This document shows, piece after piece, positions 1 to 33,832 of a stretch of 33,832 nucleotides of DNA. Both the position numbers and the translations under genes were made by a program. Position 1 is the first letter of the stretch. Each line of letters begins with the position of its first letter. Source of the stretch: Candidatus Versatilivorator vitaminiformans (lineage in GTDB: Bacteria > Acidobacteriota > Terriglobia > Versatilivoradales > Versatilivoraceae); contig JAPVWS010000145.1 of NCBI GenBank assembly GCA_027493295.1, forward strand, positions 1 through 33,832, read 5' to 3'. The notes beneath the pieces were generated by a model. It was not told the DNA's origin and did not search any database. It worked only from the letters and a program-made list of their open reading frames with translations.

Positions 1-404
1 AAGAGGTCCATGGACATGAAGACGCCCAGCATGCCGGTCTGGAGCATCAACATGAAGATGTAATACTCCTTGACCCTTTCCTGAATCGCATTCCAAGAAG
101 AGAGAATGGACAGGAATCCCAGCCCCGTGGTCAGCACAATCAGCAACAGGCTGATGCCGTCGATGCCGAAGTGATACTCCACGCCGATGGAGGGAATCCA
201 TGAGGCCCGCTCCACGAACTGCAGCCCTTCAGCTTCCGTATCGAACCCGGTGATCAGGGGAATGGATACCAGAAATCCGATGGCGGCCACAATGTTGGCA
301 AACCAGCGGATGACCTGGGTCTTTTCCCTGTTCACCAACAGCAACAGCAGGGCGCCCAGCAGCGGCGTGTAGGCGACAATGGACAAGAGATGGTTTTCGA
401 ACAT
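1..404 (-). CDS. nuoM: NADH-quinone oxidoreductase subunit M, N-terminal part (cut by the window edge)
   Basis: Membrane antiporter-like proton-pumping subunit of respiratory complex I. Reading the minus strand from an ATG at 404-402 gives an open frame to the window edge of 134 residues, starting MFENHLLSIVAYTPLLGALL. It contains the NuoM-typical segment around FGIDGISLLLIVLTT and then a third hydrophobic stretch (YYIFMLMLQTGMLGVFMS). A GGGAG ribosome binding site lies 8 bases upstream of the ATG. It follows nuoL by 86 bases and is presumably co-transcribed with it. The C-terminal three quarters, with the key charged residues of the proton channel, lie outside the window. Family assignment is secure from the N-terminal sequence; completeness cannot be judged. 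Confidence 0.93.
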   Translation of the reverse strand, partial: MFENHLLSIVAYTPLLGALLLLLVNREKTQVIRWFANIVAAIGFLVSIPLITGFDTEAEGLQFVERASWIPSIGVEYHFGIDGISLLLIVLTTGLGFLSILSSWNAIQERVKEYYIFMLMLQTGMLGVFMSMDL

Positions 405-490
405 GTATCAAGCTCCCGATCGTATGTCTGCGATGACCCTGCCGGCCGGGCTCGCCAACCCGGTCACGATTCCTGCCAACGCCCTGGGGT

Positions 491-2548
491 TCATGTCAGC
501 ATGAAATAGCCGACGATCACAAGTATGCCGCCGATGGTCAGTGCCGCATAGGTCTGTATGACGCCGGTCTGGATTCGCCGCAGGGGAAAACTCAGGTAGT
601 AGATGAGGTCTGAGCGCCGAACCGCCAGATCGACAATCCAATAGTCGAAGAAGCCGGAAACCGAGGCCGTCAGCCGGGTCAACCAGGCCGAGCCGTTCAC
701 TGCCCCGTCGACCACCCTGTTGTCGAACCCCGCCAAACGGTTGGCCAAGTCCTTGGTCCGATTGACAAAGAGCAGGTCGTAGAGTTCGTCCACCCAGTAC
801 TTGTTGAGCAAGGTCGTGTAGATGTGCTTGAAGCGGGACATCATCTGTTCCGGGAGCGCCGGGTGGGTCAGGTAGAAGCGTCGCGCAAGCCACAGACCGA
901 ACAGTGCGATGGCCACTGACAGCGCCATCAGTCCCCACTCCAGGCCTTCGGAGGCGTGTCCTGCCTCCACCGCGGCCGGATGAGCCAGGACCGGAGACAG
1001 AAAATGCTCGAAGTACTGGGGCAGGTGGTGGAGATACTGCCCAATCAGGTGAGGAATGCCGACCCAACCCGAGACCACCGCACCGACTGCCAGCACCGCG
1101 AGGGGGACTGTCATGACCTTGGGAGACTCATGAACGTGGGAATCTACCTCCTGGGACATCCGGGACTTGCCCAAAAAGGTCAGGAATATCATTCGGAACA
1201 TGTAAAAAGAGGTCATTCCCGCCGCCAACACTCCAACCGCCCACAACAGCACGTGCCCGTGTGAACTGGAGAAGGCGCGCCAAAGGATTTCGTCCTTGCT
1301 GAAAAAGCCCGCCAGGGGTGGGAAGCCCGCTATGGCCACTGTTCCTACCATCATGGTCCAGAACGTGACCGGGATGCGCGTCCTGAGTCCGCCCATCCGG
1401 CGCATGTCCTGTTCCCCGCTCAAGGCATGAATCACGCTTCCGGCTCCCAGAAACAGCAGCGCCTTGAAGAAAGCGTGAGTCATCAGGTGGAACACTCCGG
1501 CGCCGAAGGCTCCAACACCGCAGGCCAGAAACATATAGCCCAGCTGACTCACGGTGGAGTAGGCCAGAACCCGCTTGATGTCATTTTGGACCAGCCCGAT
1601 CGAGGCGGCAAAAATAGCGGTGAACGCTCCCACCACGGCTACCAGCAGCATGGCGTCGGGAGACAAGACGAAAAGCGCGCTGCAGCGGGCCACCATGTAG
1701 ACGCCGGCGGTCACCATGGTTGCGGCGTGAATCAGGGCGCTTACGGGAGTGGGGCCCTCCATGGCGTCCGGCAGCCAGACGTAGAGCGGGACCTGGGCCG
1801 ACTTGCCCATGGCGCCCACGAACAGCAGGATGCAGATCGCAGTGATGGTGGCGTCGCCGCTGGCGAGCATTCCGGCCTGAGCTTGGGTTTCGACCAGCCC
1901 GAAGACCCCGGTGAAGTCCAGCGTTCCAAAGGCAGTGAAGATCAGGAATATTCCCAGCATGAAGCCGAAGTCCCCGATCCGATTGACGATAAAGGCCTTC
2001 TTGCCGGCGTCGGCGGCGCTCTTCCTCTCGAAGTAGAAGCCGATCAGCAAGTAGGAACAGAGACCGACTCCCTCCCAACCCACGAACATGAGCACGAAGT
2101 TATTGGCCAGAACCAGCGTCAACATCGAAAACATGAAGAGGTTCATGTAGGTGAAGAAGCGGCCATAGCCTTCTTCGTGGGCCATGTATCCGATGGAATA
2201 GATGTGGATCAGGAATCCTACGCCGGTGACGACCAGGATCATCACGGCCGACAACGGATCCAGTTGATAGCCCCACTGCACCAGAAACTGCGAGATGGCC
2301 CCTGAGCTCAGTTCTCCAGCTCCGGCAGAAATCCAGGTAAACAGCTCCTGCTCCACCAGGCGCTGCCCTTCCGGTCTGCCCAAAAGTTGGTAAAAAGCGC
2401 CCAGCGACAGCAGGAAAGAGATTCCCACCGCCCCGCAGGCTACCGTGCTGATGCACGCTTTGGAGCACCGTCGACCCAGCAGGCCGTTAACAAGCGCTCC
2501 GGCCGCAGGAAACAACGGTATCAGCGCGAGCATCTCCAGAAAATTCAT
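491..2548 (-). CDS. nuoL: NADH-quinone oxidoreductase subunit L
   Basis: Distal proton-pumping membrane subunit of complex I (Mrp antiporter-like). The product is 685 residues, normal for NuoL including the long C-terminal lateral helix. Visible hallmarks are a hydrophobic N-terminus, the FGWEGVGLCSYLLIGF-type segment near residue 155 with the conserved glutamate, the KKAFIVNRIGDFGF motif near residue 185, the PDAMEGPTPVSALIHAATMV motif near residue 260, and FSKDEILW near residue 415. It starts at an ATG (MNFLEML) and ends TGA at 493-491. It heads an nuoL-nuoM unit here and is not preceded by nuoK, unlike the common nuoK-L-M-N order. nuoK and nuoN are adjacent to each other 27 kb away. No frameshift was seen. 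Confidence 0.98.
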   Translation of the reverse strand: MNFLEMLALIPLFPAAGALVNGLLGRRCSKACISTVACGAVGISFLLSLGAFYQLLGRPEGQRLVEQELFTWISAGAGELSSGAISQFLVQWGYQLDPLSAVMILVVTGVGFLIHIYSIGYMAHEEGYGRFFTYMNLFMFSMLTLVLANNFVLMFVGWEGVGLCSYLLIGFYFERKSAADAGKKAFIVNRIGDFGFMLGIFLIFTAFGTLDFTGVFGLVETQAQAGMLASGDATITAICILLFVGAMGKSAQVPLYVWLPDAMEGPTPVSALIHAATMVTAGVYMVARCSALFVLSPDAMLLVAVVGAFTAIFAASIGLVQNDIKRVLAYSTVSQLGYMFLACGVGAFGAGVFHLMTHAFFKALLFLGAGSVIHALSGEQDMRRMGGLRTRIPVTFWTMMVGTVAIAGFPPLAGFFSKDEILWRAFSSSHGHVLLWAVGVLAAGMTSFYMFRMIFLTFLGKSRMSQEVDSHVHESPKVMTVPLAVLAVGAVVSGWVGIPHLIGQYLHHLPQYFEHFLSPVLAHPAAVEAGHASEGLEWGLMALSVAIALFGLWLARRFYLTHPALPEQMMSRFKHIYTTLLNKYWVDELYDLLFVNRTKDLANRLAGFDNRVVDGAVNGSAWLTRLTASVSGFFDYWIVDLAVRRSDLIYYLSFPLRRIQTGVIQTYAALTIGGILVIVGYFMLT

Positions 2549-2737
2549 GAAATGACCTTGGTGGTGTTGCAGGAGGCCCGAATCGAAAAGACCTCAGATG
2601 GAACCATGGAGAAGGACACGGAACAGCCGTTGGCCGGTTCTGGAAGTGTCAGGCTGGGAATGGCTACCGTCGATTGCGCAACGCTCGAAAACCTCAAGGA
2701 ACACGCATTCGCCGGACCCTGTAGGTAAGCCGCAGGA

Positions 2738-2767
2738 TTTTTAGCACAAGTCCTTTTTTGAAGTCAA
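2738..2767 (-). promoter_or_regulatory. Candidate sigma70-type promoter for nuoL-nuoM
   Basis: On the minus strand a TTGACT -35 box (2767-2762) is followed after 18 bases by TAAAAA (2743-2738). It sits about 190 bases upstream of the nuoL ATG. The spacing is acceptable and the -10 box is only 4/6. It would give nuoLM its own transcript, which fits the genes being detached from the rest of the nuo operon. The call rests on consensus matching only. Confidence 0.4.
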
Positions 2768-2977
2768 TGACCAATGATTCCCGGAGAGGGTTGTGCGGCC
2801 CAAAAACAGGCTCGCCGTGCATCCTGATGGCTACGGTTTTCAAGCGTATGCGTCCCGGCTTCCGCTCGCGACACTGGTTCGAAGGATTGGCGAGTGGCTA
2901 TAAAAAGGGAACTCGAGAAAAGATCCTAATTCCTCGAATGCCATGATTTCGAGATCCGCAACCGACCATGGCCTCGC

Positions 2978-3006
2978 TTGACGATTGCCCCCCCAGCCAA
3001 TAGACT
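2978..3006 (+). promoter_or_regulatory. Candidate promoter for the Cache-domain sensor gene
   Basis: TTGACG (2978-2983), a 17-base spacer containing a C7 run, then TAGACT (3001-3006), 43 bases before the ATG at 3049. The -35 box matches 5/6 and the -10 box 4/6. A strong ribosome binding site, AAAGGAGG, lies just before the start codon. Confidence 0.4.
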
Positions 3007-3048
3007 TGAATCAGTAAACCCCCACAGACGTTTCCCAAAGGAGGCATC

Positions 3049-4197
3049 ATGAGACGCATCGATTTGCGCACAGCCGTGATCGTGCTGATTCTGGCCAACC
3101 TCCCGACCTGGATCGTTATTTTCTTCACGGTCGACCAGGCCAAGACGGCTATCGAGGAAGAAGTAGCCGCCAACTTCAGGGCGATTGCCGGAAACAACGC
3201 AGCCACCATGAGCTATGCCGTCAACAACCTGGTCAGAGAAGTGGAAACCTTGGCCGTAAACGCTGCGGTTCGAGATGCCATTGTGGCCGGAAACGCTTCC
3301 TATCCGAGATCTCCCGACGCGGTGCGCCGAAAAATCTCGGCCATCGAGCTAGCCTGGTTGGAACCCCAGGGGGAAGCCACGGTTCAACGGATTCTCTCCA
3401 ACCCTGCCTCCCGATATTTGAGACGTTTCGTGACCATCAATCCGGCCTTTCGGCGCATCACCGTTACCGATCGATTCGGTGGAACGGTGGCGGCCAATGT
3501 CAAGCCCATCGACTTCGAGCAGGGAGACGAGCCCTGGTGGCGCCAGAGTTACAAGGATGGCGTCAGCGGCCAGGTGGTCATTGAGGATGTGCGTTTCGAT
3601 CCCCTGACCGAGATCAACGTACTGCACATCGTCGTCCCCGTGGTGAACAAATCGCCGGAGGAGGTCATCGGGGTCATCGGCGTGGCCGTTGACATCAACG
3701 ACCTCTTTCTTCTGGTTACGGGAACTCCCATCGGAGCTACCGGAAACATGTCGTTGGCTCGGGAAGACGGCACCATTATCGGCAGCGAAGTGGTGGATTT
3801 CCCCCCTGCCGAGTCTGGTGATCCTACCTCCACTGAGAGTGAGACGTCTGGCCACCTGGTGGCCGCTCAATTGAGGGAGGTGCCCTATTTCGATGAAATT
3901 CTCAACGCCCTGCGGCAGCCGGGTCAGCCGGATTTCATTGAAGCCACGGCCCTTGGGGGCGGCAGAAAGATGGTGGCCTTCAGGCAGGTGCCCTTGTCAT
4001 CCGAATACCCCCAAATTCGTTGGATTTCCATTGTCGAACAGGACATGAGCGAAACCCATATCGCCGTCGATACCATGAACCGCCATCTGCTGCTGGCAGC
4101 GCTGGGGATCCTGGTCGTAACCATTGGACTGGCCATTTACCTGGCCACCCATGGGAAGATGGAAGTCACCGACATTGCGGAAACGAAGAAAGGTTGA
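3049..4197 (+). CDS. Membrane-anchored Cache-domain sensor protein without an output domain
   Basis: A 382-residue protein with an N-terminal membrane helix (residues about 8-27, TAVIVLILANLPTWIVIFF), a periplasmic domain of about 310 residues, and a second helix near residues 347-366 (LLLAALGILVVTIGLAIYLA). Only about 16 cytoplasmic residues follow. The extracellular part has double-Cache (dCache_1) features: the helical stretch NNAATMSYAVNNLVREVETLA, RITVTDRFGGTVAANVKP with DEPWWRQSY, and VIGVIGVAVDINDLF. In chemoreceptors and histidine kinases such domains bind small ligands. Here no HAMP, kinase, GGDEF or MCP domain follows before the stop at 4197. The start is supported by AAAGGAGG six bases upstream. 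It converges with the porin gene (12-base gap). Ligand and partner are unknown. Confidence 0.8.
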   Translation: MRRIDLRTAVIVLILANLPTWIVIFFTVDQAKTAIEEEVAANFRAIAGNNAATMSYAVNNLVREVETLAVNAAVRDAIVAGNASYPRSPDAVRRKISAIELAWLEPQGEATVQRILSNPASRYLRRFVTINPAFRRITVTDRFGGTVAANVKPIDFEQGDEPWWRQSYKDGVSGQVVIEDVRFDPLTEINVLHIVVPVVNKSPEEVIGVIGVAVDINDLFLLVTGTPIGATGNMSLAREDGTIIGSEVVDFPPAESGDPTSTESETSGHLVAAQLREVPYFDEILNALRQPGQPDFIEATALGGGRKMVAFRQVPLSSEYPQIRWISIVEQDMSETHIAVDTMNRHLLLAALGILVVTIGLAIYLATHGKMEVTDIAETKKG

Positions 4198-4209
4198 CGC
4201 CAAGCGCCA

Positions 4210-5493
4210 TCACTCGTCGCCGAACCCGAAGCTGTACACGAACCCAATCAGGAAAACGCTCTGGCTCGTGACCAGATCGTCGGCTCCCGAGACGAAGAAG
4301 GGCTGGTCAGACCAGTCGTAGCGGTATTCGAACTTGGTGCTGAAGTTCGGGCGCGCACGATAGTCGGCCGTCAGGGTGATTTCCTTCAGGTCTTGGGAGA
4401 TCCCGGTAGCAAAGGCATCTTTGTCCGCGAAGTATTCAAAGCGTGGTGAAAAAGCCCACTTCTTGTCGGTAGTGCTGAAACGCACGGCGCCGGCAATGCC
4501 CTGCCAGGCCGTTCGCTCGAAATAGGGCAGGTCCTCGGCATCGTATCCATAGTCATAGTTGATCAGCACCTCCACCTGGTCGTTGACGCTGGCGCTGATG
4601 ACAGTGTCGAAAAGATGCCTCCAGGGGCTGTTGATGCCATCCAGCTCAGGGCCTCCCAGATACCCCTGGCTGATGCTGAAATTGTCGTTTGGCGAAACCG
4701 CGATCGACCAGCCGACGCTCTTCCCGGTATTGTTGTCGGTGGAGTTGTTCCAGCCGTTCACAAGATAGAACCCCACGTCCACCGTATCCGAAACCGAATA
4801 ACTGGTGCGGACTCCGGTGTGGTAGTAGGGCTGGGCGAAGCCGAAGAGAATCGATTGCTGGTATTGAAAGTTGTCGATCGTGTCCAGCACTTCCGCACCC
4901 ACAAAGGTTCCGAACTTGCCGACATCGACGGTCAAGCCGTCACCGACGGGGGCGATGTAGCTCACGTAGGCCTGTTGAATGTTCTTGATGATTTCCTGCT
5001 GGCCGCCAACGGGCTCAAAAGAGTGGTAGGTGTCGGCCGCCGGACCGTAGACCAGATCGATGCGGTAGCCCAGGCTGTTGGTCTCGCCGGCAGGCCGGTC
5101 GAAAACTATTTTCGCCAGATCGAACTGAAAGCTGTTGTGTCTGGTATCCAGGCCACGAAGGTCGACAATACCGCTGTCGGGATCGTTTGAGTTATAGCCG
5201 TAGTAGGCATCGACATATCCACTGACTTTGGTCGCCTTGAAAAAATCCAGTATGGGCGCCGTGTCGCTGGGTTCCGTCTCAGGAGCCGCCTCGCCGGGTG
5301 TGGATTCGGCGGCCGGTTCGGTTTCCTTGGAGGTGGCTTTGCGCGTCCCTTCCAGTTCAGCGATCCGTTCCTCCAGTTTCTTGATTCGATCCAGCAACTC
5401 CTCCTGACTGCTGTCCTGTGCAAGGGCCACACCACTCGACAAGCCCGAGGCCAGCAGTCCAGCCATAAGCAACCTGGCCCAATTCTTTTTCAT
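4210..5493 (-). CDS. Outer-membrane beta-barrel porin (BBP2/OmpL-like)
   Basis: A 427-residue secreted protein. I place the start at the ATG at 5493 (MKKNWARLLMAGLLASGLSS), because it begins a classical signal peptide ending near ALA-Q and has an AAAGGAT ribosome binding site. A longer open frame upstream reads through a terminator hairpin and is not credible. After the signal come a short coiled-coil (residues about 30-50, EELLDRIKKLEERIAELEG), a Ser/Pro/Glu-rich linker, and about 330 residues of alternating aromatic/polar beta-strands (VSGYVDAYYGYN, YRIDLVYGP, VDVGKFGTFVGAEVLD, FEYRYDWSD). It ends in an aromatic-rich strand (LIGFVYSFGFGDE). This matches the putative beta-barrel porin-2 family, which forms outer-membrane channels of mostly unknown substrate. 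It is downstream of a structured, terminator-bearing leader. Confidence 0.85.
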   Translation of the reverse strand: MKKNWARLLMAGLLASGLSSGVALAQDSSQEELLDRIKKLEERIAELEGTRKATSKETEPAAESTPGEAAPETEPSDTAPILDFFKATKVSGYVDAYYGYNSNDPDSGIVDLRGLDTRHNSFQFDLAKIVFDRPAGETNSLGYRIDLVYGPAADTYHSFEPVGGQQEIIKNIQQAYVSYIAPVGDGLTVDVGKFGTFVGAEVLDTIDNFQYQQSILFGFAQPYYHTGVRTSYSVSDTVDVGFYLVNGWNNSTDNNTGKSVGWSIAVSPNDNFSISQGYLGGPELDGINSPWRHLFDTVISASVNDQVEVLINYDYGYDAEDLPYFERTAWQGIAGAVRFSTTDKKWAFSPRFEYFADKDAFATGISQDLKEITLTADYRARPNFSTKFEYRYDWSDQPFFVSGADDLVTSQSVFLIGFVYSFGFGDE

Positions 5494-5557
5494 TGCTATC
5501 CTTTTCCTTTCCGGTCCCATTAGTCCCTTAGTGCGAAACTCTATAGAGGCCCCAAAT

Positions 5558-5608
5558 AAAAAAAGACGTCCATCGGCACGAGTCCCCGCTCGGATCCAAT
5601 GGACGTCT
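5558..5608 (-). terminator. Rho-independent terminator upstream of the porin gene
   Basis: On the minus strand a 10-base perfect stem (AGACGTCCAT at 5608-5599 pairing with ATGGACGTCT at 5573-5564) contains an inner CGAG/CTCG stem and is followed by a run of T (5564-5558). This is a textbook intrinsic terminator for minus-strand transcription. It lies about 65 bases before the porin start codon. It either ends a small RNA or attenuates porin transcription; it could also stop read-through from the cytochrome gene. Confidence 0.85.
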
Positions 5609-5690
5609 CTGTCCAAATCACCACCACCGGGCCACTCCCGTCGGCGGTGGGCGATCTATCCCCCCCGATACGGCTCTGTATCGAAGAAGT
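5558..5690 (-). ncRNA. Candidate small RNA or attenuator leader in front of the porin gene
   Basis: A minus-strand promoter-like pair is followed by a short transcript with three predicted hairpins. They are CGATAC/GTATCG (about 5682-5665), a GC-rich CCACCGCC/GGTGGTGG hairpin (about 5650-5621, with one G-U pair) and the terminator stem (5608-5564) with its T-run. The inferred RNA is about 130 nt and overlaps no gene. Its promoter, folding and terminator are visible in the sequence. Whether it is a free small RNA, a riboswitch or a protein-bound leader cannot be told. I compared it by memory with common riboswitch motifs and recognised none. Confidence 0.5.
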
Positions 5691-5696
5691 GAGCTC

Positions 5697-5724
5697 ATTG
5701 TAGAGTTACCGCTCCGATGGTCAA
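5697..5724 (-). promoter_or_regulatory. Promoter for the porin leader / small RNA
   Basis: TTGACC (5724-5719), 16-base spacer, TACAAT (5702-5697) on the minus strand. Each box matches 5 of 6 consensus positions. It lies in the gap between the cytochrome stop (5801) and the porin, and would start an RNA near 5690. Confidence 0.6.
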
Positions 5725-5800
5725 AATCAGTTTTGTTTATGCCAACTATCAATACAGATTATGGATTGCCGGCTCACTCGCGGGTTATCTACCGCGGTCC

Positions 5801-6382
5801 TCACTGGTTCAACTCGTGACAGAAGTGGCATTCCAGGGAGGCTCCCTGGGACTTGTGGCAATCCATGCAGTGCTCCATTGAAGTCGGGATCTCTTGCTTG
5901 AGCCTGTCCCGTAGCTCCACCGCGCCGTGGCAGGTCGTGCAGGTGGCTCCGGAGTCCAGGTGCTCCTTGTGGCTGAAGAAGACGAAATCGGGGATCTTGT
6001 AGACCCGGACCCAGGGAATGGTTTCGCCCTTTTGCTCGTACCCCTCCAACAAGACTCCAACAGGAGTGCTTTCTCCCTTGCCTCCACGGTGACAGGAGAG
6101 GCAAAGAGCTACGGAAGGAAAGCCTGCACTACCGCCTCTACCCTCCATGGTATGGCAACTGGAGCAATTCAACCCCAGTTGACTATGGCTGCGATGGCTG
6201 AAGGGGAGCGGTTGCGGGATCGGCTGCGAATCGTTCCGACTTTGCGACGAAACTTGGTGAGCACCGGAAATCCAGGGGACCGCCGCCAGCAAGGCCAGGC
6301 AGACCGTGTGAATCGACGTTCTGGCACCCCACTGTAGTAGACCCTCCGGAATTTTGGGCATGGGGGCGACCGGTCCGACCAT
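5801..6382 (-). CDS. Multiheme c-type cytochrome (five CXXCH sites)
   Basis: A 193-residue secreted protein with an N-terminal hydrophobic signal (residues about 23-41, SIHTVCLALLAAVPWISGA). It has five heme-attachment motifs: CSSCH, CLSCH, CTTCH, CMDCH and CHFCH. Extra histidines in FSHRSH and FFSHKEH resemble the axial ligands of the cytochrome c3/c7 class. It would carry electrons in the periplasm. The ATG lies two bases after the TGA of the PQQ dehydrogenase gene upstream, so the two genes are almost certainly translated together. This cytochrome is therefore the likely electron acceptor of that enzyme. The last heme motif is only four residues from the C-terminus (CHFCHELNQ), an unusually tight end. 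Family is clear; the partner is inference from gene order. Confidence 0.85.
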   Translation of the reverse strand: MVGPVAPMPKIPEGLLQWGARTSIHTVCLALLAAVPWISGAHQVSSQSRNDSQPIPQPLPFSHRSHSQLGLNCSSCHTMEGRGGSAGFPSVALCLSCHRGGKGESTPVGVLLEGYEQKGETIPWVRVYKIPDFVFFSHKEHLDSGATCTTCHGAVELRDRLKQEIPTSMEHCMDCHKSQGASLECHFCHELNQ

Positions 6383-6385
6383 TGT

Positions 6386-8287
6386 TCAAGGCAAGGCGAA
6401 GGCTACCAGGGCATCGCCATAGCTGTCGTTGTACTTGTTGCCGCCACCGGCGGCGATGACCACCAGTTGCTTCTTCAAATGGCGCGACCAGAAGGTCATG
6501 GGGGTTGCATGCCCGCTGAAATCCAGCCGGGTAACCCAAAGCTGGCGGCCTGTTTCGGAGTGGAAGGCCCGAAAGCGGCGGTCATTGGTGGCTGCAATAA
6601 ACACCAGGCCGCCGGCTGTCACGATGGAGCCACCCAGGTTGGGTGAGCCTGTTCCGGTGATCCCGCGAGCTGCCAGTTTTTCCACCAGGCCGAGCGGCAC
6701 CTGCCAGCGCAAGCTTCCCCGGTTCAGGTCGATAGCCGTCAGGGTGCCCCAGGGAGGAACCTGACAGGGCAGCCGCCTGGAATCCCAGAAACGACCCTGC
6801 CGAATCCCCCGGGCCATGTAGGGCAGTCGACTCCCTGCCCGCCCTTCCACCATCTTTACCACCTGGCCCACGTCCATGGAGTTGACGAACAACAAGTTCA
6901 AGGTGGGATCGTAGGATGCCCCGCCCCAATTGGGTCCGCCGTTGGTGCCCGGAAACAGCACCGTGTACTCCAGGCCTGGCGGTTGATACATCTTGCCCAG
7001 GTTTGCATTCTCCAGAATTGTCCGGCACTCGGCCTCCGTTTCGGGATCCAGCCGATTGATTTCTTCGGGCGTCATTCCTTGACGGGCAATGGCCGGAGGC
7101 TTGAGCGGCACCGGTTGGGTCGGCCAGGCTTCCTCCCCGGGAACCGGGCTGGGGGGAACGGGCCGCTCTTCAATCGGGAACAGGGGTTTTCCCGTCACCC
7201 GATCGAACAGGAAGACGTACCCCATCTTGGTGATTTGGGCCACCGCAGGCACGATTGTTCCCTGGCGGCGCACGTCAACCAGATTGGGTTGCGCCGGCAG
7301 GTCCCAGTCCCAGAGGTCATGATGAGTGATCTGGTAGTGCCACAGACGCCGCCCGGTGCGAACGTCCAGGGCTACCAGGCAATCCCCGAACCAGTTCTTC
7401 CCCTTGCGCCCGCCGCCGTATCGGTCCGGGGAGGGAGAGCTCACCGGGAGATAGAGGATGCCTCGTTCGGCATCGCAACTCATGGGAGCCCAGACGTTGG
7501 TCCCTCCCCGGCCTTTCCAGGACTCTCCTTCCCAGGTGTCGTTCCCCACCTCGCCAGGTCCGGGTACCGTGTTGAACCGCCAGACCAGTCGCCCCGTATC
7601 GGCATCGAAGGCGCGGACGTCTCCATCGGGGCCCTCGGGCAGACCGTCCGACACCACCGAGCCCACAATTACCAGGTTCTCAAAGATCAATGGTGGTGAA
7701 CTCACTCCGTAGATGCGCTTCGGAAAGCGGTCGGCCATGCCTGCTCTAAGATTCAGGACACCGCCGCTGCCGAAACTCGCGACCGGCCGCCCGGTGCGGG
7801 CATTCAAGCCAAACAGCCGCCCGTCCAAAGTTCCCCAATAGAGCCGTTTCTGCTTGCCCCGGCGCCAAAAGGCCGGGCCGCGATTGATGAACAGGTTGTA
7901 GGGCCGATGCTTGTCGAGCTTGGGGTCGAAGGCCCAAAGCTCCTTACCCGTCGCCGAGTCCAGAGCGACCGCACGGCCAAAGGGGGTGGTCAGGTAAAGG
8001 ACTCCGTCCACCTCCAGGGGTGTGCATTCAAAGGCAGACCGCACCGGATACTTCGATCCATCGCTGACGTCGCCGGTATGGTAGGTCCACGCGACTTTCA
8101 GTTGCGCGACGTTGTTCCGGTTGATCTGGTCCAGGGCCGAATATTTCCGTGCGGCCAGATCCCCCCCGTAGTGTGGCCATTCCTGAGGAAGGATTTTCAC
8201 GGTGGCTGCCGGCAGACTGAGCAGCAACACCGGCAAGCCCCATCGCAGCCACGCAACGAGGCGCAGATATCTCAAGGGAAGCTTCAT
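6386..8287 (-). CDS. PQQ-dependent dehydrogenase (quinoprotein alcohol/glucose dehydrogenase type)
   Basis: An eight-bladed beta-propeller quinoprotein, 633 residues from the ATG at 8287. A GTG at 8317 would add ten residues; neither start has a good ribosome binding site. A signal sequence/anchor (LRYLRLVAWLRWGLPVLLLSLPAA) precedes the propeller, which opens with WPHYGGDLAARKYSALDQIN, typical of PQQ dehydrogenases. Repeated tryptophan-docking signatures are visible (ALDSATGKELWAFDP, AFDADTGRLVWRF, ALDVRTGRRLWHYQITHHDLWDWD, AFHSETGRQLWVT). It oxidises an alcohol or sugar in the periplasm with PQQ and Ca2+; the substrate cannot be read from sequence. It lacks a fused cytochrome domain, which the adjacent multiheme cytochrome may replace. 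No PQQ biosynthesis genes are in the window. Confidence 0.9.
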   Translation of the reverse strand: MKLPLRYLRLVAWLRWGLPVLLLSLPAATVKILPQEWPHYGGDLAARKYSALDQINRNNVAQLKVAWTYHTGDVSDGSKYPVRSAFECTPLEVDGVLYLTTPFGRAVALDSATGKELWAFDPKLDKHRPYNLFINRGPAFWRRGKQKRLYWGTLDGRLFGLNARTGRPVASFGSGGVLNLRAGMADRFPKRIYGVSSPPLIFENLVIVGSVVSDGLPEGPDGDVRAFDADTGRLVWRFNTVPGPGEVGNDTWEGESWKGRGGTNVWAPMSCDAERGILYLPVSSPSPDRYGGGRKGKNWFGDCLVALDVRTGRRLWHYQITHHDLWDWDLPAQPNLVDVRRQGTIVPAVAQITKMGYVFLFDRVTGKPLFPIEERPVPPSPVPGEEAWPTQPVPLKPPAIARQGMTPEEINRLDPETEAECRTILENANLGKMYQPPGLEYTVLFPGTNGGPNWGGASYDPTLNLLFVNSMDVGQVVKMVEGRAGSRLPYMARGIRQGRFWDSRRLPCQVPPWGTLTAIDLNRGSLRWQVPLGLVEKLAARGITGTGSPNLGGSIVTAGGLVFIAATNDRRFRAFHSETGRQLWVTRLDFSGHATPMTFWSRHLKKQLVVIAAGGGNKYNDSYGDALVAFALP

Positions 8288-8359
8288 GACGAAGGGACCA
8301 GGAGCTCGAGAATCCACGGATTGGCGGCTGGAATCGGAGGAGAAGGAGATAATGGGGAC

Positions 8360-9952
8360 CTATGCGGTTTTTCGGACCGGCCGGGGAGAGGTGTCTCTCG
8401 GAAAATCCGCGGCATCCTGGGAAGGAACCTCAAGCGGCAGGTAGTTCCGTTCGGCTTTGCGGATGGCCTGGTAGCGCTCATAGACTCGACGAGACGATTC
8501 CAGCCCCAACGCCGATTTCCAACTGCTGCCCCGGAAGGTATGGGTCAGCATCTTGTGCCCCTGCCGAAACACGAATCCGGGACTATGCCACAGCGCCGCA
8601 GGGAAATGCCGTGTCTTGATCCAGCGCTCGGCCTGCCATCGCAGAAACTCGATTTCCTGAGCCGAAAGGTGCTCGGTTTTCACCACGGCGGTGGTGCCGT
8701 CATATTCCTCCAAGGCTTCGTTGATGATCAGATTGCGGGCGCGGAAATCCAGGGTCATGGGAGTACCCGGATAGGGCGTGGGGTGTTGAATATAGGGCCA
8801 GTCGATATACTTTTTGGCAAACTCCAGGTTGGTCAGGATGGATTCCCGGGTATCGTCCGGATTTCCGACAATCAGTCCGCCGACCACGTAGATCCCGTTC
8901 CGATGGAGATACTCGATCGCCCGAATGGAGGCATTGCCTACCGAGCGTCCATTCTGGCGCTCCTGGTTCTTGGAGCTGGCCCGCAGGAATTTCAGATCTT
9001 CTTCCAGGATATTTTCTATCCCCAGGAACACGTAGCGGAATCCGGCGTGGCGCATGAGCGGGGCCAGACGTTCCCCGTGGTTGGCCAGAGCCGAGGTCAT
9101 GCCTTGAAGAATGTAGTCGACGTCGTTCAGACCCGCGTCGATGATCGCTTGGCAAAAGGCTTCAAAGCGGTGCACGTTCAGGGTGATGTTGTCGTCCACC
9201 AGGAAAACGGCCCGGGCCCCCCGCCGGTAGGCATCACGGATGTCCTCGATGACCCGCTCGATATGGTAGGTGTGGAAGTTTCGTCCCCGCATTTCGATGA
9301 TTGAGCAAAAGCTGCAATCATAGGTGCAGCCGCGTGAGGTCTCTACAACGTCAACCGGCCTTCCCAGCAAAGTGTAGCCCTGCAGAACCCGGGAATCTCT
9401 GCGCGGCAGCTTGACCTCCTCGCCAGTCAGTGAGCTTACCGGGCGCTCCGGGTTATGGTGAAATCGGTCTCCCCGGCGATACGACAAGCCGGTGATGGCA
9501 GAGTAATCCTTGCCGTTTTCCAGGGCTCGCAGCAGCTCCCGAAAGGTCTTCTCTCCTTCACCGCGAACGATAAAGTCAGGCCTTCCGGGCGCAGCACGGG
9601 TGTAGGCAAGCCGGTCCAGGCTGGGGTCGTACCCGCCTACCACGATGTGGGCATCGGGCTTGATCCGGCGCACCAGGCTGATGATCTTTTGGGCAGTATG
9701 GCGCTGGAAGGTCATCACCGATAGTCCCACCACATCCGGCTGATACTCCTGAACCAGGCGAATCACGGTTTGACGAACCTGAGATTGCACCAGAATCAGA
9801 TCAGCGACGGACACGCGATGATGTGGATCGACGTTGCCTGCAAGCGACGTCAGGGCGCCATTGGGCATGCGAATGGCCACGGTGGGCATGTGCTCGAACG
9901 AGTCTGGCATCGAAAAGAGCAGAATATTCACCGGTACCTCCTGCGGAATCAC
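8360..9952 (-). CDS. B12-binding-domain radical SAM protein
   Basis: A 530-residue class-B type radical SAM enzyme. Residues 1-140 form a Rossmann-like cobalamin-binding domain (PDVVGLSVMTFQRHTAQKII, AHIVVGGYDPS, FIVRGEGEKTF). The canonical DxHxxG cobalamin ligand motif is not evident. The radical SAM core starts near residue 205 with SRGCTYDCSFCSI, whose three cysteines bind the 4Fe-4S cluster that cleaves S-adenosylmethionine, followed by FLVDDNITLN and GLIVGNPDDTRESI. The family includes BchE-, HpnJ- and HpnR-like enzymes that modify lipids and tetrapyrroles; the substrate here is unknown. It is co-oriented with the PQQ dehydrogenase downstream (72-base gap). Confidence 0.88.
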   Translation of the reverse strand: MIPQEVPVNILLFSMPDSFEHMPTVAIRMPNGALTSLAGNVDPHHRVSVADLILVQSQVRQTVIRLVQEYQPDVVGLSVMTFQRHTAQKIISLVRRIKPDAHIVVGGYDPSLDRLAYTRAAPGRPDFIVRGEGEKTFRELLRALENGKDYSAITGLSYRRGDRFHHNPERPVSSLTGEEVKLPRRDSRVLQGYTLLGRPVDVVETSRGCTYDCSFCSIIEMRGRNFHTYHIERVIEDIRDAYRRGARAVFLVDDNITLNVHRFEAFCQAIIDAGLNDVDYILQGMTSALANHGERLAPLMRHAGFRYVFLGIENILEEDLKFLRASSKNQERQNGRSVGNASIRAIEYLHRNGIYVVGGLIVGNPDDTRESILTNLEFAKKYIDWPYIQHPTPYPGTPMTLDFRARNLIINEALEEYDGTTAVVKTEHLSAQEIEFLRWQAERWIKTRHFPAALWHSPGFVFRQGHKMLTHTFRGSSWKSALGLESSRRVYERYQAIRKAERNYLPLEVPSQDAADFPRDTSPRPVRKTA

Positions 9953-9992
9953 TGCTGGTCGGCAGCATCCGGGACGTTCAGGTCACCACAAT

Positions 9993-11327
9993 CTAGTAGA
10001 TGAAATCTGCCTCGAAGCCGTGGGCCGAACTGGCTTGGCGTGTCTGTTCCGGGGGAGGAGCGAGCGCGGCCAACTGTTGCTGCCACTTCAGCTTGACTTG
10101 TCGAAACGCACTCCGGTATTCGGGCTTCAGCGGCTTTGAAGGCTTCATCTTGAGAGTGAGCGGATTTACAAAGACACCGTTTCGGCGCACTCGGTAGTCG
10201 AGGTGGGGACCGGTGGACAATCCGGTCGACCCCACGTAGCCAATTACCTGGCCCTGCATGACTTTCGAACCCCTCCGCAATCCTCGGGCAAAGCGCGACA
10301 AGTGGGCGTAGTAGGTGGTAAACCCGTTGCCGTGCTTGATTTCAATCAGGTTGCCGTAACCGCCCTTCCATCCGCGAAACCGTACTCGGCCGTTACCGGC
10401 AGCCACAACCCGAGTTCCTGTTGGCGCCGCGTAATCCACTCCGAGGTGCGGCCGTCGTTTGCCCAGGACGGGATGGAGTCTTCTGTAGGAGAATCGCGAG
10501 CTGATGCGGGAAAACTTCACCGGCGATCGCAGAAAGTCCCGCTTGAGCGATCGCCCGAGATGGTCAAAATAGCCCACCTCGCCCTCAGGATCTTCGAAGC
10601 GGTATCCGGTATAGCGTTTCCCCGCGTTGTGGAATTCCACGGCCAGAATGTCGCCATATCGGACCATCCGGTCTTCCAGATAGAGCTTTTCGACCATCAA
10701 GCGAAAATGGTCCCCTCTTTGGATCTCGGTGTTGAAGTCGATGTCCCAGGAAAAGATTTCGGCCATGTCCAGCGCCAACTGATCCTTTTCCTGCAGGTCG
10801 GAAAGCGTGCCGAACAAGGAGGATTCAATGGTTCCTGCCACCGGCAGTTCGCGCTTTTCGTACTCGATGGGAATCAATTGAGCCCGAAAGCCGTCGCCGG
10901 TGCGTTTCAACTGCAGATACTTATAGGCGTCCACCTGGTAGCGGAATGCGTTCAGCCTGCCGTCAGCCAGCCGTTCCAACTCGAATCGATTCCCGGCCCT
11001 GATTCTGGCCAGGTTGTAGACCGGCCGGCTCGTGCGCGTCAGCCGGTAAACGGTCTCAGGGGAAAAACCGTGGGCACCCATCAGTTGGCCGAAGGTGGCG
11101 TTTCTCGCGACTTTCCCCTCAATCACCCTCAGTTGAGGCGGCGGTGGCGGATGCTCGGTGGCAGGAGGGATCCGGTGGTCCGATGGCTGCATGGGTGCCG
11201 CCGAGGGATCATCAGGCAGCAGCCACAGCCATGCCAGGGACAGCCCCAGGATTGCGCTGACCATGACTACGGACTCGAGCCGTTCGTTCAGCCTGGAAGC
11301 GAGACCCTGAGGTCGCTGCTGCGCCAT
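9993..11327 (-). CDS. M23-family peptidase (MepM-like murein endopeptidase) with an Asp in place of the last zinc His
   Basis: A membrane-anchored cell-wall hydrolase, 444 residues from the preferred ATG at 11327 (MAQQRPQGLAS). An in-frame upstream extension to 11420 is possible but looks like leader. There is one N-terminal helix (VVMVSAILGLSLAWLWLLP), a proline-rich linker and a LysM/OapA-like region (FGQLMGAHGFSPETVYRLTR). The C-terminal M23 domain shows HLGVDYAAPTGTRV (HxxxD), TTYYAHLSRFARGLRRG and TGLSTGPHLDYRV. The usual HxH motif reads H-L-D, so the residue that is normally the third zinc ligand is Asp. It may still bind metal or may be a regulatory, inactive homologue. It cleaves peptidoglycan cross-links if active. 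Confidence 0.88.
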   Translation of the reverse strand: MAQQRPQGLASRLNERLESVVMVSAILGLSLAWLWLLPDDPSAAPMQPSDHRIPPATEHPPPPPQLRVIEGKVARNATFGQLMGAHGFSPETVYRLTRTSRPVYNLARIRAGNRFELERLADGRLNAFRYQVDAYKYLQLKRTGDGFRAQLIPIEYEKRELPVAGTIESSLFGTLSDLQEKDQLALDMAEIFSWDIDFNTEIQRGDHFRLMVEKLYLEDRMVRYGDILAVEFHNAGKRYTGYRFEDPEGEVGYFDHLGRSLKRDFLRSPVKFSRISSRFSYRRLHPVLGKRRPHLGVDYAAPTGTRVVAAGNGRVRFRGWKGGYGNLIEIKHGNGFTTYYAHLSRFARGLRRGSKVMQGQVIGYVGSTGLSTGPHLDYRVRRNGVFVNPLTLKMKPSKPLKPEYRSAFRQVKLKWQQQLAALAPPPEQTRQASSAHGFEADFIY

Positions 11328-11432
11328 GGCGCCACCCAAGGGGAAAATTCGGACCCGATTCAGTTTTCTTGAAACGCCAGGAAAACAATCTAAGCTAACA
11401 GATCGTCCCGACGCATTCAAGCAAAAGGAAGG

Positions 11433-11840
11433 CTAGATATACTGGCTGTGTTCCTTGAGCAGGCACCGATCCATGACCACCGTCAATCCGGCGTTCTCGG
11501 CCTTCCGGGCTGCCTGTCCGTCAACGACACCCTCCTGCATCCAAATGGCTCCGACACCGATCTGCATGGTCTGGGCCACCACCAGGGGAACGGCATCCGA
11601 ACGACGGAAAACATTCACCAGATCGATGGAAGTGGAAGCAGGGATGTCGAGCAGGCTGGGGTAGCAGAACTCCCCCAGGACCGCCTCGTGGTTGGGGTTC
11701 ACGGGAACGATTCGGTAGCCCTGAGTCTGCATGTAGCGAGCCACCGCATTGCTGGGCCTGCTTGGATTGGCGGAAAGTCCGACCACGGCAATGGTCCTGG
11801 AACATTCGAGCAGGCGCTTGATTTCCGTAGGGTCGTTCAT
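11433..11840 (-). CDS. CoA-binding (YccU-like) protein
   Basis: A 135-residue single-domain protein of the CoA_binding_2 family. It starts at the ATG at 11840 (MNDPTEIKRLLECSRTIAVV); longer frames upstream lack family similarity. Motifs are a Rossmann start TIAVVGLSANPSRPSNAVARY, YRIVPVNPNHEAVLGEFCYPSL, and the C-terminal GAIWMQEGVVDGQAARKAENAGLTVVMDRCLLKEH. The conserved cysteine sits in DRC. The family resembles the CoA-binding half of succinyl-CoA synthetase alpha; its cellular role is not established. It stands alone after rluB, separated by about 140 non-coding bases that contain a MITE-end-like sequence. Confidence 0.9.
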   Translation of the reverse strand: MNDPTEIKRLLECSRTIAVVGLSANPSRPSNAVARYMQTQGYRIVPVNPNHEAVLGEFCYPSLLDIPASTSIDLVNVFRRSDAVPLVVAQTMQIGVGAIWMQEGVVDGQAARKAENAGLTVVMDRCLLKEHSQYI

Positions 11841-11853
11841 GGGACCACCGCTT

Positions 11854-11878
11854 GGGACAAGCCCGTGTTTCTCACCGG
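11854..11878 (+). repeat. Degenerate solo arm resembling the MITE terminal repeat
   Basis: The stretch GCCCGTGTTTCTCACCGG (11861-11878) matches 15 of the first 18 bases of the 19-bp terminal repeat of the two MITE-like elements at 20989-21233 and 25330-25574. The preceding GGGAC also agrees with the left flank of the first copy. No second arm or internal sequence was found nearby, so it is either a decayed remnant or chance. Confidence 0.35.
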
Positions 11879-11979
11879 TTTGGCAGTTCAGAACACCAGA
11901 ACATGTGTCTCTGCGGGCCGCTCCGGGTGAAGACTCGGATCGATTCCGTCTCTCCGGTTCCAACTTGAGCCGCCCATTC

Positions 11980-12717
11980 TCACGCTTCCTTGCGTGTATC
12001 CGACTTCGCATCCAGAAAGCGCATCACTTCCTGGCGGCTCAAGTGGCGGTACTCCCCCGGTTTCAGCCGGGCGTCCTTCAAATATCCGATCTGGATGCGT
12101 CGTAACTTGATCACAGAGTGTCCGACACGGTCAAACATTTTACGGATCTGGTTGTTCCTGCCCTCTATCAACGTAATCCTCAACCAACAGTTGTCGCCCT
12201 GCTTCACCACGGCGATCTTGCAAGGCGCCAGCTTTCTTTCGTCCAGGGAGAGTCCTTTCGAGATCCTTGCCAGAATCGCACGACTGGGAGTCCCTCGCAC
12301 TTTGGCCACATAGGTCTTGGGACAATGAGATCCGGCTGAGGCGATCCGGTTGGCAAATTCGCCGTCATTGGTCAAGAGCAATAGTCCTTCAGTGTTGAAA
12401 TCCAGACGGCCGACCGAGTTCACTCCCGGTGGACACCCCCGAATCAACTGGCCCACCAGTGGCCTGCCGGCCGGGTCCGAAAGGGTGCACAAATACCCTC
12501 GCGGCTTGTTTAGCAGCAGATAGGTCCGCCGCCCGTGCGGACGAATACGGTTCCCGTCGACTCGAACATGGTCACGGGAAATATCCACTTTCGCGCCCTG
12601 CCGCGTGACCGGCTTGCCGTTTACGGAAACCCTTCCCTCCTGAATCAAGACTTCGGCCCGGCGCCGGGAACAAACACCGGCGCGGGCAATAACTTTTTGC
12701 AGCCGGTCCGTCACCAT
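11980..12717 (-). CDS. rluB: 23S rRNA pseudouridine synthase of the RluB/RsuA type
   Basis: A 245-residue enzyme that isomerises uridine to pseudouridine in ribosomal RNA. An N-terminal S4 RNA-binding domain (DRLQKVIARAGVCSRRRAEVLIQEGRVSVNG) is followed by LLLNKPRGYLCTLSDP and the catalytic motif GRLDFNTEGLLLLTNDG with the nucleophilic aspartate, then EGRNNQIRKMFDRVGHSVIKLRR. I use the ATG at 12717; an upstream TTG at 12726 overlapping the scpB stop is an alternative. It follows scpB by a few bases, and scpA-scpB-rluB is a very common bacterial gene neighbourhood. RluB is preferred over RsuA or RluE from length and context only. Confidence 0.92.
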   Translation of the reverse strand: MVTDRLQKVIARAGVCSRRRAEVLIQEGRVSVNGKPVTRQGAKVDISRDHVRVDGNRIRPHGRRTYLLLNKPRGYLCTLSDPAGRPLVGQLIRGCPPGVNSVGRLDFNTEGLLLLTNDGEFANRIASAGSHCPKTYVAKVRGTPSRAILARISKGLSLDERKLAPCKIAVVKQGDNCWLRITLIEGRNNQIRKMFDRVGHSVIKLRRIQIGYLKDARLKPGEYRHLSRQEVMRFLDAKSDTRKEA

Positions 12718-12722
12718 GGCTC

Positions 12723-13406
12723 TCAAGGCGTCTGCTTCCCGGGAACCATCCGGCCGTCGCCCGACTGTTCGACGGTTCTCGAGGAAGCGGTGGAGTTCTC
12801 CCGCCGGTCGGAGGCGCCTTCCGCTCCCGTTCCCGATTCGGCTCCACTCAGGACCGCCATTCCCTCCAGGGATGCCTGCGCCAGTTCCTCATATTCATCC
12901 AGGCTGGGGAGCTCCCCCAGGTTCTTGAGCCCGAATTGAAGCAAGAAGTCTCGAGTGGTCTTGTAAAGAATGGGCCTGCCCACAACGTTCTTGCGCCCGC
13001 CGGCGGTTACCAGTTTCTTTTCGACCAGAGTCTTCATAACGGCCGTTGCGTTGACTCCTCGAATTTCCTGGATTTCCGGGAGAGTGACCGGCTGTTTGTA
13101 GGCGATTACGGCCAGGGTTTCCAAGGCAGGCAGCGAGAGTCTGATCGCCGGGACCTGGTGTTTCAAAAACTTCTGAACCCAGGCATGATGTTCGGGCTTG
13201 GTGGCCATCCTGTAGCCGTCGGCGATCTCCTTGATCTCGATTCCGTGCTCGGGCGAGGCGTAGCGGCGACGAAGGTGAGAAAGCGCTTGGCGAATGGCAG
13301 CTTCGTTCTCCTTTCCCAGCAATTCGATCATGGAAGCCACGGTGACGGGTTCCTCCGCCAGGTAGATGAGCGCCTCCACGATCGGTCTCAGCTTTTCTTC
13401 ATTCAT
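12723..13406 (-). CDS. scpB: Segregation and condensation protein B
   Basis: Kleisin-associated winged-helix subunit of the SMC-ScpAB condensin that organises and segregates the chromosome. It has 227 residues from the ATG at 13406 (MNEEKLRPIVEALIYLAEEP). An open frame extending to 13559 reads through the inverted-repeat element and is not the gene. The family core is clear: RLSLPALETLAVIAYKQPVTLPEIQEIRGVN and VGRPILYKTTRDFLLQFGLKNLGELPSL. The C-terminal 45 residues (GAESGTGAEGASDRREN) are low-complexity and probably disordered. Unusually, 270 bases separate it from scpA, filled by a repeat element. Confidence 0.95.
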   Translation of the reverse strand: MNEEKLRPIVEALIYLAEEPVTVASMIELLGKENEAAIRQALSHLRRRYASPEHGIEIKEIADGYRMATKPEHHAWVQKFLKHQVPAIRLSLPALETLAVIAYKQPVTLPEIQEIRGVNATAVMKTLVEKKLVTAGGRKNVVGRPILYKTTRDFLLQFGLKNLGELPSLDEYEELAQASLEGMAVLSGAESGTGAEGASDRRENSTASSRTVEQSGDGRMVPGKQTP

Positions 13407-13495
13407 CCGGCACTCCGAAGCTTGTTTGGAACAGCCCCCTGTTTCGCCCCTCATGAGACGCCCCGTCGTCCGGGACGGCGGCGCGGATCGCTGAA

Positions 13496-13670
13496 GAGTG
13501 AATAGTGGAGAGTGAAGAGTGAAGAGTAGTCGGTGGCCAGTGGTCAGTCGCAAATGCAAGCCAGTGCCCGATGACCTGGTTGCGCTTCGTGAAGGACTCC
13601 GCCGAGACCGACAAGATGCTTTGCGTGTCGATCAAGTGGCTCTTCACTCTCCACTCTCCACTAATCACTC
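13496..13670. repeat. Inverted-repeat element between scpA and scpB
   Basis: Left arm 13496-13526 and right arm 13640-13670 are inverted copies of a 31-base sequence with two mismatches, built from GAGTGAA/GTGGAGA heptamer-like units. They enclose 113 bases with GTGGCCAGTGGTCAGT-like low-complexity sequence and no gene. The right arm begins six bases after the scpA stop codon. It looks like a small non-autonomous or palindromic repeat inserted in the scp operon. The RNA could form a long stem between the two cistrons. Confidence 0.75.
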
Positions 13671-13675
13671 CGATT

Positions 13676-14467
13676 TCAGGAGGGTCTGCCGGCCACTGCC
13701 ACTTCTATCCTGCCTGTCCATAGTTCAAGGTCACCCATCACCTCGGCAAACCTATCCTTGCGCCTGGCAACGATATCTCCGAAACGCTGCTTTTGAACCA
13801 GCACAATGGCCTGCAGATAGGACATCTCCAACAGCGCGACAAATACCACCACCAGAGCCCTGCGGCTCCGATAGAGGGCAAACAGCCGGTCGACGGAAAC
13901 CTCGCCCCCGGAATCCTCGAAAATGGTCTTCAAGTCCTGGAGAACCTTCCCAATGGTCACCTCGTCCTGCCCGATTTCCATGGCTCGGGTGGCCTTGTGT
14001 CGCTCCTGAATTCTGTGCAGGGAAATGATCAGGTCGAAGGAGCTGGCCTTCTGCTCGGGTTCCACCGATGTCTCCCGAAAATCCCACACTCCCGGCAGGG
14101 TCCAGCTGGCCCGTTCCACTTGTTCCTTCTGGTGGAGCATTTGAGCGGCGTTCTTGAACTTCTCGTGTTCCAGAAGCCGATGCACCAGCTCGGCCCGGGG
14201 GTCTTCCTGCCGGCCCTCCGGCTCAAGCGGATCGGCGGGCAGGAGCATCCTGGACTTGATGTGGATGAGGGTTGCCGCCATCAACAGAAACTCGCCGGCA
14301 AGCTTGATGTCGAGTTCCTGCATGGCCTGGATCCTGTCCAGGTACTGCCGTGTAATCTTGGCGATGGGGATGTCGTAGATGTCGATCTGCTGCTTGCGAA
14401 TCAGCTCCAGCAACAGATCCAGGGGGCCCTCGTAGGCCGGCAACTGAATCCTGTAAGGATCGTCCAT
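13676..14467 (-). CDS. scpA: Segregation and condensation protein A (kleisin)
   Basis: The kleisin subunit that bridges the SMC heads, 263 residues. The N-terminal kleisin signature is clear: YRIQLPAYEGPLDLLLELIRKQQIDIYDIPIAKITRQYLD, followed by LAGEFLLMAATLIHIKSRMLLP. The C-terminal winged helix contains VTIGKVLQDLK and ALVVVFVALLEMSYLQAIVLVQKQRFGDIV. The start is the ATG at 14467 (MDDPYRIQ), nine bases downstream of the trpS stop. The order M50 protease-trpS-scpA-scpB-rluB on one strand suggests a single operon. Confidence 0.96.
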   Translation of the reverse strand: MDDPYRIQLPAYEGPLDLLLELIRKQQIDIYDIPIAKITRQYLDRIQAMQELDIKLAGEFLLMAATLIHIKSRMLLPADPLEPEGRQEDPRAELVHRLLEHEKFKNAAQMLHQKEQVERASWTLPGVWDFRETSVEPEQKASSFDLIISLHRIQERHKATRAMEIGQDEVTIGKVLQDLKTIFEDSGGEVSVDRLFALYRSRRALVVVFVALLEMSYLQAIVLVQKQRFGDIVARRKDRFAEVMGDLELWTGRIEVAVAGRPS

Positions 14468-14476
14468 GGGTGGTTA

Positions 14477-15478
14477 TCAGGTCATCTTCATGGCCTGTCG
14501 AACGGCCTGCATGGTCTCGCCGGCCTCCTGGGCGGCCCGTCGATTCCCGTCCTCAATGATTTCACCGATCTCTTGGCGACGGCCAGCGTAGTCCCGCCGG
14601 CGTTCCAGCAGGGGGGACAACTCCCGGACCAAGCCGTCGCTCATCCACTTCTTGCACTCGACGCAACCGATCCCGGCCGTCCGGCATTCTCTATCGACCG
14701 TCGCTTGTGTCTCCCGCGATGAATAGATCTTATGGTAGGAAAAAACCGGACAGAGTTCAGGATTCCCCGGATCGTGCCGGCGCTTTCGGGCCGGATCGGT
14801 CATCATTGTCCTGACCTTGGCGTGAATGGTTTCGGGGGAATCGGAAAGTGAGATGTCGTTGCCGTAACTCTTGCTCATCTTTCGCCCATCCAATCCGGGA
14901 AGCCTGGGGACGGGAGTCAACAGGGCCTGAGGCTCGGGGAAAACCTGCCCGTATAGCGAGTTGAAACGCCGGCCAATCTCCCGAGTGAGCTCCACGTGCG
15001 GCACCTGGTCTTCGCCCACCGGCACGGCGTCGGCCCTGTACATCAGGATATCCGCGGCCTGCAGCACCGGATACCCCAGGAAGCCGTAGTTGCCCAGGTC
15101 CTTGTCGATTACGTTGTCTCGCTGTTCCTTATAGGTCGGAACCCTTTCCAGCCATCCCAGCGGCGTGATCATGGAGAAAAGGAGGTGCAGTTCGGCGTGC
15201 TCGGGAACTGCCGACTGCACGAAGAGCACCGACTTTTGCGGGTCAAGACCGGCTGCCAGCCAGTCGATCATCATCTCAGTGCGAAACTGGTCGATTTCCG
15301 AAGTGTCGGCGAAATCGGAGGTCAGCGCGTGCCAGTCGGCAATGAAGTGGAAACTCCGGTATCTCTCCTGCAGTTCCACCCAGTTCTTCAGCGCACCCAC
15401 CACGTGCCCGAGATGGAGCTTGCCGGTGGGACGCATCCCGCTGGAAATTCGAGGCTTGTTTGACTCTGAGGAAACCAT
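14477..15478 (-). CDS. trpS: Tryptophanyl-tRNA synthetase
   Basis: Class I aminoacyl-tRNA synthetase charging tRNA-Trp, 333 residues from the ATG at 15478 (MVSSESNKPRISSGMRPTG). A TTG at 15499 could add seven residues. The HIGH-like motif is KLHLGHVVG and the KMSKS loop is GRKMSKSYGNDISL. ADILMYRADAVPVGEDQVPHVELTREIGRRFN is typical of the tryptophan pocket region. Length is normal for the bacterial enzyme. The insert ECRTAGIGCVECKKWMSDGL carries two cysteines, also usual in the long-loop TrpRS group. It lies between the M50 protease gene and scpA. Confidence 0.97.
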   Translation of the reverse strand: MVSSESNKPRISSGMRPTGKLHLGHVVGALKNWVELQERYRSFHFIADWHALTSDFADTSEIDQFRTEMMIDWLAAGLDPQKSVLFVQSAVPEHAELHLLFSMITPLGWLERVPTYKEQRDNVIDKDLGNYGFLGYPVLQAADILMYRADAVPVGEDQVPHVELTREIGRRFNSLYGQVFPEPQALLTPVPRLPGLDGRKMSKSYGNDISLSDSPETIHAKVRTMMTDPARKRRHDPGNPELCPVFSYHKIYSSRETQATVDRECRTAGIGCVECKKWMSDGLVRELSPLLERRRDYAGRRQEIGEIIEDGNRRAAQEAGETMQAVRQAMKMT

Positions 15479-15502
15479 GGGAAACGGGTCGCGCGGCAAC
15501 TG

Positions 15503-16156
15503 CTAGCCGGCGATGATCCACTGAACGATTTGAATGAAGGGTCTCAGCACTCCGCTCAGGACGCCGAAATAAAAACACGCAATCAGAATGAGAAATCCAT
15601 AGGGTCGAATCTGCTGGTAGGCATCGGCCAGACCACTCGGCAGAAAGTGCGGCAGAATCCAACTGCCGTCCAAAGGTGGAATCGGAATCATGTTGAACAC
15701 CGCCAGGGCGGTATTGAGGATGGCTCCCATCAGACACATCCGCCAGAGAGGCTCCAACATCGTCCCATCGATCACCCCGCCGGCCATGTGGTAGCTCTGA
15801 AGTCCCTTGATGGCCAGCAGAAAAAGGGCCAAGAGCAGCACGTTGCTGATTGGTCCGGCCGCGGAAATCCAGATATCCGCCTTGCGGCGGTCCTTGACAT
15901 GAAGTGGATTCCAGGGAACCGGCTTGGCCCAACCGAACAGCAGTCCTCCCGAAAAGAAAGCAATAGCGGGGAATATCAGGGTTCCAACCACGTCGATATG
16001 GGGGATCGGGTTCAAGGTCGCCCTTCCGAGATATCGCGCCGTGGGATCTCCGAACCATTCAGCCGTCCAGGCATGAGCCGCCTCATGCACGCTGAGCGAA
16101 AAGAGAAACACGATCATGAAGAAAAGAAACTGGACCAACTGGGCGGTGTCGATCAC
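15503..16156 (-). CDS. Site-2 protease family (M50) membrane metalloprotease
   Basis: A 217-residue integral membrane zinc protease. The HExxH motif is present as SVHEAAHAWTAEWFGDPTA (near residue 24), and the second active-site element is NMIPIPPLDGSWILP (near residue 165). Five to six hydrophobic segments are visible. It starts with GTG at 16156, preceded by GGAGCC. Proteins of this small soluble-domain-free subgroup are commonly encoded beside trpS and scpA in Acidobacteria and Deltaproteobacteria. They cleave membrane proteins inside the bilayer, but the substrate here is unknown. It diverges from the heme operon. Confidence 0.93.
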   Translation of the reverse strand: MIDTAQLVQFLFFMIVFLFSLSVHEAAHAWTAEWFGDPTARYLGRATLNPIPHIDVVGTLIFPAIAFFSGGLLFGWAKPVPWNPLHVKDRRKADIWISAAGPISNVLLLALFLLAIKGLQSYHMAGGVIDGTMLEPLWRMCLMGAILNTALAVFNMIPIPPLDGSWILPHFLPSGLADAYQQIRPYGFLILIACFYFGVLSGVLRPFIQIVQWIIAG

Positions 16157-16299
16157 GGAGGCTCCGATGGCGAAGGCGGCACCCTACCCCGTGACCCCCC
16201 AGGGAGGCGCGAGTGCCACAATCAGCCGCAGCTTAGCATAGGTGCGAGGAGAAACTCTAGCCGGTCCGGAAGTGCGGATTGGACCGGAATCGGGGCTCC

Positions 16300-16328
16300 T
16301 TGTTGGATCGAAATGCCGATAGTATAAT
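16300..16328 (+). promoter_or_regulatory. Promoter of the heme-biosynthesis operon
   Basis: A perfect TATAAT (16323-16328) preceded at 17 bases by TTGTTG (16300-16305). The predicted RNA starts near 16335, about 50 bases before the ATG of the hemX-like remnant at 16387. The -10 box is strong and the -35 box weak. Confidence 0.6.
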
Positions 16329-16386
16329 GGCTTGCGGCGAATCGTCCTGAGCGGCAACCGCTGCCGAGTTTGTCCCAGAGATCCTT

Positions 16387-16970
16387 ATGAGCTTGCTGCT
16401 GCTTCGATTGACCATCGCATTCTACTCGGTAGGCCTGCTCCATTGAGCGTTTTCGTTTTCCCGCTGGCCTTCATCCTGACGTTGGCCGCCAACCTGACCT
16501 CGGAGCCGAGCCAGCCCTTTCCCGAAATGCTTGGGAGCCTTTGGCTTTACCTGCATGTGCCTTTCATCTTCTTTGCCTATGCGGCTTTTTTCGTGGCTTT
16601 TGCCTCCGGACTCATGTACCTCATCCAGGAAAACGAGTTGAAACGACGTAGACCCCAGGCGTTCTACTATCGCCTTCCCTCGCTTGAAGTCTGTGACGAG
16701 TTGGGTTACCGGGCTCTCAGCATCGGTTTTCCCCTGTTGACTCTGGGACTGGTAGCCGGCGTCCTTTGGCAGGCGCCGTGGGAGCTGGACAAGAAGATCA
16801 TCGCCTCCTTCAGCACCTGGATCGTCTACGCCGTGCTTATCGCCTATCGATTCTCGGAGGGTCTGCGCGGCAGGCGCGCTGCCTGGATGTCCATCCTGGG
16901 ATTCATTCTCATCCTGGCATCCTTTTTCGGCACCCGCTCCCAGGGCAGCGCCCATCCTTTCATCCAATGA
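16387..16970 (+). pseudogene. hemX/ccsA-like cytochrome c assembly protein, broken by an internal deletion
   Basis: HemX/CcsA-family membrane proteins of about 270 residues commonly precede hemA. Here an ATG at 16387 starts a proper N-terminus, MSLLLLRLTIAFYSVGLLH, which stops at TGA (16444-16446) after 19 codons. In another frame the family sequence resumes at once with SVFVFPLAFILTL and runs to TGA at 16970 through LWLYLHVPFIFFAYAAFF, ENELKRRRPQAFYYRLPSLEVCDELGYRALSIGFPLLTLGLVAGVLW and WIVYAVLIAYRF. Roughly 70-80 residues between the first and about the fourth helix are missing, and the frame has shifted. The C-terminal part might still be made from an internal start. The frame's upstream TTG at 16332 lies inside the promoter and is not a real start. 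The hemA ATG overlaps the stop (ATGA). An assembly or sequencing error is possible. Confidence 0.75.
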
Positions 16971-18232
16971 GTCTGCTACTGGTAGGACTTAGCCACAAGA
17001 CAGCCCCGGTCGAGGTCCGTGAGAGGCTTCACTTTCCGGACTCCAGGCTGCAGGAAGCCTTGCAACGCCTCACCGCCCAATCGGCCATCGCCGAGAGTCT
17101 GATTCTGTCGACCTGCAATCGGACAGAGGTTCTGGCCCACTCGGCTGACGCTCGACACGGCGTCACCATGGTCAGAAACTTCATCTCCGATTTTCACCGC
17201 CAGCCGGAAAAGTCCCTGCACCCCTACCTGTACGATCTGACCCACTCCGAGGTGGTGCGCCATGTGTTCCGCGTTGCCAGCAGCCTGGACTCGATGGTGC
17301 TGGGGGAACCTCAGATTCTGGGTCAATTCAAGACCGCCTTCAGTCTGGCTCGCAGTATCGGATCCGTGGGGGATGCCTTGAGTCCCCTGATTCATCGAGC
17401 GTTTTTTGTGGCAAAACGAGTGCGATCGGAGACCGCCATCTCCAGCGCCGCAGTATCGGTCAGCTTTGCCGCGGTGGAGCTGGCCAGGAAAATATTCGAC
17501 CACCTGGGAGGACGCACGGTGTTGCTGCTGGGAGCCGGGAAGATGAGTGAACTGGCAGCCAAACACCTGATTTCTCAAGGGATCTCCCGACTGCTGGTCT
17601 GGAACCGGACCTACCGGCGGGCCGTGGAAATGGCCAGCGGCCTGCATGGAGAGGCGATACCACCGGAAGAGCTCTTTCGCCATGTCCAACGGGCGGACAT
17701 TCTCATCTGCTCCACCGGTTCTCCCGGGTTCATCCTCACCAGGTCCGACGGGCAGAGGTTGATCCAGTTGCGCAAGAACCGGCCGGTCTTCATCATCGAC
17801 ATTGCAGTGCCCCGCGACGTGGACCCCGAGGTAAACAGCCTGGACAACATTTTTCTCTATGACATCGACGACCTCCAGCACGTGGTCGATGCCAACCTCA
17901 AACAGCGCCGGAAGGAAGCTCAGTTCGCGGAAGCCATCATCCAGGAGGAGGTCCAGTCCTACATCAAGCAAACCCGAGGACTGGATGTGGCTCCGGCCAT
18001 CGTCTCGCTGCGGAAGCACTGGGACGACATCCGGAGAGAGGAACTGGCCAGGAACCGCAAGAAGCTGGGGGCCCTGAATGATCAGCAGGAGGCCGCCCTG
18101 GAGCAACTGACTCGAGGGATATTGAACAAGATCCTGCACGGCCCCATCTCGGAAATCAAATCGTTGGGCCAGGATCCCGCCGCAGAGCAGAAAATCGCCA
18201 CCATCAAGAAGATGCTGGGACTTAAGCCTTGA
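16967..18232 (+). CDS. hemA: Glutamyl-tRNA reductase
   Basis: First committed enzyme of C5 tetrapyrrole synthesis, reducing glutamyl-tRNA to glutamate-1-semialdehyde with NADPH. The 421-residue product starts at the ATG at 16967 (MSLLLVGLSHKTAPVEVRERL), overlapping the preceding stop by four bases. The catalytic cysteine is in LILSTCNRTEV (residue about 50). The substrate-contact region is SSLDSMVLGEPQILGQ, and the NADPH-binding domain is GRTVLLLGAGKMSELAAKHL. A C-terminal dimerisation helix follows (LRKHWDDIRREELARNRKKLG). Length and motifs are complete. It is second in the operon hemX(broken)-hemA-hemC-cobA/hemD. Confidence 0.97.
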   Translation: MSLLLVGLSHKTAPVEVRERLHFPDSRLQEALQRLTAQSAIAESLILSTCNRTEVLAHSADARHGVTMVRNFISDFHRQPEKSLHPYLYDLTHSEVVRHVFRVASSLDSMVLGEPQILGQFKTAFSLARSIGSVGDALSPLIHRAFFVAKRVRSETAISSAAVSVSFAAVELARKIFDHLGGRTVLLLGAGKMSELAAKHLISQGISRLLVWNRTYRRAVEMASGLHGEAIPPEELFRHVQRADILICSTGSPGFILTRSDGQRLIQLRKNRPVFIIDIAVPRDVDPEVNSLDNIFLYDIDDLQHVVDANLKQRRKEAQFAEAIIQEEVQSYIKQTRGLDVAPAIVSLRKHWDDIRREELARNRKKLGALNDQQEAALEQLTRGILNKILHGPISEIKSLGQDPAAEQKIATIKKMLGLKP

Positions 18233-18409
18233 CCCGCGGGAGATCGGGTAATCTTTTGGACTGGCCTGCCCCTTCCTTGGTGACGCCGCGGCTCACTGTG
18301 GCGCAACAGGGTCGTTGCAGGCAAGGGATCACACCCGGCCCGTCTTTTCCCCCTTCTTTACTCGCGGTACGTTCCGGAAACCGGTTGCTGTCCGGATGGG
18401 AAACCGATC

Positions 18410-19333
18410 ATGGCCGATAAACCGCTTGTCATTGGCTCGCGAGGCAGCCCTCTGGCCGTGAGACAGGCTGACCTGGTAAAGGACCGGCTGAGCCGGACAC
18501 AGCCGCTTCTACCCATAACCGTCCGCCGCATTGTCACTACCGGGGATCGACGCAGCGGACCTCCCTTGCACCAGATTGGGGGCAAAGGAATCTTCACCAA
18601 GGAGATCGAAGAAGCCCTGCTTCGCGAGGAGATCGATCTGGCTGTCCATAGTCTCAAGGACCTCCCCACCCGCCTGCCCGATGGCCTCTGCCTGGGTGCC
18701 ATCACCTCAAGAGAAGATGCGCGGGACGCCTTCCTTTCCAACCGGTTTGGCTGCCTGGCGGAACTTCCCCCCCGGTCCACCGTAGGGACCAGCAGCCTGA
18801 GACGGCAATGCCAGTTGTTGCATCTCCGTCCGGACCTGCAAGTGAAGAACCTGCGGGGAAATCTGGATACCCGCCTCCGCAAACTGGATGAGGGAGACTA
18901 CGACGCCATTATTCTGGCCTGCGCCGGCCTGATTCGACTGGGACTGGATCATCGCATACGCGAAAAGCTACCCACCGACACCATCTGTCCGGCCATCGGA
19001 CAAGGCGCGCTGGCGGTGGAGGTCCGCTGCTACGACCGCTTGACCCTCGACCGAATCCAGGGGCTCGACGACGGAGACTCCAGAAGAGCTGCCGAGGCGG
19101 AACGGAGTCTGCTGAGCCGTCTGGGTGGGGGATGCCAGGTGCCCATTGCCGGATTTTCCGTGGTCCACGAGGCGCAGTTGCGACTGACCGGACTGGTTGG
19201 GGCTGCCGATGGAAGCCGCCTGATTCGGGAGGTCGGCCAGGCAGCCCTGGAGGAACCTGCAGAGTTGGGCCGTTCGGTCGCTCGCAGGCTCCTCGACCGC
19301 GGCGCCGGCGATTTGCTGCAAATGACCGGGTGA
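18410..19333 (+). CDS. hemC: Hydroxymethylbilane synthase (porphobilinogen deaminase)
   Basis: Polymerises four porphobilinogen units to hydroxymethylbilane. The product is 307 residues, starting at the ATG at 18410 (MADKPLVIGSRGSPLAVRQADLV). Conserved parts visible are GGKGIFTKEIEEALL, DLAVHSLKDLPTRLP, VGTSSLRRQCQL with the arginines that hold pyrrole carboxylates, NLRGNLDTRLRKL, ACAGLIRLGL, and LGGGCQVPIAG with the cysteine carrying the dipyrromethane cofactor. It lies 177 bases after hemA; that gap shows no gene or clear terminator. Confidence 0.97.
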   Translation: MADKPLVIGSRGSPLAVRQADLVKDRLSRTQPLLPITVRRIVTTGDRRSGPPLHQIGGKGIFTKEIEEALLREEIDLAVHSLKDLPTRLPDGLCLGAITSREDARDAFLSNRFGCLAELPPRSTVGTSSLRRQCQLLHLRPDLQVKNLRGNLDTRLRKLDEGDYDAIILACAGLIRLGLDHRIREKLPTDTICPAIGQGALAVEVRCYDRLTLDRIQGLDDGDSRRAAEAERSLLSRLGGGCQVPIAGFSVVHEAQLRLTGLVGAADGSRLIREVGQAALEEPAELGRSVARRLLDRGAGDLLQMTG

Positions 19334-19391
19334 GCGACGTGAGCCCCGGTATCCTCGGTGTCATGCTGACCAAACGGGAGAGACAGGGTCC

Positions 19392-20909
19392 ATGAAGACG
19401 GCCGTGTATCTGATCGGGGCCGGTCCGGGCGATCCCGAGCTCATCACCTTGAAAGGACGCCGCTGTCTGGAGGCGGCCGACTGCGTGATCTACGACCACC
19501 TGGTGAACCGAGAGCTGCTGCGGTACGCTCCCGGCTCGGCGGAACGAGTCTACGTGGGCAAGCAGGGAGGCCGGGACCATATTTCCCAGGCGGAGATCAA
19601 TTCCCTGCTCCTGAAGCGCGCCCGCCAACGGAAAACAGTGGCCCGTCTCAAGGGAGGCGATCCCTTCATCTTCGGACGTGGCGGCGAGGAGGCGGAAGTT
19701 CTGGCTCGGGCCGGCATTCCCTTCGAGGTTGTGCCGGGAGTCTCGGCAGGCTCGGCTGCACCGGCCTACGCGGGAATTCCCCTGACCCATCGGGACTACG
19801 GCCCCACCGTGGCTTTTGTGGCAGCCCAGCAGGATCCGACCCGCGACGATTCTGCGCTGGACTGGAAGAATATTTCCACGGCCGCCGAAACCCTGGTCTT
19901 TTTTATGGGAGCCAGGAGCTTGAGGCAGGTGGTGGAGCAGCTTACCCGCCACGGTCGCAGCCCTTCCACGCCCATTGCTCTGATTCGCTGGGGAACACGT
20001 CCCTCACAAGAGGTCATCACCGCCACCCTGGGGTCCATCCTGGAGCGAGTCGAGCCAATGTCTCCCCCAACCTTGATCGTTGTCGGCGAAGTGGTCAGGC
20101 TAAGGGAGCGGCTGCGATGGTTCGACAATCGCCCCCTGTTCGGAAAGCGTGTCCTGATCACCCGTCCCAGCCACCAGTCCCGGGACTTTCGCAGAGCGCT
20201 GGAGCTGCTGGGGGCCATGGCCATCTCCTTTCCCACGGTGGAGGTGCGTGAACCGGACTCCTGGGCAAAGCTGGATCGAGCCCTTGAAACCATCGATCGA
20301 TACGATTGGCTCATCTTCACCAGCGTCAACGGGGTCAACTACTTCTTCCAAAGGTACTTTCGACGCCATCCCGATATTCGGCAGCTCAAAGGGGTCCGCA
20401 TCGCAGCCATCGGGCCGGCTACCCGCCGGGCGGTTCTCGACTTCAAGTTGGCCGTAGACACCCTTCCCAGCGACTACCAGGCCGAGGGCCTGGTGGAGAG
20501 TCTGCGCGGCAAAGTGGTCAAGGGCATGCGAGTGCTGCTTCCAAGGGCTCGGGTCGCCCGCGAGGTATTGCCCCAGCAACTGCAGCGACAGGGCGCCCGC
20601 GTGGAGGTGGTCGAGGCCTATAGAACCGGCCCCCCGGACAATGCACAATCCCAATGGGCGCAGGTGCTCGATGACGGGCCTCCCCACATGGTGGTCTTCA
20701 CCAGTTCCTCTACCGTCGCCAACCTGGCCGACCTCACCCGCCCCAAGTCCCTGGCCGAGAGCCTGCAGGGCGTAGCCGTGGCCTGTATCGGACCCATCAC
20801 CGCCGGCACTGCCCGAGACTTGGGGCTTCAGGTGGACCTTGTCCCGGAAAAGTACACCACGGCTTCTCTGATTGAGGCCATGGAGGAGTATTTCTCAAGG
20901 AAGAGTTGA
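19392..20909 (+). CDS. Fused uroporphyrinogen-III C-methyltransferase / uroporphyrinogen-III synthase
   Basis: A 505-residue bifunctional protein. Residues 1-245 are the SAM-dependent uroporphyrinogen-III methyltransferase (CobA/SUMT): VYLIGAGPGDPELITLKGRRCLEAAD, LKGGDPFIFGRGGEEAEVL, VVPGVSAGSAAPAYAGIPLTHRDYG and PTLIVVGEVVRLRE. It makes precorrin-2 for siroheme and cobalamin. Residues about 255-500 are uroporphyrinogen-III synthase (HemD): GKRVLITRPSHQSRDFRRALELLGA, WLIFTSVNGVNYFF, IAAIGPATRRA, RVLLPRARVAREVLP and MVVFTSSSTVANLADL, which closes hydroxymethylbilane to uroporphyrinogen III. Such cobA-hemD fusions are known from several phyla. It ends the operon; the first MITE-like element lies 79 bases downstream. 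Confidence 0.96.
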   Translation: MKTAVYLIGAGPGDPELITLKGRRCLEAADCVIYDHLVNRELLRYAPGSAERVYVGKQGGRDHISQAEINSLLLKRARQRKTVARLKGGDPFIFGRGGEEAEVLARAGIPFEVVPGVSAGSAAPAYAGIPLTHRDYGPTVAFVAAQQDPTRDDSALDWKNISTAAETLVFFMGARSLRQVVEQLTRHGRSPSTPIALIRWGTRPSQEVITATLGSILERVEPMSPPTLIVVGEVVRLRERLRWFDNRPLFGKRVLITRPSHQSRDFRRALELLGAMAISFPTVEVREPDSWAKLDRALETIDRYDWLIFTSVNGVNYFFQRYFRRHPDIRQLKGVRIAAIGPATRRAVLDFKLAVDTLPSDYQAEGLVESLRGKVVKGMRVLLPRARVAREVLPQQLQRQGARVEVVEAYRTGPPDNAQSQWAQVLDDGPPHMVVFTSSSTVANLADLTRPKSLAESLQGVAVACIGPITAGTARDLGLQVDLVPEKYTTASLIEAMEEYFSRKS

Positions 20910-20988
20910 AGTTCTACAGTCCAACTGCCGAGCGGACAAGAAAGTAGCGTGGGTCCTACAGGCTCCTTGCCTGCAGATGCCGGGACGA

Positions 20989-21233
20989 GCCCGCATTTCT
21001 CACCAGGCCGCTGGAGGCATTACAAGAAGTAGATTATCTTCAGCACCTTGATTGGCACAAAGTCAAGGGCTTGCGCATCACAGACGGCGCTGGGCATGCC
21101 CTGGCTTGTCCTTTTCCCTTCAGCGCGCACATGCTCCCTCGACCGTAGAAACCGCTACGATCTTCGGTCGCGAGCACGCGCTGAAGGGAAAATTCCTGCG
21201 CCATGATCATGCCCCCTGGTGAGAAATGCGGGC
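20989..21233 (+). mobile_element. MITE-like element, copy A (245 bp)
   Basis: A 245-bp sequence with perfect 19-bp terminal inverted repeats, GCCCGCATTTCTCACCAGG and its complement. It also has an inner inverted repeat of about 15 bases (TTTCCCTTCAGCGCG at 21114-21128 and its complement near 21177-21191). Its reverse complement recurs at 25330-25574 with the same length and only about eight differences. It encodes no transposase. Flanking bases do not show a clear target duplication in this copy. It sits between the convergent cobA-hemD and ligT/thpR genes. Confidence 0.85.
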
Positions 21234-21247
21234 TTGCGGCTACCGGC

Positions 21248-21829
21248 TCAGTGCCCGGGGGCGGGAGAATTCCAGGGGATGCGCGAGACGGGGGTGTAAA
21301 GGGCCCCGGAGGCGTGAAGCCGGCTGGCCATCACTATGACTTCGGCCGCTTCGAACAGCAGCGGTTCCAGCCGTTCCTCTTGAATTGCCGCCACCAGTTT
21401 CCCGATGTGTCGGCCCGACCGGACCCTACCCAAGGTGAAATGGGGAGAAAAGGGACGTGATTCAGCAGGAAAGCCTATTGCGACCGTTTCCTTTTCAACC
21501 CTCTGCTGCAGGTTCCTCAGCTCTTCGGGAAGTTGTTTCGGCCCCGCCCAGATAACCCTGGGCGCCCGCCTGTTGGGGAAACAACCCAACACGGTCAATT
21601 CCAGCAGGATGGGCGGGGCCGGCACGGCCGCCCGTTGCACTGCCCGTACCACCTCATGCAGGCGTTCCGCCGGAACCGACCCCAGAAACTTGAGGGTCAG
21701 GTGGATATTGTGCGGCTTGACCCAACTGACTTGCGCGCCACTCGCCCGCAACTGGTGCTGAGTGGACGCAAGCCGGTCCCTGGCGAACGCGGGAAGTTGG
21801 AGACAGATGAAGGTTCTGACGGCTTCCAT
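21248..21829 (-). CDS. thpR: RNA 2',3'-cyclic phosphodiesterase (LigT/ThpR, 2H family)
   Basis: A 193-residue 2H phosphoesterase opening 2',3'-cyclic phosphate ends of RNA; members also show 2'-5' ligase activity in vitro. Both HxTx signatures are present: HLTLKFLGSVP (residue about 45) and HFTLGRVRSG (residue about 130). The N-terminus MEAVRTFICLQLPAF is typical, so I place the start at the ATG at 21829; an ATG at 21841 is the alternative. It follows the Fic-like gene by about 35 bases. The stop lies only 14 bases from copy A of the MITE-like element. Confidence 0.9.
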   Translation of the reverse strand: MEAVRTFICLQLPAFARDRLASTQHQLRASGAQVSWVKPHNIHLTLKFLGSVPAERLHEVVRAVQRAAVPAPPILLELTVLGCFPNRRAPRVIWAGPKQLPEELRNLQQRVEKETVAIGFPAESRPFSPHFTLGRVRSGRHIGKLVAAIQEERLEPLLFEAAEVIVMASRLHASGALYTPVSRIPWNSPAPGH

Positions 21830-21864
21830 GGGAGAGGGCATGCCAGAGGTGGCCCGGGATGGCT

Positions 21865-22650
21865 TCAGTCCAGAACCACAAAGGGTGGCGGGCTGGGTGG
21901 TTGTCCCAGACAGTAACCGAGGCTGAACGCCACCGATTCGGTCAAGAGCTCGACCAACGGCCCGGTGTGGTAGCACAGACCCTTCTGAAGCGCCATCAGA
22001 TACCGATCGGCCTGCTCGGAGCGAATTACAGCGGGTGGATATCCCGATCTGACCAGAAAGAAGTTTGAGAACAGGCGCAGTGTCTTTCCGTTGTGGCGGT
22101 CAAAGGGTTGGATGTCGGTCAACTTCAGTAGCACCAGCGCCGTCTGCTCCACCTCGTGCATCTCGCCGAAACTATCCGCCCGGCACCACTGAAGGGCCGT
22201 ATCAACCAGGTGTGGAACCAGCTCCGGCTCTGCAGGATCATGGCTTTCCAACCAGGGTGCTGCCGGCGCACTCCGGTAGTCGGATAGTCGACCCGTGGGC
22301 TGTCCCAAGAGTCGGGAGTGCAGTTGCTGCAGGTCGGCAGAAGTCGGCGCAGCGGATTGTAGGGCTCTCTCCAGAAACCAGCGGCAAGCCTTGACGTGAC
22401 ACTCCAGTTGACGCCGTCCCTCTTTTTGCCAGGAGGCCGGAACAGGACCGGCCCCGTCCCCGGGCTGGTCCAGAGCGCAGTTGTGTCCGGCCCAGACGTC
22501 TCCGGTCAAACGCTCAAACGTCACATCGGTCCCGGGAGACCGCTGCCGCTCAATCCACCGGTCCCGCTGACCGATGATGCCGGCGAAAAGCCGGCGGGTC
22601 TTCAACTCGAAACTGTTTCCCACTGTCGGCCTCGCACTGCCTTCCCTCAA
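21865..22650 (-). CDS. Fic-fold protein with degenerate active-site motif
   Basis: A 261-residue protein whose C-terminal half has the Fic fold. GRLSDYRSAPAAPWLE, PHLVDTALQWCRAD and EVEQTALVLLKLTDIQPF precede the motif, and LFSNFFLVRSGYPPAVIRSE follows it. Fic enzymes transfer AMP or related groups using HxFx(D/E)GNGRxxR. Here the motif reads QPFDRHNGKTLR: the catalytic histidine is glutamine (CAA, checked on the DNA), GNG has become HNG and the next Arg is Lys. AMP transfer is therefore unlikely, though nucleotide or protein binding may remain. The N-terminal half (from ELKTRRLFAGIIGQRDRW) is not recognised. The track-long frame begins with TTG at 22650, which overlaps the smpB stop (TTGA); the true start is uncertain. 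Confidence 0.75.
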   Translation of the reverse strand: MREGSARPTVGNSFELKTRRLFAGIIGQRDRWIERQRSPGTDVTFERLTGDVWAGHNCALDQPGDGAGPVPASWQKEGRRQLECHVKACRWFLERALQSAAPTSADLQQLHSRLLGQPTGRLSDYRSAPAAPWLESHDPAEPELVPHLVDTALQWCRADSFGEMHEVEQTALVLLKLTDIQPFDRHNGKTLRLFSNFFLVRSGYPPAVIRSEQADRYLMALQKGLCYHTGPLVELLTESVAFSLGYCLGQPPSPPPFVVLD

Positions 22651-23129
22651 CCGACCGCCTTCAATTTCATGGCCTGACGGGCTTCCCGCTCCATGGTCTT
22701 GCGTTTCTCCTTTTCCCGCTTGTCGAAGAGCTTCTTCCCCTTGGCCAGCGCAATCTCACACTTGGCCCGGCCCTTGTGGAAGTAGATGCGAAGCGGCACC
22801 AGGGTCATGCCCCGCTCACTGGTCTGCCCAATAAGCTTTCGAATCTCCCGGCGGTGAAGCAACAACTTTCGCGGCCGTAGCGGGTGATGGTTCATGCGGT
22901 TTCCCTGCTCATAGGGACTGATATGACAGTTGTGCAGCCACACTTCCCCGCCTTTGACCACACCATACCCTTCTTTCAAGTTGACCCGACCGGCTCGAAT
23001 GGCTTTGACCTCGGTGCCGCGCAAAGCCATGCCGGCTTCGAAAATATCAGAGATGTGGTACTGGTGGAAGGCCTGCCTGTTCAGGCTGACTGTCTTCTCT
23101 CCGGTCCGCTGCGTGTTGGAAGGCTTCAT
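22647..23129 (-). CDS. smpB: SsrA-binding protein SmpB
   Basis: RNA-binding partner of tmRNA in trans-translation, rescuing stalled ribosomes. The product is 160 residues, complete: NRQAFHQYHISDIFEAGMALRGTEVKAIRAGRVNLKEGY, VWLHNCHISPYEQGNRMNHHPLRPRKLLLHRREI, and the C-terminal basic tail KGKKLFDKREKEKRKTMEREARQAMK that enters the mRNA channel. The start is the ATG at 23129; about 15 residues precede the core, normal for the family. Downstream is the Fic-like gene with a four-base overlap, upstream a secreted STN-like protein. The tmRNA gene itself is not in this window. Confidence 0.97.
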   Translation of the reverse strand: MKPSNTQRTGEKTVSLNRQAFHQYHISDIFEAGMALRGTEVKAIRAGRVNLKEGYGVVKGGEVWLHNCHISPYEQGNRMNHHPLRPRKLLLHRREIRKLIGQTSERGMTLVPLRIYFHKGRAKCEIALAKGKKLFDKREKEKRKTMEREARQAMKLKAVG

Positions 23130-23153
23130 GAGCCCGGCGTTACACCTGAAGGG

Positions 23154-23852
23154 CTATTTGCGTTGGTATGGGTTGGGTGCACGGCGGCTGGGATTCGCCG
23201 TCGTCTGTCCCCCTGACGGAGGTGGGGAAGGCACCTGCCGGGGCTGCGCTGCAGGGGATTGGCCAATTGCCGGAGGTTGGCCGCTCAAGGTTTGGCCGTA
23301 GGGCCGGCTGCCCGGAAGGGTAGCGGCCGGCTGCGGGGTCAGCGGGGCTTTCGGCTGCACTGCCGGTCTGATCTTCTGCGCCCTGGAAGCAGTCCTTGCC
23401 CCTGAACCCGACCGTGGGCTGAAAGGAGTCACATTGCGGCCAACAAAGGGTCTTCGGGGAGATCGCGCGGCCGGGCGACTGCGCCGGGCCTGCGGCGTGA
23501 TCTTTTTGGATTCACCGGATACGATCAAGCGGGACAGGCTGTCGGGACGACCCGCCCGAGCCAACAGAAAGTAATCGAAACCACTCCCTTCCATGATCTT
23601 CAAGACGGTTGCCTTGACCCCCAGTCCTCGTATCTCCAGCAAGGGGACCCGCTTGGACTTCAACTCGTCGGGGATATCCACTGCCATTCCCGTGTGCCGG
23701 CCCAGAAGATCCAGGATGCTTCCGTAACTCTCGTTCGAAGCCGCCAGGTTCACCACACTGCCGTCAAAGGACAGGTTGATCTGGGCTGCCACAGGCTGGT
23801 GCGTTGTGGCAGAAACCAGCACCAATGAAACTATCCACAAGACCTTGTTCAT
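23154..23852 (-). CDS. Secreted protein with an STN-like (secretin/TonB N-terminal) domain and Pro-rich tail
   Basis: A 232-residue protein with a signal peptide (MNKVLWIVSLVLVSATTHQPVAA). Residues about 25-115 resemble the short domain found at the N-terminus of secretins and TonB receptors (ESYGSILDLLGRHTGMAVDIPDELKSKRVPLLEIRGLGVKATVLKIMEGSGFDYFLL). The remaining 115 residues are low-complexity, rich in Pro, Ala, Arg and Gln, and strongly basic, so probably disordered. No barrel or plug follows, so it is a stand-alone STN-like protein. It may help assemble or bind an envelope partner, but no function can be assigned. It is located 24 bases upstream of smpB on the same strand. Confidence 0.65.
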   Translation of the reverse strand: MNKVLWIVSLVLVSATTHQPVAAQINLSFDGSVVNLAASNESYGSILDLLGRHTGMAVDIPDELKSKRVPLLEIRGLGVKATVLKIMEGSGFDYFLLARAGRPDSLSRLIVSGESKKITPQARRSRPAARSPRRPFVGRNVTPFSPRSGSGARTASRAQKIRPAVQPKAPLTPQPAATLPGSRPYGQTLSGQPPAIGQSPAAQPRQVPSPPPSGGQTTANPSRRAPNPYQRK

Positions 23853-24460
23853 GAGTCACCCTCGTTGGCCCGCTTCAGGCTCCATCCTAACACCGCTCCC
23901 GATCCAAGACAACCGACGGCGGACGCCAACAAAAATTGGCCGACATGTAACTCTCCCCTTGGCACTTGTAACGCTCGATTGGATGGGTGGATGCTTAGCC
24001 TTTCTTGGACGGGCACTGCGGTGCTGCACGACGCACCTGATTCGTCGCATACGCGGCCAGGGCGGCGCGCAGGATCAGGAAACCCCGGGCTGCGCTCTGG
24101 CGAGGCTGTGCGTTGCGGGACCCGGCTCTTGATTCGCCGCCTTCGCGGCTGGGTTGGAGCAGAACCATACGACCCCGGGCTGCCGCCCGGGGCTACCCTG
24201 AGCCGCTGCTACGCAGCTCTATAAGGATGGCTTGTAGTAAGCGTTTCCTTGCCTACCCACTCCAACCGCAGCTTCGCAGCTCTCCCCTAACCCACAATGC
24301 TGCTGAGCGTGGAAATTTCTTTCGGTTAATGTCTGGCCCCAGTAGGGGGGCACTTGATCCACGGATCTCCCTTCACAACTTTGTCGTACAACCGTGTTCG
24401 TGGATCCGCTTCTTGCTGCAAGGCCGGGTTTGGTAACATGGGTTTGTAGGAGGATTTGCA
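23853..24460. other. Intergenic region rich in GC tandem and palindromic repeats
   Basis: About 600 bases between the divergent STN-like and thioredoxin genes, with no credible gene. It holds the tandem/hairpin repeat at 24037-24227 and an 8-base inverted repeat (GATCCACG / CGTGGATC, around 24357 and 24400) just before the thioredoxin gene. No strong sigma70 promoter was recognised. Confidence 0.6.
24037..24227. repeat. Two-unit degenerate tandem repeat with a CCCCGGGC hairpin
   Basis: Two units about 91 bases apart share the pattern CTGATTCG, CGCGGC, then ACCCCGGGCTGC 44-45 bases later (starting at 24037 and 24128). The second unit ends in a perfect hairpin, CCCCGGGC-TGCC-GCCCGGGG (24173-24192), followed by a GCTGC/GCAGC hairpin near 24203. 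It looks like an intergenic palindromic repeat family. Strand and function are unknown. Confidence 0.55.
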
Positions 24461-25330
24461 ATGGCATCATCCGCTTCGAAATTTGTCGTTGACCTCGAGC
24501 AGGACCAGTTTGAATCCGAAGTCGTCGAAAGGTCCCACACCACCCCGGTGCTGGTGGACTTCTGGGCTCCCTGGTGCGGTCCCTGCCACAGCTTGAGTCC
24601 GGTCCTGGAGAAACTGGCACAAGAGTACGCTGGAGCCTTCCTGCTGGCCAAGATCAATACCGACGAAAGTCCGGACCTGGCCCTTGCCTTCCAGATCCGC
24701 AGCATCCCGCAAGTCGTCCTTTTCCTGGAGGGGAAGGCGGTCGACCAGTTCGCGGGGGCCATCCCTGAAGCCGAGATTCGTCGGTTTCTCAAGCCCTACT
24801 GTCCCAGCGAGGTCGACAAGCTCTTTTCTCAGGCGCGAGTTGAACTGGAGGCCGGGCGAAAAGAGGCGGCCAAGGGTCTTCTGGAACAGGTCATCGAGCG
24901 CGAACCACAGCACTCGCCGGCCCGTCTGGCTCTGGCCAGGCTGTTGATTGAGGAGCACCTGCCGGAGCAGGCCCTGCCCCATCTCAAGGCCATTCCGTTT
25001 CTGGCCGACGAAAAGGAAGCCGCCGACCGGCTGGAACAGGTCATCGGATTCCAGGCGGATTGCGAGGAGGCGGGCGGTCAGGCGCCTCTGAGAAAAGTCC
25101 TGGAAAGCACTCCGCAAGACCTGGGCGCACGCATGGCCCTGGCCTCTTGCCTGGTGGCGGCCGGACAATATCGGGAAGCGCTGGAGGAGTTTCTGGCTGT
25201 GGTCGCCCGGGACAAGCACTACCGGGAGGACTCCGCCCGCAAGGCCATGCTGGCCGTTTTCAGCCTGATTGGGGAGAGAAGCGACCTGGCCGAGGAATTC
25301 AGGGGACGCTTGGCCCGAACTCTCTACTAG
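24461..25330 (+). CDS. cnoX: Thioredoxin-TPR protein, CnoX/YbbN-like
   Basis: A 289-residue protein with an N-terminal thioredoxin domain (VLVDFWAPWCGPCHSLSPVLEKLAQEY, SIPQVVLFLEGKAVDQFAG) and a C-terminal tetratricopeptide region (FSQARVELEAGRKEAAKGLLEQVIEREPQHSPARLALARLLI; LGARMALASCLVAAGQYREALEEFLAVV). This layout is that of YbbN/CnoX, a chaperone-redoxin that holds unfolded proteins and protects cysteines, working with GroEL and DnaK. The redox motif WCGPC is intact, whereas E. coli CnoX lacks it, so this protein may also act as a reductase. GGAGGA precedes the ATG. The natural C-terminus (RLARTLY) is reached exactly where copy B of the MITE begins; the TAG stop contains the first G of the element. 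Confidence 0.88.
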   Translation: MASSASKFVVDLEQDQFESEVVERSHTTPVLVDFWAPWCGPCHSLSPVLEKLAQEYAGAFLLAKINTDESPDLALAFQIRSIPQVVLFLEGKAVDQFAGAIPEAEIRRFLKPYCPSEVDKLFSQARVELEAGRKEAAKGLLEQVIEREPQHSPARLALARLLIEEHLPEQALPHLKAIPFLADEKEAADRLEQVIGFQADCEEAGGQAPLRKVLESTPQDLGARMALASCLVAAGQYREALEEFLAVVARDKHYREDSARKAMLAVFSLIGERSDLAEEFRGRLARTLY

Positions 25331-25574
25331 CCCGCATTTCTCACCAGGGGGCATGATCATGGCGCAGGAATTTTCCCTTCTGCGCGTGCTCGCGACCGAA
25401 GAGCGTAGCAGTTTCTACGGTCGAGGGAGCATGTGCGCGCTGAAGGGAAAAGGACAAGCCAGGGCATGCCCAGCGCCGTCTGTGATGCTCAAGCCCTTGA
25501 CATTGAGCCAATCAAGATGCTGAAGATAATCTACTTCTTGTAATGCCTTCAGCGGCCTGGTGAGAAATGCGGGC
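25330..25574 (-). mobile_element. MITE-like element, copy B (245 bp)
   Basis: Inverted copy of the element at 20989-21233, the same 245-bp length and about 97 % identical by direct comparison. It has perfect 19-bp terminal repeats and the inner inverted repeat, with one change in one inner arm. Both ends are flanked by TA (25328-25329 and 25575-25576), consistent with insertion at a TA target as in Tc1/mariner- or IS630-type MITEs. It abuts the cnoX stop codon and ends 14 bases before the EVE-domain gene stop. It has no coding capacity. Confidence 0.85.
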
Positions 25575-25588
25575 TAGTGCCCCATTGG

Positions 25589-25990
25589 TCAGACACCCGA
25601 CAATAGGCGCTTCCAGACAGCTTCGGTCACGGGCATGACCGAAAGACGCGGCAGCCGAACCAGGTCGAAATCCTTGAGTTCCGGGTCCTCCTTGATGTCG
25701 GCAAGTGGAATCGGTTTCGCCAGCTTGCGCCCGGGCTTCACCTCCACCACCACCAGCCGGGGATCGTCCCGCTCGGGATCGGGAAAGGGATCGCTGGTCA
25801 CCTCCGCGACGCCCACCACCACCCTCTCTCCGCCGGTGTGGTATATCAGGGCCTGATCTCCACGACGGATCTGTCTGAGGTGCTTCAGAGCCAGGTTGTT
25901 GCTGACCCCGTCCCAGAGGGTCCCCTGGTCCGCTTCCAGATCCGCATAGGCATAGTCCGAAGGTTCCGTCTTCAACAACCAGTAGGCCAT
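25589..25990 (-). CDS. EVE-domain (PUA-like) protein
   Basis: A 133-residue single EVE domain, a PUA-like fold thought to read modified bases in nucleic acids. The start at 25990 (MAYWLLKTEPSDYAYADLEAD) is supported by AGGGAG upstream; longer upstream frames lie inside the neighbouring dehydrogenase gene. Family features are WLLKTEPSDY, TLWDGVSNNLALKHLRQIRRGDQALIYHTGGERVVVGVAEV, and RDDPRLVVVEVKPGRKL. It follows the short-chain dehydrogenase by 11 bases on the same strand. Its exact ligand in bacteria is not known; some EVE proteins associate with modified-DNA restriction, but no such partner is nearby. Confidence 0.93.
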   Translation of the reverse strand: MAYWLLKTEPSDYAYADLEADQGTLWDGVSNNLALKHLRQIRRGDQALIYHTGGERVVVGVAEVTSDPFPDPERDDPRLVVVEVKPGRKLAKPIPLADIKEDPELKDFDLVRLPRLSVMPVTEAVWKRLLSGV

Positions 25991-26001
25991 GGCAATTCTC
26001 C

Positions 26002-26724
26002 CTATTTCCTGGGGGGCCGGGAGGGGCGCAGTTCCACCCGGCTGGGAAGGGACCGGGGATCGTGCCGCAGCAGATCCACCACCACCTGGGCAACGTCCTC
26101 CGGCGTCAGCTTCCAGCGGGCCTCCTTGCCGGTCCGATGCCCGCGGAATCCAGTATTGACGCTTCCCGGAAGGACGGCGCTGACACGGATATTGTCGTGG
26201 CGAAGATCCTGCATAATGGCTTCGCTGAAGCCATTGAGGCCGAACTTGGAAGCGTTGTAGGCCGAGCCGCCCGCAAAGCCCTGTGTCCCCGCCAGGCTTC
26301 CGATGTTCAGGATATACCCGCCTCCGCGCCTTCTCAATACGGGAACGGCCGCATGGCAGCAGTGGAAAACACCGGTGAGGTTGGTTCCGATGACCTCTTG
26401 CCACTGCCGGGGAGATATCTCGGCGATATCGCCCATCACTCCCACCCCCGCGTTGTTCACCAGTATGTCCAGCCCTCCGAACTCCTCCAGGGTGAAGTTC
26501 ACCAGGGACCGGACCTGGTCGTAGCGGGAAACGTCACAGGCCGTTCCCTCGATCCTGCCGGCCCACTGTGGTTGCAGCCGCTCGACGCAGGCGGCCACTG
26601 CCTCCCGGCTTCGGGCGCAGACTACCACCCGGGCGCCTGCATCCAGCAAAGCGCGGGTGATGGCTTGACCGATTCCCCGCGTTCCGCCGGTCACAATGGC
26701 TATGCGGTCTCTAATCGATACCAC
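26002..26724 (-). CDS. Short-chain dehydrogenase/reductase
   Basis: A 240-residue classical SDR. Cofactor motif TGGTRGIG (residues 12-19), NNAG (residue about 90), catalytic Ser in NIGSLAG and YNASK (Tyr/Lys) at about residue 155. PGSVNTGF follows, as in NAD(P)-dependent oxidoreductases that use keto/hydroxyl substrates. R38/S39 after the second beta-strand (VCARSRE) suggest NADPH preference by family rules. Start ATG at 26724 (MVSIRDRIAIV). It is co-oriented with the EVE gene. The substrate cannot be assigned. Confidence 0.93.
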   Translation of the reverse strand: MVSIRDRIAIVTGGTRGIGQAITRALLDAGARVVVCARSREAVAACVERLQPQWAGRIEGTACDVSRYDQVRSLVNFTLEEFGGLDILVNNAGVGVMGDIAEISPRQWQEVIGTNLTGVFHCCHAAVPVLRRRGGGYILNIGSLAGTQGFAGGSAYNASKFGLNGFSEAIMQDLRHDNIRVSAVLPGSVNTGFRGHRTGKEARWKLTPEDVAQVVVDLLRHDPRSLPSRVELRPSRPPRK

Positions 26725-26928
26725 GGTGAGTTCCTACCTGAAACAACCCGAAAAAGAGTACTCCACGAAGGGACGCGAAGGATCACGAAGGGCCGCCAAG
26801 CGTGACGCCTCGGCCCATCGACAGGGCTACGACCCGGCAACCCAGCCCGCGCCCCCGGGTGAATTTCATACCAGGACCTCTGTGGGCCGGCAACCGGTTC
26901 AAATCGAGCATGCGGAGATGGATTATTT

Positions 26929-27081
26929 ACATCGATGCACAGGATGCACAGGACTTTTTTCCGGAGACGGCTGGCTTGCAGTCCTGAACATCCGCATATC
27001 CGCGCGGGATCATCGCCGGAGTCAGCCTCTGGTGCAGCAACGCCGCGTCTTGATTATCCTGCAAATCCTGTGCATCGATGT
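26929..27081. repeat. 17-bp inverted repeat (ACATCGATGCACAGGAT) with 119-bp spacer
   Basis: ACATCGATGCACAGGAT at 26929-26945 and its exact complement at 27065-27081. The left arm runs on into a second copy of the 9-mer ATGCACAGG, and the right arm has a looser repeat. Similar GCACAGGATG-type intergenic palindromes occur in many environmental bacteria. No gene lies within. Confidence 0.7.
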
Positions 27082-27188
27082 TCGATAATCTTGTTCCCGA
27101 CTGGCCATGGACTTCTCTTGTTTCACTCTCGCATGATCCGCAACACAGGGCGGCGGTGGAACTTAATTGAAACAACCGCAAAAAGAGG

Positions 27189-27209
27189 AATTGGGGACGC
27201 TGCCCAATT
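27189..27209 (+). promoter_or_regulatory. Palindromic operator-like site upstream of lutA
   Basis: AATTGGG-N7-CCCAATT, a perfect 7-bp inverted repeat 50 bases before the lutA ATG. It overlaps a weak promoter, TTGGGG (27191-27196), 17-base spacer, TATTAA (27214-27219). E. coli LldR, the lactate regulator, binds a related AATTGG...CCAATT palindrome with shorter spacing. A lactate-responsive operator is therefore possible, but this could equally be one of the local repeats. Confidence 0.4.
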
Positions 27210-27258
27210 GTGCTATTAATGGCTTCCCCGCGCGTTGTTCCCGCACCTCGGACGCCTC

Positions 27259-27978
27259 ATGAACGTTTCACTGTTCATCCCCTGCCTGGTGGATCAGTTC
27301 TTTCCCAGCGTGGGCATCAACCTGGTCAAGATCCTCCGCAAAGTGGGAGTGTCGGTCGACTACCCGCGGGAGCAGACCTGTTGCGGTCAACCGGCGTTCA
27401 ACTCAGGATATCATGAGGAAGCTACCCAGTTGGCCCGGCGTTTCCTGGAGGTCTTCGGAGATGCCGAAACCATTGTCTCCCCCTCCGGCTCCTGCACCAG
27501 CATGGTGAAGGTGTTCTACCCGGAAATCCTCCAGGATGTCGGCTTGCGCAAGTCCCTGCAGGCGGTTACCGACAGAACTCACGAGTTCTCCGATTTTCTG
27601 GTCAACGTCATGGGGATCAAGGATTTGGGGGCCACCTTCCCCCATCGCGTCACCTATCACGACGCCTGCCATCTGTTCCGGGAGCTGGGGGTGCACCGTG
27701 CCCCCCGAGAGTTGATCCGACACGTCCGCGGGATCGAACTGGTGGAGATGGAAAACAGCGACGCCTGTTGCGGCTTCGGTGGCACCTTTTCTGTCAAGTT
27801 CCCCGAAATATCCACCGCCATGACGCAGGACAAGAGCGCAGCCATCCTCAAAACGGAGGCAGAGTATGTGGTGGCCAACGACTCCAGTTGCCTGATGCAG
27901 ATCGGAGGCTACCTGAGTCGTCAGGGCTTTCCGATCAAGCCGCTCCATCTGGCCGACCTGTTGGGAGAGAACCTTTGA
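27259..27978 (+). CDS. lutA: L-lactate utilization protein LutA
   Basis: Subunit of the iron-sulfur L-lactate dehydrogenase complex LutABC. The product is 239 residues, with two CCG-type heterodisulfide-reductase-like domains: EQTCCGQPAFNSGY and DACCGFGGTFSVKFPEIS, plus VTYHDACHLFRELG. These cysteines bind iron-sulfur clusters. I use the ATG at 27259 (MNVSLFIPCLVDQFFPSVG), which matches the family N-terminus; the ribosome binding site is weak. It is the first gene of lutA-lutB-lutC, all with overlapping or near-overlapping junctions. Confidence 0.95.
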   Translation: MNVSLFIPCLVDQFFPSVGINLVKILRKVGVSVDYPREQTCCGQPAFNSGYHEEATQLARRFLEVFGDAETIVSPSGSCTSMVKVFYPEILQDVGLRKSLQAVTDRTHEFSDFLVNVMGIKDLGATFPHRVTYHDACHLFRELGVHRAPRELIRHVRGIELVEMENSDACCGFGGTFSVKFPEISTAMTQDKSAAILKTEAEYVVANDSSCLMQIGGYLSRQGFPIKPLHLADLLGENL

Positions 27979-27986
27979 CTGAAGGG

Positions 27987-29393
27987 ATGAATCGTTCGCC
28001 CAGCCAATTCAAGATTCTTGCCTCGGAGAATGTCGCAGACCAGCGTCTTCGCAACACCTTTCAATCGGCCACCGGCCATGCCCTGGGGCAGCGCGCCCAG
28101 TCCGTCCAACTGGTGCCCGAGTGGGAGGATCTCCGAGAGCGAGCCCATCGCATCAAGGAAGAAACTGTCGAGCACCTGGACTTCTACCTGGAGAAGCTGG
28201 AAGCCAGCGTGATCCGGCGGGGCGGCCGCGTGTTCTGGGCCAGGGACGCAAGTGAGGCCTCCAATTACGTGGTGAATCTCTGCCGCCGGCTGCAGGCCCC
28301 CACCGTGGTGAAATCCAAGTCGATGGCTGCCGAGGAAATCGGGCTGGCCGATGCCCTGGAGTCTGGCGGTGTGGAACCCGTGGAAACCGATCTGGGTGAG
28401 TTCATCATCCAGGTGGCCGGCGAAACTCCGTCCCACATCATCGCACCCGCCCTGCACATGACCCGCCAGCAGATCGGAAAGCTCTTTCATGAAAAATTCG
28501 GAATTCCCTACACGGATGTGCCGGCGGAATTGTGTGCTTTTGCCAGGCAACGGCTGCGCCGCGAGTTTCTCTCGGCCCGTTTGGGAATCTCAGGGGTCAA
28601 TTTCGCTGCAGCCGATACGGGCACCATCGTGATTGTGGAAAACGAAGGCAATGCCCGTCTCTGCACCAGCCTTCCTCGGGTCCATCTGGCCATTATGGGT
28701 TTGGAGAAAGTAATCCCCCGGTTTGCAGACCTTCCGCTTTTCCTGAAGCTGCTGGCCCGCAGCTCGACCGGACAGAGACAGACCAGTTACGTCTCCATGA
28801 TCAGCGGCCCTCGCCGAGAGCAGGAATGGGACGGCCCCGAAGAATTTCATCTGATTCTGCTCGACAACGGGCGCAGCGACATTCTGGCCGATCCTCGAAT
28901 GCGCCGTTCGCTCTACTGCATTCGTTGCGGCGCCTGCCTGAATACCTGCCCGATCTACCAGCGAGTCGGAGGGCACTCCTACGGGTCCGTCTACTCCGGT
29001 CCCATCGGATCGGTGCTGACGCCACTGTTCCAAGGATTGGAGGTGGCCAAGGATCTCCCCTACGCCTCCTCGCTTTGCGGTTCCTGCTCCAATATCTGTC
29101 CGGTCAAGATCGACCTCCATCACCAACTGCTGTGGCTGCGCGAGAAGCTGGTATCCCGCCGGGCGACTCCCTGGCAGGAGCGTCTGGCGATGTCTCTCTT
29201 CGCGGCCGGCATGAAGGATCCGACCCTGTATCGGATGGGCTCGGCGCTGTTGCGGCTGTTGCTGAAGGTGTCAGGTAGAGGCAATCGCCCTTTCGCCGTT
29301 CCGGGATGGAGCCCCACCCGAGACTTTCCGGCTTTGGCCGAGACCTCCTTCAAGCAGTGGTGGGAGGACAACCGGCCAGGGGGAGAGGGATGA
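27987..29393 (+). CDS. lutB: L-lactate utilization iron-sulfur protein LutB
   Basis: A 468-residue iron-sulfur protein of the LutABC complex. The N-terminal two thirds is the LUD domain (VVKSKSMAAEEIGLADALE, VETDLGEFIIQ, GTIVIVENEGNARLCTSLPRVHLAIMGLEKV). Then comes a ferredoxin-like pair of 4Fe-4S motifs, YCIRCGACLNTCPIYQ and SLCGSCSNICPVKIDL. I use the ATG at 27987; an upstream TTG overlapping the lutA stop (27975) is better spaced from a GGAGAG site and could be the true start. Its stop overlaps the lutC ATG (ATGATGA). Confidence 0.95.
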   Translation: MNRSPSQFKILASENVADQRLRNTFQSATGHALGQRAQSVQLVPEWEDLRERAHRIKEETVEHLDFYLEKLEASVIRRGGRVFWARDASEASNYVVNLCRRLQAPTVVKSKSMAAEEIGLADALESGGVEPVETDLGEFIIQVAGETPSHIIAPALHMTRQQIGKLFHEKFGIPYTDVPAELCAFARQRLRREFLSARLGISGVNFAAADTGTIVIVENEGNARLCTSLPRVHLAIMGLEKVIPRFADLPLFLKLLARSSTGQRQTSYVSMISGPRREQEWDGPEEFHLILLDNGRSDILADPRMRRSLYCIRCGACLNTCPIYQRVGGHSYGSVYSGPIGSVLTPLFQGLEVAKDLPYASSLCGSCSNICPVKIDLHHQLLWLREKLVSRRATPWQERLAMSLFAAGMKDPTLYRMGSALLRLLLKVSGRGNRPFAVPGWSPTRDFPALAETSFKQWWEDNRPGGEG

Positions 29394-30103
29394 TGAACGG
29401 TTCCCGCGAGGTCATCCTTGGCCGCATTCGGCGGGCGTTGCTTCGCCCCGGCCCTGGGCAGGGACAGGAGCATGGCAGCCTCAACGGGGTTCAATCGTCC
29501 TCCGGCCGGGTGGACCCCGTTCAGCTCTTCGGGCAGTTTCAGGAGCAATCGGAACGGGTCGGCGGCGAACCCCGACTCTGCACCGATAGTGAGGAAGCCC
29601 TGAGGGGCATTCAGGACCTGGTTGTGGCCGCCGCATACCGCAGGGTCGCCGTCTCCAACCATGAAATCTGCCGGCGCCATCGCCTGGCCCAGGTGCTTTC
29701 GGACCTGCTTCCCGAGGTGAGCCTTTGGATCGAGGAAGGAAATTCGGATAGCGGGAGTTCCCGGCGACGGAACTCCCGGCAACTGGCCCAAGCGGATTTG
29801 TCCATTACGGGGGCGGAATTCCTGATCGCCGAGAGCGGCACCGTTCTTATTGCCAGCACCGGCTCCAGTCGTCAGATCAGCCTGCTCCCTACTGCCCACC
29901 TGGTGCTGGCCACCCCCGACCAGATCTGTCCCGACCTAGCTGCCGTCTTCCAACAACTGGGGACCGCACCTGAAGAGGGCCGGCTGCCGGCGGCGCTGAC
30001 GATGATCACCGGCCCCAGTCGCACCGCCGATATCGAGAAGGTCCTGATCAAGGGGGCCCACGGTCCGGTGAGACAGCTCACCTGGGTGATCGGGAGGCTA
30101 TAG
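29390..30103 (+). CDS. lutC: L-lactate utilization protein LutC
   Basis: Third component of LutABC, a LUD-domain protein of 237 residues. Typical segments are REVILGRIRRALL at the N-terminus, DLSITGAEFLIAESGTVLIAS, SLLPTAHLVLATPDQI, and TMITGPSRTADIEKVLIKGAHGP at the C-terminus. GGGGGAGAGG precedes the ATG pair at 29390/29393, which overlaps the lutB stop. The gene meets nuoN head-on at its 3' end; the two stop codons share the palindrome CTATAG (30098-30103). Together with LutA and LutB it would oxidise L-lactate to pyruvate, passing electrons to the respiratory chain. Confidence 0.95.
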   Translation: MMNGSREVILGRIRRALLRPGPGQGQEHGSLNGVQSSSGRVDPVQLFGQFQEQSERVGGEPRLCTDSEEALRGIQDLVVAAAYRRVAVSNHEICRRHRLAQVLSDLLPEVSLWIEEGNSDSGSSRRRNSRQLAQADLSITGAEFLIAESGTVLIASTGSSRQISLLPTAHLVLATPDQICPDLAAVFQQLGTAPEEGRLPAALTMITGPSRTADIEKVLIKGAHGPVRQLTWVIGRL

Positions 30104-31588
30104 TCCGCCGAAGAGGGTGATGGAGTTGGCCGCCCAGCGGTCGATGGGGGTCCAGAAGACAATCAGGAGGATGTTGGGAACCAGCAGCAGAACCAGCAGG
30201 GCCCGGTTCAGAGTGGAGATGCGCAGCGGGGTGGGTGGACGGTCATCGTTTTCCAGGATCATGTGCTTCATGACCCTCATGTAGTAGAAGGCCGCCACGG
30301 CGGCATTGAGGGCTCCCACAAGCGCAAACCAGTAGAGGCCCTGATCGATGACGGCGCCGAAAATATAGAGCTTGCCCAGAAAACCGGCAAACGGCGGAAT
30401 GCCGATCAGAGACAACAGGAAGATGCTCATGGCGACGGCCAGAAAGGGCGAGCGACGGAACATGCCGTTGTAGTCCTCCAGCTCGAAGGTCTTCTCGCTG
30501 TTGAAAATGACCGTGACCACGAAGAAGGCGCCCAGATTCATGAACAGGTAGACAAAGAGATAGACCAGCATGGCTTTGAGGCCGGTGCCGGTCAGCAGGA
30601 CCACACCCATCAGGATGTAGCCGGCGTGGGCAATGCTGGAATAGGCCAGCATCCGCTTCAGGTTGTTCTGGGTGAGAGCGGCGATATTCCCCAGGCTCAT
30701 GGTCATTACCGACACCACCATAAGCACCATCGGCCAGTCGATTCCGCTGATGAATGCCCACTGCTCCCCAGCCGGTTGACTCAATCCGCCCAGGAAGAAG
30801 CGCACAAGAATGGCAAAGCCGGCGGCCTTGGGAGCAACCGAGAGAAAGGCCGTCACCGGTGTGGGAGCGCCGGTATAGACGTCCGGGCACCAGAAATGAA
30901 AGGGCACCGCTGCCGTCTTGAATCCGAAACCGGCCGTGGTCAGCACCACCACCAGCACCAGGGTAACCTGATTGAACCCGACCACTTCCTGCGCCAGCAG
31001 GGCGTCCCGGATTGCGAAGAGATCGAGGCTTCCGGTCATGCCGTACAGCAGGGAGAATCCATACAGCATGGCTCCAGTCGATACGGCGCCGAACAGGATG
31101 TACTTCATGGAGGCTTCGTTGGAGAGACGATCGCTGCGCAGGTAGCCCACCATGACATAGGAGGTCAGCGACACCAGTTCCAGTGACAGGTAGAGCATGA
31201 CCAGGTGGGCCGAGTTGGCCATAAGCAGCATGCCCAAGGTGACCGCCAGCAGGAGAGCGTGAAATTCTCCCTGATGGACGGAAGCCAACTCCTCCGAGTG
31301 CAGAGAACCCAGCAGCACCAGGATCCCCGCCACCAGCAGGAAGACCTTGAAGAAGAGGGCAAAGTTGTCCAGAGCCAGCATCCCTTCAAAGAGAGTCATG
31401 GCCGAGCCGTGATCGGTCTGCAGCGTGTAGAAGAGGGCCAGCAGGAGCGCCGCCAGGGTCAGCAGAGGATTGATGAGGTTTCTCAAACCCTTGAGCGCTA
31501 TGTCGGAAATCACCACCAGGAGAATGCCACCCAGCAGGATCAGCTCCGGGCGGAAAAAGGTCAGGCTGTCCAGGTTGCCGAGGTTCAT
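30098..31588 (-). CDS. nuoN: NADH-quinone oxidoreductase subunit N
   Basis: Antiporter-like proton-pumping subunit of complex I, 496 residues with about 14 hydrophobic segments. NuoN hallmarks: PELILLGGILLVVISD at the N-terminus, LMANSAHLVMLYLSLELVSLTSYVMVG with the conserved glutamate, SNEASMKYILFGAVSTGAMLYG, KTAAVPFHFWCPDVYTGAPTPVTAFLSV, NNLKRMLAYSSIAHAGYILMG and LIGIPPFAGFLGKLYIF. It follows nuoK directly (95-base gap), where nuoL and nuoM would normally intervene. The C-terminus lacks any extension. It is convergent with lutC. Confidence 0.98.
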   Translation of the reverse strand: MNLGNLDSLTFFRPELILLGGILLVVISDIALKGLRNLINPLLTLAALLLALFYTLQTDHGSAMTLFEGMLALDNFALFFKVFLLVAGILVLLGSLHSEELASVHQGEFHALLLAVTLGMLLMANSAHLVMLYLSLELVSLTSYVMVGYLRSDRLSNEASMKYILFGAVSTGAMLYGFSLLYGMTGSLDLFAIRDALLAQEVVGFNQVTLVLVVVLTTAGFGFKTAAVPFHFWCPDVYTGAPTPVTAFLSVAPKAAGFAILVRFFLGGLSQPAGEQWAFISGIDWPMVLMVVSVMTMSLGNIAALTQNNLKRMLAYSSIAHAGYILMGVVLLTGTGLKAMLVYLFVYLFMNLGAFFVVTVIFNSEKTFELEDYNGMFRRSPFLAVAMSIFLLSLIGIPPFAGFLGKLYIFGAVIDQGLYWFALVGALNAAVAAFYYMRVMKHMILENDDRPPTPLRISTLNRALLVLLLVPNILLIVFWTPIDRWAANSITLFGGL

Positions 31589-31683
31589 TGAGGATCCAAC
31601 CTCTTTCTTTCTTCCCGCTTGGAAAATGCTGCGCTCAGGAGGATCACGAGGGGGCCCGGCGGCAAGGCAGGCCTCCGGCCCGC

Positions 31684-31989
31684 CTAACGTTTGAGGACAT
31701 CGGCCCGGTCCAGGTTCACCGTGTTCAAAACCCGGTAGAGGGTCAGGACGATTGCCAGGGCCACGGCAACTTCAGCGGCGGCCACCACAATCACGAAAAC
31801 GGCAAACATCTGTCCGTCGATCCCGGTAGAGCTGTAGCGGGAAAAGGCCACCAGGTTCAGGTTGGCCGAGTTCAGGATCAGCTCCACTCCCATCAGCACG
31901 TTGACGGCGTTGCGCCGAGTCAACACCCCGAACACGCCCAAGGAAAACAGACACGCGCTAATCAGCAGGAAATACTTGAGTTCGATCAA
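31684..31989 (-). CDS. nuoK: NADH-quinone oxidoreductase subunit K
   Basis: Small three-helix membrane subunit of complex I, 101 residues. The conserved glutamates are in VLMGVELILNSANLNLVAF and in VVAAAEVAVALAIVLTLYR. It begins with TTG at 31989, overlapping the nuoJ stop (TTGA), so translation is coupled to nuoJ. Full length for the family. Confidence 0.97.
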   Translation of the reverse strand: MIELKYFLLISACLFSLGVFGVLTRRNAVNVLMGVELILNSANLNLVAFSRYSSTGIDGQMFAVFVIVVAAAEVAVALAIVLTLYRVLNTVNLDRADVLKR

Positions 31990-32486
31990 ACGTCCGTCCT
32001 CCTTCTCACCAGCATGGCGGCTCCGATCAGGGCGACCAGAAGGAGTACCGATGCAATTTCAAAGGGAAGAAGGTAGCTGCTCAGGAAGGCCTCCCCGATC
32101 TGTTGGGTGGTAGGCTCCAATTCCCTCTCGCCAACCAGCTTCCATTTGGTCTTGAACGCAGCCAGGCTAATGGAAGCGAAAACCGCCGCCGCAATCAGGG
32201 TGCCTGCAACCGGCTGAAATCTCTCGGTAGTCAGATTCAGATTATAGAGCCGGTGGGTCAGCATCACGCCAAACAGCAACAGAACCAGGATCCCTCCCAC
32301 GTAGATAAGTACCTGCGCGCCGGCCAGGAAGTCGGCTCCCAGGAACACATAGAGAACCGCCACCCCGAAAAAGGTGAAGAGGAGGGAAAAAACCGAGTAG
32401 ATCAAGCTCCGGGACACCACCACCACCACGGCCGACCCCACCGTGACGATGGCAGTAAGAATGAAAACGATGTCTGTAACACTCAT
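31986..32486 (-). CDS. nuoJ: NADH-quinone oxidoreductase subunit J
   Basis: Membrane subunit of complex I, 166 residues from the ATG at 32486 (MSVTDIVFILTAIVTVGSAVVVV). The longer frame reaching 32600 lies within nuoI and is not used. Visible family parts are LIYSVFSLLFTFFGVAVLYVFLGADFLAGAQVLIYVGGILVLLLFGVMLT, the conserved pi-bulge helix region, and LPFEIASVLLLVALIGAAMLVRR at the C-terminus. The gene starts 10 bases after the nuoI stop. Confidence 0.96.
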   Translation of the reverse strand: MSVTDIVFILTAIVTVGSAVVVVVSRSLIYSVFSLLFTFFGVAVLYVFLGADFLAGAQVLIYVGGILVLLLFGVMLTHRLYNLNLTTERFQPVAGTLIAAAVFASISLAAFKTKWKLVGERELEPTTQQIGEAFLSSYLLPFEIASVLLLVALIGAAMLVRRRTDV

Positions 32487-32496
32487 CGGGATACCC

Positions 32497-32991
32497 TCAC
32501 CGGGATCCTGCCGGCCGGGGGCTCGGAGCCGGCTTGGGCGGTGCCTGGGGTTCGTCCTTGGCGAAGCGGTAGAGGAAGTCCTGCTTGGCCTGTACCGCAA
32601 ACTCGTACTCGGGAGTCATGACCAGGCAATGGGTCGGACAAGGGTAAGTGCAGAGGTTGCAGTAGCAGCAGAGAGACATGTCGATATCGAACTGCGTGAC
32701 CCGCAGCTTGATGGGGGTCCCGTCGGCCGCGAAGATGGGAGCCTCCTCCTTGGCGCGTCTCTCCGTAGTCATGTAGATGCAGTCGACCGGGCAGGCTCGA
32801 ACGCACTGACCGCAGCCGATGCAGTCCTCGATCTTGTTGAACAGCCGCATGCGGGAGCGCTCGGGAAGCTCCCATTTGACACTGGGGTATTGCAACGTGC
32901 AGGAGCGGGTGAAGAGATGGAACCCGGTGATCTTCATTCCCTGCAGCACCGTCCAGATGGATTGAAAAATATCTCGAAAATAACGTTTCAT
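32497..32991 (-). CDS. nuoI: NADH-quinone oxidoreductase subunit I
   Basis: Ferredoxin-like subunit of the complex I connecting arm, 164 residues. It carries two 4Fe-4S motifs (clusters N6a and N6b): CIGCGQCVRACPVDCI and CCYCNLCTYPCPTHCL. The N-terminus MKRYFRDIFQSIWTVLQGMKITG is an amphipathic membrane-contacting helix. The Pro-rich C-terminal tail (DEPQAPPKPAPSPRPAGSR) is probably disordered. It lies 19 bases after nuoH. Confidence 0.97.
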   Translation of the reverse strand: MKRYFRDIFQSIWTVLQGMKITGFHLFTRSCTLQYPSVKWELPERSRMRLFNKIEDCIGCGQCVRACPVDCIYMTTERRAKEEAPIFAADGTPIKLRVTQFDIDMSLCCYCNLCTYPCPTHCLVMTPEYEFAVQAKQDFLYRFAKDEPQAPPKPAPSPRPAGSR

Positions 32992-33010
32992 GGCTTCCCC
33001 TTCCCCATGG

Positions 33011-33832
33011 TCAGGGGGTTCCCTCCTGCCACAGGGCCAGCGTCCCCGCGGCCAACACCAAGATGAAAGAAATGGGCAACAGGACCTTCCAACTCACGTG
33101 CATGAGCTGATCGACCCTCAAACGGGGCAAGGTCCAGCGCAACCACATCTGCACGAAGACCAGAGCCGTTGCCTTGAGGATGAACCAGACCGGCCCCGGA
33201 AGAAAGCCCGGCCCATGCCATCCCCCCAGAAAGAGGGTGGTCGCCAGCGCGCTCACCAGGAACATGTTGGCATACTCCGCCAGGAAGAAGAACGCGAAGC
33301 GCATGCCGCTGTATTCGGTGTGGTATCCGGCTACCAGCTCCGATTCGGCCTCCGGAATATCGAAGGGAGTCCGGTTCACCTCGGCCAGCGTGCCCAGGTA
33401 GACGACCCAGAATGCCAGGAAGGTGACGGGCTGGAAGATGAACCAGTTGAAAACACCCCCCGATTGAGCCCGCACGATTTCCTGCATGCTGAGGCTGCCC
33501 ACCGGAATCACCACCGTCAGGATGGCCAGAACGGTGGGGATCTCGTAGCTGACGATCTGGGCAGCCGCCCGCATCCCCCCGAACAGGGCGTACTTGTTGT
33601 TGGAGGCCCAACCGGCCATGATGATCCCCACTACGCCCAACGAGGAGATGGCCGCGATATACAGCACTCCGATATTGAGGTCGCTGACGATGAGCCGCTC
33701 GCCGAAGGGCAACACTACAAAGGCGGCAAAGCCCCCGGCGAAAACCACCAGTGGGGCCAGCTTGAAGAGCAGCCGGTCGGCCTGGGCCGGGATGATGTCC
33801 TCTTTCTGGATGTGTTTGCCTACTTCAGCCAG
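33011..33832 (-). CDS. nuoH: NADH-quinone oxidoreductase subunit H (5' end cut by the window edge)
   Basis: Quinone-site membrane subunit of complex I. The frame is open from the right edge to the TGA at 33011, giving at least 273 residues; the edge sequence [21 protein letters not shown] is typical internal NuoH, so only the N-terminus is missing. Motifs visible: [63 protein letters not shown] and [24 protein letters not shown] at 33748 is internal, not the start. It is followed by nuoI. Confidence 0.97.

Follow-up and report, generated by a model that had tools for sequence, protein, structure and literature searches.

A probable ANTAR-type transcription attenuator, with widely separated hairpins, in the leader of an acidobacterial BBP2 porin gene

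Described ANTAR targets and the porin locus

The described systems closest to the one considered here are those of EutV and eutP in Enterococcus faecalis, NasR and nasF in Klebsiella oxytoca, and AmiR and amiE in Pseudomonas aeruginosa. The targets of ANTAR proteins consist of two hexaloop hairpins in which the loop bases A1 and G4 are essential and the closing pairs important, the second hairpin serving also as the 5' arm of a terminator (PMC3369931); mutation of eutP in particular showed the importance of A1, G4 and the closing pairs (PMC3369931). Such targets mostly precede nitrogen genes (Ramesh et al., PMC3369931). The words "acidobacteria" and "porin" were not found in the main text of that 2012 study, and open-access papers searched for ANTAR in combination with Acidobacteria or porin yielded nothing relevant.

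The window analysed here is a stretch of 33,832 nucleotides from Candidatus Versatilivorator vitaminiformans (Acidobacteriota; contig JAPVWS010000145.1). It carries on its minus strand a gene for a BBP2 (OmpL-like) outer-membrane porin (4210..5493, start codon at the 5493 side; Pfam PF07642, E 9e-77) and, upstream of this and on the same strand, a c-type cytochrome gene (5801-6382). Between the two lies the porin leader (minus strand, 5724 to 5558), in which a promoter, three hairpins and a terminator are present as real features. As to the wider surroundings, genes for a multihaem cytochrome of the c7 type and a PQQ-dependent dehydrogenase occupy 5801-8317 (minus strand) upstream of the leader, and a gene for a dCache_1 sensor-like protein (3049-4197, plus strand) adjoins the porin on the other strand.

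An earlier note on this DNA proposed that the leader was a small RNA or a new riboswitch. That is not the best reading: given two A1/G4 hexaloops, the second of which overlaps the terminator, the presence of ANTAR proteins, and similar leaders at nitrogen genes, the region is very probably a transcription attenuator of the ANTAR type, serving a porin linked to nitrogen. In common with the eut, nas and ami systems, the leader has two A1/G4 hexaloop hairpins (here called P1 and P2), the second of them sitting in the 5' arm of an intrinsic terminator, the genome encodes an ANTAR protein, and the genes downstream are nitrogen-related; with eut leaders specifically it shares AC/GU closing pairs. 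It differs from all three in that P1 lies 45-64 nt from P2 in the window's family, the intervening segment usually forming a hairpin, and in having a GAF-GAF-ANTAR regulator, a BBP2 outer-membrane porin as target and a host among the Acidobacteriota.

Structure and conservation of the leader

The promoter TTGACC-16-TACAAT (5697..5724, minus strand) is of the sigma-70 type, with 10 of the 12 consensus bases. Alone this match means little, since chance would give about as many such sites (3 found, 3.4 expected, in 12 kb of the window); what bears out the promoter proposed in the earlier note is that the porin leaders of each of the family's four genera, and one leader of the ammonium transporter gene amt, are preceded by the same hexamers 16 nt apart, while ahead of the leader of an ANTAR gene the spacing is 17 nt. 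Sequence comparison also picks out a conserved A/T-rich element immediately upstream (5725..5746, minus strand), reading CATAAACAAAACTGAT in the window and CATAAAATAAAT in relatives, which could be an UP element or an activator site. A CATAAAATAAAT-like block stands directly 5' of the -35 hexamer in nearly all leaders (L033-L038 among them), and in genera g2 and g4 it is preceded by TTATG-N5-CATAA; possibly this arrangement is an activator site common to the porin and amt promoters.

The leader RNA, of about 143 nt, folds at -67.5 kcal/mol (z = -4.2), and none of 200 shuffles was equally stable; three stable hairpins, the last with a T-run, had been noted earlier between the two same-strand genes, and the fold agrees. 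All lie on the minus strand. The first, P1 (5660..5689), is a 12-bp stem (GAUAC-AGAGCC-GUAUC) bearing the hexaloop AGAGCC, with A1, G4 and AC/GU closing pairs, and is the putative ANTAR recruitment hairpin. It is followed by a middle hairpin (about 5614..5658) that differs in sequence between genera and has no A1/G4 hexaloop. P2 (5600..5615; UGGAC-AGAGAC-GUCCA, hexaloop AGAGAC, again with A1 and G4) is the predicted antiterminator and overlaps the 5' arm of the intrinsic terminator (5558..5607), which comprises the stem GACGUCCAUUGG / CCGAUGGACGUC (stem hairpin 5607-5565) and a run of seven T. A perfect stem of 10 bp had been claimed here; the stem is slightly longer, having 12 pairs, of which 11 are Watson-Crick and one is G-U. 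About 65 nt separate the terminator from the start codon of the porin, a placing that had rightly been likened to that in attenuated leaders.

Folding calculations on the window RNA give P2 a pair probability of 1.0 in a nascent transcript ending just past it, whereas in the full-length RNA the terminator is favoured over P2 by 15 kcal/mol; it follows that the default state should be off and that something must hold P2. P2 is favoured in the same way in nascent RNA from most porin leaders. Its nascent probability is low in the amt leader (0.23) and in the ANTAR-gene leader (0.07), and this counts against an ANTAR attenuator. A descriptor combining the P1 hexaloop, the P2 hexaloop and an overlapping terminator, which was composed after the element had been seen, matched the window once, at the leader, and did not match any of 200 dinucleotide shuffles. 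The sequence shows promoter, P1, P2 and terminator, the last two predicted to be mutually exclusive, and with these the region very probably opens the porin mRNA as its 5' leader. A possible leader peptide, from an open reading frame in the window that begins with TTG in the terminator stem and continues in frame with the porin, was set aside, the frame not being kept in a related genome (G001).

The earlier note had suggested looking upstream of BBP2 porins in related genomes for the hairpins and for compensatory base changes, and both are found; the lack of conservation that would have told against its observation did not emerge. By covariance model, the leader is kept in 11 of 12 genomes, representing all four genera of the family, always ahead of the same BBP2 porin (orthologues of the window's porin, 52-89% identical, stand behind it in the four genera), and it stays with the porin while the gene upstream varies. 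A DNA search of 101 relatives recovered it, at 94-100% identity, from each of the genus's seven genomes, with partial matches in a second genus; when both genera are aligned the promoter, P1, the block UUUGGACAGAGACGUCCAUUGG and the terminator are kept, and the middle region differs. Across 12 distinct leader sequences 94% of pair cells hold standard pairs, and 12 of the 24 pairs have changed on both sides, as against 3.7 in shuffles, a count tilted towards structure by the alignment having been fitted to the covariance model. Seven of these lie among the 12 pairs of P1, whose closing A-U and C-G pairs are invariant, and five among the 12 pairs of the terminator, where 96.5% of cells are paired; the terminator's 5' arm is almost constant, as its dual use in P2 and terminator predicts, while the 3' arm drifts via G-U pairs. 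The P2 stem, GGAC/GUCC, is invariant in all 13 leaders, and covariation therefore lends P2 no separate support. In the loops, A1 and G4 of P2 and G4 of P1 are present in 13 of 13, and A1 of P1 in 11; its replacement by G in one genome (G011) and by U in the ANTAR-gene leader of another (G010) counts against an ANTAR attenuator.

Such conservation within the genus, together with a promoter of its own and a strong terminator, would also suit an autonomous trans-acting small RNA of about 130 nt that merely adjoins a porin with its own promoter, and terminated transcripts of about that length should in any case arise. We nevertheless regard this as very unlikely: in four genera the RNA immediately precedes the porin despite changing upstream genes, and it recurs before further nitrogen genes; its best-conserved part is the dual-use hairpin and not an unpaired seed; and inspection by eye of the interval between terminator and porin start codon revealed no conserved second promoter.

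The element at other genes and its regulator

Covariance models were built from the porin leaders alone, or from these and the first new matches, and the searches were blind to gene. They nonetheless led to leaders of amt (in G008, L037) and of the ANTAR gene itself (in G010, L038), and more weakly to that of glutamine synthetase III (in G007, L078), a match backed by a P2 and terminator of its own. In another family of the class, matches fell before two genes for NifA-like sigma-54 activators (L089, L090) and at a divergent glnK/amt pair (L091); the leaders of that family have dual hexaloops and short linkers, its amt leader carrying G at position 1 of P2. One of the NifA-like leaders (in G041; L089 1230-1290) has three consecutive A1/G4 hexaloops instead of two, and this may link the canonical arrangement to the spaced one of the window's family. 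Ramesh et al. 2012 predicted nitrogen-type ANTAR regulons (e.g. in Desulfotomaculum and Pelobacter) in which amt, P-II, glutamine synthetase and nitrogen-fixation genes likewise have such leaders. Several further matches were set aside: weak and partial ones without a terminator in G146 and G380 (L025, L026) were judged false, as were the weak matches L040 (G000:C176), L075 and L077, while four extra pattern matches (L092, L095, L108, L118) had no terminator by the descriptor.

Gene order points the same way in genus g2, where glnD comes next after the porin (G007, G010), with two amt genes beyond it in G007; in G010 two amt genes and a P-II gene form a group on a separate contig. In genus g1 the strict pattern matched essentially only the porin leader, so that this test links no other nitrogen gene there, and was not found in the upstream regions of amt; this counts against the proposed reading. 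Taken with the co-occurrence of ANTAR genes described below, the recurrence of the leader at nitrogen genes and the porin-glnD-amt cluster of g2 support a nitrogen-linked role for the porin, whose substrate may be a nitrogen compound.

An ANTAR protein (PF03861) is encoded in all 12 genomes of the family, once in each save for two copies in G010; those that were read are of the form GAF-GAF-ANTAR, and the copy in the window's genome is interrupted by a contig end. Alignment with EutV, whose RNA-contacting residues have been named (PMC8934654), shows identity at R142, K143, K149, E160, Y164 and M172, and arginine in place of K147 (the numbering of the EutV chain being offset by 2). Among 41 genomes sampled from the class, ANTAR proteins occur in 23, which include all nine with model matches (six of the nine, it should be said, being close relatives from one family), and none of the 18 genomes without ANTAR has a match. 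A scan of a contig database gave matches confined to the window's clade; named records belonging to that clade are metagenome assemblies of Acidobacteria or Terriglobia, several with marine sample names. It is from the A1/G4 hexaloops with their AC/GU closing pairs, the overlap of P2 with the terminator, the presence of an ANTAR protein throughout the family and the similar leaders at nitrogen genes that binding of an ANTAR protein to the leader, and antitermination by it, may be deduced.

That the distribution of the element follows ANTAR genes also bears on the possibility that the leader is a metabolite-binding riboswitch of a new class, or some other protein-independent attenuator, which we think still less probable than a small RNA. 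A terminator with an alternative pairing and no Rfam match is what such a reading would lead one to expect, and the claim that no known riboswitch class matched was upheld by a covariance search of the leader against Rfam, in which no family reached its gathering score at gathering or permissive thresholds. Yet it is only in the two short hexaloop hairpins that bases are conserved, and there is no pocket-like conserved core because the middle region differs between genera. The Pseudomonas small RNA P11 (RF00625) resembles the leader mainly in the sequence of its terminator hairpin (12.7 bits, against a gathering score of 70), with no further convincing structure in common. Elsewhere in the window (24173-24218, plus strand) an Acido-Lenti-1 RNA (RF01687) was matched at 42.8 bits, above its gathering score.

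Spacing, mechanism and meaning

Attenuation of the ANTAR type is itself a known mechanism, and what is new here is the unusual spacing of P1 and P2. The linker between them is 52 nt in the window, insert included, and 45-64 nt in the family, the insert having a good fold in certain genera and a poor one in the rest; the short linker of eut leaders (5-12 nt) is absent from the window leader. In eutP of E. faecalis, antitermination was lost or much weakened when the linker measured 14 nt or was lengthened by 20 nt (PMC3369931, PMC8934654), and this counts against an ANTAR attenuator here. The 2012 definition of ANTAR targets permits a variable linker (Ramesh et al. 2012), and for this reason the long linker marks a variant and does not exclude the leader from the class. 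On balance we lean, though only slightly, towards a structural variant of the ANTAR target, its recruitment hairpin displaced by this distance, through which a GAF-GAF-ANTAR protein turns on a BBP2 porin in nitrogen scavenging.

Under the proposed mechanism, transcription of the porin would start near 5690 and by default would end after about 133 nt, when the strong terminator forms. A signal, presumably nitrogen status to judge from the context of the regulon, would activate the cell's ANTAR protein, with its two GAF sensor domains and RNA-binding ANTAR domain, which would grip the A1/G4 hexaloop of P1 first and then P2; the folded insert could draw the two together. As P2 occupies the 5' arm of the terminator, its stabilisation would keep the terminator from forming, and RNA polymerase would continue into the porin gene. 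The least probable of the alternatives is that the leader is bound by ANTAR mainly as a decoy, the terminated RNA of about 133 nt titrating the protein as EutX/Rli55 does EutV (decoy RNAs for EutV being known, PMC8934654), for despite two predicted binding hairpins and a short transcript that would accumulate, the mutually exclusive P2 and terminator and the constant place before the porin suit control in cis better, and genus g1 has few other targets to compete for.

If attenuation by an ANTAR protein at this wide spacing is what the leader provides, it would call into question the rule, based on eutP, that an ANTAR target needs its two hairpins close to each other in sequence, and the BBP2 porins of the clade would be channels for nitrogen compounds. 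The matches at other genes indicate, as far as sequence can, that amt, glnK, glutamine synthetase III and NifA-like genes are under the control of RNA antitermination in this acidobacterial class. An uncharacterised porin family would thereby be placed under a nitrogen-type regulator, and this gives a testable prediction of substrate in a largely uncultured clade.
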